DNA of 64,000 nt from Gardnerella vaginalis (GTDB lineage: Bacteria; Actinomycetota; Actinomycetes; Actinomycetales; Bifidobacteriaceae): the NCBI RefSeq assembly GCF_040427915.1, contig NZ_JBETXJ010000002.1, forward strand, positions 806,001 through 870,000. Reading direction: 5' to 3'. The notes under the pieces were generated by a model. The model was not told where the DNA came from. It made no database searches and saw nothing but the letters and a program-made list of their open reading frames with translations. The translations under genes were made by a program, and so were the position numbers. How positions within the stretch are numbered: position 1 is the first letter of the stretch; every line of letters begins with the position of its first letter. This document shows, piece by piece, positions 1 through 64,000 of this stretch.

Positions 1-1
1 A

Positions 2-2443
2 CCACTTGCTTGCGCCGCATTCAACGCCGACTTCGATGGTGACCAGATGGCAGTGCACCTGCCACTTTCCGCCGAAGCTCAGGCAGAAGCTCGTAGCTTG
101 ATGATGGCATCCGACAATATCTTGAAGCCAGCAGATGGTCACACTGTTACCATGCCATCTCAGGATATGATTTTGGGCTTGTACTACTTGTCTACCGTAA
201 TCGACGGAGCAAAGGGTCAAGGACGAATCTTCTCCTCGCTTGCCGAAGCGCAAATGGCACTCGACAAGCATGAGATTGACATGCAGGCAAAGGTATTAAT
301 CCGCGTGCCAGAAGATTTTGTGCTACCAAAGGATTGGGAGCCAGGAGAACTTAAGGTCGTAGACCCAGAGCCAGGCAGCCCAGATGTTGTTCACGAAGAG
401 CGCTTTAAGGATGGAACTGTATTGTTCGCCACATCCTACGGTCGCGTGTTGTTTAACGGCACTCTTCCAGAGGACTATCCGTTTGTAAACCAGCAGGTTC
501 CAAAGGGTGTGCTCTCCAAGATTGTTGACGATATCGCTACACGTTATTCCACCGCTCAGGTCGCCGCATCCCTTGATGCTTTGAAGGATCTTGGCTTTAC
601 TCGAGCACCTTGGTCTGGCGTTACAATGGCATTCTCTGATATTGTGCTTCCTCCAAATCGTGAGGCTATTGCACAAGACTACGAGAATCAGGCTGCAAAG
701 ATTAACTCCCAGTACGATATGGGTCTTCTTACAGATGAAGAGCGTCGTCAAGAGTTGATTAACTTGTGGACTGAATGCACCGATAAAGTTGCAGATGCTA
801 TGCGTGAGAACTTCCATGATGATAACAACGTGAACATCATGGTTCAGTCTGGTGCACGCGGTAACTGGATGCAGATTCGTCAGATTGCTGGTATGCGAGG
901 CTTAGTGGCAAACCCTAAGGGTGAGATTATTCCTCGTCCTGTCAAGTCAAACTACCGTGATGGTCTTTCTGTGTTGGAGTACTTCATCTCCCAGCACGGT
1001 GCGCGTAAGGGCTTGGCTGATACCGCACTTCGTACTGCAGAATCTGGTTACTTGACTCGTCGTCTTGTTGACGTTTCTCAGGAAGTTATTGTTCGTGAGG
1101 AAGATTGCGGCACAAAGCGTGGTCTTATGATGAAGATTGCGGACCGCGACGAAAATGGCAATTTGACGCTTGTTAAGGCTGCTGATGGTGGTCCATACTC
1201 GCGATTGCTTGCTGCAGATGTGCTTGATCCAGCAGACGGTACAACCGTTTTGGCTAAGTGTGGTGACGCGCTTTCGATGGATGTTTTGCGTGACTTGGTT
1301 GCGCATGGTGTTGAAGAAGTTAAGGCTCGTTCTGTGCTTACTTGCGAGTCTAAGCGTGGCGTTTGCGCAAAGTGCTACGGTTGGTCTTTGGCTACAAGCT
1401 CTCTTGTTGATGTTGGCGAGGCTGTTGGTATTGTTGCAGCACAGTCTATTGGTGAGCCTGGTACGCAGCTTACGCTTCGTTCCTTCCACTCTGGTGGTGT
1501 TGCTTCGGCTTCTGATATTACGCAGGGTCTTCCTCGTGTTACCGAGCTTTTCGAGGCTCGTACACCTAAGGGCGAGGCTCCAATTGCTGAGTTCCCAGGT
1601 GTTGTGAAGGTTGAGGATACTGACCATGGTCGTCAGGTGACTTTGACTCCAGACGATACTACGGTTGAGCCAATCGTTTACCCAGTAACTCGTCGTGCTC
1701 CAATGCTTGTTAAGGATGGAGACCACGTTGAGGTTGGTACACAGCTGATTGAAGGTTCTGTGGATCCTAAGAAGATTCTGCGAATTCTTGGTCCTCGTGC
1801 TGCTCAGGTGAACATTGTGGAAGAAGTGCACAACGTGTACCGTTCTCAGGGCGTTGATATTCACGATAAGCATATTGAGGTTATTGTGCACCAGATGCTT
1901 CGCCGTATTACGGTGATTGATTCTGGAGACACGAACCTTCTTCCAGGCGAACTTGTGGATCAGGCTAAGTTCCGCGAGGCAAATCTTGAGGCTGTTAAGA
2001 ATGGTGGTAAGCCTGCTGCTGGTCGTCCAGAGCTTATGGGTATTACAAAGGCTTCTTTGGCTACAGATTCTTGGCTTTCTGCCGCATCCTTCCAGGAGAC
2101 TACACGCGTGCTTACTGAAGCTGCTTTGAGCCAGAAGGAAGATGATCTTAAGGGCTTGAAGGAGAACGTTATTATTGGTAAGCTCATCCCAGCTGGTACT
2201 GGTTTGGCGCGTTATCGTAATGCGGATGTCTTTGCAGATCCAGAGGTGCGTGATGCTGTTTATCCAAACCTTGGTTTGGGTGGAGCAAATGGCACTCCGT
2301 CAAACTTTGGCGAGAGCAACATGGGAGATGTTGATTTCTCGAACATTGATTTTGGCGACATGCAGCTTGGGGATGAGTTTAATCCAGATGACTTCCTTGA
2401 TGATCAGGGTGGTCAGGGTGATTATGACGATGACCTTAACTAA
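2..2443 (+). CDS. rpoC: RNA polymerase beta' subunit, 3' part (5' end outside window)
   Basis: Catalytic largest subunit of DNA-dependent RNA polymerase. The reading frame is open from base 2, and the first residues include NADFDGDQM, the universal Mg2+-binding active-site motif, so about the first 40% of the protein lies upstream of the window. Downstream are the second zinc-site cysteines (EEDCG, then [11 protein letters not shown] around fragment residues 440-455) and the trigger-loop region [20 protein letters not shown]. The C-terminus is the acidic Asp/Asn-rich tail common in Actinobacteria (ends DYDDDLN). The ATG at 47 is internal to the conserved domain and is not the real start. rpoB would be expected just upstream. 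A strong hairpin terminator follows at about 2541. Confidence 0.97.
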
Positions 2444-2540
2444 TCAGACTATGTATAACTGGTGATTTTAGGCTATCCATACTGTTTATGGGTGATTTGC
2501 TTAAATCTCTAGGTTTGGTTTTGCTAGTCTGAATCGAATT

Positions 2541-2582
2541 AGCCGTTGCAAGTTGTTTTACACATCTTGCAGCGGCTTTTTG
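2541..2582 (+). terminator. Rho-independent terminator of rpoC
   Basis: AGCCGTTGCAAG and CTTGCAGCGGCT form a 12-bp stem (one G-T pair) with a 13-nt loop, followed by TTTTTG. The right half, with its loop and T-run, is repeated imperfectly at about 2595-2630, so a partial duplication of the terminator lies directly downstream. Confidence 0.85.
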
Positions 2583-2644
2583 TTTTATGCATTTTTGTTT
2601 TACACATCTTGCAACGGCTTTTTGTTTTTTGTGCGTTTACTTTC

Positions 2645-2871
2645 TCCTGCTTTTGTTTCTTTTTGCCCGTGTTTGTTTACGTATTGGGTCAAATGGTAAA
2701 CAAAAGCAGGAATGCTTGCCCGAGTTTGTTCCCTTTTTGGGTTGAGTGGGAAACAAATGCGGGGATTATTGCCTGTGTTTGTTTGCGTTTTGGGTCGAGT
2801 GGTAAACAAAAGCAGGAGTGCTTGCCCGAGTTTGTTTATGTATTTGGCGATTTTGGGAACAAACGCGGGGA
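2645..2871. repeat. Family-1 53-bp palindromic repeat array, four units
   Basis: Units start at 2666, 2719, 2772 and 2825, an exact 53-bp period. Each has a left arm like CCCGAGTTTGTTT, a roughly 20-nt middle containing TTGGGTnnAGTGG, a right arm like AAACAAATGCGGGG and a short TGCTTG/TTATTG linker. A degenerate half-unit (CCTGCTTTTGTTTC) precedes them at 2645. The open frames crossing this block on both strands come from the repeat and have no ribosome-binding site. From 2905 to 2975 the DNA is very AT-rich, with GTACACTCTTATTTAT present twice (about 2909 and 2931). Confidence 0.9.
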
Positions 2872-2974
2872 ATTGATTTGCGGTGGCACTTAAAACGGTT
2901 ACCACGCAAGTACACTCTTATTTATATTGAGTACACTCTTATTTATCTTATCTATCTTATTTACCTTAATTACC

Positions 2975-4285
2975 TTATTTATAAGCCTTGGGAATCCCTG
3001 CCAAAGTTAGCTTCTGCTCGAGTTTTTGTGGATCAATGACTTCCGCAAAGTTGAAGCGAACGATTTTGCTCACTCCGCAGTCATATAGGTACCTCTCCCG
3101 ATCGCGTTCTTTTCGTACGGCATCGCGGTCGTATCGAAGCAGCATATTTTCTTCATGAAGGTCAGTGATAATAGTATTTTTAGAAGATTCTTGACTAATA
3201 TTGCAAACAGAGCTTTTCCCACATTCAATCAAATATTTATCGGTACCATCAAATTCTCCGACTATAAGATTTCCATTGACATTCCATGCAAAATCTGCGC
3301 GTAATGGATAATTTGGGTTTTTATTGTTCGGGAATTCATATTGGATTTGAGGCACAATGAACCCAAGTTCAATAATTGTTGCTCGAGCCAAAGATTCGCC
3401 TGCATTTTCGCTTTTAGCTGATGCAAAATTGCATAAAAGTTTCAATCGAGATAATGCGTCAGTGTAGTCAATGTTTGAAAAATAAGGGTTGTTGATTTTT
3501 CTAAGATACGGGTCGTCTTGCAATTGTGACGCATTATACTGATAGCGCGCAAATCTGTAAAACTCACTACATACGTTGTAAATTTTCTTTAGATTCTCGC
3601 CTTTTTGAGAAGCGGAATCAAAAGTTGGTAGGGCTATTCTAAATGGATTAGTCCATGCTTCAACGAATAGAGTGTTGTAAGTACTTGCGACATGGGACAT
3701 TGCATCTTCCTCCATTGTTTTAATGTGACCGAACGTGGAGGTTTTCTTTTCATTTGTGTGCTTGCAGGTTTTTACATTTGAATCGCAAGTATTTGGTGAA
3801 TTCGGTTTCTTGCATCTTTTGTAACATTCTTCAAGCCTAATGCCATTCTCGTCCTCAATAATATCTGGGAGATGTATGCGTTTGAGCTGCCGTCTAGCTA
3901 TCTTTTTTGTAGACTTTTCACTAGTATCGGTCAAATTTTTGTCAGCATATGCGCAAGATACGTGTATGTTTATTGCCTTTGGCTGATTGCTATATAGCTT
4001 GATGACTTCAAACCCCTTTAGTGCGGCGGCGGTTTCTCCAGTGAACTTCCATTCCTTAATCTTTATTTTTTGAGTAAGTGGGATGGCTATGTGTAGAACC
4101 TTGTCCTTGTATGATAGTCGCTGCCAATAGTTGCTTATAGCATAAAGTCCGCGATATGGTTCAACCAAATTGTTGGACTTTAAGTGTGTCCTTAAACTTT
4201 TGCGACACTTGGTGTATGAAGCCATCAAGCAGGAGTTGTGACTTTCAGCTTTTAAAATGTCAGATAATAATTTACTGTTATTCAT
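2975..4285 (-). CDS. Hypothetical protein with AbiEi-like N-terminus and restriction-nuclease-like C-terminus
   Basis: A 436-residue protein of unproven function. The N-terminal ~110 residues (a short helical segment, then LVEPYRGLYAISNYWQR and an AIPLTQ... strand pattern) resemble the winged-helix region seen in AbiEi-type antitoxins and related actinobacterial proteins. The C-terminal ~120 residues contain YPLRADFAW, then LIVGEFDGTDKY and a basic RKERDRERYLYD helix. This D...ExD...K pattern suggests a PD-(D/E)XK or Vsr/DUF559-like nuclease fold, though the exact catalytic set is uncertain. The middle (residues ~120-200) is Lys/Cys/Asn-rich and looks unstructured. The gene stands alone between two family-1 repeat arrays and has no partner toxin beside it. 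The start has only a weak Shine-Dalgarno sequence. Fold and function are inferred from motif shape only. Confidence 0.75.
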   Translation of the reverse strand: MNNSKLLSDILKAESHNSCLMASYTKCRKSLRTHLKSNNLVEPYRGLYAISNYWQRLSYKDKVLHIAIPLTQKIKIKEWKFTGETAAALKGFEVIKLYSNQPKAINIHVSCAYADKNLTDTSEKSTKKIARRQLKRIHLPDIIEDENGIRLEECYKRCKKPNSPNTCDSNVKTCKHTNEKKTSTFGHIKTMEEDAMSHVASTYNTLFVEAWTNPFRIALPTFDSASQKGENLKKIYNVCSEFYRFARYQYNASQLQDDPYLRKINNPYFSNIDYTDALSRLKLLCNFASAKSENAGESLARATIIELGFIVPQIQYEFPNNKNPNYPLRADFAWNVNGNLIVGEFDGTDKYLIECGKSSVCNISQESSKNTIITDLHEENMLLRYDRDAVRKERDRERYLYDCGVSKIVRFNFAEVIDPQKLEQKLTLAGIPKAYK

Positions 4286-4444
4286 GCTGACGATGTTATT
4301 GTTATGAAATTATTATTGCAAGATATTTTTTGCAATGTGGTTAAAGCCTATGCTTTATGCACATTCTTTCATATGACTTGACAAAATTGATTTTGTGTGT
4401 ATGTGATTTTGGCTTGATTTGGCTTGGTGTTTGTTCTCGATTTT

Positions 4445-4862
4445 CCCGAGTTTGTTCCCATTTTGTGTGTTTTGGTAAACAAACGCGGGGATGATTGCCC
4501 GAGTTTGTTCCCTTTTGGGGTTGAGTGGTAAACAAATGCGGGGATGATTGCCCGAGTTTGTTCCCTTTTGGGGTTGAGTGGTAAACAAATGCGGGGATGA
4601 TTGCCCGAGTTTGTTTATGTATTGGGTTGAGTGGGAAACAAATGCGGGGATGATTGCCCGAGTTTGTTTATGTATTGGGTTGAGTGGGAAACAAATGCGG
4701 GGATGATTGCCTGTGTTTGTTCCCATTTTGGGTCGGATGGGAAACAAAAGTGGGGATGATTGCCCGAGTTTGTTTACGTATTGGGTTGAGTGGGAAACAA
4801 AAGCGGGAACACTTTCCCGAGTTTGTTTACGTTTTGGGCGATTTTGGGAACAAACGTGGGCG
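4445..4862. repeat. Family-1 53-bp palindromic repeat array, eight units
   Basis: Unit starts at 4445, 4498, 4551, 4604, 4657, 4710, 4763 and 4816 give a perfect 53-bp register over eight units. Arms are CCCGAGTTTGTT and AACAAANGCGGGG; the linker is ATGATTG in most copies. Middle segments alternate between two or three forms (TCCCTTTTGGGGTTGAGTGG, TTATGTATTGGGTTGAGTGG, and a last copy with GGCGATTTTGGG). The array ends in GCGCTGCGAAGAAGTGAGTG, related to the family-2 repeat found after other clusters. Between the hypothetical gene and the array (4286-4444) nothing recognisable was seen. Confidence 0.92.
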
Positions 4863-5002
4863 CTGCGAAGAAGTGAGTGCCGCAATACGCGCGAGGGATA
4901 ACGACGCGGTTAATTCGACACGCCGAGGTGCGAATTTAGCAAAAATTCGTAAAGAATTTTTAACAATTTTAATCACTTGTTAAGCTGAGAAAACCCTGAT
5001 AT

Positions 5003-5031
5003 TTCAACGATACCAGGGGGGGGGGTATTAA
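5003..5031 (+). promoter_or_regulatory. Putative G10-tract (phase-variable) promoter of the pilus locus
   Basis: Ten consecutive Gs (5016-5025) sit directly against TATTAA (5026-5031), a plausible -10 box. TTCAAC (5003-5008) lies 17 bp upstream and is a weak -35. The tract therefore falls inside the spacer, where slippage would change promoter strength. The same G10-TAT arrangement occurs before the two surface-protein genes at 58.5 and 62.4 kb. The promoter assignment is inferred; the tract itself is seen directly. Confidence 0.6.
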
Positions 5032-5037
5032 AAGCTT

Positions 5038-5271
5038 ATTTTAGTAGTCTTTTGTTAGTTGATTTTTAGGTGATTTTCATACCGTAAAATGCTAGTCTGA
5101 TTTAGACAATGAAGGTTTGGCACACGGCTTTAGTGTGCCTAGAAGCCCGGTGAGAGGAATCTGTAATTCGCAGTATTTATGCGATTTTGCGGAAGAGTCT
5201 AATCACATGGGTGATTCTTTCTAAACACAAAATTCTCGTAACGAGATGTCACTCTAAAGAAGAGAGGGAAC
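5038..5271 (+). promoter_or_regulatory. Long structured 5' leader of the pilin gene
   Basis: About 230 nt separate the putative G10 promoter from the pilin ATG. The leader holds a clear hairpin GGCACAC-GGCTTTA-GTGTGCC (about 5119-5139), a smaller CTCGTAACGAG hairpin near 5237, and the ribosome-binding site AGAGGGAAC just before the start. A second promoter within it (TAAAAT near 5086) is possible. I could not match it to a known riboswitch class. Confidence 0.4.
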
Positions 5272-7122
5272 ATGCGTTTAAATACGAATTCGCTGAAGCG
5301 CACCGTTGCTGTTTTGGCTGCGGTTTGCACGCTTGGAACATGCTGTATTGCTGGCTCTATTGCTTATGCGCAGGGTGAGACTCAGGGCGCTGACACTGGA
5401 AACATTAATCAAGGCAAAAAGACCGCTACATCCATTATTATTCACAAGTATCAAGGTCCTGCAACTGGTGACCGATCTGATGGTACTGTTAAGACTTTAA
5501 ACGATAAGAAGCCAGTTAAGGGTGTTAAGTTTACTCTATGGCGAGTAAAGAAGAAGAATGGTACTTCTCCTGAGGAGATTGACCTTTCTACGCCTGAAGG
5601 CTGGAAGAAGATCAAAGACTTAGATAATTTAGTTGAAACAGCTACTGCTGACAAGAAAACCGCTAATGACTTTATGACTGGCGGTAGTGCAGAGTTTGTG
5701 AAGTATGATGCTAAAGGTGAAGGTGCTGAGAAAGCCGATGGAAAGACTTGCGAAACAGGTGCTGACGGCTCATGCTCGTTCACTGGTCTCAATATGGGTC
5801 TTTACTACATCGAAGAAACCGATACTTCTGGTGCACAATTACAAGATGAACACAATGCGTGGAAAAAAGTTTCCATTACAAAGCGTGTTTCTCCGTTCTT
5901 TGTGACCACTCCTCTTCCAAATCCTAAAGACAAGACTAATCCTTGGATTTACGATGTTAATGTGTATCCAAAGAACGATACAAGCAAGGAACGTCCAACT
6001 AAGACAGTTAGCGAGTTAAGCCGTAAGGATTTGACTAAGGATAATGGAACCACTATAACTTGGAAGATTGCGATTCCTCTCACAGCTCCTAAGGATGGCA
6101 ATAAGTATGAGAAGATCGGTTTTAAGGATAAGCTAGAAGCTGGTTTAACTTACGATAAGATTAACAGTGCAAAACTTGTAACTTATAGTAAAGATGGTCA
6201 GAAACTCTCGACTCCTGCTGAAGTAACGCTTACAACAGATGATTATACTGCTACTAATGATTCTACTACTAAAGTAGTTTCGTTCTCTTTGAAGGATGAT
6301 GCCAATACTGGTCTTAAGAAAGCATATGATGCTTATACTGCAGCCACTGATGGGAAAGTTGTTAAGCTTGAGGTAGAGCTTGTCACTAAAGTTGCTGATA
6401 CTGTTAAGGACATTGCTAACGTAGCCAATACATACGTTGATGATAATAAGACTGGTAAAGGTGACGATAATAATCCATGTACACCAAATGATAAGACTGG
6501 TGACTGCGGTGATACTCCTAATGATACTGCCCACTTTGGTACGTTGACTGTTAATAAATTTACCAAACAAGGTGAAGAAAATGACCAAAAAGACGTGCCT
6601 TTGAATGACGCACACTTCGATGTGTATGAAGTTACTGGCGAAGGTGCAACTGTGAACGACACGTTTACAGTTGATAACGGTAAACTTAAGAAAAACAATA
6701 CTGAAGTTGGAACTAAGCTTGCTAACAATGTTTCTTTAGTGACCAAGGAAAAGACTGAAGGAACCACGAAGACTGAAGGAACTGATTCTATAAGGTTATT
6801 TGTATACAATTCAAAGGAAACAAATCCTGCTGTAACAACTAAGCTTTACTGCGTGGTTGAGACTGAGGCTCCTGCTGGTTATTTGCTTGATTCTAAGCCT
6901 CATTGCGTTAATCTGAAAGCTGACTCTGTAACTGATGCGTCTACTAATAACACTTTGAAGATTGAAAACAAGAAAGCCACTGGCTTAGACAAGATCCTTG
7001 CAGCGCTGCCAATGACTGGTGCGCGCGGCTTGGTATTGCTCACTGCATTCGGCATTGTTGGCTTGGGCGGCACGTTGTTCTACATCATCACCCGTCGTCG
7101 CAAGGAACAAGAAGAAGCGTAA
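5272..7122 (+). CDS. Major pilin (SpaA/FimA-type backbone, LPMTG-anchored)
   Basis: Sortase-assembled pilus backbone subunit, exported and polymerised on the cell surface. The 616-residue protein starts after a good AGAGGG ribosome-binding site and has a signal peptide ending near SIAYAQG. It carries the three marks of Gram-positive backbone pilins: a pilin motif with the linking lysine (WIYDVNVYPKN, ~residues 224-234), an E-box (YCVVETEAPAGY, ~525-536), and a C-terminal sorting signal LPMTG (~579) followed by a hydrophobic helix and an RRRKEQEEA tail. Domains D1-D3 with isopeptide bonds are expected from the family. It is followed by a class C sortase and a giant LPFTG protein, so it is the first gene of a pilus/adhesin locus. 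The upstream G10 tract suggests on/off control. Confidence 0.92.
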   Translation: MRLNTNSLKRTVAVLAAVCTLGTCCIAGSIAYAQGETQGADTGNINQGKKTATSIIIHKYQGPATGDRSDGTVKTLNDKKPVKGVKFTLWRVKKKNGTSPEEIDLSTPEGWKKIKDLDNLVETATADKKTANDFMTGGSAEFVKYDAKGEGAEKADGKTCETGADGSCSFTGLNMGLYYIEETDTSGAQLQDEHNAWKKVSITKRVSPFFVTTPLPNPKDKTNPWIYDVNVYPKNDTSKERPTKTVSELSRKDLTKDNGTTITWKIAIPLTAPKDGNKYEKIGFKDKLEAGLTYDKINSAKLVTYSKDGQKLSTPAEVTLTTDDYTATNDSTTKVVSFSLKDDANTGLKKAYDAYTAATDGKVVKLEVELVTKVADTVKDIANVANTYVDDNKTGKGDDNNPCTPNDKTGDCGDTPNDTAHFGTLTVNKFTKQGEENDQKDVPLNDAHFDVYEVTGEGATVNDTFTVDNGKLKKNNTEVGTKLANNVSLVTKEKTEGTTKTEGTDSIRLFVYNSKETNPAVTTKLYCVVETEAPAGYLLDSKPHCVNLKADSVTDASTNNTLKIENKKATGLDKILAALPMTGARGLVLLTAFGIVGLGGTLFYIITRRRKEQEEA

Positions 7123-7370
7123 GGCTTACTTGGTTTTGTGATTATTTTGTGATTGTTTTGTGATTGTTTTGTGATTAAAGCTGTATGCGAGTGTTTGCGT
7201 ATTCAAGTGAGTGAATTGCGCGGATTCGCGAATACTCGCATCGGCTCACAAAATCGAAAATCAAATCGAAAATAAAATCGCAGATTAAATCACAAATCGC
7301 AGATCAAATCACAAATAAAGTCGCAAATAAAATCACAAGTCCAGTTTCAAGTCCAATCGCAAAGCAACAA
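7123..7370. repeat. AT-rich intergenic repeats between pilin and sortase
   Basis: From 7131 to 7178 there are four copies of a TTTTGTGATT unit, and from about 7255 to 7345 a run of short AAATCACAAAT / AAATCGCAGAT units. The two blocks are roughly complementary, so the transcript could fold into a long imperfect stem. A hairpin TGCGAGT...ACTCGCA (about 7186-7241) lies between them. No gene was found here. The block may partly attenuate transcription into the sortase. Confidence 0.6.
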
Positions 7371-8540
7371 ATGCTTAGGTTTTTATTCTTAAATCGACAC
7401 GTTGCGGTTAAGCATAAGAAGCGCGATAAACGAAAGTGGAGATTTTCTAAATCTTCTATCGTTCCAGCGCTTCTATTAACCGCATCGTTTGCCTCACTGT
7501 TATACCCACATGCAGCAATGTGGTTAAGCCAGTATCACATGTCGGAAGTAGCTGCGGAATACGCTAAGCTAATCACGCATGCTGTTCCGGCTCCGCATGA
7601 GCAGCTTGCTCGCGCGCGCGAATACAATCGCAAGCTATCCGTAGGTGCAATATATGAGGCGAATACGAATATTCCAACATCCCATGGCGAAACGTCTGAC
7701 GTTAGTCAAAACTATTGGGATCAGTTGAAAGCGAATGACGATGGTCTTATGGCTCGCCTTCGCATTAAGAAAATTGACCTAGATTTGCCTGTGTATCACG
7801 GTACGCAGGACGCTACTCTGCTTAAGGGACTTGGGCATTTGCGCGGTACTTCTCTACCAGTTGGAGGATTAGGAACTCGTTCCGTGATTACTGGTCATCG
7901 TGGTTTGGCTAGTGCGGAAATGTTTACGAGGTTGGATGAGATTGGCAAGGGCGATTCTTTTACGATCGAGGTTTTTGACGAGATTCTCACTTACAAGGTG
8001 ATAGAAAAAATTGTTGTAAACCCAGATGAAACAAAGAAAATTGCTGCAGTGCCTGGTAAGGATCTTGTGACTCTGATTACTTGCACGCCGCTTGGAATCA
8101 ACACGCAGAGAATCTTGGTGACGGGGGAGCGAGTAGTTCCGACTCCTGCCGCGGACAAGTCTTTGCTTGGTAAAAAGCCGGATGTTCCGAGATTCCCGTG
8201 GTGGATTGTTGGGAGCGTTGCAAGCCTGAGTGTGGTTGGAGGCTACATTTGGTGGGCTGGTCTGCCGATTGTTAAGAAGAAAAAGAAGAAGAACGATAAG
8301 CAGAACGGCGATGATAGAAATAATGGTGATCGCAATGGTGATCATGATAGTGATCGAAATGGTGATGACCATACGAATGATGCTCTTTGGCTTGGCATTT
8401 ATGGCGACCAAAACAAGCAGATGTATAGGAATTCTGAAGAAGCGAGAAGGATTAGTCAGGAATCCTTTGAGTCGATTATTGATGGTTTTGCGCAGGGCAA
8501 GCGTCCGAAGGCTTCAAAGCTTAAAAAATTGAAAAGTTGA
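7371..8540 (+). CDS. Class C (pilus-polymerising) sortase
   Basis: Cysteine transpeptidase that joins pilin monomers through their LPxTG signals and the lysine of the pilin motif. The 389-residue protein has an N-terminal membrane segment (~residues 29-47, SIVPALLLTASFASLLYPH), a sortase core with catalytic His in TGHRG (~176) and Cys in TLITC (~238), and Arg in QRILVTGERV (~246). A second membrane helix follows (WWIVGSVASLSVVGGYIWWAG), as in class C enzymes, then an unusual ~90-residue charged cytoplasmic tail of K-rich and D/N/G-rich repeats (DRNGD, HDSDRNGDD). No convincing ribosome-binding site precedes the ATG, so the start is uncertain by a few codons. It lies between pilin and the giant adhesin and probably serves the pilin. 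Confidence 0.9.
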   Translation: MLRFLFLNRHVAVKHKKRDKRKWRFSKSSIVPALLLTASFASLLYPHAAMWLSQYHMSEVAAEYAKLITHAVPAPHEQLARAREYNRKLSVGAIYEANTNIPTSHGETSDVSQNYWDQLKANDDGLMARLRIKKIDLDLPVYHGTQDATLLKGLGHLRGTSLPVGGLGTRSVITGHRGLASAEMFTRLDEIGKGDSFTIEVFDEILTYKVIEKIVVNPDETKKIAAVPGKDLVTLITCTPLGINTQRILVTGERVVPTPAADKSLLGKKPDVPRFPWWIVGSVASLSVVGGYIWWAGLPIVKKKKKKNDKQNGDDRNNGDRNGDHDSDRNGDDHTNDALWLGIYGDQNKQMYRNSEEARRISQESFESIIDGFAQGKRPKASKLKKLKS

Positions 8541-8634
8541 TGCGTTGAATAAGTTGATGCGTTGAATAATCTTATACGTTCAGTAAGTTGATGCGTTCAG
8601 TAATTTTATGCGTTAAAAAGTTGATGCGTTAAAG
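8534..8634 (+). repeat. 17-bp tandem repeat, six copies
   Basis: Six consecutive copies of AAGTTGATGCGTTGAAT with small changes start at 8534, 8551, 8568, 8585, 8602 (16 bp) and 8618. The sortase stop codon TGA (8538-8540) lies in the first copy, so the repeat begins in the gene end and fills most of the gap to the next gene. It probably expands and contracts by slippage, changing the spacing between the two genes. Confidence 0.88.
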
Positions 8635-8711
8635 AAGTCAAAATTTAAGATTTTAGAAATAATACGTTAATTGGCATGTGGAAATTGGCATACGAGAGTT
8701 TAGGTGGACAA

Positions 8712-11700
8712 ATGAGAAGTATTTGGACGGTTTTGCTAAGTGTTATCGTCTGGATAGGACGTTTAGCTCAGCAGGCGACTAAGGCTGCTCTTATTTTCCT
8801 GATTTCGGTGGCGATGTGGCTGCCGATGTGCCTAACTGCAAACACTGCTGTAGCTGCTGAAAGTAACACTGCTGAGACTGTAGCTAGCTCTGGTAATTCT
8901 GGCAATTCTGGCAAAAAGGCTGATGCTGGTAAGTCTGGCGATAAAGCTAAGTCTGCTAATAAATCTAATGCTGCTGGTAATCCTAATGCCAATGCTGGTG
9001 CCGATAATGCTGGTGCCGATAATGCCAATATTTCTGCGCCATCGCAACCTCCAGTTTTTGTCGATGGACAAAGCAATGCGTTTGCAAAGATGCAAATGCA
9101 AAATGGTGTAAATAATAATCTTGCTAACAGCGTCGCTAAGGGTGATGGGTCTGTCAAAGGACTTATTGATAGTGCTATGATGAGCGCTGCCAAAGGTATG
9201 GCTTTGCAAAGCGGAGCTGATGGAGATTTTGCCAATACTGATCGCGCTAGCAACACTGATCGTGCAAGCAACAATAATCGTGATAGTAATCGCAATAGCA
9301 AAATGGAGTTCCGCCCAGGTTGTTATAGACAATACTCACGTTCCGAATGCATTACTGATGACGGCGATGAAATGGGGCATCGCGCATCTAATGGTGCTGA
9401 TATGGAACGCGGACAAAATCCTTGGAGTACTGTATATAGCAATTTTGCTAGTCCTCAAGGTCGTTACACTGAAAATGATCCAAACTTTACTCCGTATCCG
9501 CGCGGAACGTATTTACAAAAACGTCTTCGTAATTTGCCGTATGATGCAGGCAGAAACGGTGTTGATCCTTTGGCTTTTAATCAGCTTGATGATGTTCACG
9601 ATTACATTTTTATGAAGCGTACTCCTAAACGCGATGGCAAAGGATACATCTGGGATGTGCTCGTCAACATGGGTGCGCGTATTCATGGTGCTGCTAATGC
9701 TTTAACATATTTCGTTGTTCCTAAAGATCAGAGACTCGATGAAAGTAACGGTCAGTATGACCAGTATGTAGAGCGCTTGCATTTTGATGCAACTAATCGC
9801 ACTTGCTCAAAAGATTGGGTTAATCCTAACGGTTTTTGCCTTGATAAAGGTGTTCTAAGAGCTCCGCTTAGTAATGGTGAAACTCTTGATAAAGCTTGGT
9901 ATCGCCTTAAAAATAATACTGTTATTAGTGATGCAGCTGTTTATAATGGCGGAACTCAAAGCAATAATGAAAATAAAAATAGGGGTCTTGGCTTATGCCA
10001 TACTGGTTATGGCTTTGATTGCTATCACAGTACTAACTATGGTTTCCCAAGCGATGGAGAACATCTTACTGGTACTCGTCTTCCTCCTGATGGTAGACAG
10101 CGATTCAACCAAACGTATATTGATTTGATTGATCATTTGTATCTTGAAATGCGCGGACCAGATAGTCCAGAAAGATCAAAAATATTTACGTTGACTAATA
10201 ACATTGAAAATAATCAAACATCACCTTATAGTTACCATATTCATTATACGACTTCAGATAATGGAAAATATGGAGCTTTGAGTACATCGTATTATGGTGC
10301 AGGAACTTATTATGGTGATAAGTGGGGTGGTCCAGCAACTAGATATGGTCGTTCTGATCCATATGGTCGTTCTAAACCATATTCACTCTGGCAATGGCGC
10401 GGTGGTAAAGGCCATACTGATTACGAGTACACGACTTTGTACCAACAGTGGTACGGTATACCAAATCTAGTTGATATGCGAGTGCCGCATTTCCAGTTCC
10501 TTCGCGGTACTCATTTAGGACCTTTAACAAGCAATAATGGTCAATTATTAGCTCATACTAATAATATTGGCGTTACAAGCTTACTTTTCTACCCTTCACA
10601 GCAAAGAGTGTGCGATAAAGCTGATGAATCTCAGTGCAACGGTCAAGTGTGGGCAAAGGGTCAGATTTCACTTTCTCCAAAATACAATTCCGCAGATAAC
10701 AAGTATGCGCGAGGAAACCGTTGGTGGAGAATCCCATTAGATCCAAACACTAATATCAATACTCAAGATTCTTCTTTCGGCTCTCACCAGATGACAGTAA
10801 AATATTGGAACGATAAACTTCAAATGGGCTCGAGTATGCCTTTTAAGTACGACATTATTGGTCAAGCGGACGTGTTTAGACCTTTGCAGACTGAAGAATG
10901 GAATGATAAATCTAAGTATCGTTCTCCTAAAACCAGTTTAGGTAAAGCAGAAGATTATGTGAAATACCTTGATAGCAAACTTGGAATTTATGATTTTGCC
11001 ATTGCGTTAAATCCGCGCATATACATGCCTGATGCTCATACTCAGAAGAATATTGACAACTATGATAATTATTCAGATGCAGAGGACTCTGTTTATTACG
11101 GTTCTATTAAAGATGGCAAAATTCCTGGGGATACTCATGGCTTAGAATATCCGCTCAATGATAGTTATTCCGATGGCGGATCCGGAGCAAGCAAAGCTAT
11201 TAAAGATCGCGCAATTTATAGCGTTGAGTGGACTGATAACACAGGTAATGATAAAAAGTCAGACACTTTGCAAGATGCAGAAACAAAGGTTGCTGTAAAA
11301 GTTCCTGTAGTAAACGTAGTAAATCCTTGTAATGGCGATGATGATAAAGCTGCAGATAAATCTGCTGAAAAGTCTGCGCAAGATGATGCTGCTGCAAAAA
11401 ATAAAGACGGTCAAGAGTGTCAATTTAGGCCATTGAACGATACGAAGCGTTATATTTGGAAACTTTATGATGCGCCTAAAGGTAAATCTGTTGATCAAGC
11501 ATTGACTAGTGATGAGAAAGCAAGATATGCACAGCTTGCGAAAAACGACTTCTCAAAGCCAGTAAAAGAAGAGTACGCAACTCCAACTAATACTAATAAC
11601 GAAAATCGCATTATGCTTCAATCTGGCGCGAATCCAGAAGTAAAGCCAGTATACGTATTAGCTAAGTATGCGAAGATTACGTACTGGGATGAGTCTAAGG

Positions 11701-14700
11701 ATGTTTTGCCACTCGTGTTCACACATGTTGATGCTGAGAAGCCGACTATAGACGTGAAAGTGAGCGTTGACGGTGGCGAGCCTCAGTCTGTTCCAGAAAG
11801 CGGATTGAACGTATCTGTTGGTAGCCGTGTTAGATTCTTGGTAACAGGTCATGACGATATGCATGTGCATATGGGTACTAAGGAGAATGTGCCTCATACT
11901 AGTAGCACAGATGTTTTGGAAGCTAGTAAAAAATGGTCTGGCAGTTTTAATAAATATGATCAAAATTCAAAATGTGGTAGCACAGCGTGTGCTAATACTC
12001 TTAAAGATCAATCCGGTTATGTTACTATAAATGATCCTAATGGTTCTCCGGCTGGACGTGATGATGCTCCGTTTAAAGAGTTTACATTCCACGCTTGGGA
12101 TGATGCTGGAAATAATGTTCAGAAAACTGTGAAGTTGAATATTATCGATGGTAATTTTATTGTTCCTAACGTACGTTGGCAAAAGCAGAATGATGGTAAG
12201 TATGTTGGTAAAGTGACGCTTTCTAAAAACGCTACGTCAGTGAAAATGTTGGTAGTGCGAATTTGGGGACGTGGAAAAACTAAGCCTTTTGAAGAAAAAG
12301 ATGGAACTCAAACAGATATTTACAGTACATGTATCGGTCGCTCTGATGTTTGTCAAGGAATAATGCTGAATCGTCAAGACGAAAAACACGATTGGGCACA
12401 GATAAATTCTCAAAATGATACGACTTTCACAAAAATTATGCCATATGAAAAAGAGATTACATTTAATCCAAAAACTGGTGAAATTACTATCCCAGAACAT
12501 TTGGCAGAAATCGGTTCAAGAATTTATGTTGGCATAGGAAGTGGTCCAGGTCAGATTAATACTAGTGACCACGCTGTTTCGCAGCCGCTTCCGCTTGATA
12601 TGAAATGGCCAGACGATGGCATGGTTCAAGTGAGCCCGTATGAGCTGAATCCTTCTGAAAAACAGGGTTTGATAGATAGAATTAAGCAAAAGAATGATCG
12701 TTTGTTTAAATACCGACAAGACGAAATTGGTTGGTCGAAAGATGAAACTAAAACTCTTGGTGGCAAAAACGATAAATATTCTTGTAAAGACGATAAAAAG
12801 CAGTATAAAATCTGCCTTTCTGTAACTCCTGACGGTAAAAATACTGGTCAAAATAAGTCTGGTTCAGAAAAGACTTTTAATGTAGTAAAAGCAACTGGCA
12901 CTGGCCCTGACACTCAAGATGATCAAAAGCAGGAAACTGTGCTTGATCCAAAGCAGAAGAAAATCACGCGATTTGTTAATATTCGTGCAGATTACGATTG
13001 GTCAATTCGTAACGGAGATAAGTTACCGGGTCGAGATAGTGACGATGGTTTTTATTGGTATGGCAGCGATGAATATAGTACGCAATATTTAGTGTACAAA
13101 TTCAACATTAACCAAGGTTCTGGTAAAAATTTCAATACGAATGATGCTTTAAGCTTATTTAAAGGCACAAAGAAAAAATGGCTTAATAGCCAAATACAGC
13201 CTTCATTGTACCAATTGAACACTAATGATGCTAATTCTACTAATAAAGCAACCATAGAAAATCTATGGGGTGGATACAACAGTATGCCTCCGCGTGGTGA
13301 TGGCGGCATCGGTTACGCTCGTAAAGTAAACAATACGCGCGGAGACTGGGTGAACGTTGTTGACTTAGTACAATACAACAGTCTTGGCGGTGGACTCAAT
13401 ATAGATACTAATGGTATTACTGATAAAAACAGTTTCTTGCAGCCGCAAGGTTATATTATGCCTGGTGGTAAAGAATATAATCAGCAAGCGTCTGGTATAA
13501 ACTTAAGGTCTGTAATTCTTAGTAAAAACTCTGCTGTTCCAGAAAGACGCACTCAGCTCTATATTTTCAACGGTAAACCATGGAAAGATTTGGAAGCTCG
13601 TGACGAAGGCGATAAAAATCAAACTCCAAATGTAATTAACGTGTGGTTTGTGCCTGTAGACAAGAACAAGCCGTGGATTTCAGTAAAAGATCCTAAAGAT
13701 GCTAATAAGAAGCTTCTTGGCGAGTGCAATCCTACTAAAGATAAGGCTGATTCTTGCGGAACTCCTACTACTATTGATATGAACAAGACTGATATTACAA
13801 AGCAGTCGGGCTTATTCAACGTAGTAGATTTGCTTGGAATGGATGATGATTTTAATGTGGCAAATCCTGATACGCATGTAAGCAACGCTTTGAAGAATAC
13901 GCTGAGCATAGATATTGAAGCAGACGGTGTAACAGATCCAAAGACTAAAAAAGCTCCTCATATAAGATTTGTTACAGATGGCAATATCAACAAGGAACTG
14001 TTGCGCGGATTTATAGAAAAATGGCGTGGGAATGATGCTACAAAGTCTCCAACCTTCAAGATGATTGCTCAAGTAACTGACGATTCTGGAAATAAGAGTA
14101 ATGAGGCAGTAGTAGGCAAATTTAAGTTCACTTGGACTGTAGCTAAAGCTCCAGTTGTGCGAGCATATGATGGTCATCATTATGGTGATTCATCTTCCTC
14201 TAAAGTCTGGCTTCACGATTGGGAAGGTGCTGTTGCGGATAAGTACTACAATGCTGTGTCTGTTGTTGCAGGGGAAAATGCGACTCGACTAGTAGTGTAT
14301 TTCACTCGCGCAGAAAAAGCAAAACTCGCTAGTTTACAATCTAGCAATAATCTGATGTCTAGCTTGGGTGCACAGGATAACTTGAGTAGTAATAATGCTA
14401 CTTCTGCAAGTGATGCCGATACGAGCGAAGCATTAGCATTATGCAGAACTAAATCAACGGATAACTGGCAAGTCTGCGAAGGCTATAAGCTACCTCAAGG
14501 CGTTGTGTTGAATTCTAAAGACGAAGGAAAGAATAATTCTGCAATAATATTTAATGCTGGATTCCTGGCTCCTGGAAGCGTAGTGCGCGCAAGGGATCGA
14601 GCTGGTTCTTATGGGCCTTGGTCAGATATGCCTGGCGTTAAGTCAGGAAATTTGGATGAGTTATCGAATAACACAAACTCATCTCAATCAGGCGGTAGTG

Positions 14701-16760
14701 AGAATCCAACTCATGCAAGTAGCGCTGTAGATAGCGCTCAAACAGGTGGCACCGAGTCAAATGCGTTAAAAGAAGAAGACATGCGCAACGTGCTATCTGC
14801 TGACTCAATGGTTGCGCAACGTAGTAGCGTGTGTAGGCCTGAAACAAAAGCACCAAAAGAGTGGAGTTCGCCTTCAGATTGCGTATTCTTCCCAGTCGTA
14901 GTCAATAAGAAAGTAGTACAAGTGCATCCATTGCTGCTGAATGACTCTGAAAAGCATGCTGTAAATTACGTGCTACGCAATGGCAATTCCGGCGGCAAAT
15001 GGCTTGGTTTTGGAGATGCTGACCGTCTTATAAGCGTGGATGATGATGATACGCTTTCTGCAAACCAGTCAGAAGTTGCTTGGAAGCGTGGGGAATATAC
15101 TGCTCCGAGTGAGCAGAAAGATAAACGCAATAATTACTCTAACGCAGTAGGTAGCGAGCAGGATTCGTTTATTCTTTTGCGCGGATGGCGTAGGCGAAAT
15201 GTAACGCCAGAGCCAAGATATAATATTGTAACTCGATTCGCTAGGTTGCGAAGTGTTGGTAAAGATGCTGCTGACTCTGCCGACTACAAGATTACTTGGG
15301 ATAAGAAGAAGCCATATATTGGCGAACGCTCTAATGACCCAGGATTTGAGCTGGTTGGCGAGCCTGGTCATCAATCGCTTGTGTATCGTTATAACGCGAG
15401 TACGAAGGGCAGTCAAATCAACTTAAACCAATTGCAGAATGCTCTCACTCTTAAGCCGAATATTCCAAACAGCATGAGTGAAGATGAGTTTAAGAAGATT
15501 CAACCATCTTTGCGTGTTGTAAGCGGCGCGGATAAGGAAAATGGCGAAGGTAGTAAGTCTATTACAGTGCCGCTCGCTGACAACAAAACTAGGGTAGATC
15601 AATTCGGTCATGATGATGGTTCCTACTTCTTCACGCTTAACGATGAGTATATCAATATACCTGATTTAGTATTAGGTAATGGAAACTATGGTGGCGGTTC
15701 TGGTGTAAAAGTTTCTGGAACAGAAGGCATGGATCACACCACATTGGGTAATAATTATTCGAATATGAGTCCTCAAGATATTACTGTGAACAAATGGTGT
15801 GAGGGTAGCGATACTGCAAATCCAAATTGCAAGACTGTCAATTCCGATTCCTTTAAGCTTACGAAAGTTTTAGGTGGAAATAAGAATATAGAAACTGCAG
15901 ATGATGTAGCTGGAACATCTGAGAAAGCTATTGCTCCAGTCTATGCTTTGTCGCTTTCTAATGGTTGGGCAATGAGAAGCTTAAAGAATACTTATGGCTA
16001 TGATGCGCAAACTCATTTTAAGAATGTTGCTTCTGCAACTTCGCTCATACCAGTATACGTAGTGCCGGTTGATGTAATAAAGCCTAAAGCTGAATCTATA
16101 GGTTCGCTTCAGAAATCGACTATGAGTAAGCCTTACGAGGTTACTGCTAACGATATTAAGTTTACATTTACTGGTAATCCAGACGCTAACGGTAAAGTGG
16201 GCGGCAAAGAGCTGTTAGTAGACGCTAGTGATGATTTTGATTCTCGAGACGTAGTTGAGAAGAATCTTCAAGTATGCGTGCGAAAATTGAACAATCGCGT
16301 GCCTGTTGAAGATAATTGCACGCCTATTTTGAAGCGCGATACCAACGGCAACGCAAGTGTAGACACTGACAAATTGCAGCAGATGCTTGTCACTCATGGC
16401 AATACGGCTGTTTACGCAGTATACGCGCAGACAAAAGATCAGTCAGAAAATGAGAGTGAGCACTATGATGCTGGTAAAGATGATAAGAAAGCAATCATCG
16501 GCTATATTAAGATTACTGGCATCAACGTGTCGCCAATTCCGCTGCCGTTTACTGGTGGAAACGCTGCTATTACGTACACCTTCTTATTCGGCATATTGAT
16601 GGCGCTCTTCATAGCGTCGGGCGCATTCGGTAGGCGCGGATGGTTGGCATCTGTGCTTAGCGGAAACGGCATCAGTGGCGAGCTAACATACAGCAAGCAT
16701 TGCAACGCTTCGGCAGAATCGTTGCGCAATAGCAGACTATTCGACTGGTTTAGTCGCTGA
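8712..16760 (+). CDS. Giant LPFTG-anchored surface protein / putative pilus-associated adhesin
   Basis: A ~2,682-residue secreted wall protein. The ATG at 8712 is chosen because AGGTGG precedes it by 4 nt; an in-frame ATG at 8676 has no ribosome-binding site. It begins MRSIWTVLLSV with a long hydrophobic export segment, then a low-complexity Ala/Asn/Gly/Lys region (residues ~50-130) and a DRASN repeat. The bulk is an Asn/Asp/Lys-rich extracellular region with no domain I can name. The sorting motif LPFTG (~2611) is followed by a membrane helix, FGRRG, and then an extra ~40-residue tail, much longer than usual. It follows pilin and class C sortase, suggesting a pilus tip or co-expressed adhesin. 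Function is inferred from context only. Confidence 0.85.
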   Translation: MRSIWTVLLSVIVWIGRLAQQATKAALIFLISVAMWLPMCLTANTAVAAESNTAETVASSGNSGNSGKKADAGKSGDKAKSANKSNAAGNPNANAGADNAGADNANISAPSQPPVFVDGQSNAFAKMQMQNGVNNNLANSVAKGDGSVKGLIDSAMMSAAKGMALQSGADGDFANTDRASNTDRASNNNRDSNRNSKMEFRPGCYRQYSRSECITDDGDEMGHRASNGADMERGQNPWSTVYSNFASPQGRYTENDPNFTPYPRGTYLQKRLRNLPYDAGRNGVDPLAFNQLDDVHDYIFMKRTPKRDGKGYIWDVLVNMGARIHGAANALTYFVVPKDQRLDESNGQYDQYVERLHFDATNRTCSKDWVNPNGFCLDKGVLRAPLSNGETLDKAWYRLKNNTVISDAAVYNGGTQSNNENKNRGLGLCHTGYGFDCYHSTNYGFPSDGEHLTGTRLPPDGRQRFNQTYIDLIDHLYLEMRGPDSPERSKIFTLTNNIENNQTSPYSYHIHYTTSDNGKYGALSTSYYGAGTYYGDKWGGPATRYGRSDPYGRSKPYSLWQWRGGKGHTDYEYTTLYQQWYGIPNLVDMRVPHFQFLRGTHLGPLTSNNGQLLAHTNNIGVTSLLFYPSQQRVCDKADESQCNGQVWAKGQISLSPKYNSADNKYARGNRWWRIPLDPNTNINTQDSSFGSHQMTVKYWNDKLQMGSSMPFKYDIIGQADVFRPLQTEEWNDKSKYRSPKTSLGKAEDYVKYLDSKLGIYDFAIALNPRIYMPDAHTQKNIDNYDNYSDAEDSVYYGSIKDGKIPGDTHGLEYPLNDSYSDGGSGASKAIKDRAIYSVEWTDNTGNDKKSDTLQDAETKVAVKVPVVNVVNPCNGDDDKAADKSAEKSAQDDAAAKNKDGQECQFRPLNDTKRYIWKLYDAPKGKSVDQALTSDEKARYAQLAKNDFSKPVKEEYATPTNTNNENRIMLQSGANPEVKPVYVLAKYAKITYWDESKDVLPLVFTHVDAEKPTIDVKVSVDGGEPQSVPESGLNVSVGSRVRFLVTGHDDMHVHMGTKENVPHTSSTDVLEASKKWSGSFNKYDQNSKCGSTACANTLKDQSGYVTINDPNGSPAGRDDAPFKEFTFHAWDDAGNNVQKTVKLNIIDGNFIVPNVRWQKQNDGKYVGKVTLSKNATSVKMLVVRIWGRGKTKPFEEKDGTQTDIYSTCIGRSDVCQGIMLNRQDEKHDWAQINSQNDTTFTKIMPYEKEITFNPKTGEITIPEHLAEIGSRIYVGIGSGPGQINTSDHAVSQPLPLDMKWPDDGMVQVSPYELNPSEKQGLIDRIKQKNDRLFKYRQDEIGWSKDETKTLGGKNDKYSCKDDKKQYKICLSVTPDGKNTGQNKSGSEKTFNVVKATGTGPDTQDDQKQETVLDPKQKKITRFVNIRADYDWSIRNGDKLPGRDSDDGFYWYGSDEYSTQYLVYKFNINQGSGKNFNTNDALSLFKGTKKKWLNSQIQPSLYQLNTNDANSTNKATIENLWGGYNSMPPRGDGGIGYARKVNNTRGDWVNVVDLVQYNSLGGGLNIDTNGITDKNSFLQPQGYIMPGGKEYNQQASGINLRSVILSKNSAVPERRTQLYIFNGKPWKDLEARDEGDKNQTPNVINVWFVPVDKNKPWISVKDPKDANKKLLGECNPTKDKADSCGTPTTIDMNKTDITKQSGLFNVVDLLGMDDDFNVANPDTHVSNALKNTLSIDIEADGVTDPKTKKAPHIRFVTDGNINKELLRGFIEKWRGNDATKSPTFKMIAQVTDDSGNKSNEAVVGKFKFTWTVAKAPVVRAYDGHHYGDSSSSKVWLHDWEGAVADKYYNAVSVVAGENATRLVVYFTRAEKAKLASLQSSNNLMSSLGAQDNLSSNNATSASDADTSEALALCRTKSTDNWQVCEGYKLPQGVVLNSKDEGKNNSAIIFNAGFLAPGSVVRARDRAGSYGPWSDMPGVKSGNLDELSNNTNSSQSGGSENPTHASSAVDSAQTGGTESNALKEEDMRNVLSADSMVAQRSSVCRPETKAPKEWSSPSDCVFFPVVVNKKVVQVHPLLLNDSEKHAVNYVLRNGNSGGKWLGFGDADRLISVDDDDTLSANQSEVAWKRGEYTAPSEQKDKRNNYSNAVGSEQDSFILLRGWRRRNVTPEPRYNIVTRFARLRSVGKDAADSADYKITWDKKKPYIGERSNDPGFELVGEPGHQSLVYRYNASTKGSQINLNQLQNALTLKPNIPNSMSEDEFKKIQPSLRVVSGADKENGEGSKSITVPLADNKTRVDQFGHDDGSYFFTLNDEYINIPDLVLGNGNYGGGSGVKVSGTEGMDHTTLGNNYSNMSPQDITVNKWCEGSDTANPNCKTVNSDSFKLTKVLGGNKNIETADDVAGTSEKAIAPVYALSLSNGWAMRSLKNTYGYDAQTHFKNVASATSLIPVYVVPVDVIKPKAESIGSLQKSTMSKPYEVTANDIKFTFTGNPDANGKVGGKELLVDASDDFDSRDVVEKNLQVCVRKLNNRVPVEDNCTPILKRDTNGNASVDTDKLQQMLVTHGNTAVYAVYAQTKDQSENESEHYDAGKDDKKAIIGYIKITGINVSPIPLPFTGGNAAITYTFLFGILMALFIASGAFGRRGWLASVLSGNGISGELTYSKHCNASAESLRNSRLFDWFSR

Positions 16761-16844
16761 ATTAGATCAGGCTTGCTTTTGTGAGTGAGTTCTTGCTTCT
16801 GATCTTGCTTTTGTGCGCTAATGTTTGCTTTTTGTTACTTTTAT

Positions 16845-16890
16845 CCCGCGTTTGTTTACGTATCGGGCGATTTTGGGAACAAACGCGGGG
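16845..16890. repeat. Single family-1 palindromic repeat unit
   Basis: CCCGCGTTTGTTT and AACAAACGCGGGG flank a ~20-nt middle containing TCGGGCGATTTTGGG, matching the last-unit type of the 2.8- and 4.8-kb arrays. It lies between the adhesin stop and the TPP riboswitch and could act as a terminator-like hairpin, but no T-run follows. Confidence 0.8.
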
Positions 16891-16929
16891 TGTAGTAAGT
16901 CACAAATAAACGATATAGTCAAATAATGG

Positions 16930-16997
16930 TTCGGGGTGCGTGTAAACGCTGAGATTACACCCGTTGAACCTGATCTAGATAATGCTAGCGAAGGGAA
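16930..16997 (+). promoter_or_regulatory. TPP riboswitch (THI element)
   Basis: The conserved aptamer core is directly visible: GGGGTGCG, then CTGAGATTACACCC, then GTTGAACCTGATCTAGATAA and GCTAGCGAAGGGAA. The final GAAGGGAA is both the 3' side of the aptamer and the Shine-Dalgarno sequence of the ATG at 17002, so thiamine pyrophosphate binding should directly hide the ribosome-binding site. It controls thiD-tenA immediately downstream. Reading frames that start within this element are artefacts. Confidence 0.96.
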
Positions 16998-17001
16998 TAT
17001 C

Positions 17002-18735
17002 ATGACAGAATTGTCACTAGATTCGCATACTAATACATTTAATACAAATCTATCTAATCCATCTAATCAATCTGCAGAAAGCTCATTTTCTACACAGCGC
17101 AAAAACTCATTACCATCGTGTGAAAAACCAGTGATTCCACGAGTGCTTTCCATAGCCGGCACAGACCCAACTGGTGGTGCTGGAATTCAAGCCGACTTAA
17201 AATCAATCATGGCTTCCAATGGTTTCGGCATGTGCGTTACAACAAACTTAGTCGCGCAAAACACATGCGGTGTGCGAGAAGTATATACTCCGCCAACATC
17301 ATTCCTAGTATCTCAACTAGAGGCAGTATTCGACGATGTAAAAGTAGATGCTGTAAAACTAGGAATGTTAGGTGATAAACCCTATATTGATATAGTCGGA
17401 GAATGGCTTGAAAATCATCCAGTTCCTGTAGTCGTGTTAGATCCTGTTATGGTTGCTACATCAGGCGATCGTCTTCTTAAAGAATCTGCAGAAGAATCCT
17501 TACGACTTCTTATAAAAAAAGCAGATATTATTACACCAAACATTCCAGAACTTGCTGTTTTATGCAATAGCGAACCTGCAACGAGTTTTAATCAAGCTTT
17601 AGAACAAGCCAAAATTTTAGCTAGTGAAAATAATGTTATTGTAATCGTTAAAGGTGGACACTTAACAGGAAAAGACGCTGGAAACACCGCCGTATTCCCA
17701 GATGGCACTAATGTGCATGTTCCTTCACGCAGAGTAGACACAAAAACTACACACGGTACAGGATGTTCGCTTTCATCATCATTAGCAACGCGTGTATCCT
17801 TAGCTCTTAAAAACGGCAAAGTGCTTGAAAATCCTGCAACCGTATCAGAAGCATTAACTTGGACAACGCATTGGCTTAACGAATCAATACGCAACGGCGA
17901 AGATTTGCATGTTGGAAAAGGGCATGGTCCAGTAAATCACGCCGCACGACAATATAGGCTTGAACTTGATTCTTCTACAACGCCTTGGGAACATCTAAAA
18001 GACGATAATTTAATTAATCTTGACGGATCAAATCCTGAAACCTGTTATGTTGTGCCAAAAACATTGCCTAGAAAACCTAAAATATGCGCTGCAGGACGCT
18101 GGACTCAAGCTCTTTGGAATGCCACTGCAGACGTTGACTTTAACATTATGAATCTTGATTTTATTAAGTCTTTGGGAGATGGGTCTTTAGACGAGGATTT
18201 GTTTGACTTTTACCTGAATCAGGATGCTGAATATTTGAAACGTTACTCTCGGGCGCTCGCGGCTACTGCTGCTAAAACTCAAGATGATGATGCGCGCGTG
18301 CACTGGTCTTCTAGCGCTGCCGCATGTATTGAAGCAGAAAGCGAATTGCATCGTAGCTGGTTTAAGAAAACAGGTACTGCTATGAAGTCAGCATGTTCTC
18401 CTGCAACTCTTGCCTACGTTAATCATCTTTTAGCTACAACCTTTAGTGAAGATTATGTTGTTGCTGTAGCTGCTATTTTGCCATGCTACTGGCTTTATGA
18501 GGAAGTTGGGCATGTTCTTGTTGAAAAAACTACTCCAGATAATCCTTATAACGATTGGATTTCAATGTATTCGTCGAAAGAGTTTGATGCGAGTGTTAGA
18601 AAAGCGATTGAATGTGTTGAAAAAGCTTTCGAACAAGCTTCACCAAGCCAGCGTATTCTTGCCGTGCAAGCATATATGACGTCTTGTGTGTACGAGTACG
18701 ATTTCTTCAATCAAGCACACCGTTCACTCAGATAG
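17002..18735 (+). CDS. thiD: Bifunctional HMP(-P) kinase / thiaminase II (ThiD-TenA fusion)
   Basis: Thiamine-pyrimidine enzyme: the ThiD half phosphorylates hydroxymethylpyrimidine (phosphate), and the TenA half recovers HMP from degraded thiamine. The start at 17002 follows the riboswitch-embedded GAAGGGAA. After a ~45-residue Ser/Asn-rich leader comes ThiD, with VLSIAGTDPTGGAGIQADLK (substrate loop) and KTTHGTGCSLSSSLA (phosphate-binding anion hole). The TenA domain begins after ~residue 355; it shows LPCYWLYEEVG, containing the catalytic cysteine, and YEYDFFNQAH with the catalytic glutamate, both as in B. subtilis TenA. The length (577 residues) fits a complete two-domain fusion. Regulation by TPP is clear from the leader. 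Confidence 0.94.
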   Translation: MTELSLDSHTNTFNTNLSNPSNQSAESSFSTQRKNSLPSCEKPVIPRVLSIAGTDPTGGAGIQADLKSIMASNGFGMCVTTNLVAQNTCGVREVYTPPTSFLVSQLEAVFDDVKVDAVKLGMLGDKPYIDIVGEWLENHPVPVVVLDPVMVATSGDRLLKESAEESLRLLIKKADIITPNIPELAVLCNSEPATSFNQALEQAKILASENNVIVIVKGGHLTGKDAGNTAVFPDGTNVHVPSRRVDTKTTHGTGCSLSSSLATRVSLALKNGKVLENPATVSEALTWTTHWLNESIRNGEDLHVGKGHGPVNHAARQYRLELDSSTTPWEHLKDDNLINLDGSNPETCYVVPKTLPRKPKICAAGRWTQALWNATADVDFNIMNLDFIKSLGDGSLDEDLFDFYLNQDAEYLKRYSRALAATAAKTQDDDARVHWSSSAAACIEAESELHRSWFKKTGTAMKSACSPATLAYVNHLLATTFSEDYVVAVAAILPCYWLYEEVGHVLVEKTTPDNPYNDWISMYSSKEFDASVRKAIECVEKAFEQASPSQRILAVQAYMTSCVYEYDFFNQAHRSLR

Positions 18736-18797
18736 TTACTCAGTTAGATAGTCACATATCTAATTAATTAGACAGTTATTAGGAATCATTTTCTACT

Positions 18798-18845
18798 ATT
18801 CGTCTGCGATTGGCGTTATCTACAAAAATCGCAGGCGAATTTTTC
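18798..18845 (+). terminator. Terminator after thiD-tenA
   Basis: ATTCGTCTGCGATT pairs with AATCGCAGGCGAAT (one mismatch/wobble in 14) around a ~15-nt loop, and TTTTT follows. Confidence 0.85.
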
Positions 18846-18971
18846 ATATTTTGCTATTCCTAAATCCGAATCAAGTATAGTAAATCTTATTTATGTAAAA
18901 ACGAAATATATGTAAAAACAATAGTCAAAAAACAAAATGCGAATTAAAAATTATTTGAAAGCGAGATAAGA

Positions 18972-19727
18972 ATGAGCGGAACCCTAACGCGCAAAAACTA
19001 CGTTACAAGAACCATTATTCGAGTTATTGCAATAGTGTCATCAATTTACGGAATGATAATGTCTTGGGATTCAATGGCACTCACATATTTTACAAATCTT
19101 TCCAATCTGATGATTTGCGTTGCGCTTATAGGATCTTTGATCTTAGACACTTTCAATGTTTTTAAGCCAAAAAATATTGCAGAAAGCGTTAAATCCGAAG
19201 GATGGGTAGATTCAAAACCAAACGCATGGTACGTTTTCAAATTCATGATGACGATTTCAATCGCCGTAACATTCACGCTGTATCTTTGCTTCCTAGCGCC
19301 TACAAACAAACTCGGGTTTATCGGCGCATACATGAACAATGGGTGCTCAAGCTTATGCGTGCATTTTATAACGCCGTTGCTCGCAATTTTTGACTTTATT
19401 CTTTTCGACTACAAATACAAGTCCAGCCGTGCGCACGTTTATTTTGCTACGATTCCACCGCTTACTTATGTGGCTTATGCTGTATGTTTAAGCGAGTTTG
19501 CTGGCGTGCGATGGGGAGAGCATGCTATGGCAGCGCCGTACAACTTTTTGAACTACAAAGCTCCTGCAGGATGGTTTGGATTTGCGCCAAACACGTTTAA
19601 TTCAACAACACTCGGGGTGGGTGTGGTTTATTTGCTTGCCATTTTTACGTTGATTTTTATTGGAATTGGAATAGCATTTCTTGCGATTAAAAACGCTCGC
19701 GCTACGCGACTTTTTAGTCAACAATAG
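18972..19727 (+). CDS. Pr6Pr-family integral membrane protein
   Basis: A 251-residue polytopic membrane protein with about six hydrophobic helices. The sequence contains the family-like signature SMALTYFTNLSNLMICVALIGS near the second helix and WGEHAMAAPYNFLNYKAPAGWFGF near the last loop, matching the Pr6Pr (FAR-17a/AIG1-like) group common in bifidobacteria and lactobacilli. The biochemical role of bacterial members is not established. The gene is preceded by a terminator and followed by repeat DNA, so it is probably a single-gene unit. The ribosome-binding site (GAGATAAG) is weak. Confidence 0.75.
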   Translation: MSGTLTRKNYVTRTIIRVIAIVSSIYGMIMSWDSMALTYFTNLSNLMICVALIGSLILDTFNVFKPKNIAESVKSEGWVDSKPNAWYVFKFMMTISIAVTFTLYLCFLAPTNKLGFIGAYMNNGCSSLCVHFITPLLAIFDFILFDYKYKSSRAHVYFATIPPLTYVAYAVCLSEFAGVRWGEHAMAAPYNFLNYKAPAGWFGFAPNTFNSTTLGVGVVYLLAIFTLIFIGIGIAFLAIKNARATRLFSQQ

Positions 19728-19741
19728 TGAGCGCACTAACC

Positions 19742-20004
19742 GCCGTCGCGCTTAAAGCGTAGTACGCTAGCGATGTTCCTGCTTTTGTTTCCCATTTGAC
19801 CGAATATGTAAACAAATGCGGGGAAGCGCGCTTGTGTTTGTTTACCGTTTGACCCAGAAGGGGAACAAATGCGGGGAAGTGTTCCTGCTTTTGTTTACCA
19901 TTTGACCCAGAAGGGGAACAAACGTGGGGAAGATGTAAACAAACGTGGGAAGGTGTTCCTGCTTTTGTTTACCATTTGACCCAGAAGGGGAACAAACGCG
20001 GGGA
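19742..20004. repeat. Family-1 repeat cluster (inverted orientation) with family-2 fragment
   Basis: A family-2 fragment (CGCGCTTAAAGCGTAGTACG, 19747-19766) leads into family-1 units starting at 19778, 19831 and 19884 (53-bp period). A 21-bp extra half-unit (GTAAACAAACGTGGGAAG) is followed by a last unit at 19958. The middle segment here reads TTTGACCCAGAAGGGG, the reverse complement of the TTGGGTC form at 2.7 kb, so the whole cluster is in opposite orientation. It ends about 60 bp before the next gene start and may contain or insulate its promoter. Confidence 0.88.
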
Positions 20005-20060
20005 AGAAGAAACAAACGCACTACAAGGTTACATACAAACGCAAGCCAGTTGATAGAATT

Positions 20061-23000
20061 GTGTTTATGTGTACGGAAGATTCTGCGCTAGACGCTGTTC
20101 GATCGTTGCTTGATGGCAGTCTTAAAAACGCCAGCGGACGCCATACCAATGTTTTGTTGGTGTTTGGTGCTCCAAATTCTGGAAAGTCAAGTTTCGCTCT
20201 AAACGCTCTTCTATGCGGTTTGCGAGCTAATTGGAAGAATACGCAGGACTCTAAATACGACGAAGCCGTACAGCTTTTACTCAAACATGCGATTCGCACT
20301 GATTTTGCTATCGCCGCAGCTCAGAATCGTGCAACTGCCGCACGCATGTCTAACTACGTAATAAGCAATCTCGGTGTTTCATACCAGTCTCGTCCAGTTG
20401 GCACTCTTTCCGCCTTTGCATTCAGCCTGATTTCCGCACGAAATAAGCTTTTTGGAATGTCATCTCCTAAATTGCTTAACGGCGCTGAACAAGATGCGAT
20501 TCTTCGCGAAATAGTGCGAATGCATGTTAATCATGTTTTGCAAGGTGATAGCGGTGATTGCAAAATCTGCTCGCTTTTTAACGATTATTTTTCTGGAGAG
20601 TATTCTAAATCTTTGCAAGATGGTGATTATAAATCACATGATTCTTGGATTTATGTGATATCGCAGTTGCAAAACAGTGATAATCTTATGGATTCGTTCG
20701 ACTCTCTAGATTATCAAAATGCTCAAAATACTCAGGATTTGCCAATAAATAGTGCTTTCATTCATCAACTTCGCGATATGCTCGCTAGGTTAGACGAAAT
20801 GGGTATTGTGAGCGAATCTTCAGAGTTGCAAATATTAAATAGCCTTAATTTTCAGTCGCATTTGCAATCTGGCTCTAGTTTCGATTTGCTTGCAACTTTG
20901 CAGGCGGATTTGCAATCTTCTAGCATTGCTAATCGTTTGCGTGTGCAATGGAATTTGGCTTTTGCACTTCGCAATCAGTATGCGAATTGTGTGCGAAAAA
21001 AGTATCCAAATGCTTTTAGATTAGATTCTTCTAAACTTTTGGCTAGCGGTGTTCAAATTTTGAATGAGATTTTTAAGAGTTTATATGATGATAATACAGA
21101 AGAATCGTCGGTTGCTGGCGACTATTCAGCTGGCTCTTCAAAAGATTTTTCTAAAGAATTATTTGCGCTTAAATGTTCACTTCCACGTCTTTTGGTAGTA
21201 GATGATTTTCATGATGTAACACTTGCTGGACTTGCATTTCTTGAGTCTTTATCTAGTTTGGGCGTTCGTATTGTTTTAACGGCGAACCCAGACGAATCTG
21301 TGCAATCCTTCCGTGGATCATACCCAGATTATGTGGTTGAAGCTGCTCAGCACGGTGTTATGCAAGCAGCGGTATTTAAAATTTGTGACTATAGGATTGA
21401 CGGTGTAGCTGAGCCTTCCAATGATTCCAATGATTCCAATGATTCCGCCGATTCTGTATATTCTTCAAATACTTCAGATTTGCTAAAACAAAATAGTCGC
21501 TCAATTCCACTGAGTCTTTTTTCGTCTAGAGTTTCGCTTTCAATCCCTTCGCTTATGCCAACGCCAACGCCTATCGCCCGAAGGTCTTGGAAGATGGCAA
21601 ATGTTAAAGGCGCTTTTCCTATAGAAAAAATCGAATCAAATTCGCAAGAAACAGAAAATTCTTCGGTTTCTGGCGACTTATATCGTACTGTGCGCGAAGA
21701 AATGGATTGTGTTATTTGGCAAATAAAACGCGCTCACTTAGATCACAAAATCCCGTGGAAAAATATGGCTGTGATTGCTCACGATAATGCTACTGTTCGT
21801 GCTTTCGGCGAGCGACTTCGCAAAGATGGTGTTCCTGTGCGATACTCGTCCGTTACTCGCGCTCTCAGGGAAGAGCCGTTTATAAAAGCACTGTTTGCGC
21901 TTATTGAATTGGCGCAATTTAGCCAAAATAGCGTGGATAATTTAGCTAAAGACGTATCTTTAGGAACTCGCACTATTTCTTCGATTGCGCGTTTTGTGAA
22001 GAGTCGCATAAAAACCATAATGGATAGTCCTCTGATTGATTCAGATAATTACAATTGTGCTGATTTAAGTGCTGTAGAAGCGCTTATGCGTTCCATTGTC
22101 TCTCTTAGTGACATGGTTAAATCTAAGGAAAATTCCCCTCTTAGCGTTCTTATAAGACAGTGGGATTTACTGCAAAATCAGCTTTTAAACAAGACTGATT
22201 CTAAGAATGATGGTTTGGATGCTAATTTTAACTTCGACAATCGTATTTTTGATTCAAATCCAAACCCTAATTCCACGCGATTTAGTGTTGATTCCTGCTA
22301 TCTGCTGATACTTAAAGCGCTTATTGATAGTTGTGCTATCGATAAATCAATGTATTGTGATGATTTTTGTGTTGATTCCTACGATTCTGATTTATTGGAT
22401 GAGTCGCCAGCTGATAAGTCGCCAGCTGACCAAACTCAATCTGATCAAACTCCAGAAATTTTTTCTGTTTTGCAAAAAATGCGCCCAAACAGTGTTCATC
22501 TTCGTACTTTAATGCGCGTTTTTAAAATCACGTCTAAACTATCTAAGATTTTAAAACAAGATTTAGTAAAAATTCAAAATAGTGTAACAAACGAGGCTAG
22601 TTATATACTTGGGCAGGCATGGAATCTTTGTAATTGCGCTAAAAAGTGGCAGATTCAAGCGCTTAAAAACAACAATGAAGGTCGTCTTGCAAACGATAGA
22701 CTAGATGCGGCTATGCGATTATTTGAGTATGCTAATTCGTTTAATTACATAGATTCGCGTGCGGATTATTACGAGTCGTCGGTTGCTGGCGACTATTCTG
22801 CAGTGGCACCAACAATCACACAGTTTATTGATCAAGTTCGTCAAATGGAAATTGAAGCTGATTCTCTTGCAAGTGTTGCTCCTGTTCCTGACTCTGTAAC
22901 ACTCACAACTCCGTCTGGCTCTGTTGGTTCTCGCTGGGATTATGTGTGGATTCCAGCCGTACAGCAGCGAGTCTGGCCAAATACTGCGGCTCGAAGCACA

Positions 23001-24965
23001 ATGTTTGGGTCAGAAACTCTAGTAAACATGGTGTTAAATAATAGGATTTTCGGTTCAGTAAACCTGAAATCTAATAATTCTCAAAATTCATTATTAGATA
23101 AATTCACTAATCCTACTGGAATTTGTGTAAACGATAGACAAGCGATTTTTACTGGAGAGCAGCGAAGCTTTTTAATGGCGATTACGCGCGCCAACCGTCA
23201 TCTTTTTATAAGCGCGGTTAATAGTGATGATTGTGTTCCTTCTGATTTTCTCTACTACTATTTGCCAGAAATCTATTGGCGTAATGCGGATGGAAGTAGT
23301 GAATACACTGATTTCTGTGAAGATTTTGCTGTAATGGATGCGGATCCTAGAGGGCTTGTTGCTTCGGCTCGAACACAAGTAGCGCGTGCAATATATGAAT
23401 CAGAAAATAGTCACAACTTAGACGAAAATCCTACTGTTAAAGACGCTTTAACAGCGTTGAATCTTTTGAAAAATAATGGAGTGGATTCGGCAAATCCAGA
23501 AAATTGGGATTTTATTCGTAAAAATTACGGTTCTAAGATTGAAGAGAAATCTATTGAAAACGAATCAAAATCAAACTTGGTCACACTATCTCCATCAATG
23601 GTGGATAGCCTTTGGTCATGTCCAGTATGTTGTCTTTTAGAGCGAAAATTTGCAGGTCCTACGCATGGAGGAACGGCAGCGCAATTCGGCACGCTTATTC
23701 ACGAAACTGCTAGATGGGCAAGTCAAGATGAGCATTTAGACAACGAGTATTTACACGAAAAATATCCAGAATTACAGGCGTTTGCTGCGATTAAAAATAA
23801 CAAAGTTAGCGAATTGCCCGACTTTGACTTTTCGTTTGAATCTATAAGCGCTTTACAAAAAAAGGCGATTGAAGATATTGCAAACACTATGATTGAGCAT
23901 TATTATTCGATTTGCCCAAGTGATTCCAATATTTCAGACGTAAAAGACCGATATCGTTTTATAAAAAATGATTTAAATGTTCGACGAGCGCTTTATACGA
24001 TTGCTCAATATTTTGTAGGTTCTTTAACTGGATCAAACTACCCGATCATGGCAAAAAAAGATGAAGACGGTGTGGTTACTGATATTTTACCAGCGTTAGA
24101 AAAATCGAAGTCTGCAAAACCTACAATTGCAGACGTCGATTTGGGGAATCTTGAACATGCCTATTGTGAGTGCAATATAAATGCCACTTTTGGGTTCGAC
24201 GATATTTTAAACGCCTATAATCGTGCGTCTAAAACAAAAACAAGCATTACGGATCTTTATTCAATAATGGGATTCTTGGTAGGCGGATGGCAAAATGGCG
24301 CGTCTAGCGATTTGCGAGTGAGGATTCAAGGTCGAATTGACCGCATGGAAATTAGAAAATTAAATGACAATACGGAACAAATTCGCTTAATCGACTATAA
24401 GACAGGAAAAGTTCCTAAAACGCAGCAGGTGTTTAACGATTTACAACTTATCTGCTATCAGCTTGGGATTGTGTTTTGTAACGAAAACGTTGAAGACGTT
24501 AAACAATTGCTTAAGTTTAAGCATACAAAAATCGCGCGAAGTGCGCTGTTTCATGTTGTATACAAAGATTCTCCTGCGCAAGATAATGGTGTTGCGGAAA
24601 ACATTTGTCAGCCGTCTTTGTTTGACGAAGATGGCGCGTTGAGCACTAAAGGACTGATAAGTCGATACAGGTATGCGGATGATAATCGTCTTTACGAGCT
24701 TCCAGATATTGATGCGCAAAATCCTGCGGACGGTGTGAGCCAGAATGCGTGGTCGGATTTTGTAAACCTGCCTATGAGAACAAAATGGTCTCTTATGATG
24801 ATATCTCGAGTATTCTTTGCTGCTTCTGCTGTTAAGTCAACCAGTTTTGTTGTTGAGCCAAAAGCAGACCATAAAAATCATTGCAGATGTTTAGACGTTT
24901 GCCCTGCGTGTGCGGAAAAAGTGGACACGGTTTACGAAATGATTGAAGGTAAAAATGAGCAATAA
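20061..24965 (+). CDS. Large AddB/AdnA-like helicase-nuclease subunit with Fe-S-type nuclease domain
   Basis: One subunit of a double-strand-break end-processing complex. The 1,634-residue protein has an NTP-binding P-loop (VFGAPNSGKSSFA, ~residues 33-45), UvrD-type blocks such as RLLVVDDFHDVTLAGLAFLESL (~370), and a C-terminal RecB-family nuclease with LIDYKTGK (~1440). The nuclease is bracketed by cysteines in SCPVCCLLERK (~1187) and in the tail CRCLDVCPAC (~1608-1617), the layout of the iron-sulfur 'staple' in AddB-type nucleases. It overlaps the next gene by 11 nt. The start is GTG 20061 or ATG 20067, with no strong ribosome-binding site. Oddities are in-frame 9-bp repeats (NDS, ~21420) and repeated SSVAGDYS peptides. 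AddB versus AdnA assignment is not settled. Confidence 0.85.
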   Translation: MFMCTEDSALDAVRSLLDGSLKNASGRHTNVLLVFGAPNSGKSSFALNALLCGLRANWKNTQDSKYDEAVQLLLKHAIRTDFAIAAAQNRATAARMSNYVISNLGVSYQSRPVGTLSAFAFSLISARNKLFGMSSPKLLNGAEQDAILREIVRMHVNHVLQGDSGDCKICSLFNDYFSGEYSKSLQDGDYKSHDSWIYVISQLQNSDNLMDSFDSLDYQNAQNTQDLPINSAFIHQLRDMLARLDEMGIVSESSELQILNSLNFQSHLQSGSSFDLLATLQADLQSSSIANRLRVQWNLAFALRNQYANCVRKKYPNAFRLDSSKLLASGVQILNEIFKSLYDDNTEESSVAGDYSAGSSKDFSKELFALKCSLPRLLVVDDFHDVTLAGLAFLESLSSLGVRIVLTANPDESVQSFRGSYPDYVVEAAQHGVMQAAVFKICDYRIDGVAEPSNDSNDSNDSADSVYSSNTSDLLKQNSRSIPLSLFSSRVSLSIPSLMPTPTPIARRSWKMANVKGAFPIEKIESNSQETENSSVSGDLYRTVREEMDCVIWQIKRAHLDHKIPWKNMAVIAHDNATVRAFGERLRKDGVPVRYSSVTRALREEPFIKALFALIELAQFSQNSVDNLAKDVSLGTRTISSIARFVKSRIKTIMDSPLIDSDNYNCADLSAVEALMRSIVSLSDMVKSKENSPLSVLIRQWDLLQNQLLNKTDSKNDGLDANFNFDNRIFDSNPNPNSTRFSVDSCYLLILKALIDSCAIDKSMYCDDFCVDSYDSDLLDESPADKSPADQTQSDQTPEIFSVLQKMRPNSVHLRTLMRVFKITSKLSKILKQDLVKIQNSVTNEASYILGQAWNLCNCAKKWQIQALKNNNEGRLANDRLDAAMRLFEYANSFNYIDSRADYYESSVAGDYSAVAPTITQFIDQVRQMEIEADSLASVAPVPDSVTLTTPSGSVGSRWDYVWIPAVQQRVWPNTAARSTMFGSETLVNMVLNNRIFGSVNLKSNNSQNSLLDKFTNPTGICVNDRQAIFTGEQRSFLMAITRANRHLFISAVNSDDCVPSDFLYYYLPEIYWRNADGSSEYTDFCEDFAVMDADPRGLVASARTQVARAIYESENSHNLDENPTVKDALTALNLLKNNGVDSANPENWDFIRKNYGSKIEEKSIENESKSNLVTLSPSMVDSLWSCPVCCLLERKFAGPTHGGTAAQFGTLIHETARWASQDEHLDNEYLHEKYPELQAFAAIKNNKVSELPDFDFSFESISALQKKAIEDIANTMIEHYYSICPSDSNISDVKDRYRFIKNDLNVRRALYTIAQYFVGSLTGSNYPIMAKKDEDGVVTDILPALEKSKSAKPTIADVDLGNLEHAYCECNINATFGFDDILNAYNRASKTKTSITDLYSIMGFLVGGWQNGASSDLRVRIQGRIDRMEIRKLNDNTEQIRLIDYKTGKVPKTQQVFNDLQLICYQLGIVFCNENVEDVKQLLKFKHTKIARSALFHVVYKDSPAQDNGVAENICQPSLFDEDGALSTKGLISRYRYADDNRLYELPDIDAQNPADGVSQNAWSDFVNLPMRTKWSLMMISRVFFAASAVKSTSFVVEPKADHKNHCRCLDVCPACAEKVDTVYEMIEGKNEQ

Positions 24966-27900
24966 CAACGTTAACGCCGTAAAATCCACGCCTAATAGTG
25001 CTCCAAGTTTAGAGCAAAAAAACGTTATAGAAGCGCCGATTAATCAAGACGTTCTAATAGTTGCTGGAGCTGGCAGCGGCAAAACATACACTATGACTCG
25101 CCGCGTAATACATTTAATTAAAAGCAAAGTTCCGCCAGAGTCCATATTGGGATTAACCTTTACAAACAAGGCGGCTGCGGAATTGCTAAGTCGCGTTTCT
25201 GCAGAGGTGAGTGCAAGCGGTGCAAATGGCGCAAAGTCATTCTTAAAGCCAGAAGTGATGACGTACGACGCGTTCTTTCAATCAATCGTAAGAAGATACG
25301 GGCTTTTGGTTGGCTTTAATCAAAACACCATGCCATTAAGCGATGCTGGCGCGATGGAAATCATAAAAAGTATAATCGGAAAATATTTAGATAATCCACA
25401 AAATCACAATAAAAATTTAAACAAATTATATGATTTTGACACGTTATGTTCAGATGTTATGAAACTTTGTGCTGAAATATCATGCTCAATGATAGGTGTA
25501 GACGCGCAAGGAAACACTTGTTCCAGTGTGTCTCAAGCAGTACAAAAAATACGAGAGTGGAATAACGAGTTTGCAGAACACTTAAAAAATGTCATAGGAA
25601 ACAAGAAAGTCGAATCGCCATTACCTGCTAAATCACCAGCAATACCAAAATACAAAAAAGTCAAAAAAACTGCTGGAATGAGTGCGGAAGACGTTACAAA
25701 AACATCTTCAGAAAAATTTAAACAAGCGTGTAAAAAATACGAAAAATATTGGGATGATTCATGCTTGCAACTCTGCGTGAACCTATACAACTCATGTGTA
25801 AAAAGAGACATACTGTTAGATCTTGTTTTGCAATTTGACGCTGAAAAAAAGCGCGTAAACATGGCACAATTTAGCGATTTTACAATAGCAGCCTACTATT
25901 TAGTAACACATTTTCCTTCGATTTGTGCGCAATACAGGAATCAATATTCGCAAGTTCTTTTAGACGAATACCAAGATACTTCTACAACGCAAGCAATGCT
26001 TATAAATACGCTGTTTCATGCGGATAATGATGCGGATAATGATGCGGATAATGGTGGCGATTTTGCGGCGTCAAAGCGTACACACGTTATGGCAGTAGGA
26101 GACCCATTCCAAGCAATCTACTCGTTTAGAGGAGCGTCTACAGGAGCTTTTTGCAAGTTTGAACAAGACTTTAATATAAACAAACAAAACAAATATTCGC
26201 TAACTGTTACACGCAGAAACTCACTGTTTATATTAAAAGTGGCTAATGCTCTAACAGAAGTTATGCGCGGAGAATCCAACACAGATAAGTCACAAAATAA
26301 TCATTCTCGCTTTAGCAGCATCGACGATAGAGAAGTAGAAGTTGAAACGCTGAAGCCTACAAAAGATGCAAAAAATGGCACGATTGCAGCGCTATTTATG
26401 CCATCTCAGGCAGAAGAAATCGACGCAGTAGTGCGATTCGCACAAAAAATTATAGAAAAGCAGGAAAAGCAGGAAAAACAGGAAAGTCAAGTATCTCAAG
26501 TATCTCAAGTATCTCAAGTATCGCAAGTATCGCAAGTATCACGCGAACCACAATTGGCAATACTGTTTAGAAGTAAAGCAAATATGCCAAAATATGCTGA
26601 AAAATTAGAGTCAGCAGGTATAAGAACAAGCATAGTAGGATACTCATCGTTAATCGAAAAGCCAGCAGTTAAAGATGTGTTAAGCCTACTAAAAGTAGTG
26701 CAAGATCACAGCGACTCAAACTCACTTATGCGACTCTTAGCCACACCGCGTTTTGCGCTATCTACCAGCGATTTGGGTGCATTAGCTGCAATCGCAAATA
26801 GCGCAAACACGGAATATCTTTACAACATTTACTCGTCGGCAGGATTATTAGAAGCAGATCTTCCTAAAAGTCAGTGGGATTCTGCAGTGCGAGAACTCAG
26901 AGACAAAGCAAACCGCGGCGAAAACTCAAGTCAAATCACAAACATTTATGGAGGAGTTTATTTAGCAGACCTAATAATGCGTGATTTTTCCACAAAAAAC
27001 GACCAGTGGGTTAATCAAATGCAGCAAAAACTCAGCATTGAAGGATTTGATGCAGTAAAAAGACTTAGTAAAATCCTACATAATGTAGAAGGCGTACAAA
27101 GAAACTCGCTAACAAATGTAATGCAAGCCGCTGTTCAAGCGCTTAACGTAGACATAGATACAGCAGTGGGGTCTGCCTTAAAATACAAGGATTTTAGCAA
27201 CCAAATCATGCTGGACGACATGCGTAGTGTGTTAGATTCGCTAAATGCAATTGTAGAAACATATATTCAAGAGATGGGCGAGTGGCAGGACGTCAGTTTG
27301 CGCGGACTAATAAGCTGGATTGACTCAGCAAAAAATCTTGATTCTCAGTCAGGATCCTCTGTTTCATCTTCAGCTCAGACAGAACCAGCGCAAGTCGTGC
27401 TAATGACAGTTCACCAATCCAAAGGATTGCAATGGCCTGCTGTTGCTGTAGTCGGACTAAATGAGGGCGCTTTTCCAAGCAATCAAGGCGATTCATTGAA
27501 AGTTGATGATAATGGGCAAGCTAGCGCGCGTATACCATTAGAGTTTGCAGCAAGTGTGCCAACTGCATTACGAGTGGACGCTAATATTTTGCCGCATTTT
27601 CCACATAATGCGACGCGTGTAGAGGCAATGCATCCTGAAAAAGCCATGCAAAGTTTAGATAGTGTTCAAAAAATCTTTGACGAGATTAAGCCAGATAGAA
27701 CTAAAGCTTTACGTGAATTTGCAGAATCTGTTCAAGAGGCGGATTGTGGCTCTGCGGTTGCTGGCGATTTTTTGAGCGAAGAAACAAAGCGCGTTTACAA
27801 TTCGTATAAATCCCAGCAAAGTGTTGATTCTATGCCATTTACGCAAAGTGAGGAGCGCGGAATACAGCTTCACATGGATGAGCGTCATCTTATGTATGTG

Positions 27901-29184
27901 GCATTAACTAGAGCAAAGTTCGCTGCTCTTTTAACAGGATCAGCTACCTCTGGAGATAGCGCTCAAAGTGGCAGAAAGCGCAGTGCGTCAGTGTTCCTTA
28001 ACGAATCAATAAATGCTATTAAAAATCTCAATGGAGCTATCGAAGTCCAACGCTGTGATTCAGATGAGGAAAATAAAACAGAATCTGAAGAATCTGAAGA
28101 ACAGGATGTTTCAAATCAGGATGTTTTCGGTTTTATAGCTGGAGATGATGCTCAGGAATTTGCTGCAGAATTCAGCAAAATTGCGCCTCAGTCTGACTCA
28201 TCAAGTTTAGAGCCAACACTTAAATGGCCTTGCACATTGAGCAATACTATAGAAAAATCCTTAATAGAATCCGCAAAACTCGTGGAAAACTGCGATTCTG
28301 ATTTGGAATCCGTATACGATTCATCCATCAACACAAACCCTAAATCGTTGCTCTACAAGGCAAAAATCTTCATACAAGACGCGGACTTAACATCACAAAA
28401 TGACTGCGACTATTCGCTAGAAGAATTAGCCGAAAAAGTGAATAAAATATCTAGCGGATCAAGACTAAACGTAACATCGTTGCAAAAAATAAGCAAAATC
28501 GCACAAAATGCAAAAACAAGCGTTTACAACAATCTATTGGCTTGCATTCGACCAATCCCATCTATTCCTTCAATAGATGCAAACCTAGGCACAAAATTCC
28601 ACGCTTGGGCACAGCAGTTTGTAGACTCAGCAACACCGAGCGAATCTTGCGCATGCTACGAGTGGAAAAACATTGTAAAACACGGAATATCGTTAGAAAA
28701 AACGCCTGAAGACAGACAGAAAGTTATAGACGATTTTAATCAAAATAGTAAAGCATCAGATTCGCAAAGTTCTGCCATAAATAAGTGGAAGCAACGACTT
28801 ATAGAATCACGCTGGGCAAAACGAGTGCCGCTAGCTGCGGAAATGCCGATTCTAATGCAAATCGACGATTCTGCGTTTGCAGATAGAATCATCAACGGTA
28901 CTTTGGACGCTGTTTTTGCAGGAGGATTAGACGCTAGCGATACTACAAAACTCTACACAATCGTTGACTGGAAGACAGGAAAGCGGCCAAAAAGCGCGGA
29001 GCAGATTCGACTAAAACTTGAGCAGCTCGACTGGTATAGACTACTGCTAGCGCGCGCTGCAAACGTTGATTTAAATTGCATTGATGCCACATTGTACTAC
29101 GTTAGCGAGGAGGATGAGGCAAATCGCGAGATTCACGCGCTAAACAAAACTCGTGACGAAATTTTATGTGATATGTCTTTTTAA
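24955..29184 (+). CDS. UvrD-like helicase with C-terminal RecB nuclease (AddA/AdnB-like)
   Basis: Superfamily I ATP-dependent motor and nuclease, partner of the preceding gene. The ATG at 24955 is preferred (GAAGG 5 nt upstream); a TTG four codons earlier is possible. Of ~1,409 residues, the motor has Walker A AGAGSGKTYTMTRR (~34-47), LTFTNKAA (motif Ia), LLDEYQDTS (motif II, ~340), MAVGDPFQAIYSFRGA (motif III), MTVHQSKGLQWPAVAVVGLNEG (motif V, ~817) and YVALTRAK (motif VI). The nuclease ends with TIVDWKTGKRPK (~1337). Translational coupling with the upstream gene implies a 1:1 complex. In-frame simple repeats lie in linkers: DADNDADNDADN near 26030 and SQVSQVSQVS near 26490. The gene pair is the recombination-repair enzyme of the region. 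Confidence 0.9.
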   Translation: MSNNNVNAVKSTPNSAPSLEQKNVIEAPINQDVLIVAGAGSGKTYTMTRRVIHLIKSKVPPESILGLTFTNKAAAELLSRVSAEVSASGANGAKSFLKPEVMTYDAFFQSIVRRYGLLVGFNQNTMPLSDAGAMEIIKSIIGKYLDNPQNHNKNLNKLYDFDTLCSDVMKLCAEISCSMIGVDAQGNTCSSVSQAVQKIREWNNEFAEHLKNVIGNKKVESPLPAKSPAIPKYKKVKKTAGMSAEDVTKTSSEKFKQACKKYEKYWDDSCLQLCVNLYNSCVKRDILLDLVLQFDAEKKRVNMAQFSDFTIAAYYLVTHFPSICAQYRNQYSQVLLDEYQDTSTTQAMLINTLFHADNDADNDADNGGDFAASKRTHVMAVGDPFQAIYSFRGASTGAFCKFEQDFNINKQNKYSLTVTRRNSLFILKVANALTEVMRGESNTDKSQNNHSRFSSIDDREVEVETLKPTKDAKNGTIAALFMPSQAEEIDAVVRFAQKIIEKQEKQEKQESQVSQVSQVSQVSQVSQVSREPQLAILFRSKANMPKYAEKLESAGIRTSIVGYSSLIEKPAVKDVLSLLKVVQDHSDSNSLMRLLATPRFALSTSDLGALAAIANSANTEYLYNIYSSAGLLEADLPKSQWDSAVRELRDKANRGENSSQITNIYGGVYLADLIMRDFSTKNDQWVNQMQQKLSIEGFDAVKRLSKILHNVEGVQRNSLTNVMQAAVQALNVDIDTAVGSALKYKDFSNQIMLDDMRSVLDSLNAIVETYIQEMGEWQDVSLRGLISWIDSAKNLDSQSGSSVSSSAQTEPAQVVLMTVHQSKGLQWPAVAVVGLNEGAFPSNQGDSLKVDDNGQASARIPLEFAASVPTALRVDANILPHFPHNATRVEAMHPEKAMQSLDSVQKIFDEIKPDRTKALREFAESVQEADCGSAVAGDFLSEETKRVYNSYKSQQSVDSMPFTQSEERGIQLHMDERHLMYVALTRAKFAALLTGSATSGDSAQSGRKRSASVFLNESINAIKNLNGAIEVQRCDSDEENKTESEESEEQDVSNQDVFGFIAGDDAQEFAAEFSKIAPQSDSSSLEPTLKWPCTLSNTIEKSLIESAKLVENCDSDLESVYDSSINTNPKSLLYKAKIFIQDADLTSQNDCDYSLEELAEKVNKISSGSRLNVTSLQKISKIAQNAKTSVYNNLLACIRPIPSIPSIDANLGTKFHAWAQQFVDSATPSESCACYEWKNIVKHGISLEKTPEDRQKVIDDFNQNSKASDSQSSAINKWKQRLIESRWAKRVPLAAEMPILMQIDDSAFADRIINGTLDAVFAGGLDASDTTKLYTIVDWKTGKRPKSAEQIRLKLEQLDWYRLLLARAANVDLNCIDATLYYVSEEDEANREIHALNKTRDEILCDMSF
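26463..26545 (+). repeat. In-frame 9-bp microsatellite inside the helicase gene
   Basis: AAGCAGGAA repeats (KQE) run into six to seven copies of CAAGTATCT/CAAGTATCG encoding SQV. Unit length is a multiple of three, so length change would alter a linker between motor subdomains without a frameshift. A similar 12-bp unit (GATGCGGATAAT) lies at about 26020-26053. Confidence 0.85.
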
Positions 29185-29270
29185 AATCAACGTTTTTGAT
29201 AATCTAAAAGTAGTAAAAATAGTAAAAGTAGTAGAATGAGCTGCGCGCTTGGAAAGCAAAAGAGGGAAAA

Positions 29271-29951
29271 ATGACGGTTGAGTTTCGACCAGTTAAAATT
29301 AACGATATTGACGCAATCGTAGAAGAGTACGAGCGTACATGGGGAATCGCGCATGCTGTTGGAGCAGACGCTTCTCGTAATCTTTCGCGCAGATTTGTGT
29401 TGCATTATCTTGAACCGTCAACGCACGGTACTGTTGCAACAATCGATGGAAAGTTCATGGGGCTGCTGCTTGCGCGCGTTTACGGTGACAATGTAATGTT
29501 TCCGCAAGTAAAAAACATGCTTAAAAAGCAGGAAGAAAGCATGATGGCGAATAACGACTCTCAGCATGCTAAGGCTTTAGATGCGGCGATTGGCATGGGG
29601 CAAATTGAGCGCAAGTTGGAAGCGGCGAGCCATATTAACGATTTAACTCAAGCAGAGTTGGAGCTTTTTGTTGTTTCTCCCGATGCTCGCGGACACGGTG
29701 TTGGGGGCGGATTGTGGAAGCGCACTATGCAACATTTGCGACATCGCGGAGTGAACCGCTATTTTCTGCACACAGATACAGCTTGCGATGTGAGTTTCTA
29801 CGATTATCACGGGCTTAGACGAGATGCTACGTGGGCTAAAAAGGATCATGAGAAGTATGCGAACCGCGTAAAAGACCTCGTTGAGGACTTGTACATATAC
29901 TCGGGCGAGCCGTTTGTAAACCGTACAAGACGCACGCATCAATCGCGCTGA
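29271..29951 (+). CDS. GNAT-family N-acetyltransferase
   Basis: Acetyl-CoA-dependent N-acetyltransferase of unknown substrate, 226 residues. The acetyl-CoA-binding motif A is LFVVSPDARGHGVGGGLWKR (~residues 130-149), with the R-x-x-G-x-G core (ARGHGVG). A following helix and VNRYFLHTDTACDVSFYDYHGL form the usual motif B end (FYDYHGL is the 'xYxxxGF' position). A ~40-residue insert rich in Met/Gln/Ala (VKNMLKKQEESMMANNDSQH) precedes it. A good GAGGGAAAAATG start is present. It stands 86 bp after the helicase gene, possibly with its own promoter, and is followed by repeat DNA. Confidence 0.85.
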   Translation: MTVEFRPVKINDIDAIVEEYERTWGIAHAVGADASRNLSRRFVLHYLEPSTHGTVATIDGKFMGLLLARVYGDNVMFPQVKNMLKKQEESMMANNDSQHAKALDAAIGMGQIERKLEAASHINDLTQAELELFVVSPDARGHGVGGGLWKRTMQHLRHRGVNRYFLHTDTACDVSFYDYHGLRRDATWAKKDHEKYANRVKDLVEDLYIYSGEPFVNRTRRTHQSR

Positions 29952-29991
29952 TTAATTTCTACTGATTTGACTGATTTATATTAGCAACTTT

Positions 29992-30142
29992 CCCGCTTTT
30001 GTTTCCCCAATCGACCAAAAAGGGAACAAACGCGGGTAAGTGTTCTTGCTTTTGTTTCTCATTTGACCAAATACGTAAACAAACGCGGGTAAGTGTTCTT
30101 GCTTTTGTTTCTCATTTGACCAAATACGTAAACAAACGCGGG
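29992..30142. repeat. Family-1 repeat array, three units (inverted orientation)
   Basis: Units start at 29992, 30045 and 30098, a 53-bp period. The middle segment is TTTGACCAAATACG (reverse orientation relative to the 2.7-kb array), with arms TTGCTTTTGTTTC and AAACAAACGCGGG. The array sits between the converging stops of the GNAT and MFS genes. Confidence 0.9.
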
Positions 30143-30179
30143 AAAAAAGAAACAAAGTGCGGAAGGTTGATTGCGCAAA

Positions 30180-31577
30180 TTAACTGCGCTTGCGTGTTAC
30201 AATAATCCACCCAATTGATGCGATTGGAATAGCAATAAGCGTAGAAATCCACGGAACCATCATTCCGCCATGCGAGTTCCACGCGTCAATCGCAAAGCCT
30301 GCAACCATTGATCCAAGAGAAGCTCCGATTGCAGATGCTGTTGGCAGCCAAGACAATCCTTCGGTAAGAGAATGCTCAGGAATCGTGTCTTTAACAATAA
30401 GATTTCCAGTTGCAAAAATCGGAGAAACGCATAGTCCACTTAAAAGCTCAAAAATACTTAGAAGCACAAGTCTATCTAAGTTAATGTTCATAAGAATAAA
30501 GCCAATAGTAAGAAGGCTTAAAAACACAATTAGATGAGACCAATTAGATCCGCGGAATTTATGAGAACCAAAAATAACAGCTCCAACTAAAGATCCACAC
30601 GCGAATAGTGCAAGTTGCAAACCAATTAAAGTGTCTAATCCTTGAGCGCGCATTGCTGCAGTAACAGATACGTCAAAAGCGCTAAAACTCATATTAAAAA
30701 CAAGGAACATAACAACAAGCGGTATGATTCCACGGTAAAGAAGAACGTTTTTAGGCTTATTTTTACGATTTTTGTTTTTAAGTTGTTTAAGCGAAAGCCT
30801 GTCGATAAGCTTTGTAGTGTTGTCGCTATTTTGTGCGTTTTGTGTATCTTGCACATTTTGTACGTTGTCGCTTTGCTCGCTTATTGCATTTTGTACGTCT
30901 TCGTCGTATTTAGGTGCGCTTTCTACTTGCACAACTTTAATCACAGCTGGTTGCGTGTTTTTAAGTGACAAGAACCACGCTCCGCCTAGTCCACTTGCCA
31001 AAACTGGCACAAAAAGCTGAGATACAGGGTGAACGCTAGTGGCAAGCCATGCTGCAAGAATTGGCCCGAAAATGAACACAATCTCGTCAATTCCAGATTC
31101 AAGCGCATATGCAACGTTTAGCAGTGTGTCGTCGCTTTGACTTTTAAGAGTGTACGCCCAGCGAGTTCTAACAAGCGCGCCGAATGCAAATTGCGTAACG
31201 CCCATTAAGATTGCAAGCACGAAAAGTATTGGCAAAGGTACATGTATTAGCGTTGCAATAGCAAAAGATAGCATAGCTACAACTTGCGCGCTTAGAGCAA
31301 GTGTTCCAACTTTTCTTTGACCAAATCTATCAAAAAGCTTTGCATATAATGGCGTTACGGCTGCTTGCGATAGCACGTATGCGGCACTCATAGTGCCCGC
31401 AATAGTCCAATTGTTGTAAATGTGGTTTAGCGCAAGAACGATTCCTAAACCCATCATCGAAATAGGCAGCCTTGCTATTGCTCCAGATATGCAAAATGCT
31501 CGTGTTCCTTCAAAAGAGAACAATTTTGCATAATTTGACATAGGCGAAGACTTTTGCTGCGCCGATTTCGATGACAT
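30180..31577 (-). CDS. Major facilitator superfamily transporter
   Basis: Polytopic secondary transporter, ~465 residues with 12 predicted helices in two halves joined by a ~75-residue acidic, Asn/Gln-rich cytoplasmic loop (NVQNVQDTQNAQNSDN). The loop between helices 2 and 3 has AKLFDRFGQRKVG, a version of the MFS signature. The overall form (drug/sugar-efflux-like, DHA1-type) does not define a substrate. The ATG at 31577 is preferred, with AAGGGAAG upstream; a GTG two codons earlier is also in frame. It is convergent with the GNAT gene and not in an obvious operon. Confidence 0.88.
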   Translation of the reverse strand: MSSKSAQQKSSPMSNYAKLFSFEGTRAFCISGAIARLPISMMGLGIVLALNHIYNNWTIAGTMSAAYVLSQAAVTPLYAKLFDRFGQRKVGTLALSAQVVAMLSFAIATLIHVPLPILFVLAILMGVTQFAFGALVRTRWAYTLKSQSDDTLLNVAYALESGIDEIVFIFGPILAAWLATSVHPVSQLFVPVLASGLGGAWFLSLKNTQPAVIKVVQVESAPKYDEDVQNAISEQSDNVQNVQDTQNAQNSDNTTKLIDRLSLKQLKNKNRKNKPKNVLLYRGIIPLVVMFLVFNMSFSAFDVSVTAAMRAQGLDTLIGLQLALFACGSLVGAVIFGSHKFRGSNWSHLIVFLSLLTIGFILMNINLDRLVLLSIFELLSGLCVSPIFATGNLIVKDTIPEHSLTEGLSWLPTASAIGASLGSMVAGFAIDAWNSHGGMMVPWISTLIAIPIASIGWIIVTRKRS

Positions 31578-31668
31578 ATTCACTTCCCTTAAAATTTGTA
31601 CGCGCTTAACGTGTTTAACATGGTTGATTTTTGAGTGTCTTTCTAGTCTACATTATGGCGTCAAAGTT

Positions 31669-31895
31669 TGCCCGTGTTTGTTTCTTTGTGCCCGCATTTG
31701 TTTACGTTTTGACTGTTTGGGTAAACAAACGTGGGAAAATCGTTCGCGAGTTATGCAGTTCGAAGTCGTCGATGCGCCCGTGTTTGTTTCTTTGTGCCCG
31801 CATTTGTTTACGTTTTGACTGTTTGGGTAAACAAACGCGGGGAAGTGTTCTTGGTTTTGTAGTTGGATTTGGTGATTTTGGGAACAAACGCGGGC
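31669..31895. repeat. Family-1 repeat cluster with ~65-bp direct duplication
   Basis: A segment CCCGTGTTTGTTTCTTTG + CCCGCATTTGTTTACG + AAACAAACGTGGG at about 31670-31735 is repeated almost exactly at about 31777-31843. The gap contains CGTTCGCGAGTTATGCAG. A third, truncated unit (GATTTTGGGAACAAACGCGGG) ends at 31895. The arms are those of the 53-bp family, but here an extra left arm is present in each copy. Confidence 0.88.
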
Positions 31896-31904
31896 GCGAC
31901 GACC

Positions 31905-32062
31905 TACCTTTTCGCTTAAAGCGTAGCGCGAGAGGCGCTTTGACTGAGCTTGAAATTGCATAACGAATTTCAAGCTCCTTCAAAGCGTGATTTGGCTCAA
32001 GCATAAAGTCCAGTGGACTTTACGTGCGGCGAAGACGTGAGTGCGCTGTAACGCGCGAACGA
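31905..32062. repeat. Family-2 repeat element with long hairpin
   Basis: It contains CGCTTAAAGCGTAGCGCG (31914-31931). A long hairpin follows, with arms CGCTTTGA-CT-GAGCTTGAAATT and AATTTCAAGCTC-CT-TCAAAGCG (31937-31988, 20 pairs interrupted once). Next come TAAAGTCCAGTGGACTTTA (32004-32022) and GTGCGGCGAAGACGTGAGTG. The last two parts recur in inverted orientation at 61828-61870. No protein was found here. Confidence 0.8.
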
Positions 32063-32195
32063 TTCCCCCGTATCGCTCGCGATTATTGTGATTATTTTTT
32101 GCGATTATCTTTTGCAAAAAAGTATTGTAGAATTAGGAACAATAGGTTTTTTAACAAAACAGGAAACAAGAAACAAGAATTTTAGAAGGTGTGTA

Positions 32196-32339
32196 ATGTT
32201 TGGTTCAGATTTATTCGCAGCAGCAGGCTTTGCTGACATTCAATCAGGCTCCGCAATTTTAGGTTCAATGATTTTCGCAATCGTTGTAGTACTAATCGGC
32301 ATCGGAATCAAGATTTGGAAAAAATACGGTAAGCATTAG
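32196..32339 (+). CDS. Small single-pass membrane peptide (47 aa)
   Basis: A short gene with a good ribosome-binding site (AGAAGGTG 5 nt before ATG). The peptide has an N-terminal mildly amphipathic stretch (MFGSDLFAAAGFADIQSG), one strongly hydrophobic helix (ILGSMIFAIVVVLIGIGI) and a basic tail (KIWKKYGKH). The longer open frame beginning at 32088 adds a segment with no start signal and is rejected. The shape resembles a holin-like or small toxin/bacteriocin peptide, or by pattern the major coat protein of filamentous phages; no neighbour supports any of these. It may be a conserved bifidobacterial small membrane protein. Confidence 0.65.
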   Translation: MFGSDLFAAAGFADIQSGSAILGSMIFAIVVVLIGIGIKIWKKYGKH

Positions 32340-32485
32340 AGTTTACGCTTTAACACACGTTTCAACACCGCTTTAACATTTTGACTTTAGCTTTAGCTTT
32401 ATAGGTTATTTACGACAAACTCAAAGCGATTTGCTTCATATTTTTAAGTGTTAATCCGTTGAGGCGTAACGCTACAATGGATTAG

Positions 32486-34465
32486 ATGAGTAAGACAACG
32501 ACGCAATTGACGGATGAGATTCTTGCAGAAATTGTAGACTCTGTAAAAACCTCCCAACCTTCAAAAATAACGAATAAAAAGTCAAATAAAACTGTGAAAA
32601 AAGAAAAAACAACTAATACAAGTAAAAAAAGCAATAAAACAAGCGATAACAAGATTAACGATAACAATATCGAATCTTTGAAAGCAAGCAAAAAAATCAA
32701 AAATACGCAAAGTTCTAAAAGTTCTAAAATAGTTAAAAACGCGCTTCCACCAGTGGTAAACGATCAGCGCGAAGGTGCGTTAATCGCTCCGCCAAAATAT
32801 CGCAAGGGGTCAATGAGAATTGTTCCGCTTGGCGGATTGGGCGAGATCGGAAGAAATATGAACGTTATAGAATACAACGGTCATATTCTACTTATAGACT
32901 GCGGAGTGCTTTTCCCAGAAGAAGAGCAGCCAGGCGTAGACCTGATTTTGCCAGATTTTCACTACATTCAAAACAGGTTAGATAAAGTAGATGCTCTGGT
33001 ACTTACGCACGGACATGAAGACCATATTGGTGGCGTGCCATATTTGCTTAAAATGCGTCCAGACATTCCTCTAATCGGATCTAAATTAACACTCGCTTTT
33101 GTTGAAGCAAAATGTGCAGAACACAGAATCAACCCAAAAATGATTCATGTAGAAGGCAGAGACAAGCTAAAAATAGGTCCTTTTAATTTGGAGTTTATTA
33201 GCGTAACACACTCCATTCCAGACGCTCTTGCAGTGTGTGTAAAAACGCCAGCAGGAACGCTTATTGATACGGGAGATATAAAGCTAGATCAGCTTCCACT
33301 AGACCATAGGCTTACTGATTTAGTTGAATTCGGAAAGCTTGGCGAACAGGGAATTGACTTATTAATGGCGGATTCCACAAATGCCGAGGTTCCAGGATTC
33401 GTTAAGCCAGAAACAACTATTGGACCAGCTTTGGATCGTGCATTTGCGGAAGCCACTCGCAAAATAATCGTCGCAAGCTTCTCTAGCCATGTTCACCGCG
33501 TTCAGCAAGTCGTAGACGCTGCACACAAGTATGGCAGAAAAGTTGTGTTCGTTGGGCGCTCAATGGTTAGAAATATGTCCATTGCGGCAGATCTCGGCTA
33601 CTTGCATATTCCAGAAAATACTGTTGTAGATTTAAAGCAAGCAAAAGATATTCAAGACGACAAGCTTGTGTATATGTGCACAGGATCTCAAGGCGAACCA
33701 ATGGCAGCTCTTGGGCGAATCGCAGACGGAATACACAAAGATATTACAGTTAATGAACTTGATACCGTAATTCTTGCAAGCTCACTAATCCCAGGAAACG
33801 AGCATGAAGTTTACAAAGTAATCAATAAGCTTGTGCAAATGGGCGCTCGCGTAATCAACAAAGACAATGCTGCGATTCATGTTTCTGGTCATTGCAATGA
33901 GGGTGAGTTGCTCTACTTGTACAACATTGTTAAGCCAAAATGCGCTATGCCAATTCACGGCGAACACAGGCATCTTGTGGCAAACGGTTCGATTGCTGTT
34001 AAAACAGGCGTGGATCCTAAAAATGTTGTTTTGGCAGAAGATGGAGATGTTGTGGACTTGTACCACGGAAACGCCGCCGTTGTTGGCTCCGTGCCATGCG
34101 GATACGTGTATGTTGATGGCGATTCCGTTGGCGAGCTTACAGACGAGGAGCTGGAAAAGCGCAGAATCCTTGGCACAGAAGGATTTGTGTCTAGCTTTGT
34201 AGTAGTAAACACAGATAGCGCAGATGTTGTAGCTGGTCCAAAAATCTACTTGAATGCTGTTGCAGAAGACGAGTCTGATTTTGAAAAGATTCGTAGTCAG
34301 ATTGTTTTCCAGCTTCAAGACGCTATGATGCATGGTGAGAAAGACACATATAAGCTTCAGCAGATTATGCGAAGAACGCTTGGAAGTTGGATTGCGCGTG
34401 CGTTGCGTAGGAAGCCAATGATTGTGCCAGTAGTAGCAAATATTTCAGAAAATAATCAAGAATAA
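32486..34465 (+). CDS. rnj: Ribonuclease J
   Basis: Metallo-beta-lactamase/beta-CASP ribonuclease that matures and degrades RNA (5'-3' exo- and endonuclease). 659 residues. The first ~95 residues form a Lys/Ser/Asn-rich disordered extension, common in actinobacterial RNase J. The catalytic zinc motif LTHGHEDHIGG is at ~173-183, followed by SVTHSIPDA and GTLIDTGDIKLDQ; the beta-CASP part has MADSTNAE, SSHVHRVQQV, CTGSQGEP and VSGHCNEGEL, and MPIHGEHRHL completes the metal site. pepN follows after 36 bp, so they are probably co-transcribed. The ribosome-binding site is weak; ATG 32486 agrees with homologous ends. Confidence 0.95.
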   Translation: MSKTTTQLTDEILAEIVDSVKTSQPSKITNKKSNKTVKKEKTTNTSKKSNKTSDNKINDNNIESLKASKKIKNTQSSKSSKIVKNALPPVVNDQREGALIAPPKYRKGSMRIVPLGGLGEIGRNMNVIEYNGHILLIDCGVLFPEEEQPGVDLILPDFHYIQNRLDKVDALVLTHGHEDHIGGVPYLLKMRPDIPLIGSKLTLAFVEAKCAEHRINPKMIHVEGRDKLKIGPFNLEFISVTHSIPDALAVCVKTPAGTLIDTGDIKLDQLPLDHRLTDLVEFGKLGEQGIDLLMADSTNAEVPGFVKPETTIGPALDRAFAEATRKIIVASFSSHVHRVQQVVDAAHKYGRKVVFVGRSMVRNMSIAADLGYLHIPENTVVDLKQAKDIQDDKLVYMCTGSQGEPMAALGRIADGIHKDITVNELDTVILASSLIPGNEHEVYKVINKLVQMGARVINKDNAAIHVSGHCNEGELLYLYNIVKPKCAMPIHGEHRHLVANGSIAVKTGVDPKNVVLAEDGDVVDLYHGNAAVVGSVPCGYVYVDGDSVGELTDEELEKRRILGTEGFVSSFVVVNTDSADVVAGPKIYLNAVAEDESDFEKIRSQIVFQLQDAMMHGEKDTYKLQQIMRRTLGSWIARALRRKPMIVPVVANISENNQE

Positions 34466-34501
34466 GGAAAATATAAAGGAAATATAAAAAGGAAGGTAAA
34501 T

Positions 34502-37114
34502 ATGCCAGGAGCAAATCTGACTCGCGTAGAAGCAGCGGAACGTTTTAGCGCAATTCAAATGCCAATTCACTACGATGTTGCGCTTGATTTAGGCAAGGGC
34601 GGCCGCGATTTTAAGTCGCACACAAAGATTGAGTTTGATGCTAAAGCTGGTGGAACAAGCTTCCTCGATTTGATTGCAAACAGCGTTGAATCCGTTGTGC
34701 TCAATGGCGCATCTCTTGATGTTTCTAAAGTTTTTGCAGATAGTCGAATTGAGCTCGTAAATCTGCTTGAGCATAATACTGTAGAAGTTGTAGCAAACTG
34801 CCAGTATTCCAACACGGGCGAGGGATTGCACAGAAGCGTGGATCCTTCCGACGGCAACGTTTACCTTTACACTCAGTTCGAGGTTCCAGACGCTCGCCGC
34901 GTTTACGCAGTGTTTGACCAGCCAGATTTGAAGGCGGTTTTTGATTTTAGCGTGGATGCTCCAGAAAGCTGGATCGTTACTTCCAACATGCCAGTTAAGA
35001 GCGAAACAGCGCTGGAAGGCTGCGAAACTGAAGCAGGCACTTTGGAAAATGGCGCTGTAGAAGGAATGAAGCGCTGGGTGTTTGAGTCAACTCCAAAAAT
35101 GAGCTCCTACTTAACTGCGATTTGCGCAGGACCTTACGCCGAATGGCACACGTCTTACAACAATGAGGATGGCCGCGTAGTTCCAATGGCAATGTATTGC
35201 CGTCAGGCACTTAAAGACGCTTTTGCAAAAGACGTTGACTACTTGTTTGATATTACGAAGAAAGGTTTTGCTTTCTACGCTAAGACTTGGGGAGTGCCAT
35301 ACCCGTACGCAAAGTACGATCAGATTTACGTGCCAGAATATAACGCTGGAGCTATGGAAAACATTGGTATGGTTACAATTCGCGACCAGTACGTGTTTGA
35401 ATCCAAAGTTACAGACGCATATGCTGAGCGTCGTGTTGTAACAGTTTTGCACGAGCTTGCACACATGTGGTTTGGTGATTACGTAACCATGAAGTGGTGG
35501 AATGATTTGTGGCTTAACGAATCCTTCGCAGAATTCACTTCTACTCTTGCAACTGCTGAAGCAACAGAATGGCATGACGCTTGGAGCACTTTCAATTCTG
35601 GTGAAAAAAGCTGGGCGCTTAATCAAGATCAGCTTCCAACAACCCACCCAATCGTGGCTCCAATCAACGATTTGAACGACACTTCCGTTAACTTCGACGG
35701 CATCACTTACGCAAAGGGAGCTTCCGTATTAAAGCAACTCGTAGCGTACGTTGGTCGCGAAAAGTTCTTTGAAGGAATTCACAATTACTTGAGCAAGCAT
35801 GCATACAGCAACGCAACTTTGGCTGATTTGTTGCATGAGTTAGAGCTTACAAGCGGACGCGATCTTAAGGCTTGGAGCGCTCAATGGCTTGAAAAGGCTG
35901 GAATTAACACGATTTCTACCGAAGTCGAAGAAGCAGCTGACGGTACTATTGCTTCTTTGCGTTTGCGCCAGAGCGCGCCAGTTGAGCATCCTGTTTTGCG
36001 CGCACACCGTTTGGCTGTTGGATTCTACAATGTAGATGAAGTAACTGGCGAAATTAAGCGCACAAAGCGAATCGAACTAGATGTTGACGGCGAAGTGACG
36101 GAAGTGGCGGAAGCATGCGGCGAAAAAATGCCTGCGCTTATTCTTGTAAACGACGACGATTTAACGTACACAAAATTGCGTTTTGACGCAAAGTCGCTTG
36201 AGTTTGCTGCCGAAAACTTGTATCGTTTCAAGGATTCTTTGACTCGCTCGCTTATTTGGCTTGCATTGTGGGATATGACTCGCGACGCAGAATTCCCAGC
36301 AGAACGCTTTGTGGAACTTAGCCTTAAAGCTTTGGCAACTGAGCGCGAATCAACTACTTTCCGCTATGCTCTTGGTCAAGTAAAGGTAACTGCAAGCCAC
36401 TACGTGGTGCCTGAGCGTCAAGCAGAAGTCGCAAAGCATGTAGCTCACGAACTTTGGCAGTTGGCTTTGGCAGCTTCTGCAGGTTCTGACGAGCAATTCC
36501 AGTTGCTCAAGGCTTATCTTGGCTACGGCGAAGTTGGAGATGCTGAGTTTGTGCGCGTAGCTAACGGATTACTTGACGGTTCCGTGAGTTTGGAAGGCTT
36601 GGAAATCGACAACGACTTGCGCTGGAGCATTCTTATTGCGCTCGCAGGCGTGAACGCTTTGGACGAAGCTGGAATTGACGCGGAACTTAAAAAGCGCGAT
36701 ACTACCGAGAATCGCGAATACGCTTACCAAGCTCGTGCGGCTCGATCAACTGCAGAAGCTAAGGATTGGGCTTTTGAACAGGCTTTGCGTAATCTCAATT
36801 TGACTAATATGCAAATGGGTGCTGTGGTTGCTGGCTTTGCAAGCACAGCTAAAGGCGATTTGGTTAAGCCTTATGTTGAGCGCTACTTTGCTGAAGTTGA
36901 GTGGATTTGGAAGAATCGCACATTCCACATGGCTGAAGCTTTGATTGAAGGCTTGTATCCAAATTATGCGGATGTAGACGAATTAGTTGAGCGCGGACAG
37001 CGCTGGCTTGATGAGCATAAGGATGCGGATCAAGCTTTGCGTCGTATGGTGCTCGGCAAGCTTGATTCTTCTCGCCGTACGCTTAAGGTGCAGCATTACA
37101 ACGCTTCGCTTTAG
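34502..37114 (+). CDS. pepN: Aminopeptidase N (M1 zinc metallopeptidase)
   Basis: Cytosolic exopeptidase that removes N-terminal residues from peptides. 870 residues, the usual size. The exopeptidase motif GAMENIGMVTIRDQYVF (~residues 282-298) recognises the free amino terminus. Zinc is held by HELAHMWFGDYVT (~316-328) and the glutamate of LWLNESFAEF (~335-344). The C-terminal half is the helical ERAP1-like domain. The start has a strong AAGGAAGG site. It lies directly after rnj and before pepP, giving a short RNA-turnover/peptide-use cluster. Confidence 0.96.
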   Translation: MPGANLTRVEAAERFSAIQMPIHYDVALDLGKGGRDFKSHTKIEFDAKAGGTSFLDLIANSVESVVLNGASLDVSKVFADSRIELVNLLEHNTVEVVANCQYSNTGEGLHRSVDPSDGNVYLYTQFEVPDARRVYAVFDQPDLKAVFDFSVDAPESWIVTSNMPVKSETALEGCETEAGTLENGAVEGMKRWVFESTPKMSSYLTAICAGPYAEWHTSYNNEDGRVVPMAMYCRQALKDAFAKDVDYLFDITKKGFAFYAKTWGVPYPYAKYDQIYVPEYNAGAMENIGMVTIRDQYVFESKVTDAYAERRVVTVLHELAHMWFGDYVTMKWWNDLWLNESFAEFTSTLATAEATEWHDAWSTFNSGEKSWALNQDQLPTTHPIVAPINDLNDTSVNFDGITYAKGASVLKQLVAYVGREKFFEGIHNYLSKHAYSNATLADLLHELELTSGRDLKAWSAQWLEKAGINTISTEVEEAADGTIASLRLRQSAPVEHPVLRAHRLAVGFYNVDEVTGEIKRTKRIELDVDGEVTEVAEACGEKMPALILVNDDDLTYTKLRFDAKSLEFAAENLYRFKDSLTRSLIWLALWDMTRDAEFPAERFVELSLKALATERESTTFRYALGQVKVTASHYVVPERQAEVAKHVAHELWQLALAASAGSDEQFQLLKAYLGYGEVGDAEFVRVANGLLDGSVSLEGLEIDNDLRWSILIALAGVNALDEAGIDAELKKRDTTENREYAYQARAARSTAEAKDWAFEQALRNLNLTNMQMGAVVAGFASTAKGDLVKPYVERYFAEVEWIWKNRTFHMAEALIEGLYPNYADVDELVERGQRWLDEHKDADQALRRMVLGKLDSSRRTLKVQHYNASL

Positions 37115-37235
37115 TTTTGCGTAATCAAATAGCAGTTTTCAATGTACATTCCTAATAAGAAAATAGGGAAATGTAGATTGAATCTAAGTTGATTAAAGAT
37201 TAGGTTGATTAAAGATTAATTCAAGGAGTCGCAAG

Positions 37236-38828
37236 ATGGCAGAAGATATGCATCAATCAACGCCAACAATACATGGTGAGCAACTAAACGCGGATGGTAC
37301 GCAGAAAGCGCAAGACCGCGTAAACAATCGATCTTTGCGCCCAAACAGCGATTCCTTTAAAGAGTTTATGACTAGTGGCTGGGATAACCAGGAGCCACAA
37401 ATCGAACCGCTTGAGTCCTCAAAGTACACGCCAGCACGCTTAGAAGCGCTTGGCAAGAGATTCCCAGGCGAGCGCCTTGTTATCCCAGCAGGTCAGCCAA
37501 AAGTACGCAATAACGATTGCGACTACGCTTTTAGACCAGACACAACTTTCGCATACTACACTGGCTTGGGTCAGGATTACGAAGCTGGCGCTGTGCTTGT
37601 GCTTGAGCCGGTGCAAGCAGGCAGTAACGAGGAAGCGGCTGGCAAAACTCACGTTCCGCAGCTTTTTGTGGCTCCTCGCGCAGACAATAGCACTGATGCG
37701 TTCTACAAAGACCCGCACTACGGTGAATACTGGGTTGGTCCTCGCGCAGGACTTAAAGAGCTTAAGGCTATGACTGGTATCGATACGCGCGATATTGCCG
37801 AGCTTGACGACGCGCTTGCAAAAAACGTTAGCGACGATAATAGCTCTGCCGAAAGCGTGCGTGTGCGAATTGTGCGCGAGTCAGATGCTGATTTAACAGC
37901 GCGTGTAGATGCTTTAAGAGAAGCGAGCGGATTTAGCGACGAAGATGCAAATATTGCTGCAGACGATAAGTTGCATGAAGTAGCAGCCGAAGCTCGTATG
38001 CTCAAAGACGCTTACGAGATTGGCGAAATGCGCAAAGCTGTTGCTGCTACAAAGTTAGGCTTTGATCGCATGCTTACGCGTTTACCTCAAGCTTTAGGCA
38101 AAGAACATTCTGAACGCATGATTGAAGGCGCTTTTAACTCCGTTGCTCGAGAAGTCGGAAACGAGGTTGGCTACGATACGATTGTTGCTTCTGGAAAGCA
38201 CGCTCCAATTTTGCATTGGATGCGCAACACGGGCGTGGTTTCTAGCGGCGAGCTTTTGCTTATTGATGCAGGCGTAGAAGTCAACAGCCTTTACACGGCA
38301 GACATTACGCGAACTTTCCCAACAAACGGCAAGTTTACAGATTTGCAAAAGAAGCTTTACCAGTGCGTTCTCGACGCTCAGCAAGCTGGTTTTGAGGCGG
38401 CTAAGCCAGGCGCCACTTACAGCGATATTCACCACGCTTGCATGCGCGTGCTTGCAGAGCATTTGCATGAGTGGGGTATTCTAAAGGTTAGCGTTGAAGA
38501 ATCGCTTTCTCCGCAAGGTCAGCAGCATCGTCGTTGGCATGCGTGTGGTGTTGCTCACCACTTGGGTCTAGATGTTCACGATTGCGCTCAAGCTCGCTAC
38601 GAGGCGTATCAGGGTGCGAAAATTACTCCAGGAATGATTTTCACAATCGAGCCTGGCTTGTACTTTGCTGCCAATGATCTTATGCTTCCGCCAGAAATGC
38701 GCGGAATTGGAATCCGCATTGAAGACGATGTTTTGATGACGGAGAATGGCCCTGAATGGCTTTCTATCGATATTCCTAAGCAGATTGATGATGTAGAGGC
38801 TTGGATGGCTCAGCGCGCGGCAAAGTAA
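37236..38828 (+). CDS. pepP: Xaa-Pro aminopeptidase (aminopeptidase P, M24B)
   Basis: Removes an N-terminal residue adjoining proline. 530 residues: an N-terminal creatinase-like domain (to ~250, with DYAFRPDTTFAYYTGL) and a pita-bread catalytic domain. Metal ligands are visible in LLIDAGVEV, TADITRTFPTNGKF, the HHLGLDVHD histidine, FTIEPGLYF and IRIEDDVLM. ACGVAHHLGLDVHD is typical of PepP rather than methionine aminopeptidase. AAGGAG lies 8 nt before the ATG. A ~120-bp gap after pepN contains an imperfect inverted repeat (TACATTCCTA...TAGGGAAATGTA, ~37143-37176). Confidence 0.95.
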   Translation: MAEDMHQSTPTIHGEQLNADGTQKAQDRVNNRSLRPNSDSFKEFMTSGWDNQEPQIEPLESSKYTPARLEALGKRFPGERLVIPAGQPKVRNNDCDYAFRPDTTFAYYTGLGQDYEAGAVLVLEPVQAGSNEEAAGKTHVPQLFVAPRADNSTDAFYKDPHYGEYWVGPRAGLKELKAMTGIDTRDIAELDDALAKNVSDDNSSAESVRVRIVRESDADLTARVDALREASGFSDEDANIAADDKLHEVAAEARMLKDAYEIGEMRKAVAATKLGFDRMLTRLPQALGKEHSERMIEGAFNSVAREVGNEVGYDTIVASGKHAPILHWMRNTGVVSSGELLLIDAGVEVNSLYTADITRTFPTNGKFTDLQKKLYQCVLDAQQAGFEAAKPGATYSDIHHACMRVLAEHLHEWGILKVSVEESLSPQGQQHRRWHACGVAHHLGLDVHDCAQARYEAYQGAKITPGMIFTIEPGLYFAANDLMLPPEMRGIGIRIEDDVLMTENGPEWLSIDIPKQIDDVEAWMAQRAAK

Positions 38829-38862
38829 CGTGCAATAGGGCGACTTTTTTCTATGCGATTAG

Positions 38863-38898
38863 TGCCACTTTTCTTATAATTTCGGCGGAAAAGTGGCA
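38863..38898 (+). terminator. Hairpin after pepP, possible terminator
   Basis: TGCCACTTTTC and GAAAAGTGGCA form a perfect 11-bp stem around a 14-nt loop. No T-run follows, so termination is not certain. Confidence 0.5.
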
Positions 38899-38962
38899 AC
38901 TAACCGTTGAGTTTTAAAGTTCAAAATCCTAAAGACCCAATTTATCTAATCTTAACGCAATA

Positions 38963-38998
38963 ATGTTGTTATATCGCTTTGTTATAACAACATTATTT
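38963..38998. promoter_or_regulatory. 15-bp inverted repeat upstream of the fructokinase-like gene, possible operator
   Basis: AATAATGTTGTTATA and TATAACAACATTATT are perfect complements separated by about 9 nt. The site lies ~80 bp before the kinase start, where a repressor would bind; an AT-rich terminator is the alternative. Confidence 0.5.
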
Positions 38999-39077
38999 TA
39001 TTATCGGCGTGCTGCGGGTAAAAATGTTGAATCAACAAGTTGTAGCCAAAATCATTGATGCTCTTGAAAGGAATATA

Positions 39078-39974
39078 ATGACTAAGCCAATCGTTCTTTC
39101 GCTTGGAGAACTACTGTGGGATTTGCTTCCACAAGGAAAACGAGTTGGAGGTGCTCCAGCCAACTTTGCGTATCACGCGCAATGCAATGGAGCAGAAAGC
39201 TATGTTATTAGTGCGGTTGGAGAAGATTCTCTCGGTGATGAACTTGTTGAAGAAGTTAAAAAAGCAGGGATTAAGCATGTTATTCAGCGCAATGCTTGGC
39301 CAACTAGCACAGTAGATGTGGAACTTAAAAATGGCATTCCAGAATACACGATTGTGCGAAACATTGCGTGGGACCATATTGTTTATACGCGCGAACTTGT
39401 AGATCTTGTTAGCAAAGCAGACGCGATTTGCTTTGGTACTCTTAGCTTAAGATCGCAAGAAACGCACGACACTGTTTTGGAGCTTTTAAAGCACGCTAAG
39501 CCAAACGCAATGAAGTTCTTTGACATTAACATTCGTAGCGATCATTATTCAAAAGATTTAATTGATGCTCTGCTCAAAGAGGCTACTGTTTTTAAGCTTA
39601 ACGATTCTGAGCTGCTTCTTCTTAGAGACATGTTCAATATTCGCGAAACTTCAGACAATGAGGCTTGCAAATGGTTCCAAGCTCGCTATGGCTTGGATTA
39701 TGTGATTTTGACTGGCGGATCTACTTTTAGCACAATCTTTACTAAGACGGGAGAAAGCTCCACATATCCGACCCCTCATGTGGAAGTTAATGACACGGTT
39801 GGTGCTGGCGATTCGTTCTCTGGTACTTTTACTGCAAGGATTTTGGCTGGCGATTCGCTTAAAGACGCGCATCGTGCTGCAATCAACACTGCTGCGTACG
39901 TTTGCACTCAAGCAGGAGCATGGCCAGAATATCCGAGCGAAATCCCAGACTATCTTTCTAAAGCAGGACTGTAG
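39078..39974 (+). CDS. PfkB-family carbohydrate kinase, fructokinase-like
   Basis: ATP-dependent sugar kinase, probably phosphorylating fructose or a related sugar in the cytosol. The real start is ATG 39078, with GAAAGG 8 nt upstream; an in-frame ATG at 39009 lacks a ribosome-binding site. 298 residues. It has the PfkB N-terminal substrate motif SLGELLWDLLPQGKRVGGAPANFAYHA and the C-terminal anion-hole/catalytic motif VNDTVGAGDSFSGTFTARIL, with the catalytic Asp in AGDSF. The VGGAPANFAYH form is typical of fructokinase/ScrK-like members, but substrate is not proven. The gene appears monocistronic, between an inverted repeat and a terminator. Confidence 0.88.
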   Translation: MTKPIVLSLGELLWDLLPQGKRVGGAPANFAYHAQCNGAESYVISAVGEDSLGDELVEEVKKAGIKHVIQRNAWPTSTVDVELKNGIPEYTIVRNIAWDHIVYTRELVDLVSKADAICFGTLSLRSQETHDTVLELLKHAKPNAMKFFDINIRSDHYSKDLIDALLKEATVFKLNDSELLLLRDMFNIRETSDNEACKWFQARYGLDYVILTGGSTFSTIFTKTGESSTYPTPHVEVNDTVGAGDSFSGTFTARILAGDSLKDAHRAAINTAAYVCTQAGAWPEYPSEIPDYLSKAGL

Positions 39975-39991
39975 TCTGTAAGAATATAAAC

Positions 39992-40055
39992 AAAAAGCTT
40001 CAACTTGTAAGATGAATTAGGTAATTCCTAGAATCAAACGAGTTGAAGCTTTTTT
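39992..40055 (+). terminator. Terminator after the carbohydrate kinase
   Basis: AAAAAGCTTCAACT and AGTTGAAGCTTTTTT form a long stem with a ~36-nt loop that contains a smaller AATTAGGTAATTCCTAGAATT fold. It can serve both directions and separates the kinase from the opposing tRNA gene. Confidence 0.8.
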
Positions 40056-40080
40056 ATACGCCATTAAGGCGATTATCTAG

Positions 40081-40154
40081 TGGGGCCTCAGGGGCTTGAA
40101 CCCTGGACCGGCGGATTATGAGTCCGCTGCTCTAACCGACTGAGCTAAAGCCCC
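40081..40154 (-). tRNA. tRNA with CAU anticodon (Met, or Ile2 after lysidine modification)
   Basis: On the minus strand the cloverleaf is complete: acceptor GGGGCTT/AGGCCCC with discriminator A, D-arm GCTC...GAGC, anticodon stem GCGGA/TCCGC around CTCATAA (anticodon CAT), and T-arm CAGGG-TTCAAGC-CCCTG. No encoded CCA. Elongator Met is the default reading; Ile2 cannot be excluded from sequence alone. An initiator is unlikely, because an initiator would show three G-C pairs in the anticodon stem and a mismatch at position 1-72. Confidence 0.92.
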
Positions 40155-40312
40155 ACGCTAACAAAGTCAGCAACGACTAGATTAGCACACACCCATAAAC
40201 GTTTAACACGCTATGCAAACACTATTCATATACAATTCGTATTGCAATGCATACTTATGTGCTCTGCTAGTCTAGTCGCTAGTTTAGTCGCCAGCTGTTT
40301 TAGCTCGAATAA

Positions 40313-40999
40313 TTATGCTACTGTAGCTTGTCCTCTTCCAGAAGCGAAATTACTCAAAGCTCCAGTCTTACGAACTGCAACGAACAAAATCCAAGGAATA
40401 ATTCCAGCAATCACAATACCGCTTATAAACTCACAAATCATGTGAATTGTTAGATAATTTACAGACTTACCTTGGTAGATTACGAACATCAAATAAATAC
40501 CATATTCAATAGCTGTAAGACCACCAGCAATAACGCTTAAGGTAAGGTTATACTTCTTATATTTGGCAATCGCAAAAGGAATTTCGCTAAACACAGCTTG
40601 TAAAGCGGCAGAAGCAAGAACCATAAATGCGGAGAATTGTTGACCAAGAATATTTTCGAATACAGCACCAAGAACATTAACATAAATCGCAGCACCAGGC
40701 TTACGAATTAAAAGAAGAGCAAGAGGACCAGACATATACCAAACGCCGTGCAAAATGCTTCCAAAACCAGGTAAAATCGTTCGCAAAATAGGTGAAATCT
40801 GGGAGAAGAACACAATAGTAAAGCCCCAGTAGATTACACCAAACAAAGCAGCTAAAGCAGCTCCAAGTGATATATCTGCCACTCGCCAGCGAAGACTGCT
40901 AATTATTGTAGGCGTAACTTCTTCTTGATTCTGAGCCTTGTCTGTTATAGGCGTGCTGGATTGCGTGTAATTTGATTCATTATTGAAAATATCACTCAT
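40313..40999 (-). CDS. ECF transporter S component, YkoE-like (thiamine-precursor type)
   Basis: Substrate-binding membrane subunit of an energy-coupling-factor vitamin importer. 228 residues with a ~40-residue polar N-terminus then about six helices. WRVADISLGAALAALFGVIYWG and LPGFGSILHGVWYMSGPLALLLIRKPGAA match the YkoE pattern (WRVVDI..., GvW...LIRKPGAA), known for thiamine/HMP uptake. No energising T or A components are nearby, so it would use a shared ECF module. AAGGGA precedes the ATG. The leader has structured segments but is not a TPP riboswitch. With thiD-tenA, this suggests thiamine-pyrimidine salvage. Substrate is inferred. Confidence 0.85.
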   Translation of the reverse strand: MSDIFNNESNYTQSSTPITDKAQNQEEVTPTIISSLRWRVADISLGAALAALFGVIYWGFTIVFFSQISPILRTILPGFGSILHGVWYMSGPLALLLIRKPGAAIYVNVLGAVFENILGQQFSAFMVLASAALQAVFSEIPFAIAKYKKYNLTLSVIAGGLTAIEYGIYLMFVIYQGKSVNYLTIHMICEFISGIVIAGIIPWILFVAVRKTGALSNFASGRGQATVA

Positions 41000-41009
41000 A
41001 ATAGTCCCT

Positions 41010-41112
41010 TAACTACTAGACGCTGCGTATTGTAATTTCTTTAAAATCGTCTCTTGACCTACGCAGCCTGGGCGGAAACGACATCGAGTACTCTACCATT
41101 TAGTTTCCACTA
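41010..41112 (-). promoter_or_regulatory. Structured leader RNA before the ECF S-component gene (unidentified)
   Basis: Read on the minus strand, GTGGAAAC pairs with GTTTCCGC around a loop that contains the palindrome GAGTACTC. This is followed by GCTGCGTA pairing with TACGCAGC about 34 nt apart, then AAGGGA and the start codon. Two stacked stems directly before a vitamin-transporter start suggest an RNA switch or attenuator. It lacks the CTGAGA and GAACCTGA cores of a TPP riboswitch. Confidence 0.4.
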
Positions 41113-41170
41113 ACACGCCTTTTTGAATAATTTTTTGTATGATTTGTAACATTTTTTACTATTGCAGAAA

Positions 41171-41188
41171 TTTATAACGCGTTATAAA
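41171..41188. promoter_or_regulatory. Perfect 18-bp palindrome in a divergent intergenic region
   Basis: TTTATAACGCGTTATAAA reads the same on both strands, in the ~500-bp gap between the leftward ECF gene and rightward folC. This is the shape of a homodimeric regulator's site; the regulator is unknown. Confidence 0.55.
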
Positions 41189-41224
41189 GTCGCTTACGCA
41201 ACGCCAAGCAAGGAATATCGCTCG

Positions 41225-41371
41225 CGTTGCAAATGTCTCGTGAGCGAGACAAATCTAACGAATTTGAGCCAAAAAACGTTACAAATGTCTCATCAATGAT
41301 GCAAATATAACAAAAAACAGCCAAAAACTGTTACATATGTCTCACGAGTGAGACAAATCTAACGAATCTGT
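41225..41371. repeat. Three-copy ~51-bp repeat with covarying hairpins
   Basis: Units begin with CGTTGCAAATGTCTC (41225), CGTTACAAATGTCTC (41277) and TGTTACATATGTCTC (41329); the ends are CAAATCTAACGAATTTG in the first and third copies. The first has hairpin GTCTCG-TGAG-CGAGAC and the third GTCTCA-CGAG-TGAGAC, a compensatory G-C to A-T change; the second copy has lost the stem. The rest of the interval up to folC (41372-41517) shows nothing else beyond its ribosome-binding site. Confidence 0.75.
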
Positions 41372-41517
41372 AGTGCACTTCTACTTCGACACGCCGTAAA
41401 GCAGGAACAAAAACACTACAGTTACTAATCTAGATAGTTGGAAAAATGAGCATAAGAATGTCGCATATAACGAACACAGCGTATGGCGAGAGTTAAATCA
41501 GGGGGAGTGCAAACAAA

Positions 41518-42972
41518 ATGTCTATGGAACATCCAAATAGTAACGGCGAGCGCATTATTGACGTTGAGCGTGATATTATGCGACGCGCTCCAGAGCATAA
41601 TAAGACGAATCTTGATTTAGACAGAATGCGCCTAATCCTTGATATTTTGGGACATCCAGAGCAATCGATGCACGTAATTCACATTACTGGCACCAATGGC
41701 AAGGGATCCACGGCTCGCATGGCGGAGGCGATTTGCCGCGCGTACGGTTTGCGCACAGGTCTTTACACTTCTCCGCATTTGCAACGTGTAAATGAGCGAA
41801 TCATGATTGATGGCGAGGAAATTAGCGACGACCATTTCGTTGACGTGTATGATCAAATGAAAGACATTATAGACATGGTTGACGCTCGCATGGACGCTGA
41901 TGGCAAGCCGCGCATGAGCTTTTTTGAAGTTCTTACAGCTATGGCGATTTGGGCTTTTGCTGACGCTCCTGTGGATGTTGCCGTGATGGAAGTTGGCATG
42001 GGTGGCGAATGGGACGCCACTAATGTTATGAATGCTGATGCTGCGATTATTGGTCCTGTAGACATGGATCACATGCAATGGCTTGGAAATACGGTTGAAG
42101 AAATTGCGCGCACAAAAGCGGGCATTATTAAGCCAAATTGCACTGTGATTTTGGGGCCGCAGCCACACGAATCGCAAGTTTTGCCGATTATTCAAGAGGT
42201 GGCAAATCGCAATAATGCCAAGCTTTTACGCGACTTTAGTGACGGCAGTGGCGAGCTAGAGGTTATTTCGCGCACTCCAGCTGTTGGCGGTCAAGTTGCC
42301 ACTTTGCGCACGCCTAATGGCACTTATGAAGATGTGCCGATTGACAAGTTTGGTGTGCATCAGTCGCATAATGCTTTGGCGGCGCTTGCTGCTGCGGAGG
42401 TTGTTCTGCCTGTAAATGGCGCTTTGGATGGCGATTTGGTTGCCGAGGCTTTGAGCCAAGTTAAGGTTCCTGGGCGCATTGAGCAAGTGCGCACTTCTCC
42501 GACAATTATTATTGACGGCGGCCACAATGTTAATGCTGCTGAGTCGCTTCGTAAAACAATCGAGGAGAATTATAATTTTGAGCAGCTTATTGGTGTTGTG
42601 GCAATGATGGCAGATAAGCAAGTTGAAGAATACTTGGGTGTTCTTGAGCCGATTTTAACGAAGATTATTGTTACTCGTAACTCTTGGCGTGATCGCGTTA
42701 TGGATCCAGAAGATTTGGAGAAGATTGCGGTTAACGTATTTGGCAGAGATCGAGTGATTCGCGTTGACGATCTTCCAGACGCTATTCAAGAAGCTGTGAA
42801 TCTTGTTGACGAAGACGATGAGCTTGGAGTTGGATACGGACATGGAGTGTTGATTTGCGGCAGTTTTGTTACAGCTGGCGACGCTCGAAATATGCTTATT
42901 GAGCGCGTTAATCCAGACTTGAAGAAGCCTAAGGATCAGCGCGCTAATATTCATCCAAACATTGCGAATTGA
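41518..42972 (+). CDS. folC: Folylpolyglutamate synthase / dihydrofolate synthase
   Basis: Adds glutamate to dihydropteroate and to folates, keeping them in the cell. 484 residues. The Mur-ligase-like ATP motif HITGTNGKGSTARMAEAICRAYGLRTGLYTSPHL (~residues 57-90) is characteristic of FolC (TGTNGKGS). Then come FEVLTAMAIWAFADAPVDVAVMEVGMGGEWDATN, the central conserved block, and PGRIEQVRTSPTIIIDGGHNVNAA in the C-terminal domain. GGGGGAG lies before the ATG. The protein ends with a short polar tail. It converges with the murE-like gene, whose stop is 18 bp beyond. Confidence 0.95.
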   Translation: MSMEHPNSNGERIIDVERDIMRRAPEHNKTNLDLDRMRLILDILGHPEQSMHVIHITGTNGKGSTARMAEAICRAYGLRTGLYTSPHLQRVNERIMIDGEEISDDHFVDVYDQMKDIIDMVDARMDADGKPRMSFFEVLTAMAIWAFADAPVDVAVMEVGMGGEWDATNVMNADAAIIGPVDMDHMQWLGNTVEEIARTKAGIIKPNCTVILGPQPHESQVLPIIQEVANRNNAKLLRDFSDGSGELEVISRTPAVGGQVATLRTPNGTYEDVPIDKFGVHQSHNALAALAAAEVVLPVNGALDGDLVAEALSQVKVPGRIEQVRTSPTIIIDGGHNVNAAESLRKTIEENYNFEQLIGVVAMMADKQVEEYLGVLEPILTKIIVTRNSWRDRVMDPEDLEKIAVNVFGRDRVIRVDDLPDAIQEAVNLVDEDDELGVGYGHGVLICGSFVTAGDARNMLIERVNPDLKKPKDQRANIHPNIAN

Positions 42973-42990
42973 CTTTAGCTAAAGAGGTGC

Positions 42991-44784
42991 TTAGCTAAAT
43001 AAGCGTTTAATAATAAACGAATCTCCTTCGTAAGGAACATGCTTGTTGTGCACCTTTATCCAGCGTTCGTCGCCCTTTCCGATAGCAAGTATTATGTTGA
43101 GTCTGTTGTTCTCTCTAGCATCTTTTCTTGCTTCTTCAACACTGTACTCAATAGCTTCAGCTCTGTTTATAATAATTCGCGATTCAACGTTTGGATTGGT
43201 TACGCAAGATTGCATGTATTTGCAAATGTCCATTTCGTCTTCAACATTTGTGTCTTCTTGAGTGAACACAAATTGGTTGATTCGATCTTGTGCAGCTTGA
43301 ACTATTTCTTTTCTCCTGTCAACGGCTTTGTCTCCCGTGGATCCTGTTACAAGCGTGATTCTAAGATCATTGTTACCGTATTTGTCGTATACGAAGTCGA
43401 CAACAGATTTTGTGGAAATGTAGTTGTGTGCGTAATCCACTATGGCAACTGTATTGGATTTTGTGTCTTTAAAGACTTCCATTCGCCCCGATATTTGAAC
43501 GTTTTCTATAGCATGTAGGGCTTTTTGATCTGTGTTTTCATTTATGCCTAATGCGTTTGCGATTGCGATTGCTGCAGTGGCGTTTTCGTAGTTAAAGTCG
43601 CCTGCGATTTTTAGATTGAATTTGTCTATAGTTGTGTAATTAGGTACGAATTGTTTTTTGTTTTTCTTGCTTTCGTTGTCTAAAACAGCAACATAATGTT
43701 CTTGCGCGTCTGATGAAACTGGCATTGCTACATATTTTGTCCAAATAAGTTCTGGGTATTTTTCGCTCTTTTCGTAAGGGTGAATGTCTGAATGATCGCT
43801 GCATGCTGGGCAGTTGCAGATGTTTTCGCCCATTTCTTCTTTTCGTACTCTTGAAAATGTTGTGACGTCCACGTATTCGTTTTGTGCGTCTTGGAGTATT
43901 AAGTCTGCGTGAGCGCAGTCTGCATTGAGTATAAGCGCGTCAGTGTTTTTTACGATTTGGCGTTTGCAATACAGGTAGTCTTCAAAAGTTGGGTGTTCTA
44001 TTGGGCTTATGTGGTCTGGGCTTATGTTTAGGAATGCTGCCACATTAAAGTGTAGTCCGTATACTCGCTCTACTTTGTATGCTTGTGATGAAACTTCCAT
44101 GACTAGGTATTTCATACCGTTTTTTACGGCTTGGCTCATCATGCGGAATGCGTCTAGGCTTTCTGGTGTAGTCAAATTAGATTCAACATATGTTTTTCCA
44201 TCTAAGCAATTGTCAACGGAGGAGAATAAGGCTGCTTTGCCTTCAGAATGTTCGTTTAAAATTGCATGAGTGAAGTAAGCTGTTGTTGTTTTTCCCTTTG
44301 TTCCCGTAATTCCAATAACTCTAAGTCTTTCTTGTGGGTTTCCAAAGAATTCTGATGAAAGCAAGCTCATTGCTTTACGAACGTCTGTTACTATAAGTCC
44401 TACTGCATTGGTGTAATCCGCGTAACTTTGCTCGGCAACGTATGTAGTTAAGCCATTTTTATCAGCGTCTTTAAGATATTCTGGCTTAAAATTGCCTTTA
44501 ATGAACAGAAGAGTGTTTTTCTTAATATCTCGTGAATCGTATGTTATGTGGTTGTATGTTTTTTTGTAGTTTTTAAAATCGTCCGCGTTCATAGACCAGA
44601 TTTCGTTGCGAATATGCACGAAATCGTTGTTTTCTATGTTGTTTTCTGTGCAGTTGTTTTGTTCGTCTGAGTGTTCAGTATTGGTCTGTGGGAGTTTTTG
44701 GATAATTTCTCGTAGAAGTCTGTAATTTTTTAAAATTGTGCTTGCGTCTAGCATGTTTAGATGAAGATTTGTTTTTTCGCTCAT
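42991..44784 (-). CDS. Mur ligase family protein, MurE-like
   Basis: ATP-dependent amide ligase of the peptidoglycan-precursor type, most like MurE (third amino acid addition to UDP-MurNAc-dipeptide). 597 residues, about 100 longer than usual. ATP motif GITGTKGKTTTAYFTHAIL (~residues 165), then NLTTPESLDAFRMM (substrate), MEVSSQAYKVERVYGLHF, and VAIVDYAHNYISTKSVVDF in the C-terminal domain. The residues selecting the amino acid (DNPR for meso-diaminopimelate, DNPA in S. aureus) read EDTNVED here, so it is not DAP-type; Lys/Orn is possible. A Cys insert (ICNCPACSDH, ~325) is unusual. It ends 22 bp before the exonuclease is reached in the opposite reading direction, so the two may form an operon (exonuclease first). 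Confidence 0.85.
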   Translation of the reverse strand: MSEKTNLHLNMLDASTILKNYRLLREIIQKLPQTNTEHSDEQNNCTENNIENNDFVHIRNEIWSMNADDFKNYKKTYNHITYDSRDIKKNTLLFIKGNFKPEYLKDADKNGLTTYVAEQSYADYTNAVGLIVTDVRKAMSLLSSEFFGNPQERLRVIGITGTKGKTTTAYFTHAILNEHSEGKAALFSSVDNCLDGKTYVESNLTTPESLDAFRMMSQAVKNGMKYLVMEVSSQAYKVERVYGLHFNVAAFLNISPDHISPIEHPTFEDYLYCKRQIVKNTDALILNADCAHADLILQDAQNEYVDVTTFSRVRKEEMGENICNCPACSDHSDIHPYEKSEKYPELIWTKYVAMPVSSDAQEHYVAVLDNESKKNKKQFVPNYTTIDKFNLKIAGDFNYENATAAIAIANALGINENTDQKALHAIENVQISGRMEVFKDTKSNTVAIVDYAHNYISTKSVVDFVYDKYGNNDLRITLVTGSTGDKAVDRRKEIVQAAQDRINQFVFTQEDTNVEDEMDICKYMQSCVTNPNVESRIIINRAEAIEYSVEEARKDARENNRLNIILAIGKGDERWIKVHNKHVPYEGDSFIIKRLFS

Positions 44785-44805
44785 TTTGTTCCTCTTGATT
44801 TTGAA

Positions 44806-45576
44806 TTATAGCCAGTTTCCGCTGCTAGCTGGTTTTCCTTTGGATTTTAGCCATTCGTCGAAGCTGTTTTTCCACTTTGCATACGCTTTGCGTTGCCATG
44901 TCATTAAATCGCATAATTCAAGATTCGCAACATTTTCATGCAATTCGCTTATAGGCTTAATCAAGTCCACTGCTGCTACAGTGTCTGCTGTTGCGTCGTG
45001 AAAGTCTCCGATTGGCTCTACTCCGTAGAATTGTGTTGTATGCGTAAGTGTTCGCTTGCCTGTGCGCTTAGAAACAGCGCGGTCTATAACTAATGGGTCT
45101 ACTACAAGAATTTCTCCATCGTTGATTGTGCTATTCGGGCGATTGTTCAGGCTTGTTAAATCCCATTTTTTTAAATCATGCCTTAGCATTTCAACGTCGA
45201 AAGGAGCGTTGTATGCAAGCAGTGGAATATTTTTGCTCTGCGCGAGGCTTACCGCCGCAGCCAATGCTTCGATTTCCGCCGTTGGTTCCCCACCGTTTTC
45301 TTGTAGGAACTCGTCCGTAAATCCGTTGACTTGGCTTGCTTTTGGATTAATTGGCTTGTGCGGGTTTATTAACCAGGTTGCTATCACGTCATTGTGAGTC
45401 TTATTTTGTGGGTTTCTGAGCACAAGAGTTGCTGAACAAATGGAGTCTTCGCCGAGAATTGCGCCCGTTGTTTCTGTGTCGAAACCGAGCAGGAAGGATT
45501 GGCTGAGCGGCGTTTTTTCGCTTTGCTGCTGTGTCTCGTTTAGCGCTTCCATAAGCTCGTTAATGTTGTTTGGCAT
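44806..45576 (-). CDS. DnaQ-like 3'-5' exonuclease (DEDDh)
   Basis: 256-residue nuclease domain protein. Exo I is LLGFDTETTGAIL (Asp-x-Glu), Exo II is LLAYNAPFDVEMLRHDL (Asp), and Exo III is HDATADTVAAVDLI with the general-base His and metal-binding Asp. This set is the epsilon/DnaQ-type DEDDh family (proofreading or RNase T-like). The size and lone-domain structure suggest a free exonuclease rather than the proofreading subunit, but this cannot be told here. The murE-like gene follows after 21 bp on the same strand, so they are probably co-transcribed; the functional link is unclear. Confidence 0.88.
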   Translation of the reverse strand: MPNNINELMEALNETQQQSEKTPLSQSFLLGFDTETTGAILGEDSICSATLVLRNPQNKTHNDVIATWLINPHKPINPKASQVNGFTDEFLQENGGEPTAEIEALAAAVSLAQSKNIPLLAYNAPFDVEMLRHDLKKWDLTSLNNRPNSTINDGEILVVDPLVIDRAVSKRTGKRTLTHTTQFYGVEPIGDFHDATADTVAAVDLIKPISELHENVANLELCDLMTWQRKAYAKWKNSFDEWLKSKGKPASSGNWL

Positions 45577-45750
45577 AGTCTTAATCGTAGAATGCGCTGC
45601 AGACCCTGAGTTTGTGTTAGTAAATGGTGGATTGTTATTTTTTGTAATGTTGCGTCTATGAGTTATTTAGTGCGAATTTTTGCAAAATATGTAATAAAAT
45701 GCCCTCAAAGTACACAATTATATGATAGAATAGCATCAAGAACGCTCGTT

Positions 45751-45769
45751 ATGTTACAAAAAGTAACAT
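45751..45769. promoter_or_regulatory. Inverted repeat ATGTTAC-N5-GTAACAT upstream of galT
   Basis: A perfect 7-bp inverted repeat with five As between lies ~135 bp before galT, in the gap shared with the divergent exonuclease gene. It could be a repressor site for galactose genes; TAGAAT at 45726 is a candidate -10. The rest of the gap (45577-45900) shows no gene. Confidence 0.5.
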
Positions 45770-45902
45770 TTTCTGAGAGTTGAGATGTGCTTTTTGTTTA
45801 GGAGTCGTTGTGGATTTACCTTTGCAAAAGCAAAGAAACAAAATAATAAATACAAAATAACAAAATAGCAAAAGATTTAAAATCAAAAGGACAAAGGTGT
45901 AT

Positions 45903-47255
45903 ATGAACATGGACATCAATGACGGACTTAATGACGCACTTGGCGACGGACTTAACGACGTTCAAAATCATCAGAATGCTGCTGATAATAATAATGGCGA
46001 ATATTCTTATAATTCTTATAAGTCATATAAGCCAGGAGAGTATGCTCGCAATCATATTCGCATTACTGCAACGAAATTGTCTGACGGTCGTGACTTTTTC
46101 TATCTTGATGATAGCCCAGATTATGTTAGCGGTCTTAAAACGCGCGAATTGAAAGATCCTCGAAAATTAGCGTATAGGTTTGCCTCGCATATTGATGCGG
46201 ATGGTAATGAAGTGCAGTATGCAGCTCCGCAAATGCGTCAAGATCCTCTTACTGGAGACTGGATTCCTATGTCTACAGCGCGCATGAATAGACCAATCAC
46301 TGCTGGCCCTGGAGCGCTTACTAAGGGCAATCCGCTTGCCGCTCGCAAACCTGGTTCTGCATATCAAGATGGGGAAGTTCCAGACACTGATTACGATGTT
46401 GTGGTTTTTGAAAATCGTTTTCCATCCATGGTTCAAGTTCCTGGTGTAAGCCGTGAACCTCATTATCTTAATGGCAATCCACTATGGAAACAGGCTCCTG
46501 CAGCTGGGCGTTGTGAAGTGATTTGCTTCGGACCAGACGAAAATATGTTACCGGCTCAATTGCCAGTATCTCGTTTGCGAACTGTAGTAGAGGCGTGGGC
46601 TTTTAGAACGGCTGAAATTAGCCAGATTGATGGCATTGAACAAATATTCCCATTTGAAAATCATGGTGCAGAAATTGGCGTTACTTTAGCTCATCCTCAT
46701 GGTCAGGTTTATTCTTATCCGTTTATTGCGCCTAGACTTGAGCAAGAATTGCGACATACTCAAGCTTATTTTGAACGCACTGGCAGTAATTTGTTGAAAG
46801 ATTTAATGCTTTCGGAGATTGATAATGCTTCGCGCATTGTAATGAGAAATCACAGTTGGGTGGCATATGTTCCAGCCGCAGCGCGCTGGCCACTAGAGGT
46901 GCATGTTGCTCCAGTTAGAGATGTTCTTTCTTTGGATCAGCTTGATGACCAAGAGCGTTGGGATTTGGCACAAATGTATTCAACATTATTGCGTCGCGGA
47001 AACGCATTCTTCGATAAGGGAGATGGATTGGGAATGGATCTTCCATATATTGCAGCATGGCATCAAGCCCCATTGCATGACCCTCGTCGTGAAAATTATC
47101 GTCTTAATTTGCAATTCTTCTCATTCCGCAGAGATGTTAACAAAATCAAGTATTTGGCTGGATCTGAGTCTGGTATGGCTGCGTGGGTTTCAGATACTAC
47201 GCCAGAACTTATTGCACAACGATTCCATGAACTCGGTGCGGTTGATTTAGACTAG
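45903..47255 (+). CDS. galT: Galactose-1-phosphate uridylyltransferase
   Basis: Leloir-pathway enzyme: galactose-1-phosphate + UDP-glucose gives glucose-1-phosphate + UDP-galactose. ~450 residues. ATG 45903 is preferred (AAAGGACAAAGG upstream); a GTG two codons earlier is in frame. The first ~45 residues are an Asp/Asn-rich extension. The catalytic HPH block is AHPHGQVYSYPF, preceded by FPFENHGAEIGVT. RLNLQFFSFRRDVNKIKYLAGSESGMAAW at the C-terminus is characteristic of the actinobacterial form. galK follows after 82 bp, giving galT-galK; galE is ~9 kb downstream on the other strand. Confidence 0.96.
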   Translation: MNMDINDGLNDALGDGLNDVQNHQNAADNNNGEYSYNSYKSYKPGEYARNHIRITATKLSDGRDFFYLDDSPDYVSGLKTRELKDPRKLAYRFASHIDADGNEVQYAAPQMRQDPLTGDWIPMSTARMNRPITAGPGALTKGNPLAARKPGSAYQDGEVPDTDYDVVVFENRFPSMVQVPGVSREPHYLNGNPLWKQAPAAGRCEVICFGPDENMLPAQLPVSRLRTVVEAWAFRTAEISQIDGIEQIFPFENHGAEIGVTLAHPHGQVYSYPFIAPRLEQELRHTQAYFERTGSNLLKDLMLSEIDNASRIVMRNHSWVAYVPAAARWPLEVHVAPVRDVLSLDQLDDQERWDLAQMYSTLLRRGNAFFDKGDGLGMDLPYIAAWHQAPLHDPRRENYRLNLQFFSFRRDVNKIKYLAGSESGMAAWVSDTTPELIAQRFHELGAVDLD

Positions 47256-47337
47256 TTAGACTAGTTAGGCTAATGTTATTAACTATATTAGTAATATTAA
47301 ATGTTATTATGATTTGTGAGTACAAAGGAGTGCTATT

Positions 47338-48615
47338 ATGCCAGTATCATTTATTGAAGCAGTGAAGAATGATGATGGTGCCAGACAAGCAACATCACTA
47401 TTCAGCGAGACTTTTGGCGAATATTGCAGAATGCGTTTGCAAGATAATGGTGGAGTATGGGCAAGCCCTGGACGAGTAAACATTATTGGTGAACACACGG
47501 ATTATAACGAAGGATTATGCTTGCCTATCGCTCTTCCGCATCGCACTTTTGTTGCGTTGCATCCTAGAAGAGACACAAAAGTTAGAGTAGTTTCAAGCGT
47601 TAACCCTATGTCAATCGAACAAGCGGATCTTGATCATCTACATGCTGGAGATGTAAAAGGTTGGGCGGCATACGCTATTGGGGTAGCGTGGGCATTGCGT
47701 AAAGCAGGCTACTTAAAGGTACGTGGTTTTGATGCTGCGTTTGTTTCATGCGTTCCGCTTGGATCAGGCTTAAGTTCTTCTGCAGCAATGACATGTTCTA
47801 TTGCGCTCGCTTTAAGTGATGCATTTGACTTAGGATTATCGGATTCGGATGTTGGGCGTGTGCAGCTTATTCATGCGGCGATTATGGCAGAGAATGAAAT
47901 GGCTGGAGCTTCAACTGGAGGCTTGGATCAAAATGCTTCTTTGCGATGTGTTGAGGGCAATGCGCTTCTGTTGGACTGCAAGAAAGATTTGACGCCATTA
48001 CAAAGCGTGAGCCAGCAGCCGTTTGATTTGGCGGCGAATAATCTAGAACTACTGGTTGTAGATACTTGCGCTCCTCATCAGCTTAATGATGGTCAATATG
48101 CTGCTCGTCGAATGATGTGTCAAGAGGCTGCTCAAGCGCTTAATGTGTCATCTTTGCGTGCTGTTGCTGATTCTATTTCTAATAGTGGGGATTTACAGCA
48201 GACTTTACAAGATACTCTTAATCGAGTGCAGAAGCTTGGTGGCGAAACAATGATGAGAAGAGTGCGTCATGTTGTTACGGAAATAAATCGCGTTCGAGAG
48301 TTTGTTGAGGCTTTCCATAAAACAGACATTACTCTTGCGGGAGAATTGATGAACCAGTCACATAATTCATTAAGAGATGATTATGAGGTTACTGTTCCAG
48401 AACTCGATACTGCTGTTGATGTGGCTCGCAATGAGGGAGCTTATGGCGCTCGCATGACTGGCGGCGGATTTGGTGGCTCCATTATTGCTTTAGTTGATAC
48501 TAATAGGGCTAAGCCGATTGCTCAGGCTATTGCTGATGAGTTTGCAAAACGTGGTTTTGCTGCTCCGCGCGCTCTTTCGGCTGTACCGTCGTCAAGTGGT
48601 GAGCGAATTTTGTAG
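47338..48615 (+). CDS. galK: Galactokinase
   Basis: ATP-dependent phosphorylation of galactose, GHMP kinase family. 425 residues. The galactokinase signature GRVNIIGEHTDYNEGLCLPIAL (~residues 42-63) binds sugar; the ATP-binding PLGSGLSSSAAMTCS (~137-151) and C-terminal MTGGGFGGSIIALV complete the GHMP core. AAAGGAG stands before the ATG. It is co-oriented with galT and terminated by the hairpin at 48725. Confidence 0.97.
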   Translation: MPVSFIEAVKNDDGARQATSLFSETFGEYCRMRLQDNGGVWASPGRVNIIGEHTDYNEGLCLPIALPHRTFVALHPRRDTKVRVVSSVNPMSIEQADLDHLHAGDVKGWAAYAIGVAWALRKAGYLKVRGFDAAFVSCVPLGSGLSSSAAMTCSIALALSDAFDLGLSDSDVGRVQLIHAAIMAENEMAGASTGGLDQNASLRCVEGNALLLDCKKDLTPLQSVSQQPFDLAANNLELLVVDTCAPHQLNDGQYAARRMMCQEAAQALNVSSLRAVADSISNSGDLQQTLQDTLNRVQKLGGETMMRRVRHVVTEINRVREFVEAFHKTDITLAGELMNQSHNSLRDDYEVTVPELDTAVDVARNEGAYGARMTGGGFGGSIIALVDTNRAKPIAQAIADEFAKRGFAAPRALSAVPSSSGERIL

Positions 48616-48724
48616 TATCTGCCTTAAATGGCGTATGCCTTAAGTAGTATCGCCTTAAGTATTGTGTATAAATATTGTGCATAAATAGCATATAACGTAT
48701 AAACAAATAATATATAAACAAAAT

Positions 48725-48778
48725 GTGCCTTTGAAAGTCTCTACTTGTTTTTCAACCTGTAGAAACAATCAAAGGCAC
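48725..48778. terminator. Bidirectional terminator between galK and the DUF4838 gene
   Basis: GTGCCTTTGA and TCAAAGGCAC form the outer stem; CTCTAC and GTAGAA pair inside around TTGTTTTTCAACC. The stem is flanked on both sides by T/A-rich runs, as expected between two converging genes. Confidence 0.75.
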
Positions 48779-48818
48779 TTCTTAATGGTAATTTATTGAT
48801 CTTTTGGATTATTTTTGA

Positions 48819-50720
48819 TTAAAGCTTGAATCCAGCGTAGTTTTTAGCTACTTCGATTACTCTGTAAACATCAAGATTCGGTTGAATATTGTTTTCTTCC
48901 CTTCTAATAAAATCAAGGAATTCGTACCAATATTGTTGGGCTTGTTCGTTGTGTCCGCAAGAAATTTCTCGCAATGCTTGGGAAAGTTTCTTAACGTATT
49001 CACGATGCCAAGAGAGAAGCAACCATTCGTCAGCAATGTGTCCAGTTTCATTACTTATCTGTTTAGAAATAGTCGTTACCATTGAGTCCGCTAGGCAAGC
49101 AATGGCATTGAACTGTTCACTTTGCTTTAGATTAATTCTTTCACCAATGGCGTTGAAATAATCGCATGAAGAAAGGTAAGAAACGGTTTGCAGCCAATCT
49201 ACAGCAGTTTTCCAACTATTGCCATACAGTGATGCAAAGTATTCTTGCTTTATATCATCGTAAGTGCGCGTATTGTTCCACAGCATGGATCCCATAACAT
49301 AATTAGGGAAATTATGTGGGAATCCTGCTCGAAGCTCTTGGCAAGAAATGTAGCCATCTAATCCTAACTTACTAAGATGTGCAATATCGCGGTAAATAGT
49401 TGAACTTATAGCCATGTATCCTAAATCGCCATAATGTGCTCGTCCGAGTGGATAATCGTACACAAATCCATCTCCTTGGAATGCTTTTTTCCAAGAAAAC
49501 AGGTAGCTTAGATTTTCTTCTAGCGAGTTCGGCATAACTGTATTGTTGCGATTATAGGCTTCAGTTTGTGGAATACCATTCTTGTAGTCAACGTCTGCGT
49601 AACTTTTTTCAAACGTTCTACTAATTGGCGCAAACATCATGGTAAAACGTTCTGGATTAGCAATTTTCGCATGCTCTGGCGCAAACAGTAATTCGTGGTA
49701 AAGCAAGAAGCAAATATGAGTATCCAAACCTTTTTCCGTAAGTTTTTTGTCAAGTGCGTTAAGAAAATCAACGTACTGATCGGAAGGGAATGTCTTTTTG
49801 CATTCTTCACATTCACAAATATTGTTGCAAGCGTCAGAAAGCCATACGTGCAGATAATCTACGTCTGAATGTTCTTGAGCATACGATACAACAATATCAA
49901 CAAGTTGCTTAGTTACTTCTGGATTTGCAAAATCCAGACTCGTTAATATTGGAGCGCCGTTAAACAGTTCTCGTTTCCCTGCAATTTCGGCTACTAGTGG
50001 TTTCTTGTCTTCTGGAAGACTAACGCCTGACTCCCAGCCGTATTTTGAGGAGTATCCTAGAACTTCACCAGTCCAACCGTGTCCAACTCTATGCTGAACA
50101 ATACCGCGCTTTTGCATTGCTTCATCAACAGAATCACTCATTTTTTGCGCAATATCAATGCTGAATGGCTCTTTCTCTTGATACGGATTAAACTCGTGCT
50201 CATACCAACGTTTGAGGAATGGGTAAGGGTTTTCAAATTGTATAAAGAAGCTATTCATGCCAATTTTAGGAAGCCAATCAATGAAATCGACTATGTTCTC
50301 AATCTTGTCGGCTCCTTCGATGCATACACCTCTATGAGCAAAACTTGCCGTTTCATCAAGTTGAATATTCGCCTTTTCAAAGTCTTCTTCGCTAAGAGAA
50401 GGTAGTATTTCGTTGCTTCTGCCTGGTCTTAGGAATCTTGCTCCGAACTCGTAAGCAAACCTGTAAACGGCAATTAATAGTGCTACATCTGTATTAGTGT
50501 GAATTGAGATTTTTGCGCTAGTTACTTTCAAGCTAAAAGCATCTTTTAGATTCGCACGTTGCTTCTGCTCGTCGGATAAAAGCTTGAAATCTGCCTCTTC
50601 TAGTGTGCTTGCAGGCGTTATTTTCATGCCAAACATTCTTTTGCAGAGGCGTTCCATCTCATTGTAAATAAATTCACCAGTATTAGGATTAGCTTGAACA
50701 TATAGTGTCTTAGACAACAT
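48819..50720 (-). CDS. Cytosolic DUF4838 / GH20-like putative glycoside hydrolase
   Basis: A 633-residue protein without a signal peptide. The N-terminal ~120 residues have the mixed alpha/beta carbohydrate-binding shape that precedes GH20-type barrels. FAHRGVCIEGADKIENIVDFIDWLPKIGMNSFFIQFENP then begins a TIM-barrel segment, and HVWLSDACNNICECEECKK is the cysteine-rich strand I associate with DUF4838 proteins. The specific sugar is unknown; hexosaminidase-like activity is a guess from fold. It lies 5 nt after the PTS IIC gene, with AAGGAGG as ribosome-binding site, so the two are translationally close. A cytosolic enzyme beside a PTS permease suggests it cleaves an imported (possibly phosphorylated) glycan. 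Confidence 0.7.
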   Translation of the reverse strand: MLSKTLYVQANPNTGEFIYNEMERLCKRMFGMKITPASTLEEADFKLLSDEQKQRANLKDAFSLKVTSAKISIHTNTDVALLIAVYRFAYEFGARFLRPGRSNEILPSLSEEDFEKANIQLDETASFAHRGVCIEGADKIENIVDFIDWLPKIGMNSFFIQFENPYPFLKRWYEHEFNPYQEKEPFSIDIAQKMSDSVDEAMQKRGIVQHRVGHGWTGEVLGYSSKYGWESGVSLPEDKKPLVAEIAGKRELFNGAPILTSLDFANPEVTKQLVDIVVSYAQEHSDVDYLHVWLSDACNNICECEECKKTFPSDQYVDFLNALDKKLTEKGLDTHICFLLYHELLFAPEHAKIANPERFTMMFAPISRTFEKSYADVDYKNGIPQTEAYNRNNTVMPNSLEENLSYLFSWKKAFQGDGFVYDYPLGRAHYGDLGYMAISSTIYRDIAHLSKLGLDGYISCQELRAGFPHNFPNYVMGSMLWNNTRTYDDIKQEYFASLYGNSWKTAVDWLQTVSYLSSCDYFNAIGERINLKQSEQFNAIACLADSMVTTISKQISNETGHIADEWLLLSWHREYVKKLSQALREISCGHNEQAQQYWYEFLDFIRREENNIQPNLDVYRVIEVAKNYAGFKL

Positions 50721-50725
50721 GTTAA

Positions 50726-52042
50726 TTAATCCTCCTTAGAAGTAGCGCTGTTCTTGCTATCCATTAAATCCTTTTCAGCCTTAGAATGAGCTGCGTCTGC
50801 TGCCTTGAAGAATGGGAAGTAGATTATAAAGGATAGTACTACAAGCAGTGCTTGTAATACAGCACCTTGCCAGCTTCCTGTAGCAAGGAATCCGCCGATG
50901 ATTGGTGGAGTCGTCCATGGTAGTGCGACACCAGTGGTGTAAGGAACTAATCCTGTTGCCATAGCGCCGTATGTTACTACAGCATTGATGATAGGCGTAA
51001 AGATGAATGGGAAGATCATAATAGGATTGAGAACAGTTGGGAAGCTGAAGAGGATAGCAGTGTTGATGTTGAACAATGCTGGTATGCCTGAAATGCGACC
51101 CAATGTTTTGTATTCGCGGCTCCTTGAGAAGAAGAGAAGGCAGAGCGCAAGACCGATTGTTGCTCCGCCGCCACCCATGTACACGAACAAATCCATGAAC
51201 GGTGCAGTGATGATGTTAGGAAGCGCGTGACCAGCTTGCAAAGCAATACGATTGGCGTCGGCTTGCTGAAGCCAGATTGGGTTCATAACAGAACCAACAA
51301 CTTGACCGCCGTTTACGCCGCAGAACCAGAATACGGAGTTGAGGAGTACAGCAACGAATGTTCCTGGAAGTGTTGCACCAATAAGAGCTAATGGAGTTCC
51401 AACTATAATAGCGAGAAGATTATTGAGGCTGCCAATTCCTGTGACTTGCAAAACTTTTGTCACTATTGCAAATAGAACAATTATTACTGTTCCTGGCACG
51501 AGTGCTGCAAACGAATGTCCAACAGCTTCTGGAACGCTTTTTGGCATTTTAATTGTGAATTTACGTTGAATAAACTGGCGATATATTTCTGCGGTTATGA
51601 AGGCTATAACAATTGCTGTAAATAAACCTTTTCCGCCAATAAGTCCGTAAGGAATGCCGTTTGCTCCTTCTTTACTTGCGATTGGTGGAGTTACGAGAAG
51701 GAATGCGCCGATTGCAAGAACTCCTGCAGAAGGTCCGTCTGTTTTGTATGATTCTGCAAGTCTGTATGAAATTCCAAATGCGGTTGCTAGACCGATTAAT
51801 CCAAAGGAATTGTTTGCCATAGTGCTAAGTAAAGCATCTAATTCGCCGTGTGTGTGAAGCCATTTGGTCCACGCTTCAATAGGGAAGCTTCCAATTAATG
51901 TGAAAATGGAACCAATAAGTACAAGAGGCATTGCCATCAGCACGCCTTCACGCAATGCTTTCAAATGCCGTTGTGCTGCGACTTTTTCGCCAAACGGCGC
52001 AAGTTTATTGGACAAAAAATCCATCATTGTATTTCTAGCCAT
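50726..52042 (-). CDS. PTS sugar transporter subunit IIC (lactose/cellobiose family)
   Basis: Membrane permease of a phosphotransferase system, ~438 residues. ATG 52042 is preferred, with AAAGGA 5 nt upstream; the frame is open for 23 more codons without a good site. It begins MARNTMMDFLSNKLAPFGEKVAAQRHLKALREG, the usual start of CelB-type EIIC proteins, and has about ten helices. GGGGATIGLALCLLFFSRSREYKTLGRI and FNINTAILFSFPTVLNP are family-typical and near the substrate site. No IIA or IIB protein is encoded in the window, so partners must be elsewhere. The gene pairs with the DUF4838 hydrolase and is divergent from the ABC importer. Confidence 0.9.
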   Translation of the reverse strand: MARNTMMDFLSNKLAPFGEKVAAQRHLKALREGVLMAMPLVLIGSIFTLIGSFPIEAWTKWLHTHGELDALLSTMANNSFGLIGLATAFGISYRLAESYKTDGPSAGVLAIGAFLLVTPPIASKEGANGIPYGLIGGKGLFTAIVIAFITAEIYRQFIQRKFTIKMPKSVPEAVGHSFAALVPGTVIIVLFAIVTKVLQVTGIGSLNNLLAIIVGTPLALIGATLPGTFVAVLLNSVFWFCGVNGGQVVGSVMNPIWLQQADANRIALQAGHALPNIITAPFMDLFVYMGGGGATIGLALCLLFFSRSREYKTLGRISGIPALFNINTAILFSFPTVLNPIMIFPFIFTPIINAVVTYGAMATGLVPYTTGVALPWTTPPIIGGFLATGSWQGAVLQALLVVLSFIIYFPFFKAADAAHSKAEKDLMDSKNSATSKED

Positions 52043-52298
52043 TTTTATCCTTTGTTTGTTGTTCATCAATGAACTTTTTGTTTGGCTTATGTTATGTATA
52101 GGGTTCTTCACTGAACATATTTAGTTCGCTTTACTTTCTAATTATTGGTTAAAAAATAAAGTATATCTATCATCGCATTTAAATTATCAAAAATCAAACT
52201 TTGTCGTCGAATCGTTTTAATTCCAACAGTTATGAGCGTGTCGCTCTTTGTCTTATAAACTATTTGATTCATTTTTTGCATGTATTTTACAAAATTTA

Positions 52299-52321
52299 AT
52301 AAGTGCGGAAATCGTACTTAT
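52299..52321. promoter_or_regulatory. Inverted repeat in the gap before the ABC sugar operon, possible ROK operator
   Basis: ATAAGTGCG-GAAAT-CGTACTTAT has 9-bp half-sites with one mismatch. It lies ~70 bp before the solute-binding protein start, in the ~345-bp gap between the divergent PTS and ABC genes. The ROK regulator encoded at the end of the operon is the natural candidate to bind. The remaining gap is AT-rich without another obvious element. Confidence 0.5.
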
Positions 52322-52388
52322 GAAGGTGTAGAATAGTAATACGGCTTAAGCAATGGTGCGAAGCCAAATATGTTTTCAAGGAGCGCGC

Positions 52389-53729
52389 ATGAGACGAATA
52401 TACGGAAAGTGTACTGCTTATGCGGTTATTACGCTAGCAATGGCAATAATGCTTAGTGGATGCTCTATAGGAGCGCCAACAAGCAGCGTATCTTCCCAAT
52501 CCTCATCCAAAAATGGCATAACAGTGTGGGTTATGCAAGACGATTTTACAAAAGAAACACTTAACGCAATCAACAAACAGTTTGAAGCACAAACAGGCGT
52601 GCGAGTACATGTACAAGTTCAGCCCTGGGACGGTATTTCTACAAAACTTACAACTGCATTATCTACATCTCGTCCGCCAGATGTTGTTGATATTGGTAAT
52701 ACAAAAATAGCGGATTTTGCAGCAAGTGGAGGATTACTAGATATAACAGAACACGAAAAAATGCTTTCACAAGGTAAACGTTGGCTTAAAGGATTACGAG
52801 AGCCAGCTATTTATAAAGATAAGCTGTATGCTGTCCCAGCATTTGCAGCATCTAGAGTTGTTATTTACAACAAACGCATATGGTCTTCAGCTGGAATAAC
52901 AAATCAGCCAACAACTTTTACTCAGCTGATTTCTGCACTTAACACAATAAAACAAGCTCACAAAAATGAAGCGGATTTTAGTGCAATGTATCTTCCAGGA
53001 CAGAATTGGTTTGCTGGAATGCAATTTGTTTGGGATTGTGGTGGAAGCTTAGCTTCATCCAATGGAATGCAATGGCATTCGTCTGCAATAAGTAAGAAAA
53101 CCTTACAAGGACTTAAAAAATGGGCAGATTTTCAAAACGCGTTCTCAACAGAAGCATCAAGATCTGCTGAAATAAATAATCCTGATCAAGCGCAAATACT
53201 AGCTCAACAAAAAGCTTCAGCAGTATTGACAAATAGTGCAGCTGTTACAAAGGCAATCTCAATTAATCCATCTCTTTCTAGAAAAGATTTTGCCACATTT
53301 CCAATGCCAAGCGTAAAGGGTAAGGGTATACAACCTTCCGTTCTTGCTGGTTCAGACTGGGCAATACCGTCTAGAAGTAGCAACGTTGCGTTGGCATTAA
53401 AATGGATACGCATTGCCGCAAGCCCTTTAATTCAGCGTAAGTGGATCGTGGAACACGATGGTTGGCTTCCTAATAGTATTGACTTGTTGGATGAATATTT
53501 ACATTCTCGCGATTTAGACGAGGTGCAAAAAGGATTCTTCGAAACAGCTAGAGTATCTCAATCAACTCCTGCAGCTCCTGGATGGTCAACTATCGAAGCA
53601 GATGGTTCTCTCAAAGAATTATTCGCTTCATCTGCTATGTCTGCAAAATCTGTTTTGCAAGCAGCACGCGTATTCCATGACCATGCACAAGAGATTTTCT
53701 CTCATAATCAGGTTGGTGGTGACTTATGA
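52389..53729 (+). CDS. ABC transporter sugar-binding lipoprotein
   Basis: Extracellular solute-binding protein (family 1) that delivers an oligosaccharide to the permease. The ATG at 52389 is chosen because AAGGAG stands 5 nt before it; an upstream in-frame ATG at 52353 has none. ~446 residues. The signal peptide ends in lipobox LSGC, so it is lipid-anchored. GITVWVMQDDFTKETLNAINKQFEAQTGVRVHVQVQPW and ALSTSRPPDVVDIGNTKIADFAASGGLLDIT are the usual strands of the N-lobe. It overlaps the next gene by 4 nt (ATGA). Substrate unknown. Confidence 0.92.
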   Translation: MRRIYGKCTAYAVITLAMAIMLSGCSIGAPTSSVSSQSSSKNGITVWVMQDDFTKETLNAINKQFEAQTGVRVHVQVQPWDGISTKLTTALSTSRPPDVVDIGNTKIADFAASGGLLDITEHEKMLSQGKRWLKGLREPAIYKDKLYAVPAFAASRVVIYNKRIWSSAGITNQPTTFTQLISALNTIKQAHKNEADFSAMYLPGQNWFAGMQFVWDCGGSLASSNGMQWHSSAISKKTLQGLKKWADFQNAFSTEASRSAEINNPDQAQILAQQKASAVLTNSAAVTKAISINPSLSRKDFATFPMPSVKGKGIQPSVLAGSDWAIPSRSSNVALALKWIRIAASPLIQRKWIVEHDGWLPNSIDLLDEYLHSRDLDEVQKGFFETARVSQSTPAAPGWSTIEADGSLKELFASSAMSAKSVLQAARVFHDHAQEIFSHNQVGGDL

Positions 53730-54679
53730 GGCTCCTAAAAGTCAGCAAAAATTATAGTAGTAAATCTGCTAGTAAATCTGCCAGTAAAAGTGCTAATAAA
53801 ATAGTTCCAGCTCTAATGCTACTTCCAGCTTGCATATTACTTATGGTGTTGGTTATTTTGCCTCTACTTATGCTTGTTGTAGCATCTCTTAGCAATTTTA
53901 ATGCTAGATCGTTGTTCACTGGAGAATTTGAGTTCGTTGGTATTCAGCAATATTTAACTCTTTTTGCAGACAAAGGATTCTACTATTCTCTAGGAATCAC
54001 AATTGCTTTTGCTGCATTTCTCGTTATTACTAGCGTGCTTATAGGGATGTGGGTTGCGCAAACCATGTTTAAACAATCTGCAGTAGTAAGGGTGATTATG
54101 TCTATTGTTCTTGTAGCTGCATGGGCAATGCCTAATGTTGCTGCTGCATTAGTGTTTAAATGGATGTTTCAACCTGGTTATGGAGTAGTAGGTTGGCTGT
54201 TGACTCAGTTAAAAATTTTTGGCAATATTCGCAATCTTTCGTGGACTAGTAACACGAATTTAGCTTTTTGCTGTATTGGATTAATAATCGTATGGCAGGC
54301 TGTTCCATATATTGCTATTACCTTATATGCTGCACAAAAGCAGATTGCTACTGAATATGCTGAGGCTGCGGCAGTTGACGGAGCTTCAAAAACGCGTATA
54401 TATTGGCAAATTACAGTACCTATGTTGGCTCCACAATTAACGGCTATAACCATACTTTCTTGCATATGGGATTTCAACGTATTTAATCAAATATGGTTAC
54501 TTACTCAGGGTGGTCCTCGTGAATCTACTGCAACCGTTGGAGTTTTTACATATAAGAAAGCATTTATTAATTTTTCTATTGGACAAGGCTCTGCAATAAG
54601 CGTGGTAACTACTCTGATACTCTTTTTTGCCACGGTTTACTATATTCGACGACTTCTAAAGAATGGTGATGAGTTATGA
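53726..54679 (+). CDS. ABC sugar transporter permease (MalF-like)
   Basis: Integral membrane subunit, 317 residues with six helices. The N-terminal ~25 residues carry a SKSASKSANK repeat (TCTGCTAGTAAA-type units). The coupling-loop motif EYAEAAAVDGASKTRIYWQITVPML (EAA loop) contacts the ATPase. It overlaps the preceding and following genes by 4 nt each, an obligate operon. No ATPase gene occurs here, so a shared MsmK-type ATPase is expected. Confidence 0.93.
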   Translation: MRLLKVSKNYSSKSASKSASKSANKIVPALMLLPACILLMVLVILPLLMLVVASLSNFNARSLFTGEFEFVGIQQYLTLFADKGFYYSLGITIAFAAFLVITSVLIGMWVAQTMFKQSAVVRVIMSIVLVAAWAMPNVAAALVFKWMFQPGYGVVGWLLTQLKIFGNIRNLSWTSNTNLAFCCIGLIIVWQAVPYIAITLYAAQKQIATEYAEAAAVDGASKTRIYWQITVPMLAPQLTAITILSCIWDFNVFNQIWLLTQGGPRESTATVGVFTYKKAFINFSIGQGSAISVVTTLILFFATVYYIRRLLKNGDEL

Positions 54680-55533
54680 AGATAGTTACCTTATTGGATT
54701 TGCTTCGTAGGCGTGTTACATTGAATAAAATTATTAACACTTTGCTTGCTTTTGTGTTTATTATTGTATGGATTTTCCCCGTGTATTGGATGTGTGTTAC
54801 GGCATTTTCACCTCGAAACGAAGTTCTACAATCCAAGCCAACTTTGTTACCGAGTCACTGGTCGTTTGAACATATGCATGATGCTTTTTCTTCTGATTCA
54901 ATGCTTTCATATGCTTGCAATAGTCTGTTGGTAACAGTGTTGAGTGTAGTTATTGCGGTTATTGTAGCGTTTTTGGCTTGTGCTGCTTTAACTATGCACG
55001 CGTTTGCTGGCAGAAAGCTTATTATGGCTGCTGTGATTGTTGTGCAAATGATTCCAGCAACAGCAATTCTTATACCACAATTCATTGTTTTCAATCGTTT
55101 TGGAATGCTTGATACTTACGTTGGTTTAGTTTTGGCTTATGTTACTGCTGTGCTTCCAGTGGCAATTTGGAATTTGCGAGGATTTTTCTTAGCTATGCCA
55201 ATGTCTATTTTTGAATCAGCTCGTGTTGAAGGTGCTAGTGAATGGCAAATTTTGTGGAGGATTACATTTCCCCTTGCAGCTCCAGGGATTATCGCAACAT
55301 CAGTATTTGCTTGTATTCACGCATGGAATGATTATTTAATCGCGTATACTTTTATGAAAACTCAAGAAAAATACACTCTTCCTGTATGGTTGGCGTCATT
55401 TGCTACACCTTCAGGAGTTGATGTTGGTGCTCAGATGGCTGCATCTCTGATTTTCTCTGTACCAGTGATTGTTTTCTTCTTGATTATTCAACATGGTCTT
55501 ACGTTTGGTTCTATGCAAGGCGCAATAAAATGA
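54676..55533 (+). CDS. ABC sugar transporter permease (MalG-like)
   Basis: Second permease subunit, 285 residues with six helices. WIFPVYWMCVTAFSPRNEV at the start and the EAA loop PMSIFESARVEGASEWQILWRITFPLAAP are typical of MalG-type proteins. It overlaps the MalF-like gene by 4 nt. The ROK regulator gene follows after 47 bp, likely in the same transcript. Confidence 0.93.
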   Translation: MKIVTLLDLLRRRVTLNKIINTLLAFVFIIVWIFPVYWMCVTAFSPRNEVLQSKPTLLPSHWSFEHMHDAFSSDSMLSYACNSLLVTVLSVVIAVIVAFLACAALTMHAFAGRKLIMAAVIVVQMIPATAILIPQFIVFNRFGMLDTYVGLVLAYVTAVLPVAIWNLRGFFLAMPMSIFESARVEGASEWQILWRITFPLAAPGIIATSVFACIHAWNDYLIAYTFMKTQEKYTLPVWLASFATPSGVDVGAQMAASLIFSVPVIVFFLIIQHGLTFGSMQGAIK

Positions 55534-55580
55534 TGAAAATAAATAATTACCTAGTGTGGGAATCTTAGGAGAAACAAAGA

Positions 55581-56693
55581 ATGAAAGACTCTGATGATTC
55601 GCGTAATAGATTGATCTCATTTACGCCAGAAGATATTCGTAAGAAGAATCGTTGTAATGTTTTAAATCTTCTTTACTCAAATTATATTCTTTCGAGATCT
55701 GATGTGGCAAAATTAACTGGTATATCTAAATCGTCTGCATCCGCAGTGGTAGAATCCTTGATTTCCGACGGTCTTGTAAAAGAAGGCAAAACAAAGTCTG
55801 CAACGTGCCCTGGTAAGCCTGCAGTTTTATTGCATTTATGCGAGAATTCTAGGCAAATAATAGTTGTTGATATTGCTGGAGAGAATACGATTGTTGGAGC
55901 TATAACAAATCTTGTTGGAAATGTTATAGAGCGTATTCAAACTCCGATCCGTTTAGATGACAAGCTTTCTGTAGATGATATTGTGTCTTTAATCGTTGAT
56001 TTGCGTAAAAAGACTACGGCACCACTATTGGGAATTGGTATCTCATCTCCTGGAGTTATTGACGATGAAGGGAAAATTCTGTCAGCACCTCATCTAGGTT
56101 GGAAAAATGTTACACTGGCGGATGATTTGCGAAAAATATTTAATGTTCCAGTTCGTGTTGATAATAATGCTAATGCTGCAGCCTTGGGAGAAAAACAACT
56201 TGCTAATGGATCGAGTAATTTAATATACATACAAATCGCTCGTGGTGTTGGTGCGGGAACGCTGATTTCCAATAAGATTGTTGACGGCGGAAAATTTACT
56301 GCAGGCGAAATTGGACATGTTGTTGTTGATGAAGATGGTCTCTTATGTCGTTGTGGTAAACGAGGATGTTTGGAAACGCTTATATCGATTCCGCGTTTGC
56401 AACAGCGTATTGCGGATGCTCCATCGGAAAAAGATAGGATTATTACTCAGGCTGGAACTTCTTTGGGTAAGATATTAGCCATTCCTATAGCTATGAATGG
56501 TATTGAAGATGTGGTAGTAAATGGTGATAGCAGTATTATTAACGATACTTTTATTGCTAATATGCAGTTTGCGATTAACAGCAGGATTGATAGCAAGCTA
56601 TTTGGGGCTGTAAGAGTGCGATTCCCAGCTTTAAAACAAGATGCGTCATTGCTTGGAGAAAGTGTAGCTGTTATGCGAAGCGAACTTTGTTAA
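55581..56693 (+). CDS. ROK-family transcriptional regulator
   Basis: Sugar-responsive repressor, 370 residues. An N-terminal winged helix (NVLNLLYSNYILSRSDVAKLTGISKSSASAVVESLISDGLVKEGK, ~residues 25-70) binds DNA. A ROK/kinase-like sugar domain follows, with IQIARGVGAGTLI and the zinc site GEIGHVVVDEDGLLCRCGKRGCLE (CxCGxxGCxE). AGGAGA precedes the ATG. As the last gene of the ABC operon it probably controls this operon and perhaps the divergent PTS unit through the inverted repeat near 52299. Confidence 0.92.
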   Translation: MKDSDDSRNRLISFTPEDIRKKNRCNVLNLLYSNYILSRSDVAKLTGISKSSASAVVESLISDGLVKEGKTKSATCPGKPAVLLHLCENSRQIIVVDIAGENTIVGAITNLVGNVIERIQTPIRLDDKLSVDDIVSLIVDLRKKTTAPLLGIGISSPGVIDDEGKILSAPHLGWKNVTLADDLRKIFNVPVRVDNNANAAALGEKQLANGSSNLIYIQIARGVGAGTLISNKIVDGGKFTAGEIGHVVVDEDGLLCRCGKRGCLETLISIPRLQQRIADAPSEKDRIITQAGTSLGKILAIPIAMNGIEDVVVNGDSSIINDTFIANMQFAINSRIDSKLFGAVRVRFPALKQDASLLGESVAVMRSELC

Positions 56694-56746
56694 TTACTGG
56701 CTGGTTGGCAATAATGCAAATTTAAATAATTATAAATAATAATGTA

Positions 56747-56818
56747 AATAGCTCCTTCGTTTATAAACATATGTTGTGATTTAGATTCATATGTTGCGTT
56801 TTACGAAGGAGCTATTTT
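56747..56818. terminator. Bidirectional terminator between ROK regulator and galE
   Basis: AATAGCTCCTTCGT and ACGAAGGAGCTATT are perfect 14-bp complements separated by 42 nt that carry CATATGTTG twice. TTTTG and AAAT flank it, suitable for both converging genes. Confidence 0.8.
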
Positions 56819-56864
56819 GTTTATGTGTCTTTGTTTATGCGTCTTTATTTTTATGTATCTTGTT

Positions 56865-57875
56865 TTAGTCTTGCTGCTTCCAAGTATCAACGTCAATATG
56901 ATGTTCTGGATTTGCTTGCCAAGCTTTCCATGCAGATTCAACTATGTCTTGCACGTTGTATTTTGCATGCCATCCCATTTCTTCGTTGATTCGCTTCGGG
57001 CTGCCAATTAGCTGAGGTGGGTCGCCAGCTCTACGATCTAGAATTGCCTCTTTAAATGGCAATTTCGTAACTTTGCGAATCTCTTCAACAATCTGGCGCA
57101 CTGATGTGCCTTTTCCAGTACCAACGTTAAACGCATCGTACTTGCGCTCGTCGCGATCCAAGTATGATAATGCAGCAATGTGTGCATCTGCAAGATCGGA
57201 AACATGAATGTAGTCGCGAATGCAAGTGCCGTCTGGAGTAGGGTAGTCGCTGCCAAAAATTGCAGGCGCTTTGCCTTTCTGTAAACGTTCAAGAAGCATA
57301 GGAATAAGGTTCAGTATAGCTGGATCTTCTAGCTCAACAGGTCCGCAGCCTGCAACGTTAAAGTAGCGTAGGGCGCAGAAGCGAATGCCGTATGGTTTTT
57401 CACATGCTCGTGCCATCCATTCGCCGAAGAGCTTTGTTTGACCATATGGGTTAATTGGAAGCATTGGCACAACGTCTTCTGGAACAACCTCTACAGGAGG
57501 CTCGCCGTATGTTGCAGCACTAGACGAGAACACGAGTTTTTTTGCTCCACTTTGTCGCATAGCTTCTAAAACATTAAGCATGCCGTTTATATTCTGCTGA
57601 TAGTACCAAAGAGGCTTTTCTACAGATTCCCCAACCTGCTTGCGCGCTGCAAAGTGAATAACGGAGTCAACATTTTCATCCTTCATGATTTGTGCAAGTC
57701 GCGCACCAGCGTCTGGAGAAGATATATCCATTCCATAAAGTCGCGCGCCTTCGATACGAGTTGGTTTGCCATAGCTAAGGTCATCCACTACGACGACGTT
57801 TTGCTTGGCTTGATGTAGTGCGTGAACAACGTGTGCGCCAATGTACCCGCATCCACCTGTTACAAGGACTGTCAT
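56865..57875 (-). CDS. galE: UDP-glucose 4-epimerase
   Basis: Interconverts UDP-galactose and UDP-glucose, closing the Leloir cycle begun by galK and galT. The start is ATG 57875 with GAAAGG upstream; the frame extends 53 codons further without signal or homology. 336 residues. NAD-binding VTGGCGYIGAHVVHAL at the N-terminus, then catalytic Ser in FSSSAATYG, and Tyr/Lys in NPYGQTKLFGEW, as in all short-chain epimerases. ALRYFNVAG and CIRDYIHVSDLADAH complete the family. Ordinary size. It stands alone, opposite to galT-galK. Confidence 0.96.
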   Translation of the reverse strand: MTVLVTGGCGYIGAHVVHALHQAKQNVVVVDDLSYGKPTRIEGARLYGMDISSPDAGARLAQIMKDENVDSVIHFAARKQVGESVEKPLWYYQQNINGMLNVLEAMRQSGAKKLVFSSSAATYGEPPVEVVPEDVVPMLPINPYGQTKLFGEWMARACEKPYGIRFCALRYFNVAGCGPVELEDPAILNLIPMLLERLQKGKAPAIFGSDYPTPDGTCIRDYIHVSDLADAHIAALSYLDRDERKYDAFNVGTGKGTSVRQIVEEIRKVTKLPFKEAILDRRAGDPPQLIGSPKRINEEMGWHAKYNVQDIVESAWKAWQANPEHHIDVDTWKQQD

Positions 57876-58199
57876 TTTGAAGCCTTTCTTGCATGTTTTA
57901 CGCAAAAGTATTGCATAAGATTTGTTATACGAACTTGGTTGTATAAGGTCGCTATATATAAGGCAAAAAATCATCATATAAAGCAAAAGCTGAAATAGAA
58001 AGATTGAAAAACATACAGATTGTGATACGCACATTTTCCATCAGTTCTGTGTTCATTTTTGCTCATATATGTTATCTTTTGTGATTTTAGTATACAACAC
58101 TTGCTCGAGAATTTGTACTTTTACAGCAAATTTTTAAAAGCGTGTGTGAATCTAGTTGTGCGCGATTGTATTGTAGCGTGGTGTTGGTGGGGTGTTGGT

Positions 58200-58498
58200 T
58201 TGACGTCGGTTTGGCGTGGTATCGGCGTGTTGCGTGTGTGATGTGTGTGGAATGTTGATTTTTCAATGGTTTTATAGTGTTAGTGTTCTTGCTTGAGTAG
58301 TTTCCTGAGAAAAGTCTGGGAAAATTCTTTAAAAACCTTGAAACAATGTGTTTTTACGGTTTTATTAGTGTTAATCCACAAATATTATGGTGAAAATAGT
58401 TTTTATTGTGGATTAGTTTGTGTGTAACATTATTTTTTTCTGTTTGTTTTGTGTGGTTGCCTCTTGACTTTTTTAAACGGGGGGGGGGTATGTTAATA
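58200..58498. repeat. Duplicated 299-bp leader, copy 1
   Basis: From TTGACGTCGG at 58200 to TATGTTAATAA near 58498 the sequence matches 62075-62373 with no insertion or deletion and one substitution seen (ATCGG against GTCGG). It includes the -35, the G10 tract and a 10-bp inverted repeat TAATCCACAA/TTGTGGATTA (58372-58415). The copies diverge right after the -10 and again before 58200, where similarity is only patchy. The region 57876-58199 has no other recognisable feature. Confidence 0.92.
58464..58494 (+). promoter_or_regulatory. Putative G10-tract promoter of surface-protein gene copy 1
   Basis: TTGACT (58464-58469) as -35, then a 19-bp spacer that ends in ten Gs (58479-58488), then TATGTT (58489-58494) as -10. 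A 17-bp spacer is optimal for sigma-70-type promoters, so an 8-G version would be the predicted strong state. This arrangement is seen directly; promoter activity is inferred. It lies ~125 bp before the ATG. Confidence 0.65.
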
Positions 58499-58618
58499 AC
58501 AGCTGCTAGCTAGATGCTCTAGATGGTGGTTATCCACAATGTTTCGGAAATGTTGTTGGATTTTTAATGTTTTCTCTTCGCGTGTTTTACGTGGAGGAGA
58601 AGAAGAAAGGAAATTAAA

Positions 58619-59875
58619 ATGATGAATAAGAAGGCTATCGCCGCTTTCGCTGCTGGCGCAACTTTGCTTGCCGGCTTCGCAATGGCAACCCCAGCAATGG
58701 CTGAAGAGACTCCAGTAGTTTACGTGAGTGTTGCTAAGGCTAAGACTGCTGCAGCTTACGAAGCTTACACTAAGGCTAAGGCTGTTTATGACGGTATGAC
58801 TGTAACCCCTAAGCCAGCAGAGCCTCTGTCTGTCGTTAAAGTTTACATCAATACGACTCCAGATCCTAAGACTGGTTTAATTGCTCTTGCACATGGTGCT
58901 ACAACAGATAGTGTTGTATACAAGTTGTATGTAGCGGCTCAGGATTATGTTAAGGCTTTCAATGCTAATGTTACAGAAACTAAGGCTAAGAATGCTAAGG
59001 CTGCTGAGGTTCAGGATCTTTTGAATAAGTATCTTGCTGCTAAGGCTGCTGAAGCTAATGCTGTTGCAGATCCAGTAGAGCCAACTTTGGCGGAGAAGCA
59101 GAAGAAGGCTATTGCTGATGTTTATACTGCTAAGCAGAAGGTTGATCAAACTAAGAATGATTTCGCTCATACTCATGAGACTTTTGTTGATGCTGCTAAG
59201 AAGTTGAAGGCTGCTAAGGCTGAGCTTGCGGAAGCTCAGGCTAAGTTGGATGCTGCTTTGGCTGCTGTGGAAGATTTCAAGGCTTCTGGTGTTAAGGATG
59301 ATGCAAAGCTTGAGCGTCTTGTGACTGCTTACAATCGTGCTGTGGCTCATGTGAAGCGAGTTAATGATATTGTTCTTGCTGCCAAGAGCAAAGCTTACGG
59401 AGAAGCTCAGGAAGCTAACGATAAGGCTCAGGGTGCTTATAATAAGGCTGTTGAGGCTTACAAGGCTGCTTATAATCATGCTGTTGAGTTGAATGTGAAT
59501 CCTGATCTTCTTCCAAAGATCACGCTTGTAGATCCAGCTTCTGATGCTTTCCCAGAGCTTTCTGAGGCTAAGAAGATTTATGATGATGCTTTGAGTGGTA
59601 AGTTTGGTGCTGCTGCTCAGAAGGCTGTTCAGAAGGCTGAAGCTAAGGCTAAGGCTGAGGCTGGTAAGAATGCTCCAGCTGCTGCTGCAAATGGTGCTGC
59701 TGCTCCAGCCGCTGCTGGTAAGGCTGCTGCTAAGGGTGAGCTTGCTAAGGGTGGCAATGGTCATGGTAAGGCTGGCGAGAAGCTTGGTAATGCTGGTGTT
59801 GGTGTTGCTTTGACTGCTTTGGCTGCTTCTATGCTTGCTGGTATGGGTGCTGCTGTTCGCAAGATGCGTCACTAA
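58619..59875 (+). CDS. Alanine-rich coiled-coil surface protein, copy 1
   Basis: A 418-residue secreted, probably cell-surface protein of unknown function. Signal peptide MMNKKAIAAFAAGATLLAGF...MATPAMA; then a long Ala/Lys/Glu/Asp helical region with heptad-like AKA...LEEA patterns (~residues 40-330) suggesting a coiled-coil rod, a low-complexity Ala/Gly/Pro segment (KNAPAAAANGAAAP), and a C-terminal LGNAG followed by hydrophobic VGVALTALAASMLAG and basic VRKMRH. This tail has the form of a sorting signal, with LGNAG where LPxTG would stand. AAAGGAAA lies before ATG 58619. The paralogue at 62495 shares both ends almost exactly but has a different middle. Homologues seem Gardnerella-like, but function is unassigned. 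Confidence 0.85.
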   Translation: MMNKKAIAAFAAGATLLAGFAMATPAMAEETPVVYVSVAKAKTAAAYEAYTKAKAVYDGMTVTPKPAEPLSVVKVYINTTPDPKTGLIALAHGATTDSVVYKLYVAAQDYVKAFNANVTETKAKNAKAAEVQDLLNKYLAAKAAEANAVADPVEPTLAEKQKKAIADVYTAKQKVDQTKNDFAHTHETFVDAAKKLKAAKAELAEAQAKLDAALAAVEDFKASGVKDDAKLERLVTAYNRAVAHVKRVNDIVLAAKSKAYGEAQEANDKAQGAYNKAVEAYKAAYNHAVELNVNPDLLPKITLVDPASDAFPELSEAKKIYDDALSGKFGAAAQKAVQKAEAKAKAEAGKNAPAAAANGAAAPAAAGKAAAKGELAKGGNGHGKAGEKLGNAGVGVALTALAASMLAGMGAAVRKMRH

Positions 59876-60140
59876 ACTAAAAGCACGTTAAGTGTTATCG
59901 GTGAGCGTGCTGCGTATTTTTCAGTGCGCTCACTTCTATGATTTTGCTCTCAGCTGTGGTAGTTTTCTTTGATTTCTGTCGCAAGTTTTCTTACAGGATT
60001 GCATTACTGGTTTTTACTGTTTTGCTTAATTTCCTTTTTTCGCAGTGGATTCTGGTGATGCTGGTTTTGTGAGTTGACTGTTGAGGGTAATTAGCAGTGC
60101 TGTTTTTGCTAGGGACAGTAATAGTGCTGTGATTATTAAG

Positions 60141-60188
60141 GGCTTGGAGATAGATGCTACTAGGGGCGTCAACTCTCCGAGCCTTTTT
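60141..60188 (+). terminator. Terminator downstream of surface-protein copy 1
   Basis: GGCTTGGAGA pairs with TCTCCGAGCC (one G-T) and TTTTTG follows. Between the stop at 59875 and this hairpin is ~260 nt of untranslated sequence; TGCTAGGGAC just before it (60107) also occurs in the 3' region of copy 2 (63917), so a conserved 3' UTR element is possible. Confidence 0.75.
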
Positions 60189-60276
60189 GTTTTCTTTAAA
60201 TCTTTTATTTTCAATTATTGAGCAATTTAATATTTTTGTACGTGTTGTGAGAGTTTAAAAATTTTGTAAAGAATTT

Positions 60277-60292
60277 GCACCAAAATTGGTGC
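60277..60292. promoter_or_regulatory. Palindrome upstream of the antitoxin gene, probable autoregulatory operator
   Basis: GCACCAA-AA-TTGGTGC, a perfect 7-bp inverted repeat, lies ~100 bp before the XRE gene in the likely promoter region. PezA-like antitoxins bind such sites to repress their own operon. Confidence 0.65.
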
Positions 60293-60389
60293 CTAAATGT
60301 TTTTTGTTATATGCTTATATCATAAATAAAGCTTAAATCTTAATTTTGAATTAATTGTTATTGCAGATTTTTTATAAAAGGGCGTATAT

Positions 60390-60863
60390 ATGGTTTCTGT
60401 GAATATTCGAGCACTACGTCGCTCAAAAAAATTAACTCAACAAGAGTTAGCTGAAGCATTAGGAGTATCTCGTAATAGCATTGTGCGATACGAAAATGGT
60501 ACAAGTGCTATTTCAACTAGGTTAATAGATAAGATTTGTAATAAATTCAAGGTTTCTCTTTTTGATATCGTACATGAAAAAGAATTATCTGCATCTGATA
60601 AATACGATTTGAATATGAAGATTGAAGTTTTAAAGGAGCGTGGCGCACTTTTACTGGCTCGTTTATATAAATACGAGGATAGTATGAATATACAATTTGA
60701 TGATTCTTCTAATGCATGGATTGCAATTAGTGATGATTTATCAGATGTAATTAATACAAAGATTTATACATCTACAAATTTTGAAGATATAAATCGTTAT
60801 ATCGGATATTTAGATGGCATAGAACGCTTGCTTGAATACGTAAGTTGCAATAAAAATAGTTAA
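60390..60863 (+). CDS. XRE-family antitoxin, PezA-like
   Basis: 157 residues, the size of PezA. The N-terminal helix-turn-helix is NIRALRRSKKLTQQELAEALGVSRNSIVRYENGTSAIS (~residues 4-41). The C-terminal half is a helical bundle with an acidic surface (KYEDSMNIQFDDSSNAW...SDDLSDVINTKIYT), as expected for a toxin-neutralising domain. AAAGGG stands before the ATG. The zeta toxin gene begins 18 bp after its stop. An operator palindrome lies upstream, supporting autoregulation. Assignment as PezA is from domain order and size rather than close sequence identity. Confidence 0.85.
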   Translation: MVSVNIRALRRSKKLTQQELAEALGVSRNSIVRYENGTSAISTRLIDKICNKFKVSLFDIVHEKELSASDKYDLNMKIEVLKERGALLLARLYKYEDSMNIQFDDSSNAWIAISDDLSDVINTKIYTSTNFEDINRYIGYLDGIERLLEYVSCNKNS

Positions 60864-60881
60864 CAATCGTATAGAAAAAAT

Positions 60882-61691
60882 ATGGGTAAGTGTGATTTTG
60901 CTATGGTTATAGAAGATTTTAGCGAAGAGTATTTTACTCACTGTTTGTTAAGAAATTTACGTTCTTTACAAATGTATAAGCATGCAGATTTGCATCCTAA
61001 GGCGGTTTTACTGGGTGGACAAAGTGGTGCTGGCAAAACGACCATTCATGTAATAAAACAAAAAGAATTTAACGGTAACATAATAATCCTTGATGCTGAT
61101 AGCTATAGGACTCAACACCCTCATTATTGCGAGTTGCTTGATAAATACGGTAAAGAAAGTGTTAAATATACGAGTGCTTTTTCCGCAAAAATGGTGAGAA
61201 GCCTAATTGATGAGTTAAGTTCTAAAAAATATAATCTCATAATTGAAGGTACTTTGCGCAGTGTTGAAGTTCCTAGCAGTACTGCGAAAATGTTGATAGA
61301 TCGTGGTTACCGTGTTTCTCTTGCTGTCATCGCAACAAAACCTGAATTGTCATGGATCAGTACGCTGATTCGCTACAGGGAAATGTATTTGGAAGATCCT
61401 AAAAGTGCTAGGGCAACTCCTAAGGATCATCACGACAATATTGTGAATAATATAGTAGATAACTTGTTGAAATTAGAAAAATCGAAAATATTTGACAGGA
61501 TTCAGATTTACAAGCGAGACGAAAAATGTATATATGATTCTGATTCGTATAAAAATAGTCCAAATATTACAGCAGCTAGTGTTCTTAAGGAAGTACTTTT
61601 TGGCAAGAAAACTATTGATGAGCAGAAGTTGATTTGTCACGCTAAGGATAGGTTGAAGGAATTAGACAAGTTGATAGATAAAAATTTGTAG
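60882..61691 (+). CDS. Zeta toxin (PezT-like UDP-GlcNAc kinase)
   Basis: Phosphotransferase-fold toxin. Zeta/PezT enzymes phosphorylate UDP-N-acetylglucosamine and block cell-wall synthesis; whether this one does is inferred. 269 residues. Walker A LGGQSGAGKTT (~residues 47-57), ILDADSYRTQHPHY with the catalytic Asp (~70) and LIIEGTLRS (~127) follow the PezT order; RYREMY with its arginines comes later. The sequence is shorter in GC and different in codon use from its neighbours (much AAA/ATA). It forms an operon with the PezA-like gene and lies between the two duplicated surface-protein genes. Confidence 0.88.
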   Translation: MGKCDFAMVIEDFSEEYFTHCLLRNLRSLQMYKHADLHPKAVLLGGQSGAGKTTIHVIKQKEFNGNIIILDADSYRTQHPHYCELLDKYGKESVKYTSAFSAKMVRSLIDELSSKKYNLIIEGTLRSVEVPSSTAKMLIDRGYRVSLAVIATKPELSWISTLIRYREMYLEDPKSARATPKDHHDNIVNNIVDNLLKLEKSKIFDRIQIYKRDEKCIYDSDSYKNSPNITAASVLKEVLFGKKTIDEQKLICHAKDRLKELDKLIDKNL

Positions 61692-61814
61692 TATTTGCAG
61701 AAGCTTGCATTAGTGTGGTTGATTTGCGCTAGTGGTTATTTTGTAGTGTTTTTGTTTTATTGTGCGCTTGTGCGTAATTGGGTTGAATTTTGCGTAAGAT
61801 GTGTTACGTTGTTT

Positions 61815-61930
61815 GCGCGGATTAGCCGCGCTCACGTCTTCGCCGCACGTAAAGTCCACTGGACTTTACGTTTAAGCGGCTCAGCGCTCCGAATTGCCTT
61901 CGCGCGCTACGCTTTAAGCGCGAAGTTGTA
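61815..61930. repeat. Family-2 repeat element (inverted relative to 31.9 kb)
   Basis: CGCTCACGTCTTCGCCGCAC followed by GTAAAGTCCACTGGACTTTACG (two parts, 61829-61870) is the reverse complement of 32003-32046, with one or two differences. CGCGCGCTACGCTTTAAGCG (61901-61920) is the reverse of the CGCTTAAAGCGTAGCGCG motif. A family-1 unit follows directly. No gene is supported in 61692-62074. Confidence 0.85.
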
Positions 61931-62025
61931 GATTCGCCCGATATTGTTTATTTTTGCCTGTGTTTGTGTATTTTTGCCCGCATTTGTTTCTATTTTGCTC
62001 AAAAAGGGAACAAACGCGGGAATCT
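61931..62025. repeat. Family-1 repeat, partial cluster
   Basis: Three left-arm-like segments (GCCCGATATTGTTT, GCCTGTGTTTGTG, GCCCGCATTTGTTT) precede one complete palindrome ending GGGAACAAACGCGGG at 62019. It adjoins family 2, as at 31.7-32.1 kb. Confidence 0.8.
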
Positions 62026-62074
62026 AGTTGTGTGTGGGATTGCCTTGTAGCATGGCATTTCGTTTGATGTTGGC

Positions 62075-62373
62075 TTGACGTCGGTTTGGCGTGGTGTCGG
62101 CGTGTTGCGTGTGTGATGTGTGTGGAATGTTGATTTTTCAATGGTTTTATAGTGTTAGTGTTCTTGCTTGAGTAGTTTCCTGAGAAAAGTCTGGGAAAAT
62201 TCTTTAAAAACCTTGAAACAATGTGTTTTTACGGTTTTATTAGTGTTAATCCACAAATATTATGGTGAAAATAGTTTTTATTGTGGATTAGTTTGTGTGT
62301 AACATTATTTTTTTCTGTTTGTTTTGTGTGGTTGCCTCTTGACTTTTTTAAACGGGGGGGGGGTATGTTAATA
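62075..62373. repeat. Duplicated 299-bp leader, copy 2
   Basis: Counterpart of 58200-58498 at constant offset 3875 with one substitution seen. The identity stops within 2-3 nt after TATGTTAATAA. Such near-identity in non-coding DNA beside divergent coding centres implies recent duplication or continuing gene conversion. Confidence 0.92.
62339..62369 (+). promoter_or_regulatory. Putative G10-tract promoter of surface-protein gene copy 2
   Basis: TTGACT (62339-62344), 19-bp spacer ending in ten Gs (62354-62363), TATGTT (62364-62369): identical to the copy-1 promoter. ATG is ~125 bp downstream. Confidence 0.65.
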
Positions 62374-62494
62374 AGCAAACGCTAGCTGCTCCTAGTTTTG
62401 GCTGGTGTTTAAACCACTATTCACGTGTTGTGGATTGTGGAGCAAATTTTTCTCTGCGCCCCTAACGCAGAGGAGAAGAAGAAAGGAAATTAAA

Positions 62495-63739
62495 ATGATG
62501 AATAAGAAGGCTATCGCTGCTTTCGCTGCTGGCGCTACTTTGCTTGCCGGCTTCGCAATGGCAACCCCAGCAATGGCTGCTACAACCTGCCCAGTGCCTG
62601 CACCACTCAAGAGTGCTGCTAAGACTGCTGCTGATGCTGCTTACACTGCTTACCATAATGCTCAGGTTGTTCTTGAAGGTATGACAGTTTCTCCAGCTCC
62701 TGCAAAGGATTCTGAGGCTGAACATTATACTGTTAAAGTTTTGGCTACTGGCTTGTTGAAGAATAATGCTGATTCATCTGAAGTCTCACATGATTTGTAT
62801 GAGAGGGTTCAGAAGTATGTGGATGCTTACAATGCTCATTTAACTTCCAAGGCTGCTTATGATGATCAGAATACTAAGGTTGAGAACCTTAAGGCTGAGT
62901 GGATTAAGGCTAAGGATATTCTTGAGAATTGCGCTAAGCCAGATCCAACTAAGGATGAGCTTAATCGTGCTGAGATTAAGAAGGTTTACGACGCTAAGCA
63001 GGCTAAGGATAATAAGGAAGATATCCTTAATAAGAAGCAGAAGGCTTTCGATGATGCTTTCAAGGCTTTGAATGCTGCTACTGCTGAGGCTAAAGCTCGT
63101 CAAGCTGCTGTTGATGCTGCGCAAGCTGCTATCGATAAGTTTGAGGCTTCTGGCGTGACGGATTCTGCTACTCTCCAGAAGTTAAACGATGCTCTTAAGC
63201 GTGCTCAGGCTCATCGTGATCGTGCCTTTAAAGCCCTTGGAGATGCTCAGAAGGCTTACGATGATGCTTTGAAGGATGTTAAGAAGGCTGTTTCTGATTA
63301 CAATGATGCTTTAGCTTATTACAAGGCTGTTTACAATGAGGCTGTTGCTATGGGTATTAACCCAGATGATTTGCCACCAGTTGTGACTGATGATCCTTTG
63401 GATCCAAAGTTCCCAACCGTTCCAGATGCTCGTGATCTTTACTCTAAGGCTTTGAGTGGTAAGTTTGGTAAGGATGTTCAGCAGGCGGCTCAGAAGGCTG
63501 AGGCTGGTAAGAATGCTCCAGCCGCTGCTGGCGCTCAGGGTGCTGCTGGTGCAGCTGGCGCTGCCGCTGGTAAGGCTGGTGCCGCTGCTGCTAAGGGTGA
63601 GCTTGCTACCAAGGGTGGCAATAGCCATGGTAAGGCTGGCGAGAAGCTTGGTAATGCTGGTGTTGGTGTTGCTTTGACTGCTTTGGCTGCTTCTATGCTT
63701 GCTGGTATGGGTGCTGCTGTTCGCAAGATGCGTCACTAA
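62495..63739 (+). CDS. Alanine-rich coiled-coil surface protein, copy 2
   Basis: A 414-residue paralogue of the gene at 58619. The start is ATG 62495, with AAAGGAAA upstream, because the peptide MMNKKAIAAFAAGATLLAGF matches copy 1; the open frame reaching back to 62405 is leader. After the signal peptide the sequence diverges (TTCPVPAPLKSAAKTAADAA...), including two to three cysteines, then regains the Ala/Lys/Asp coiled-coil character (LNRAEIKKVYDAKQAKD; KAFDDAFKALNAATAEAK). An Ala/Gly linker leads to the same C-terminus, LGNAG-hydrophobic-VRKMRH, and the last ~110 bp are essentially identical to copy 1. Role unknown; coat, adhesin or decoy antigen are possible. Confidence 0.85.
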   Translation: MMNKKAIAAFAAGATLLAGFAMATPAMAATTCPVPAPLKSAAKTAADAAYTAYHNAQVVLEGMTVSPAPAKDSEAEHYTVKVLATGLLKNNADSSEVSHDLYERVQKYVDAYNAHLTSKAAYDDQNTKVENLKAEWIKAKDILENCAKPDPTKDELNRAEIKKVYDAKQAKDNKEDILNKKQKAFDDAFKALNAATAEAKARQAAVDAAQAAIDKFEASGVTDSATLQKLNDALKRAQAHRDRAFKALGDAQKAYDDALKDVKKAVSDYNDALAYYKAVYNEAVAMGINPDDLPPVVTDDPLDPKFPTVPDARDLYSKALSGKFGKDVQQAAQKAEAGKNAPAAAGAQGAAGAAGAAAGKAGAAAAKGELATKGGNSHGKAGEKLGNAGVGVALTALAASMLAGMGAAVRKMRH

Positions 63740-63947
63740 GTTAAAAGGCTTGCGTTGAGCGTGTGATACGCATGTTGTTTTTCTTCACGTGTATCACAAG
63801 CTTTCAAATAGTGGCTTGGGTTTCGTGTGGTTTGCCGAAAATTTCCTTTTCTTACCATATGGAGTTTGGGTTGCTGTTTGATTGTGCTTGATGCTTGTTG
63901 CTGGTTGGTGGTTTCCTGCTAGGGACGGGATTCTTCCTTCTGGTTTT

Positions 63948-63984
63948 AAGGGTTTGTTAGATTACTTCTAACAAACCCTTTTTA
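63948..63984 (+). terminator. Terminator after surface-protein copy 2
   Basis: AAGGGTTTGTTAG and CTAACAAACCCTT form a perfect 13-bp stem with a short loop, followed by TTTTT. The ~200-nt 3' UTR before it contains another hairpin (GTGTGATACG / CGTGTATCACA, about 63758-63803). Confidence 0.9.
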
Positions 63985-64000
63985 TGTTTTGTGTGTTTTA

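Follow-up and report, generated by a model that had tools for sequence, protein, structure and literature searches.

The window (the whole 64,000-nt stretch of Gardnerella vaginalis DNA that was analysed) carries two paralogous genes for predicted surface proteins on the forward strand, at 58619–59875 (418 aa) and 62495–63739 (414 aa). Both proteins share one signal peptide and have an A/K-rich body, with LGNAG, a hydrophobic stretch and RKMRH in the C-terminal tail; neither reached the cut-off for any Pfam or NCBIfam family. The signal peptide and the sorting-type tail agreed with the initial annotation, which had read the downstream gene as encoding a surface-type protein. Among the 34 sequences compared, the C-terminal motif in some relatives was LPKSG, LPQSG or LSKTG, followed by a hydrophobic stretch and a basic tail, indicating that a sortase-type anchor is likely, if degenerate, in the window proteins. 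The family consists of secreted, probably wall-anchored proteins, and we infer that they are displayed on the surface. All the named relatives among the 120 listed of 507 matches to the downstream protein belonged to Gardnerella or Bifidobacteriaceae NR021. Compared with P0001 and P0027, the relatives P0008 and P0013 were mosaics, in which one variable segment resembled the 62.5-kb gene and the rest the 58.6-kb gene. A PezA/PezT-like (epsilon/zeta) toxin-antitoxin pair lay between the two surface-protein copies (60390–61691); it exceeded the Pfam cut-offs but fell below those of NCBIfam for PezA/PezT.

Upstream of the 418-aa gene, and on the same strand, a -35 element TTGACT (58464–58469) was followed by a 19-bp spacer (58470–58488), consisting of TTTTTAAAC and then ten Gs (G10, 58479–58488), and by a -10 element TATGTT (58489–58494), which agrees with TATAAT at four of six positions. 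Direct reading of 58464–58494 thus reproduced the arrangement first annotated there, and the further promoter copy expected near 62.3 kb was found at 62339–62369, with TTGACT (62339–62344), again a G10 (62354–62363) and TATGTT (62364–62369). In relatives the -10 element was TATGTT or TATCTT. Alignment of the 300-bp upstream blocks of the two copies (58200–58499 and 62075–62374, both forward), each ending at TATGTTAATAA, revealed one substitution; 3′ of TATGTTAATAA the two leader sequences diverged.

The window contained nine overlapping matches to G8, representing three G10 tracts, where 100 dinucleotide shuffles averaged 0.10 and never reached nine; chance is excluded as the source of these runs. 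Two other roles of the tract, in reiterative transcription and in translational frameshifting, were rejected: lying upstream of the -10 element, it is not transcribed from this promoter, and it was covered by no ORF of at least 80 aa.

A tract promoter dedicated to one gene family

In 112 genomes of the GTDB genus, a search was made with a promoter pattern permitting any 3–25 letters at the position of the tract. All 34 matches contained an uninterrupted G9, G10 or G11, and in all of them the tract ended 119–132 nt 5′ of a family start codon (for L078, the protein to residue 19), so that the tract promoter is dedicated to one gene family. It was present in 11 of the 112 genomes, all of 1.5–1.8 Mb, in a genus that includes larger genomes. 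Six paralogues in the window's genome were preceded by it. An independent census, using the ribosome-binding site and first codons but not the promoter as query, yielded 45 family genes in 12 genomes, 34 with a tract promoter and 11 tract-less. By coordinates, 33 of the 34 corresponded to matches of the promoter search; L259, missed by the pattern, was read separately. One further tract promoter (G045:C16), outside the ribosome-site pattern, brought the total to 35, and a tract case in G021 broken by unknown bases was left out.

In these 35 promoters, at 1–6 tract-bearing copies per genome, a homopolymer of at least eight lay between TTGACT and TAT[G/C]TT: G9 in 10, G10 in 23 and G11 in two, corresponding to spacers of 18–20 bp. 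The core was near-invariant compared with a mean of 66% over 45 upstream columns, conservation that was partly fixed by the search pattern (TTGACTTTT of the -35 element was in the pattern for 34 of the 35). The non-G part of the spacer was also similar across the family (TTTTNNNAAC); this too was partly imposed by the pattern, yet it was read in L259, which was found without it. Promoter spacers clustered mostly by genome. In a contig scan, 15 of the 119 matches listed had a G-run of at least 7, of which 11 were in Gardnerella or Bifidobacteriaceae NR021 and four were L210, L212, L214 and L222. Virus contigs gave two promoter matches, neither with a G-run of at least 7.

Tract length varied among close copies. 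In the window's genome two recent duplicates, one at 630 kb with G9 and one at 732 kb with G10, were 99.6% identical over 1762 bp; a single G was the sole difference across ~1.67 kb, and one substitution and a 3-bp indel lay near the 3′ end. Length thus differed between otherwise identical alleles, which here are two paralogues and may include an assembly error. Unequal lengths also occurred within six of 11 genomes, that is, in six of the nine with more than one copy. Both observations are as slippage predicts, with homopolymer assembly error as a possible source of the G9/G10/G11 differences, a caution also raised in the accessible parts of PMC11287997 and PMC9187656. Exactly one G9 was present in six of 11 genomes (permutation P 0.23), and a rule of one short tract per genome marking the expressed copy was not supported.

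The standard optimum spacing between -35 and -10 elements is 17 bp, and the tract had first been proposed to switch by slipping two bases to G8. This step was not supported: none of the 35 natural promoters was G8, only G9, G10 and G11 occurred, and the assumed best state, a tract-bearing 17-bp allele, was never seen. The observed range is one-base steps among 18, 19 and 20 bp. A spacing of 17 bp did appear, as a candidate, among the tract-less relatives, which bears out the importance first attached to it. Eight of the 11 tract-less genes had a candidate promoter of TTGATT or TTGAGT, 17 bp, and TATCTT or TAAGTT, located 134–143 nt 5′ of the same anchor; these are candidates since other hexamer pairs were equal or better in most of the eight regions. 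The other three had an unrelated leader. Such a 17-bp sibling was found in eight of 12 genomes and at most once per genome, suggesting that the eight are orthologues rather than independent cases. In Gardnerella too, 17 bp may be the optimum.

Leader RNA and other G tracts of the genome

The predicted mRNA leader of the first copy (58501–58618, forward) folded into three hairpins, the last adjoining GGAGAAGAAGAAAGGA, and that of the second copy (62376–62494, forward) folded into three hairpins of different sequence. Both were more stable than any of 200 shuffles (z -3.48 and -4.11, respectively). When 35 tract-bearing and eight tract-less leaders were folded singly from the first base 3′ of the -10 element, three hairpins were predicted in all 43, with the first paired base 7–11 nt 3′ of the -10 element in 41; in the remaining two the distance was 4 or 5 nt. 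The last hairpin, directly 5′ of GGAGAAGAAGAAAGGA, showed covariation (25 of 28 distinct sequences): 93.2% of cells were paired versus 54–72% in slid versions, a comparison favoured by taking the tested structure from one of the compared sequences. Six of its 13 pairs were changed on both sides, as reached by two of 500 shuffles. Alignment gaps made for poor consensus folds of leader types B and C, and the first hairpins of type B were not recovered; hairpin counts were taken from single-sequence folds. No known RNA family was found in 57800–64000 (Rfam, E up to 1). The three-hairpin leader was kept despite strongly diverged sequence, with its last hairpin before the ribosome-binding site, and possibly serves as an mRNA stabiliser. 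A structured RNA beginning at the 5′ end predicted from the promoter supports, without proving, TATGTT as the true -10 element.

The whole genome (G000) contained 22 G-tracts of at least 9 (54 overlapping matches, merged by hand) but lacked runs of exactly 7 or 8 Gs, which gives the distribution of lengths two sharp peaks. TAT directly followed 13 of the 22 tracts (7 of 16 after repeats were collapsed by hand), compared with a rate of 2.2% in the window for TAT after a G that precedes a non-G. Seven of these 13 tracts belonged outside the surface-protein family. In five of the seven an ORF started 129–246 nt downstream on the same strand; of the other two, the first was followed by just a weak ORF, at 269 nt, and the second lay inside a 489-codon frame. 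Judged from TAT and ORF positions, a tract adjoining the -10 element may therefore be a more general design. The third G10 of the window (5016–5025) was followed by TATTAA, and an ORF with a signal-peptide-like start lay 246 nt downstream. The commonest tract length elsewhere in the genome was 10, the same as in the family promoters, so that the promoter lengths could reflect a mutational equilibrium.

Promoter spacing as a predicted point of control

Similar arrangements are described in other bacteria. The excerpts of PMC7864442 report poly-G tracts of ~7–11 in or at the promoters of several Treponema pallidum paralogues (tp0126, tprL, tprE/G/J), as in Gardnerella; in tp0126 the tract sits within the -35/-10 spacer and a 17-nt spacing, stated there as the optimum, worked best, while the tprL promoter showed activity at 8 G but did not rise significantly over background at 10. 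The same excerpts note no clear correlation between G number and expression in vivo, and place the tprL start site at the fourth nucleotide 3′ of the tract, unlike the start predicted in Gardnerella. The Treponema genes encode outer-membrane proteins unrelated to the Gardnerella family, in a different phylum, and their length-dependence was measured with reporters, whereas that of Gardnerella is predicted. In Neisseria meningitidis, fetA (poly-C; PMC13293289, in part) and porA (poly-G; as described in the excerpts of PMC7864442) likewise encode surface proteins and carry a homopolymer within their core promoters, and expression is graded by length. These are single genes; Gardnerella has 1–6 tract copies of one promoter per genome, and a tract-less sibling in eight of 12 genomes. 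The G tracts at the pilus switch of Bifidobacterium breve UCC2003, in a related genus, have measured slippage (G9–G12) and serve sortase-dependent surface structures, but lie within coding sequence; promoter-spacer tracts receive one sentence in the accessible text (PMC9187656).

In the window, the G10 probably controls the spacing of the surface-protein promoters. Its position, its conservation, its dedication to one gene family and the one-G difference between otherwise identical copies were observed, whereas slippage within a clone, an effect on transcription and the sense of the switch are predicted. The tract would act as a contingency element of simple sequence within the -35/-10 spacer of a promoter of the housekeeping-sigma type, where DNA polymerase slippage would gain or lose single Gs and set the spacing at 18, 19 or 20 bp. 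A shorter tract, closer to 17 bp, would give more transcription and a longer one less; by analogy with tp0126 and tprL, G9 would be the higher state and G10–G11 the lower, with no need for a two-base jump to G8. Of the switch originally proposed, the location in the promoter spacer, conserved in 35 promoters, was retained and the two-base jump was dropped. With a separate tract at every paralogue, the cells of one clone would differ in the subset of these proteins that they show.

The observed lengths suit another reading, in which tract length varies but expression hardly does, G9–G11 all being permissive and the variation near-neutral. The G-run could alter helix geometry so that 18–20 bp becomes workable; all 35 natural alleles fall in that range and none at 17 bp, and other tracts of the genome have similar lengths, whether or not their surroundings resemble a promoter. 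The candidate 17-bp promoter in eight of 11 tract-less family genes speaks against it, as does the tprL promoter, with activity at 8 G and no significant excess over background at 10 (PMC7864442, excerpts), and we regard near-neutral variation as unlikely. A regulator might instead bind the conserved -35 element, spacer and G-run, with tract length tuning its binding rather than polymerase spacing. The likeness of the non-G spacer part (TTTTNNNAAC, partly pattern-imposed but also in L259) would fit such a protein, and the same excerpts mention a CRP homologue acting with tract length at Treponema tpr promoters, as well as a proposed regulator of opc. Both hexamers of the Gardnerella promoter are clean, though, with the tract between them, and the candidate tract-less promoters retain similar hexamers at 17 bp, which makes a regulator site quite improbable as the explanation. 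The near-identity of 300 bp 5′ of both window copies, the grouping of spacers mostly by genome and the mosaic N-terminal halves of relatives such as P0008 and P0013 would be expected if the conserved block were mainly a recombination handle through which paralogues swap parts by gene conversion, with the G tract a passenger. This would leave unexplained a pure G9–G11 adjoining the -10 element in 35 of 35 tract copies next to a diverged leader, and as a full account it is very improbable; a recombination handle and a spacing switch are compatible.

Spacing control by the tract may also be part of a larger coat system, which we put forward tentatively as a whole: a fixed 17-bp member in most species (found in eight of 12 genomes) would stand beside up to six copies tuned independently of one another by single Gs, gene conversion would keep the promoters alike, the three-hairpin leader would be shared, and each cell would display its own random, graded mix of mosaic surface proteins. 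If spacing control is true, clonal Gardnerella populations would be mixed at the cell surface through a genus-wide multigene switch, with relevance to colony variants and possibly to immune avoidance in bacterial vaginosis. The family layout is unusually informative, as the tract-less siblings and the natural G9, G10 and G11 alleles are ready comparisons that make the spacing rule testable in an actinobacterium.

Slippage at NanH3 of Gardnerella was reportedly described by Kurukulasuriya in 2021. Gardnerella genomes have a median of 20 G/C tracts according to the accessible text of PMC11287997, which places those of at least 8 mostly 5′ of ORFs in the studied strains, many at surface proteins, and records one, at a GA-module gene, as 9 versus 10 between colonies. 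In that text 'spacer' is absent, 'promoter' occurs once, and neither this surface-protein family nor the -35/-10 arrangement is described. That homopolymer tracts are plentiful and variable in Gardnerella, those 5′ of surface-protein genes included, is therefore already known. In the open-access literature covered, mostly by title and start of abstract, no description of the -35/-10 spacer arrangement was found for this family, and its predicted promoter-spacer switch seems undescribed. A primer sequence used in PMC11287997 lay in a dispersed repeat of G000, occurring at 14 places (13 exact and one with a mismatch), and two of its copies lay <600 bp from other G-tracts.
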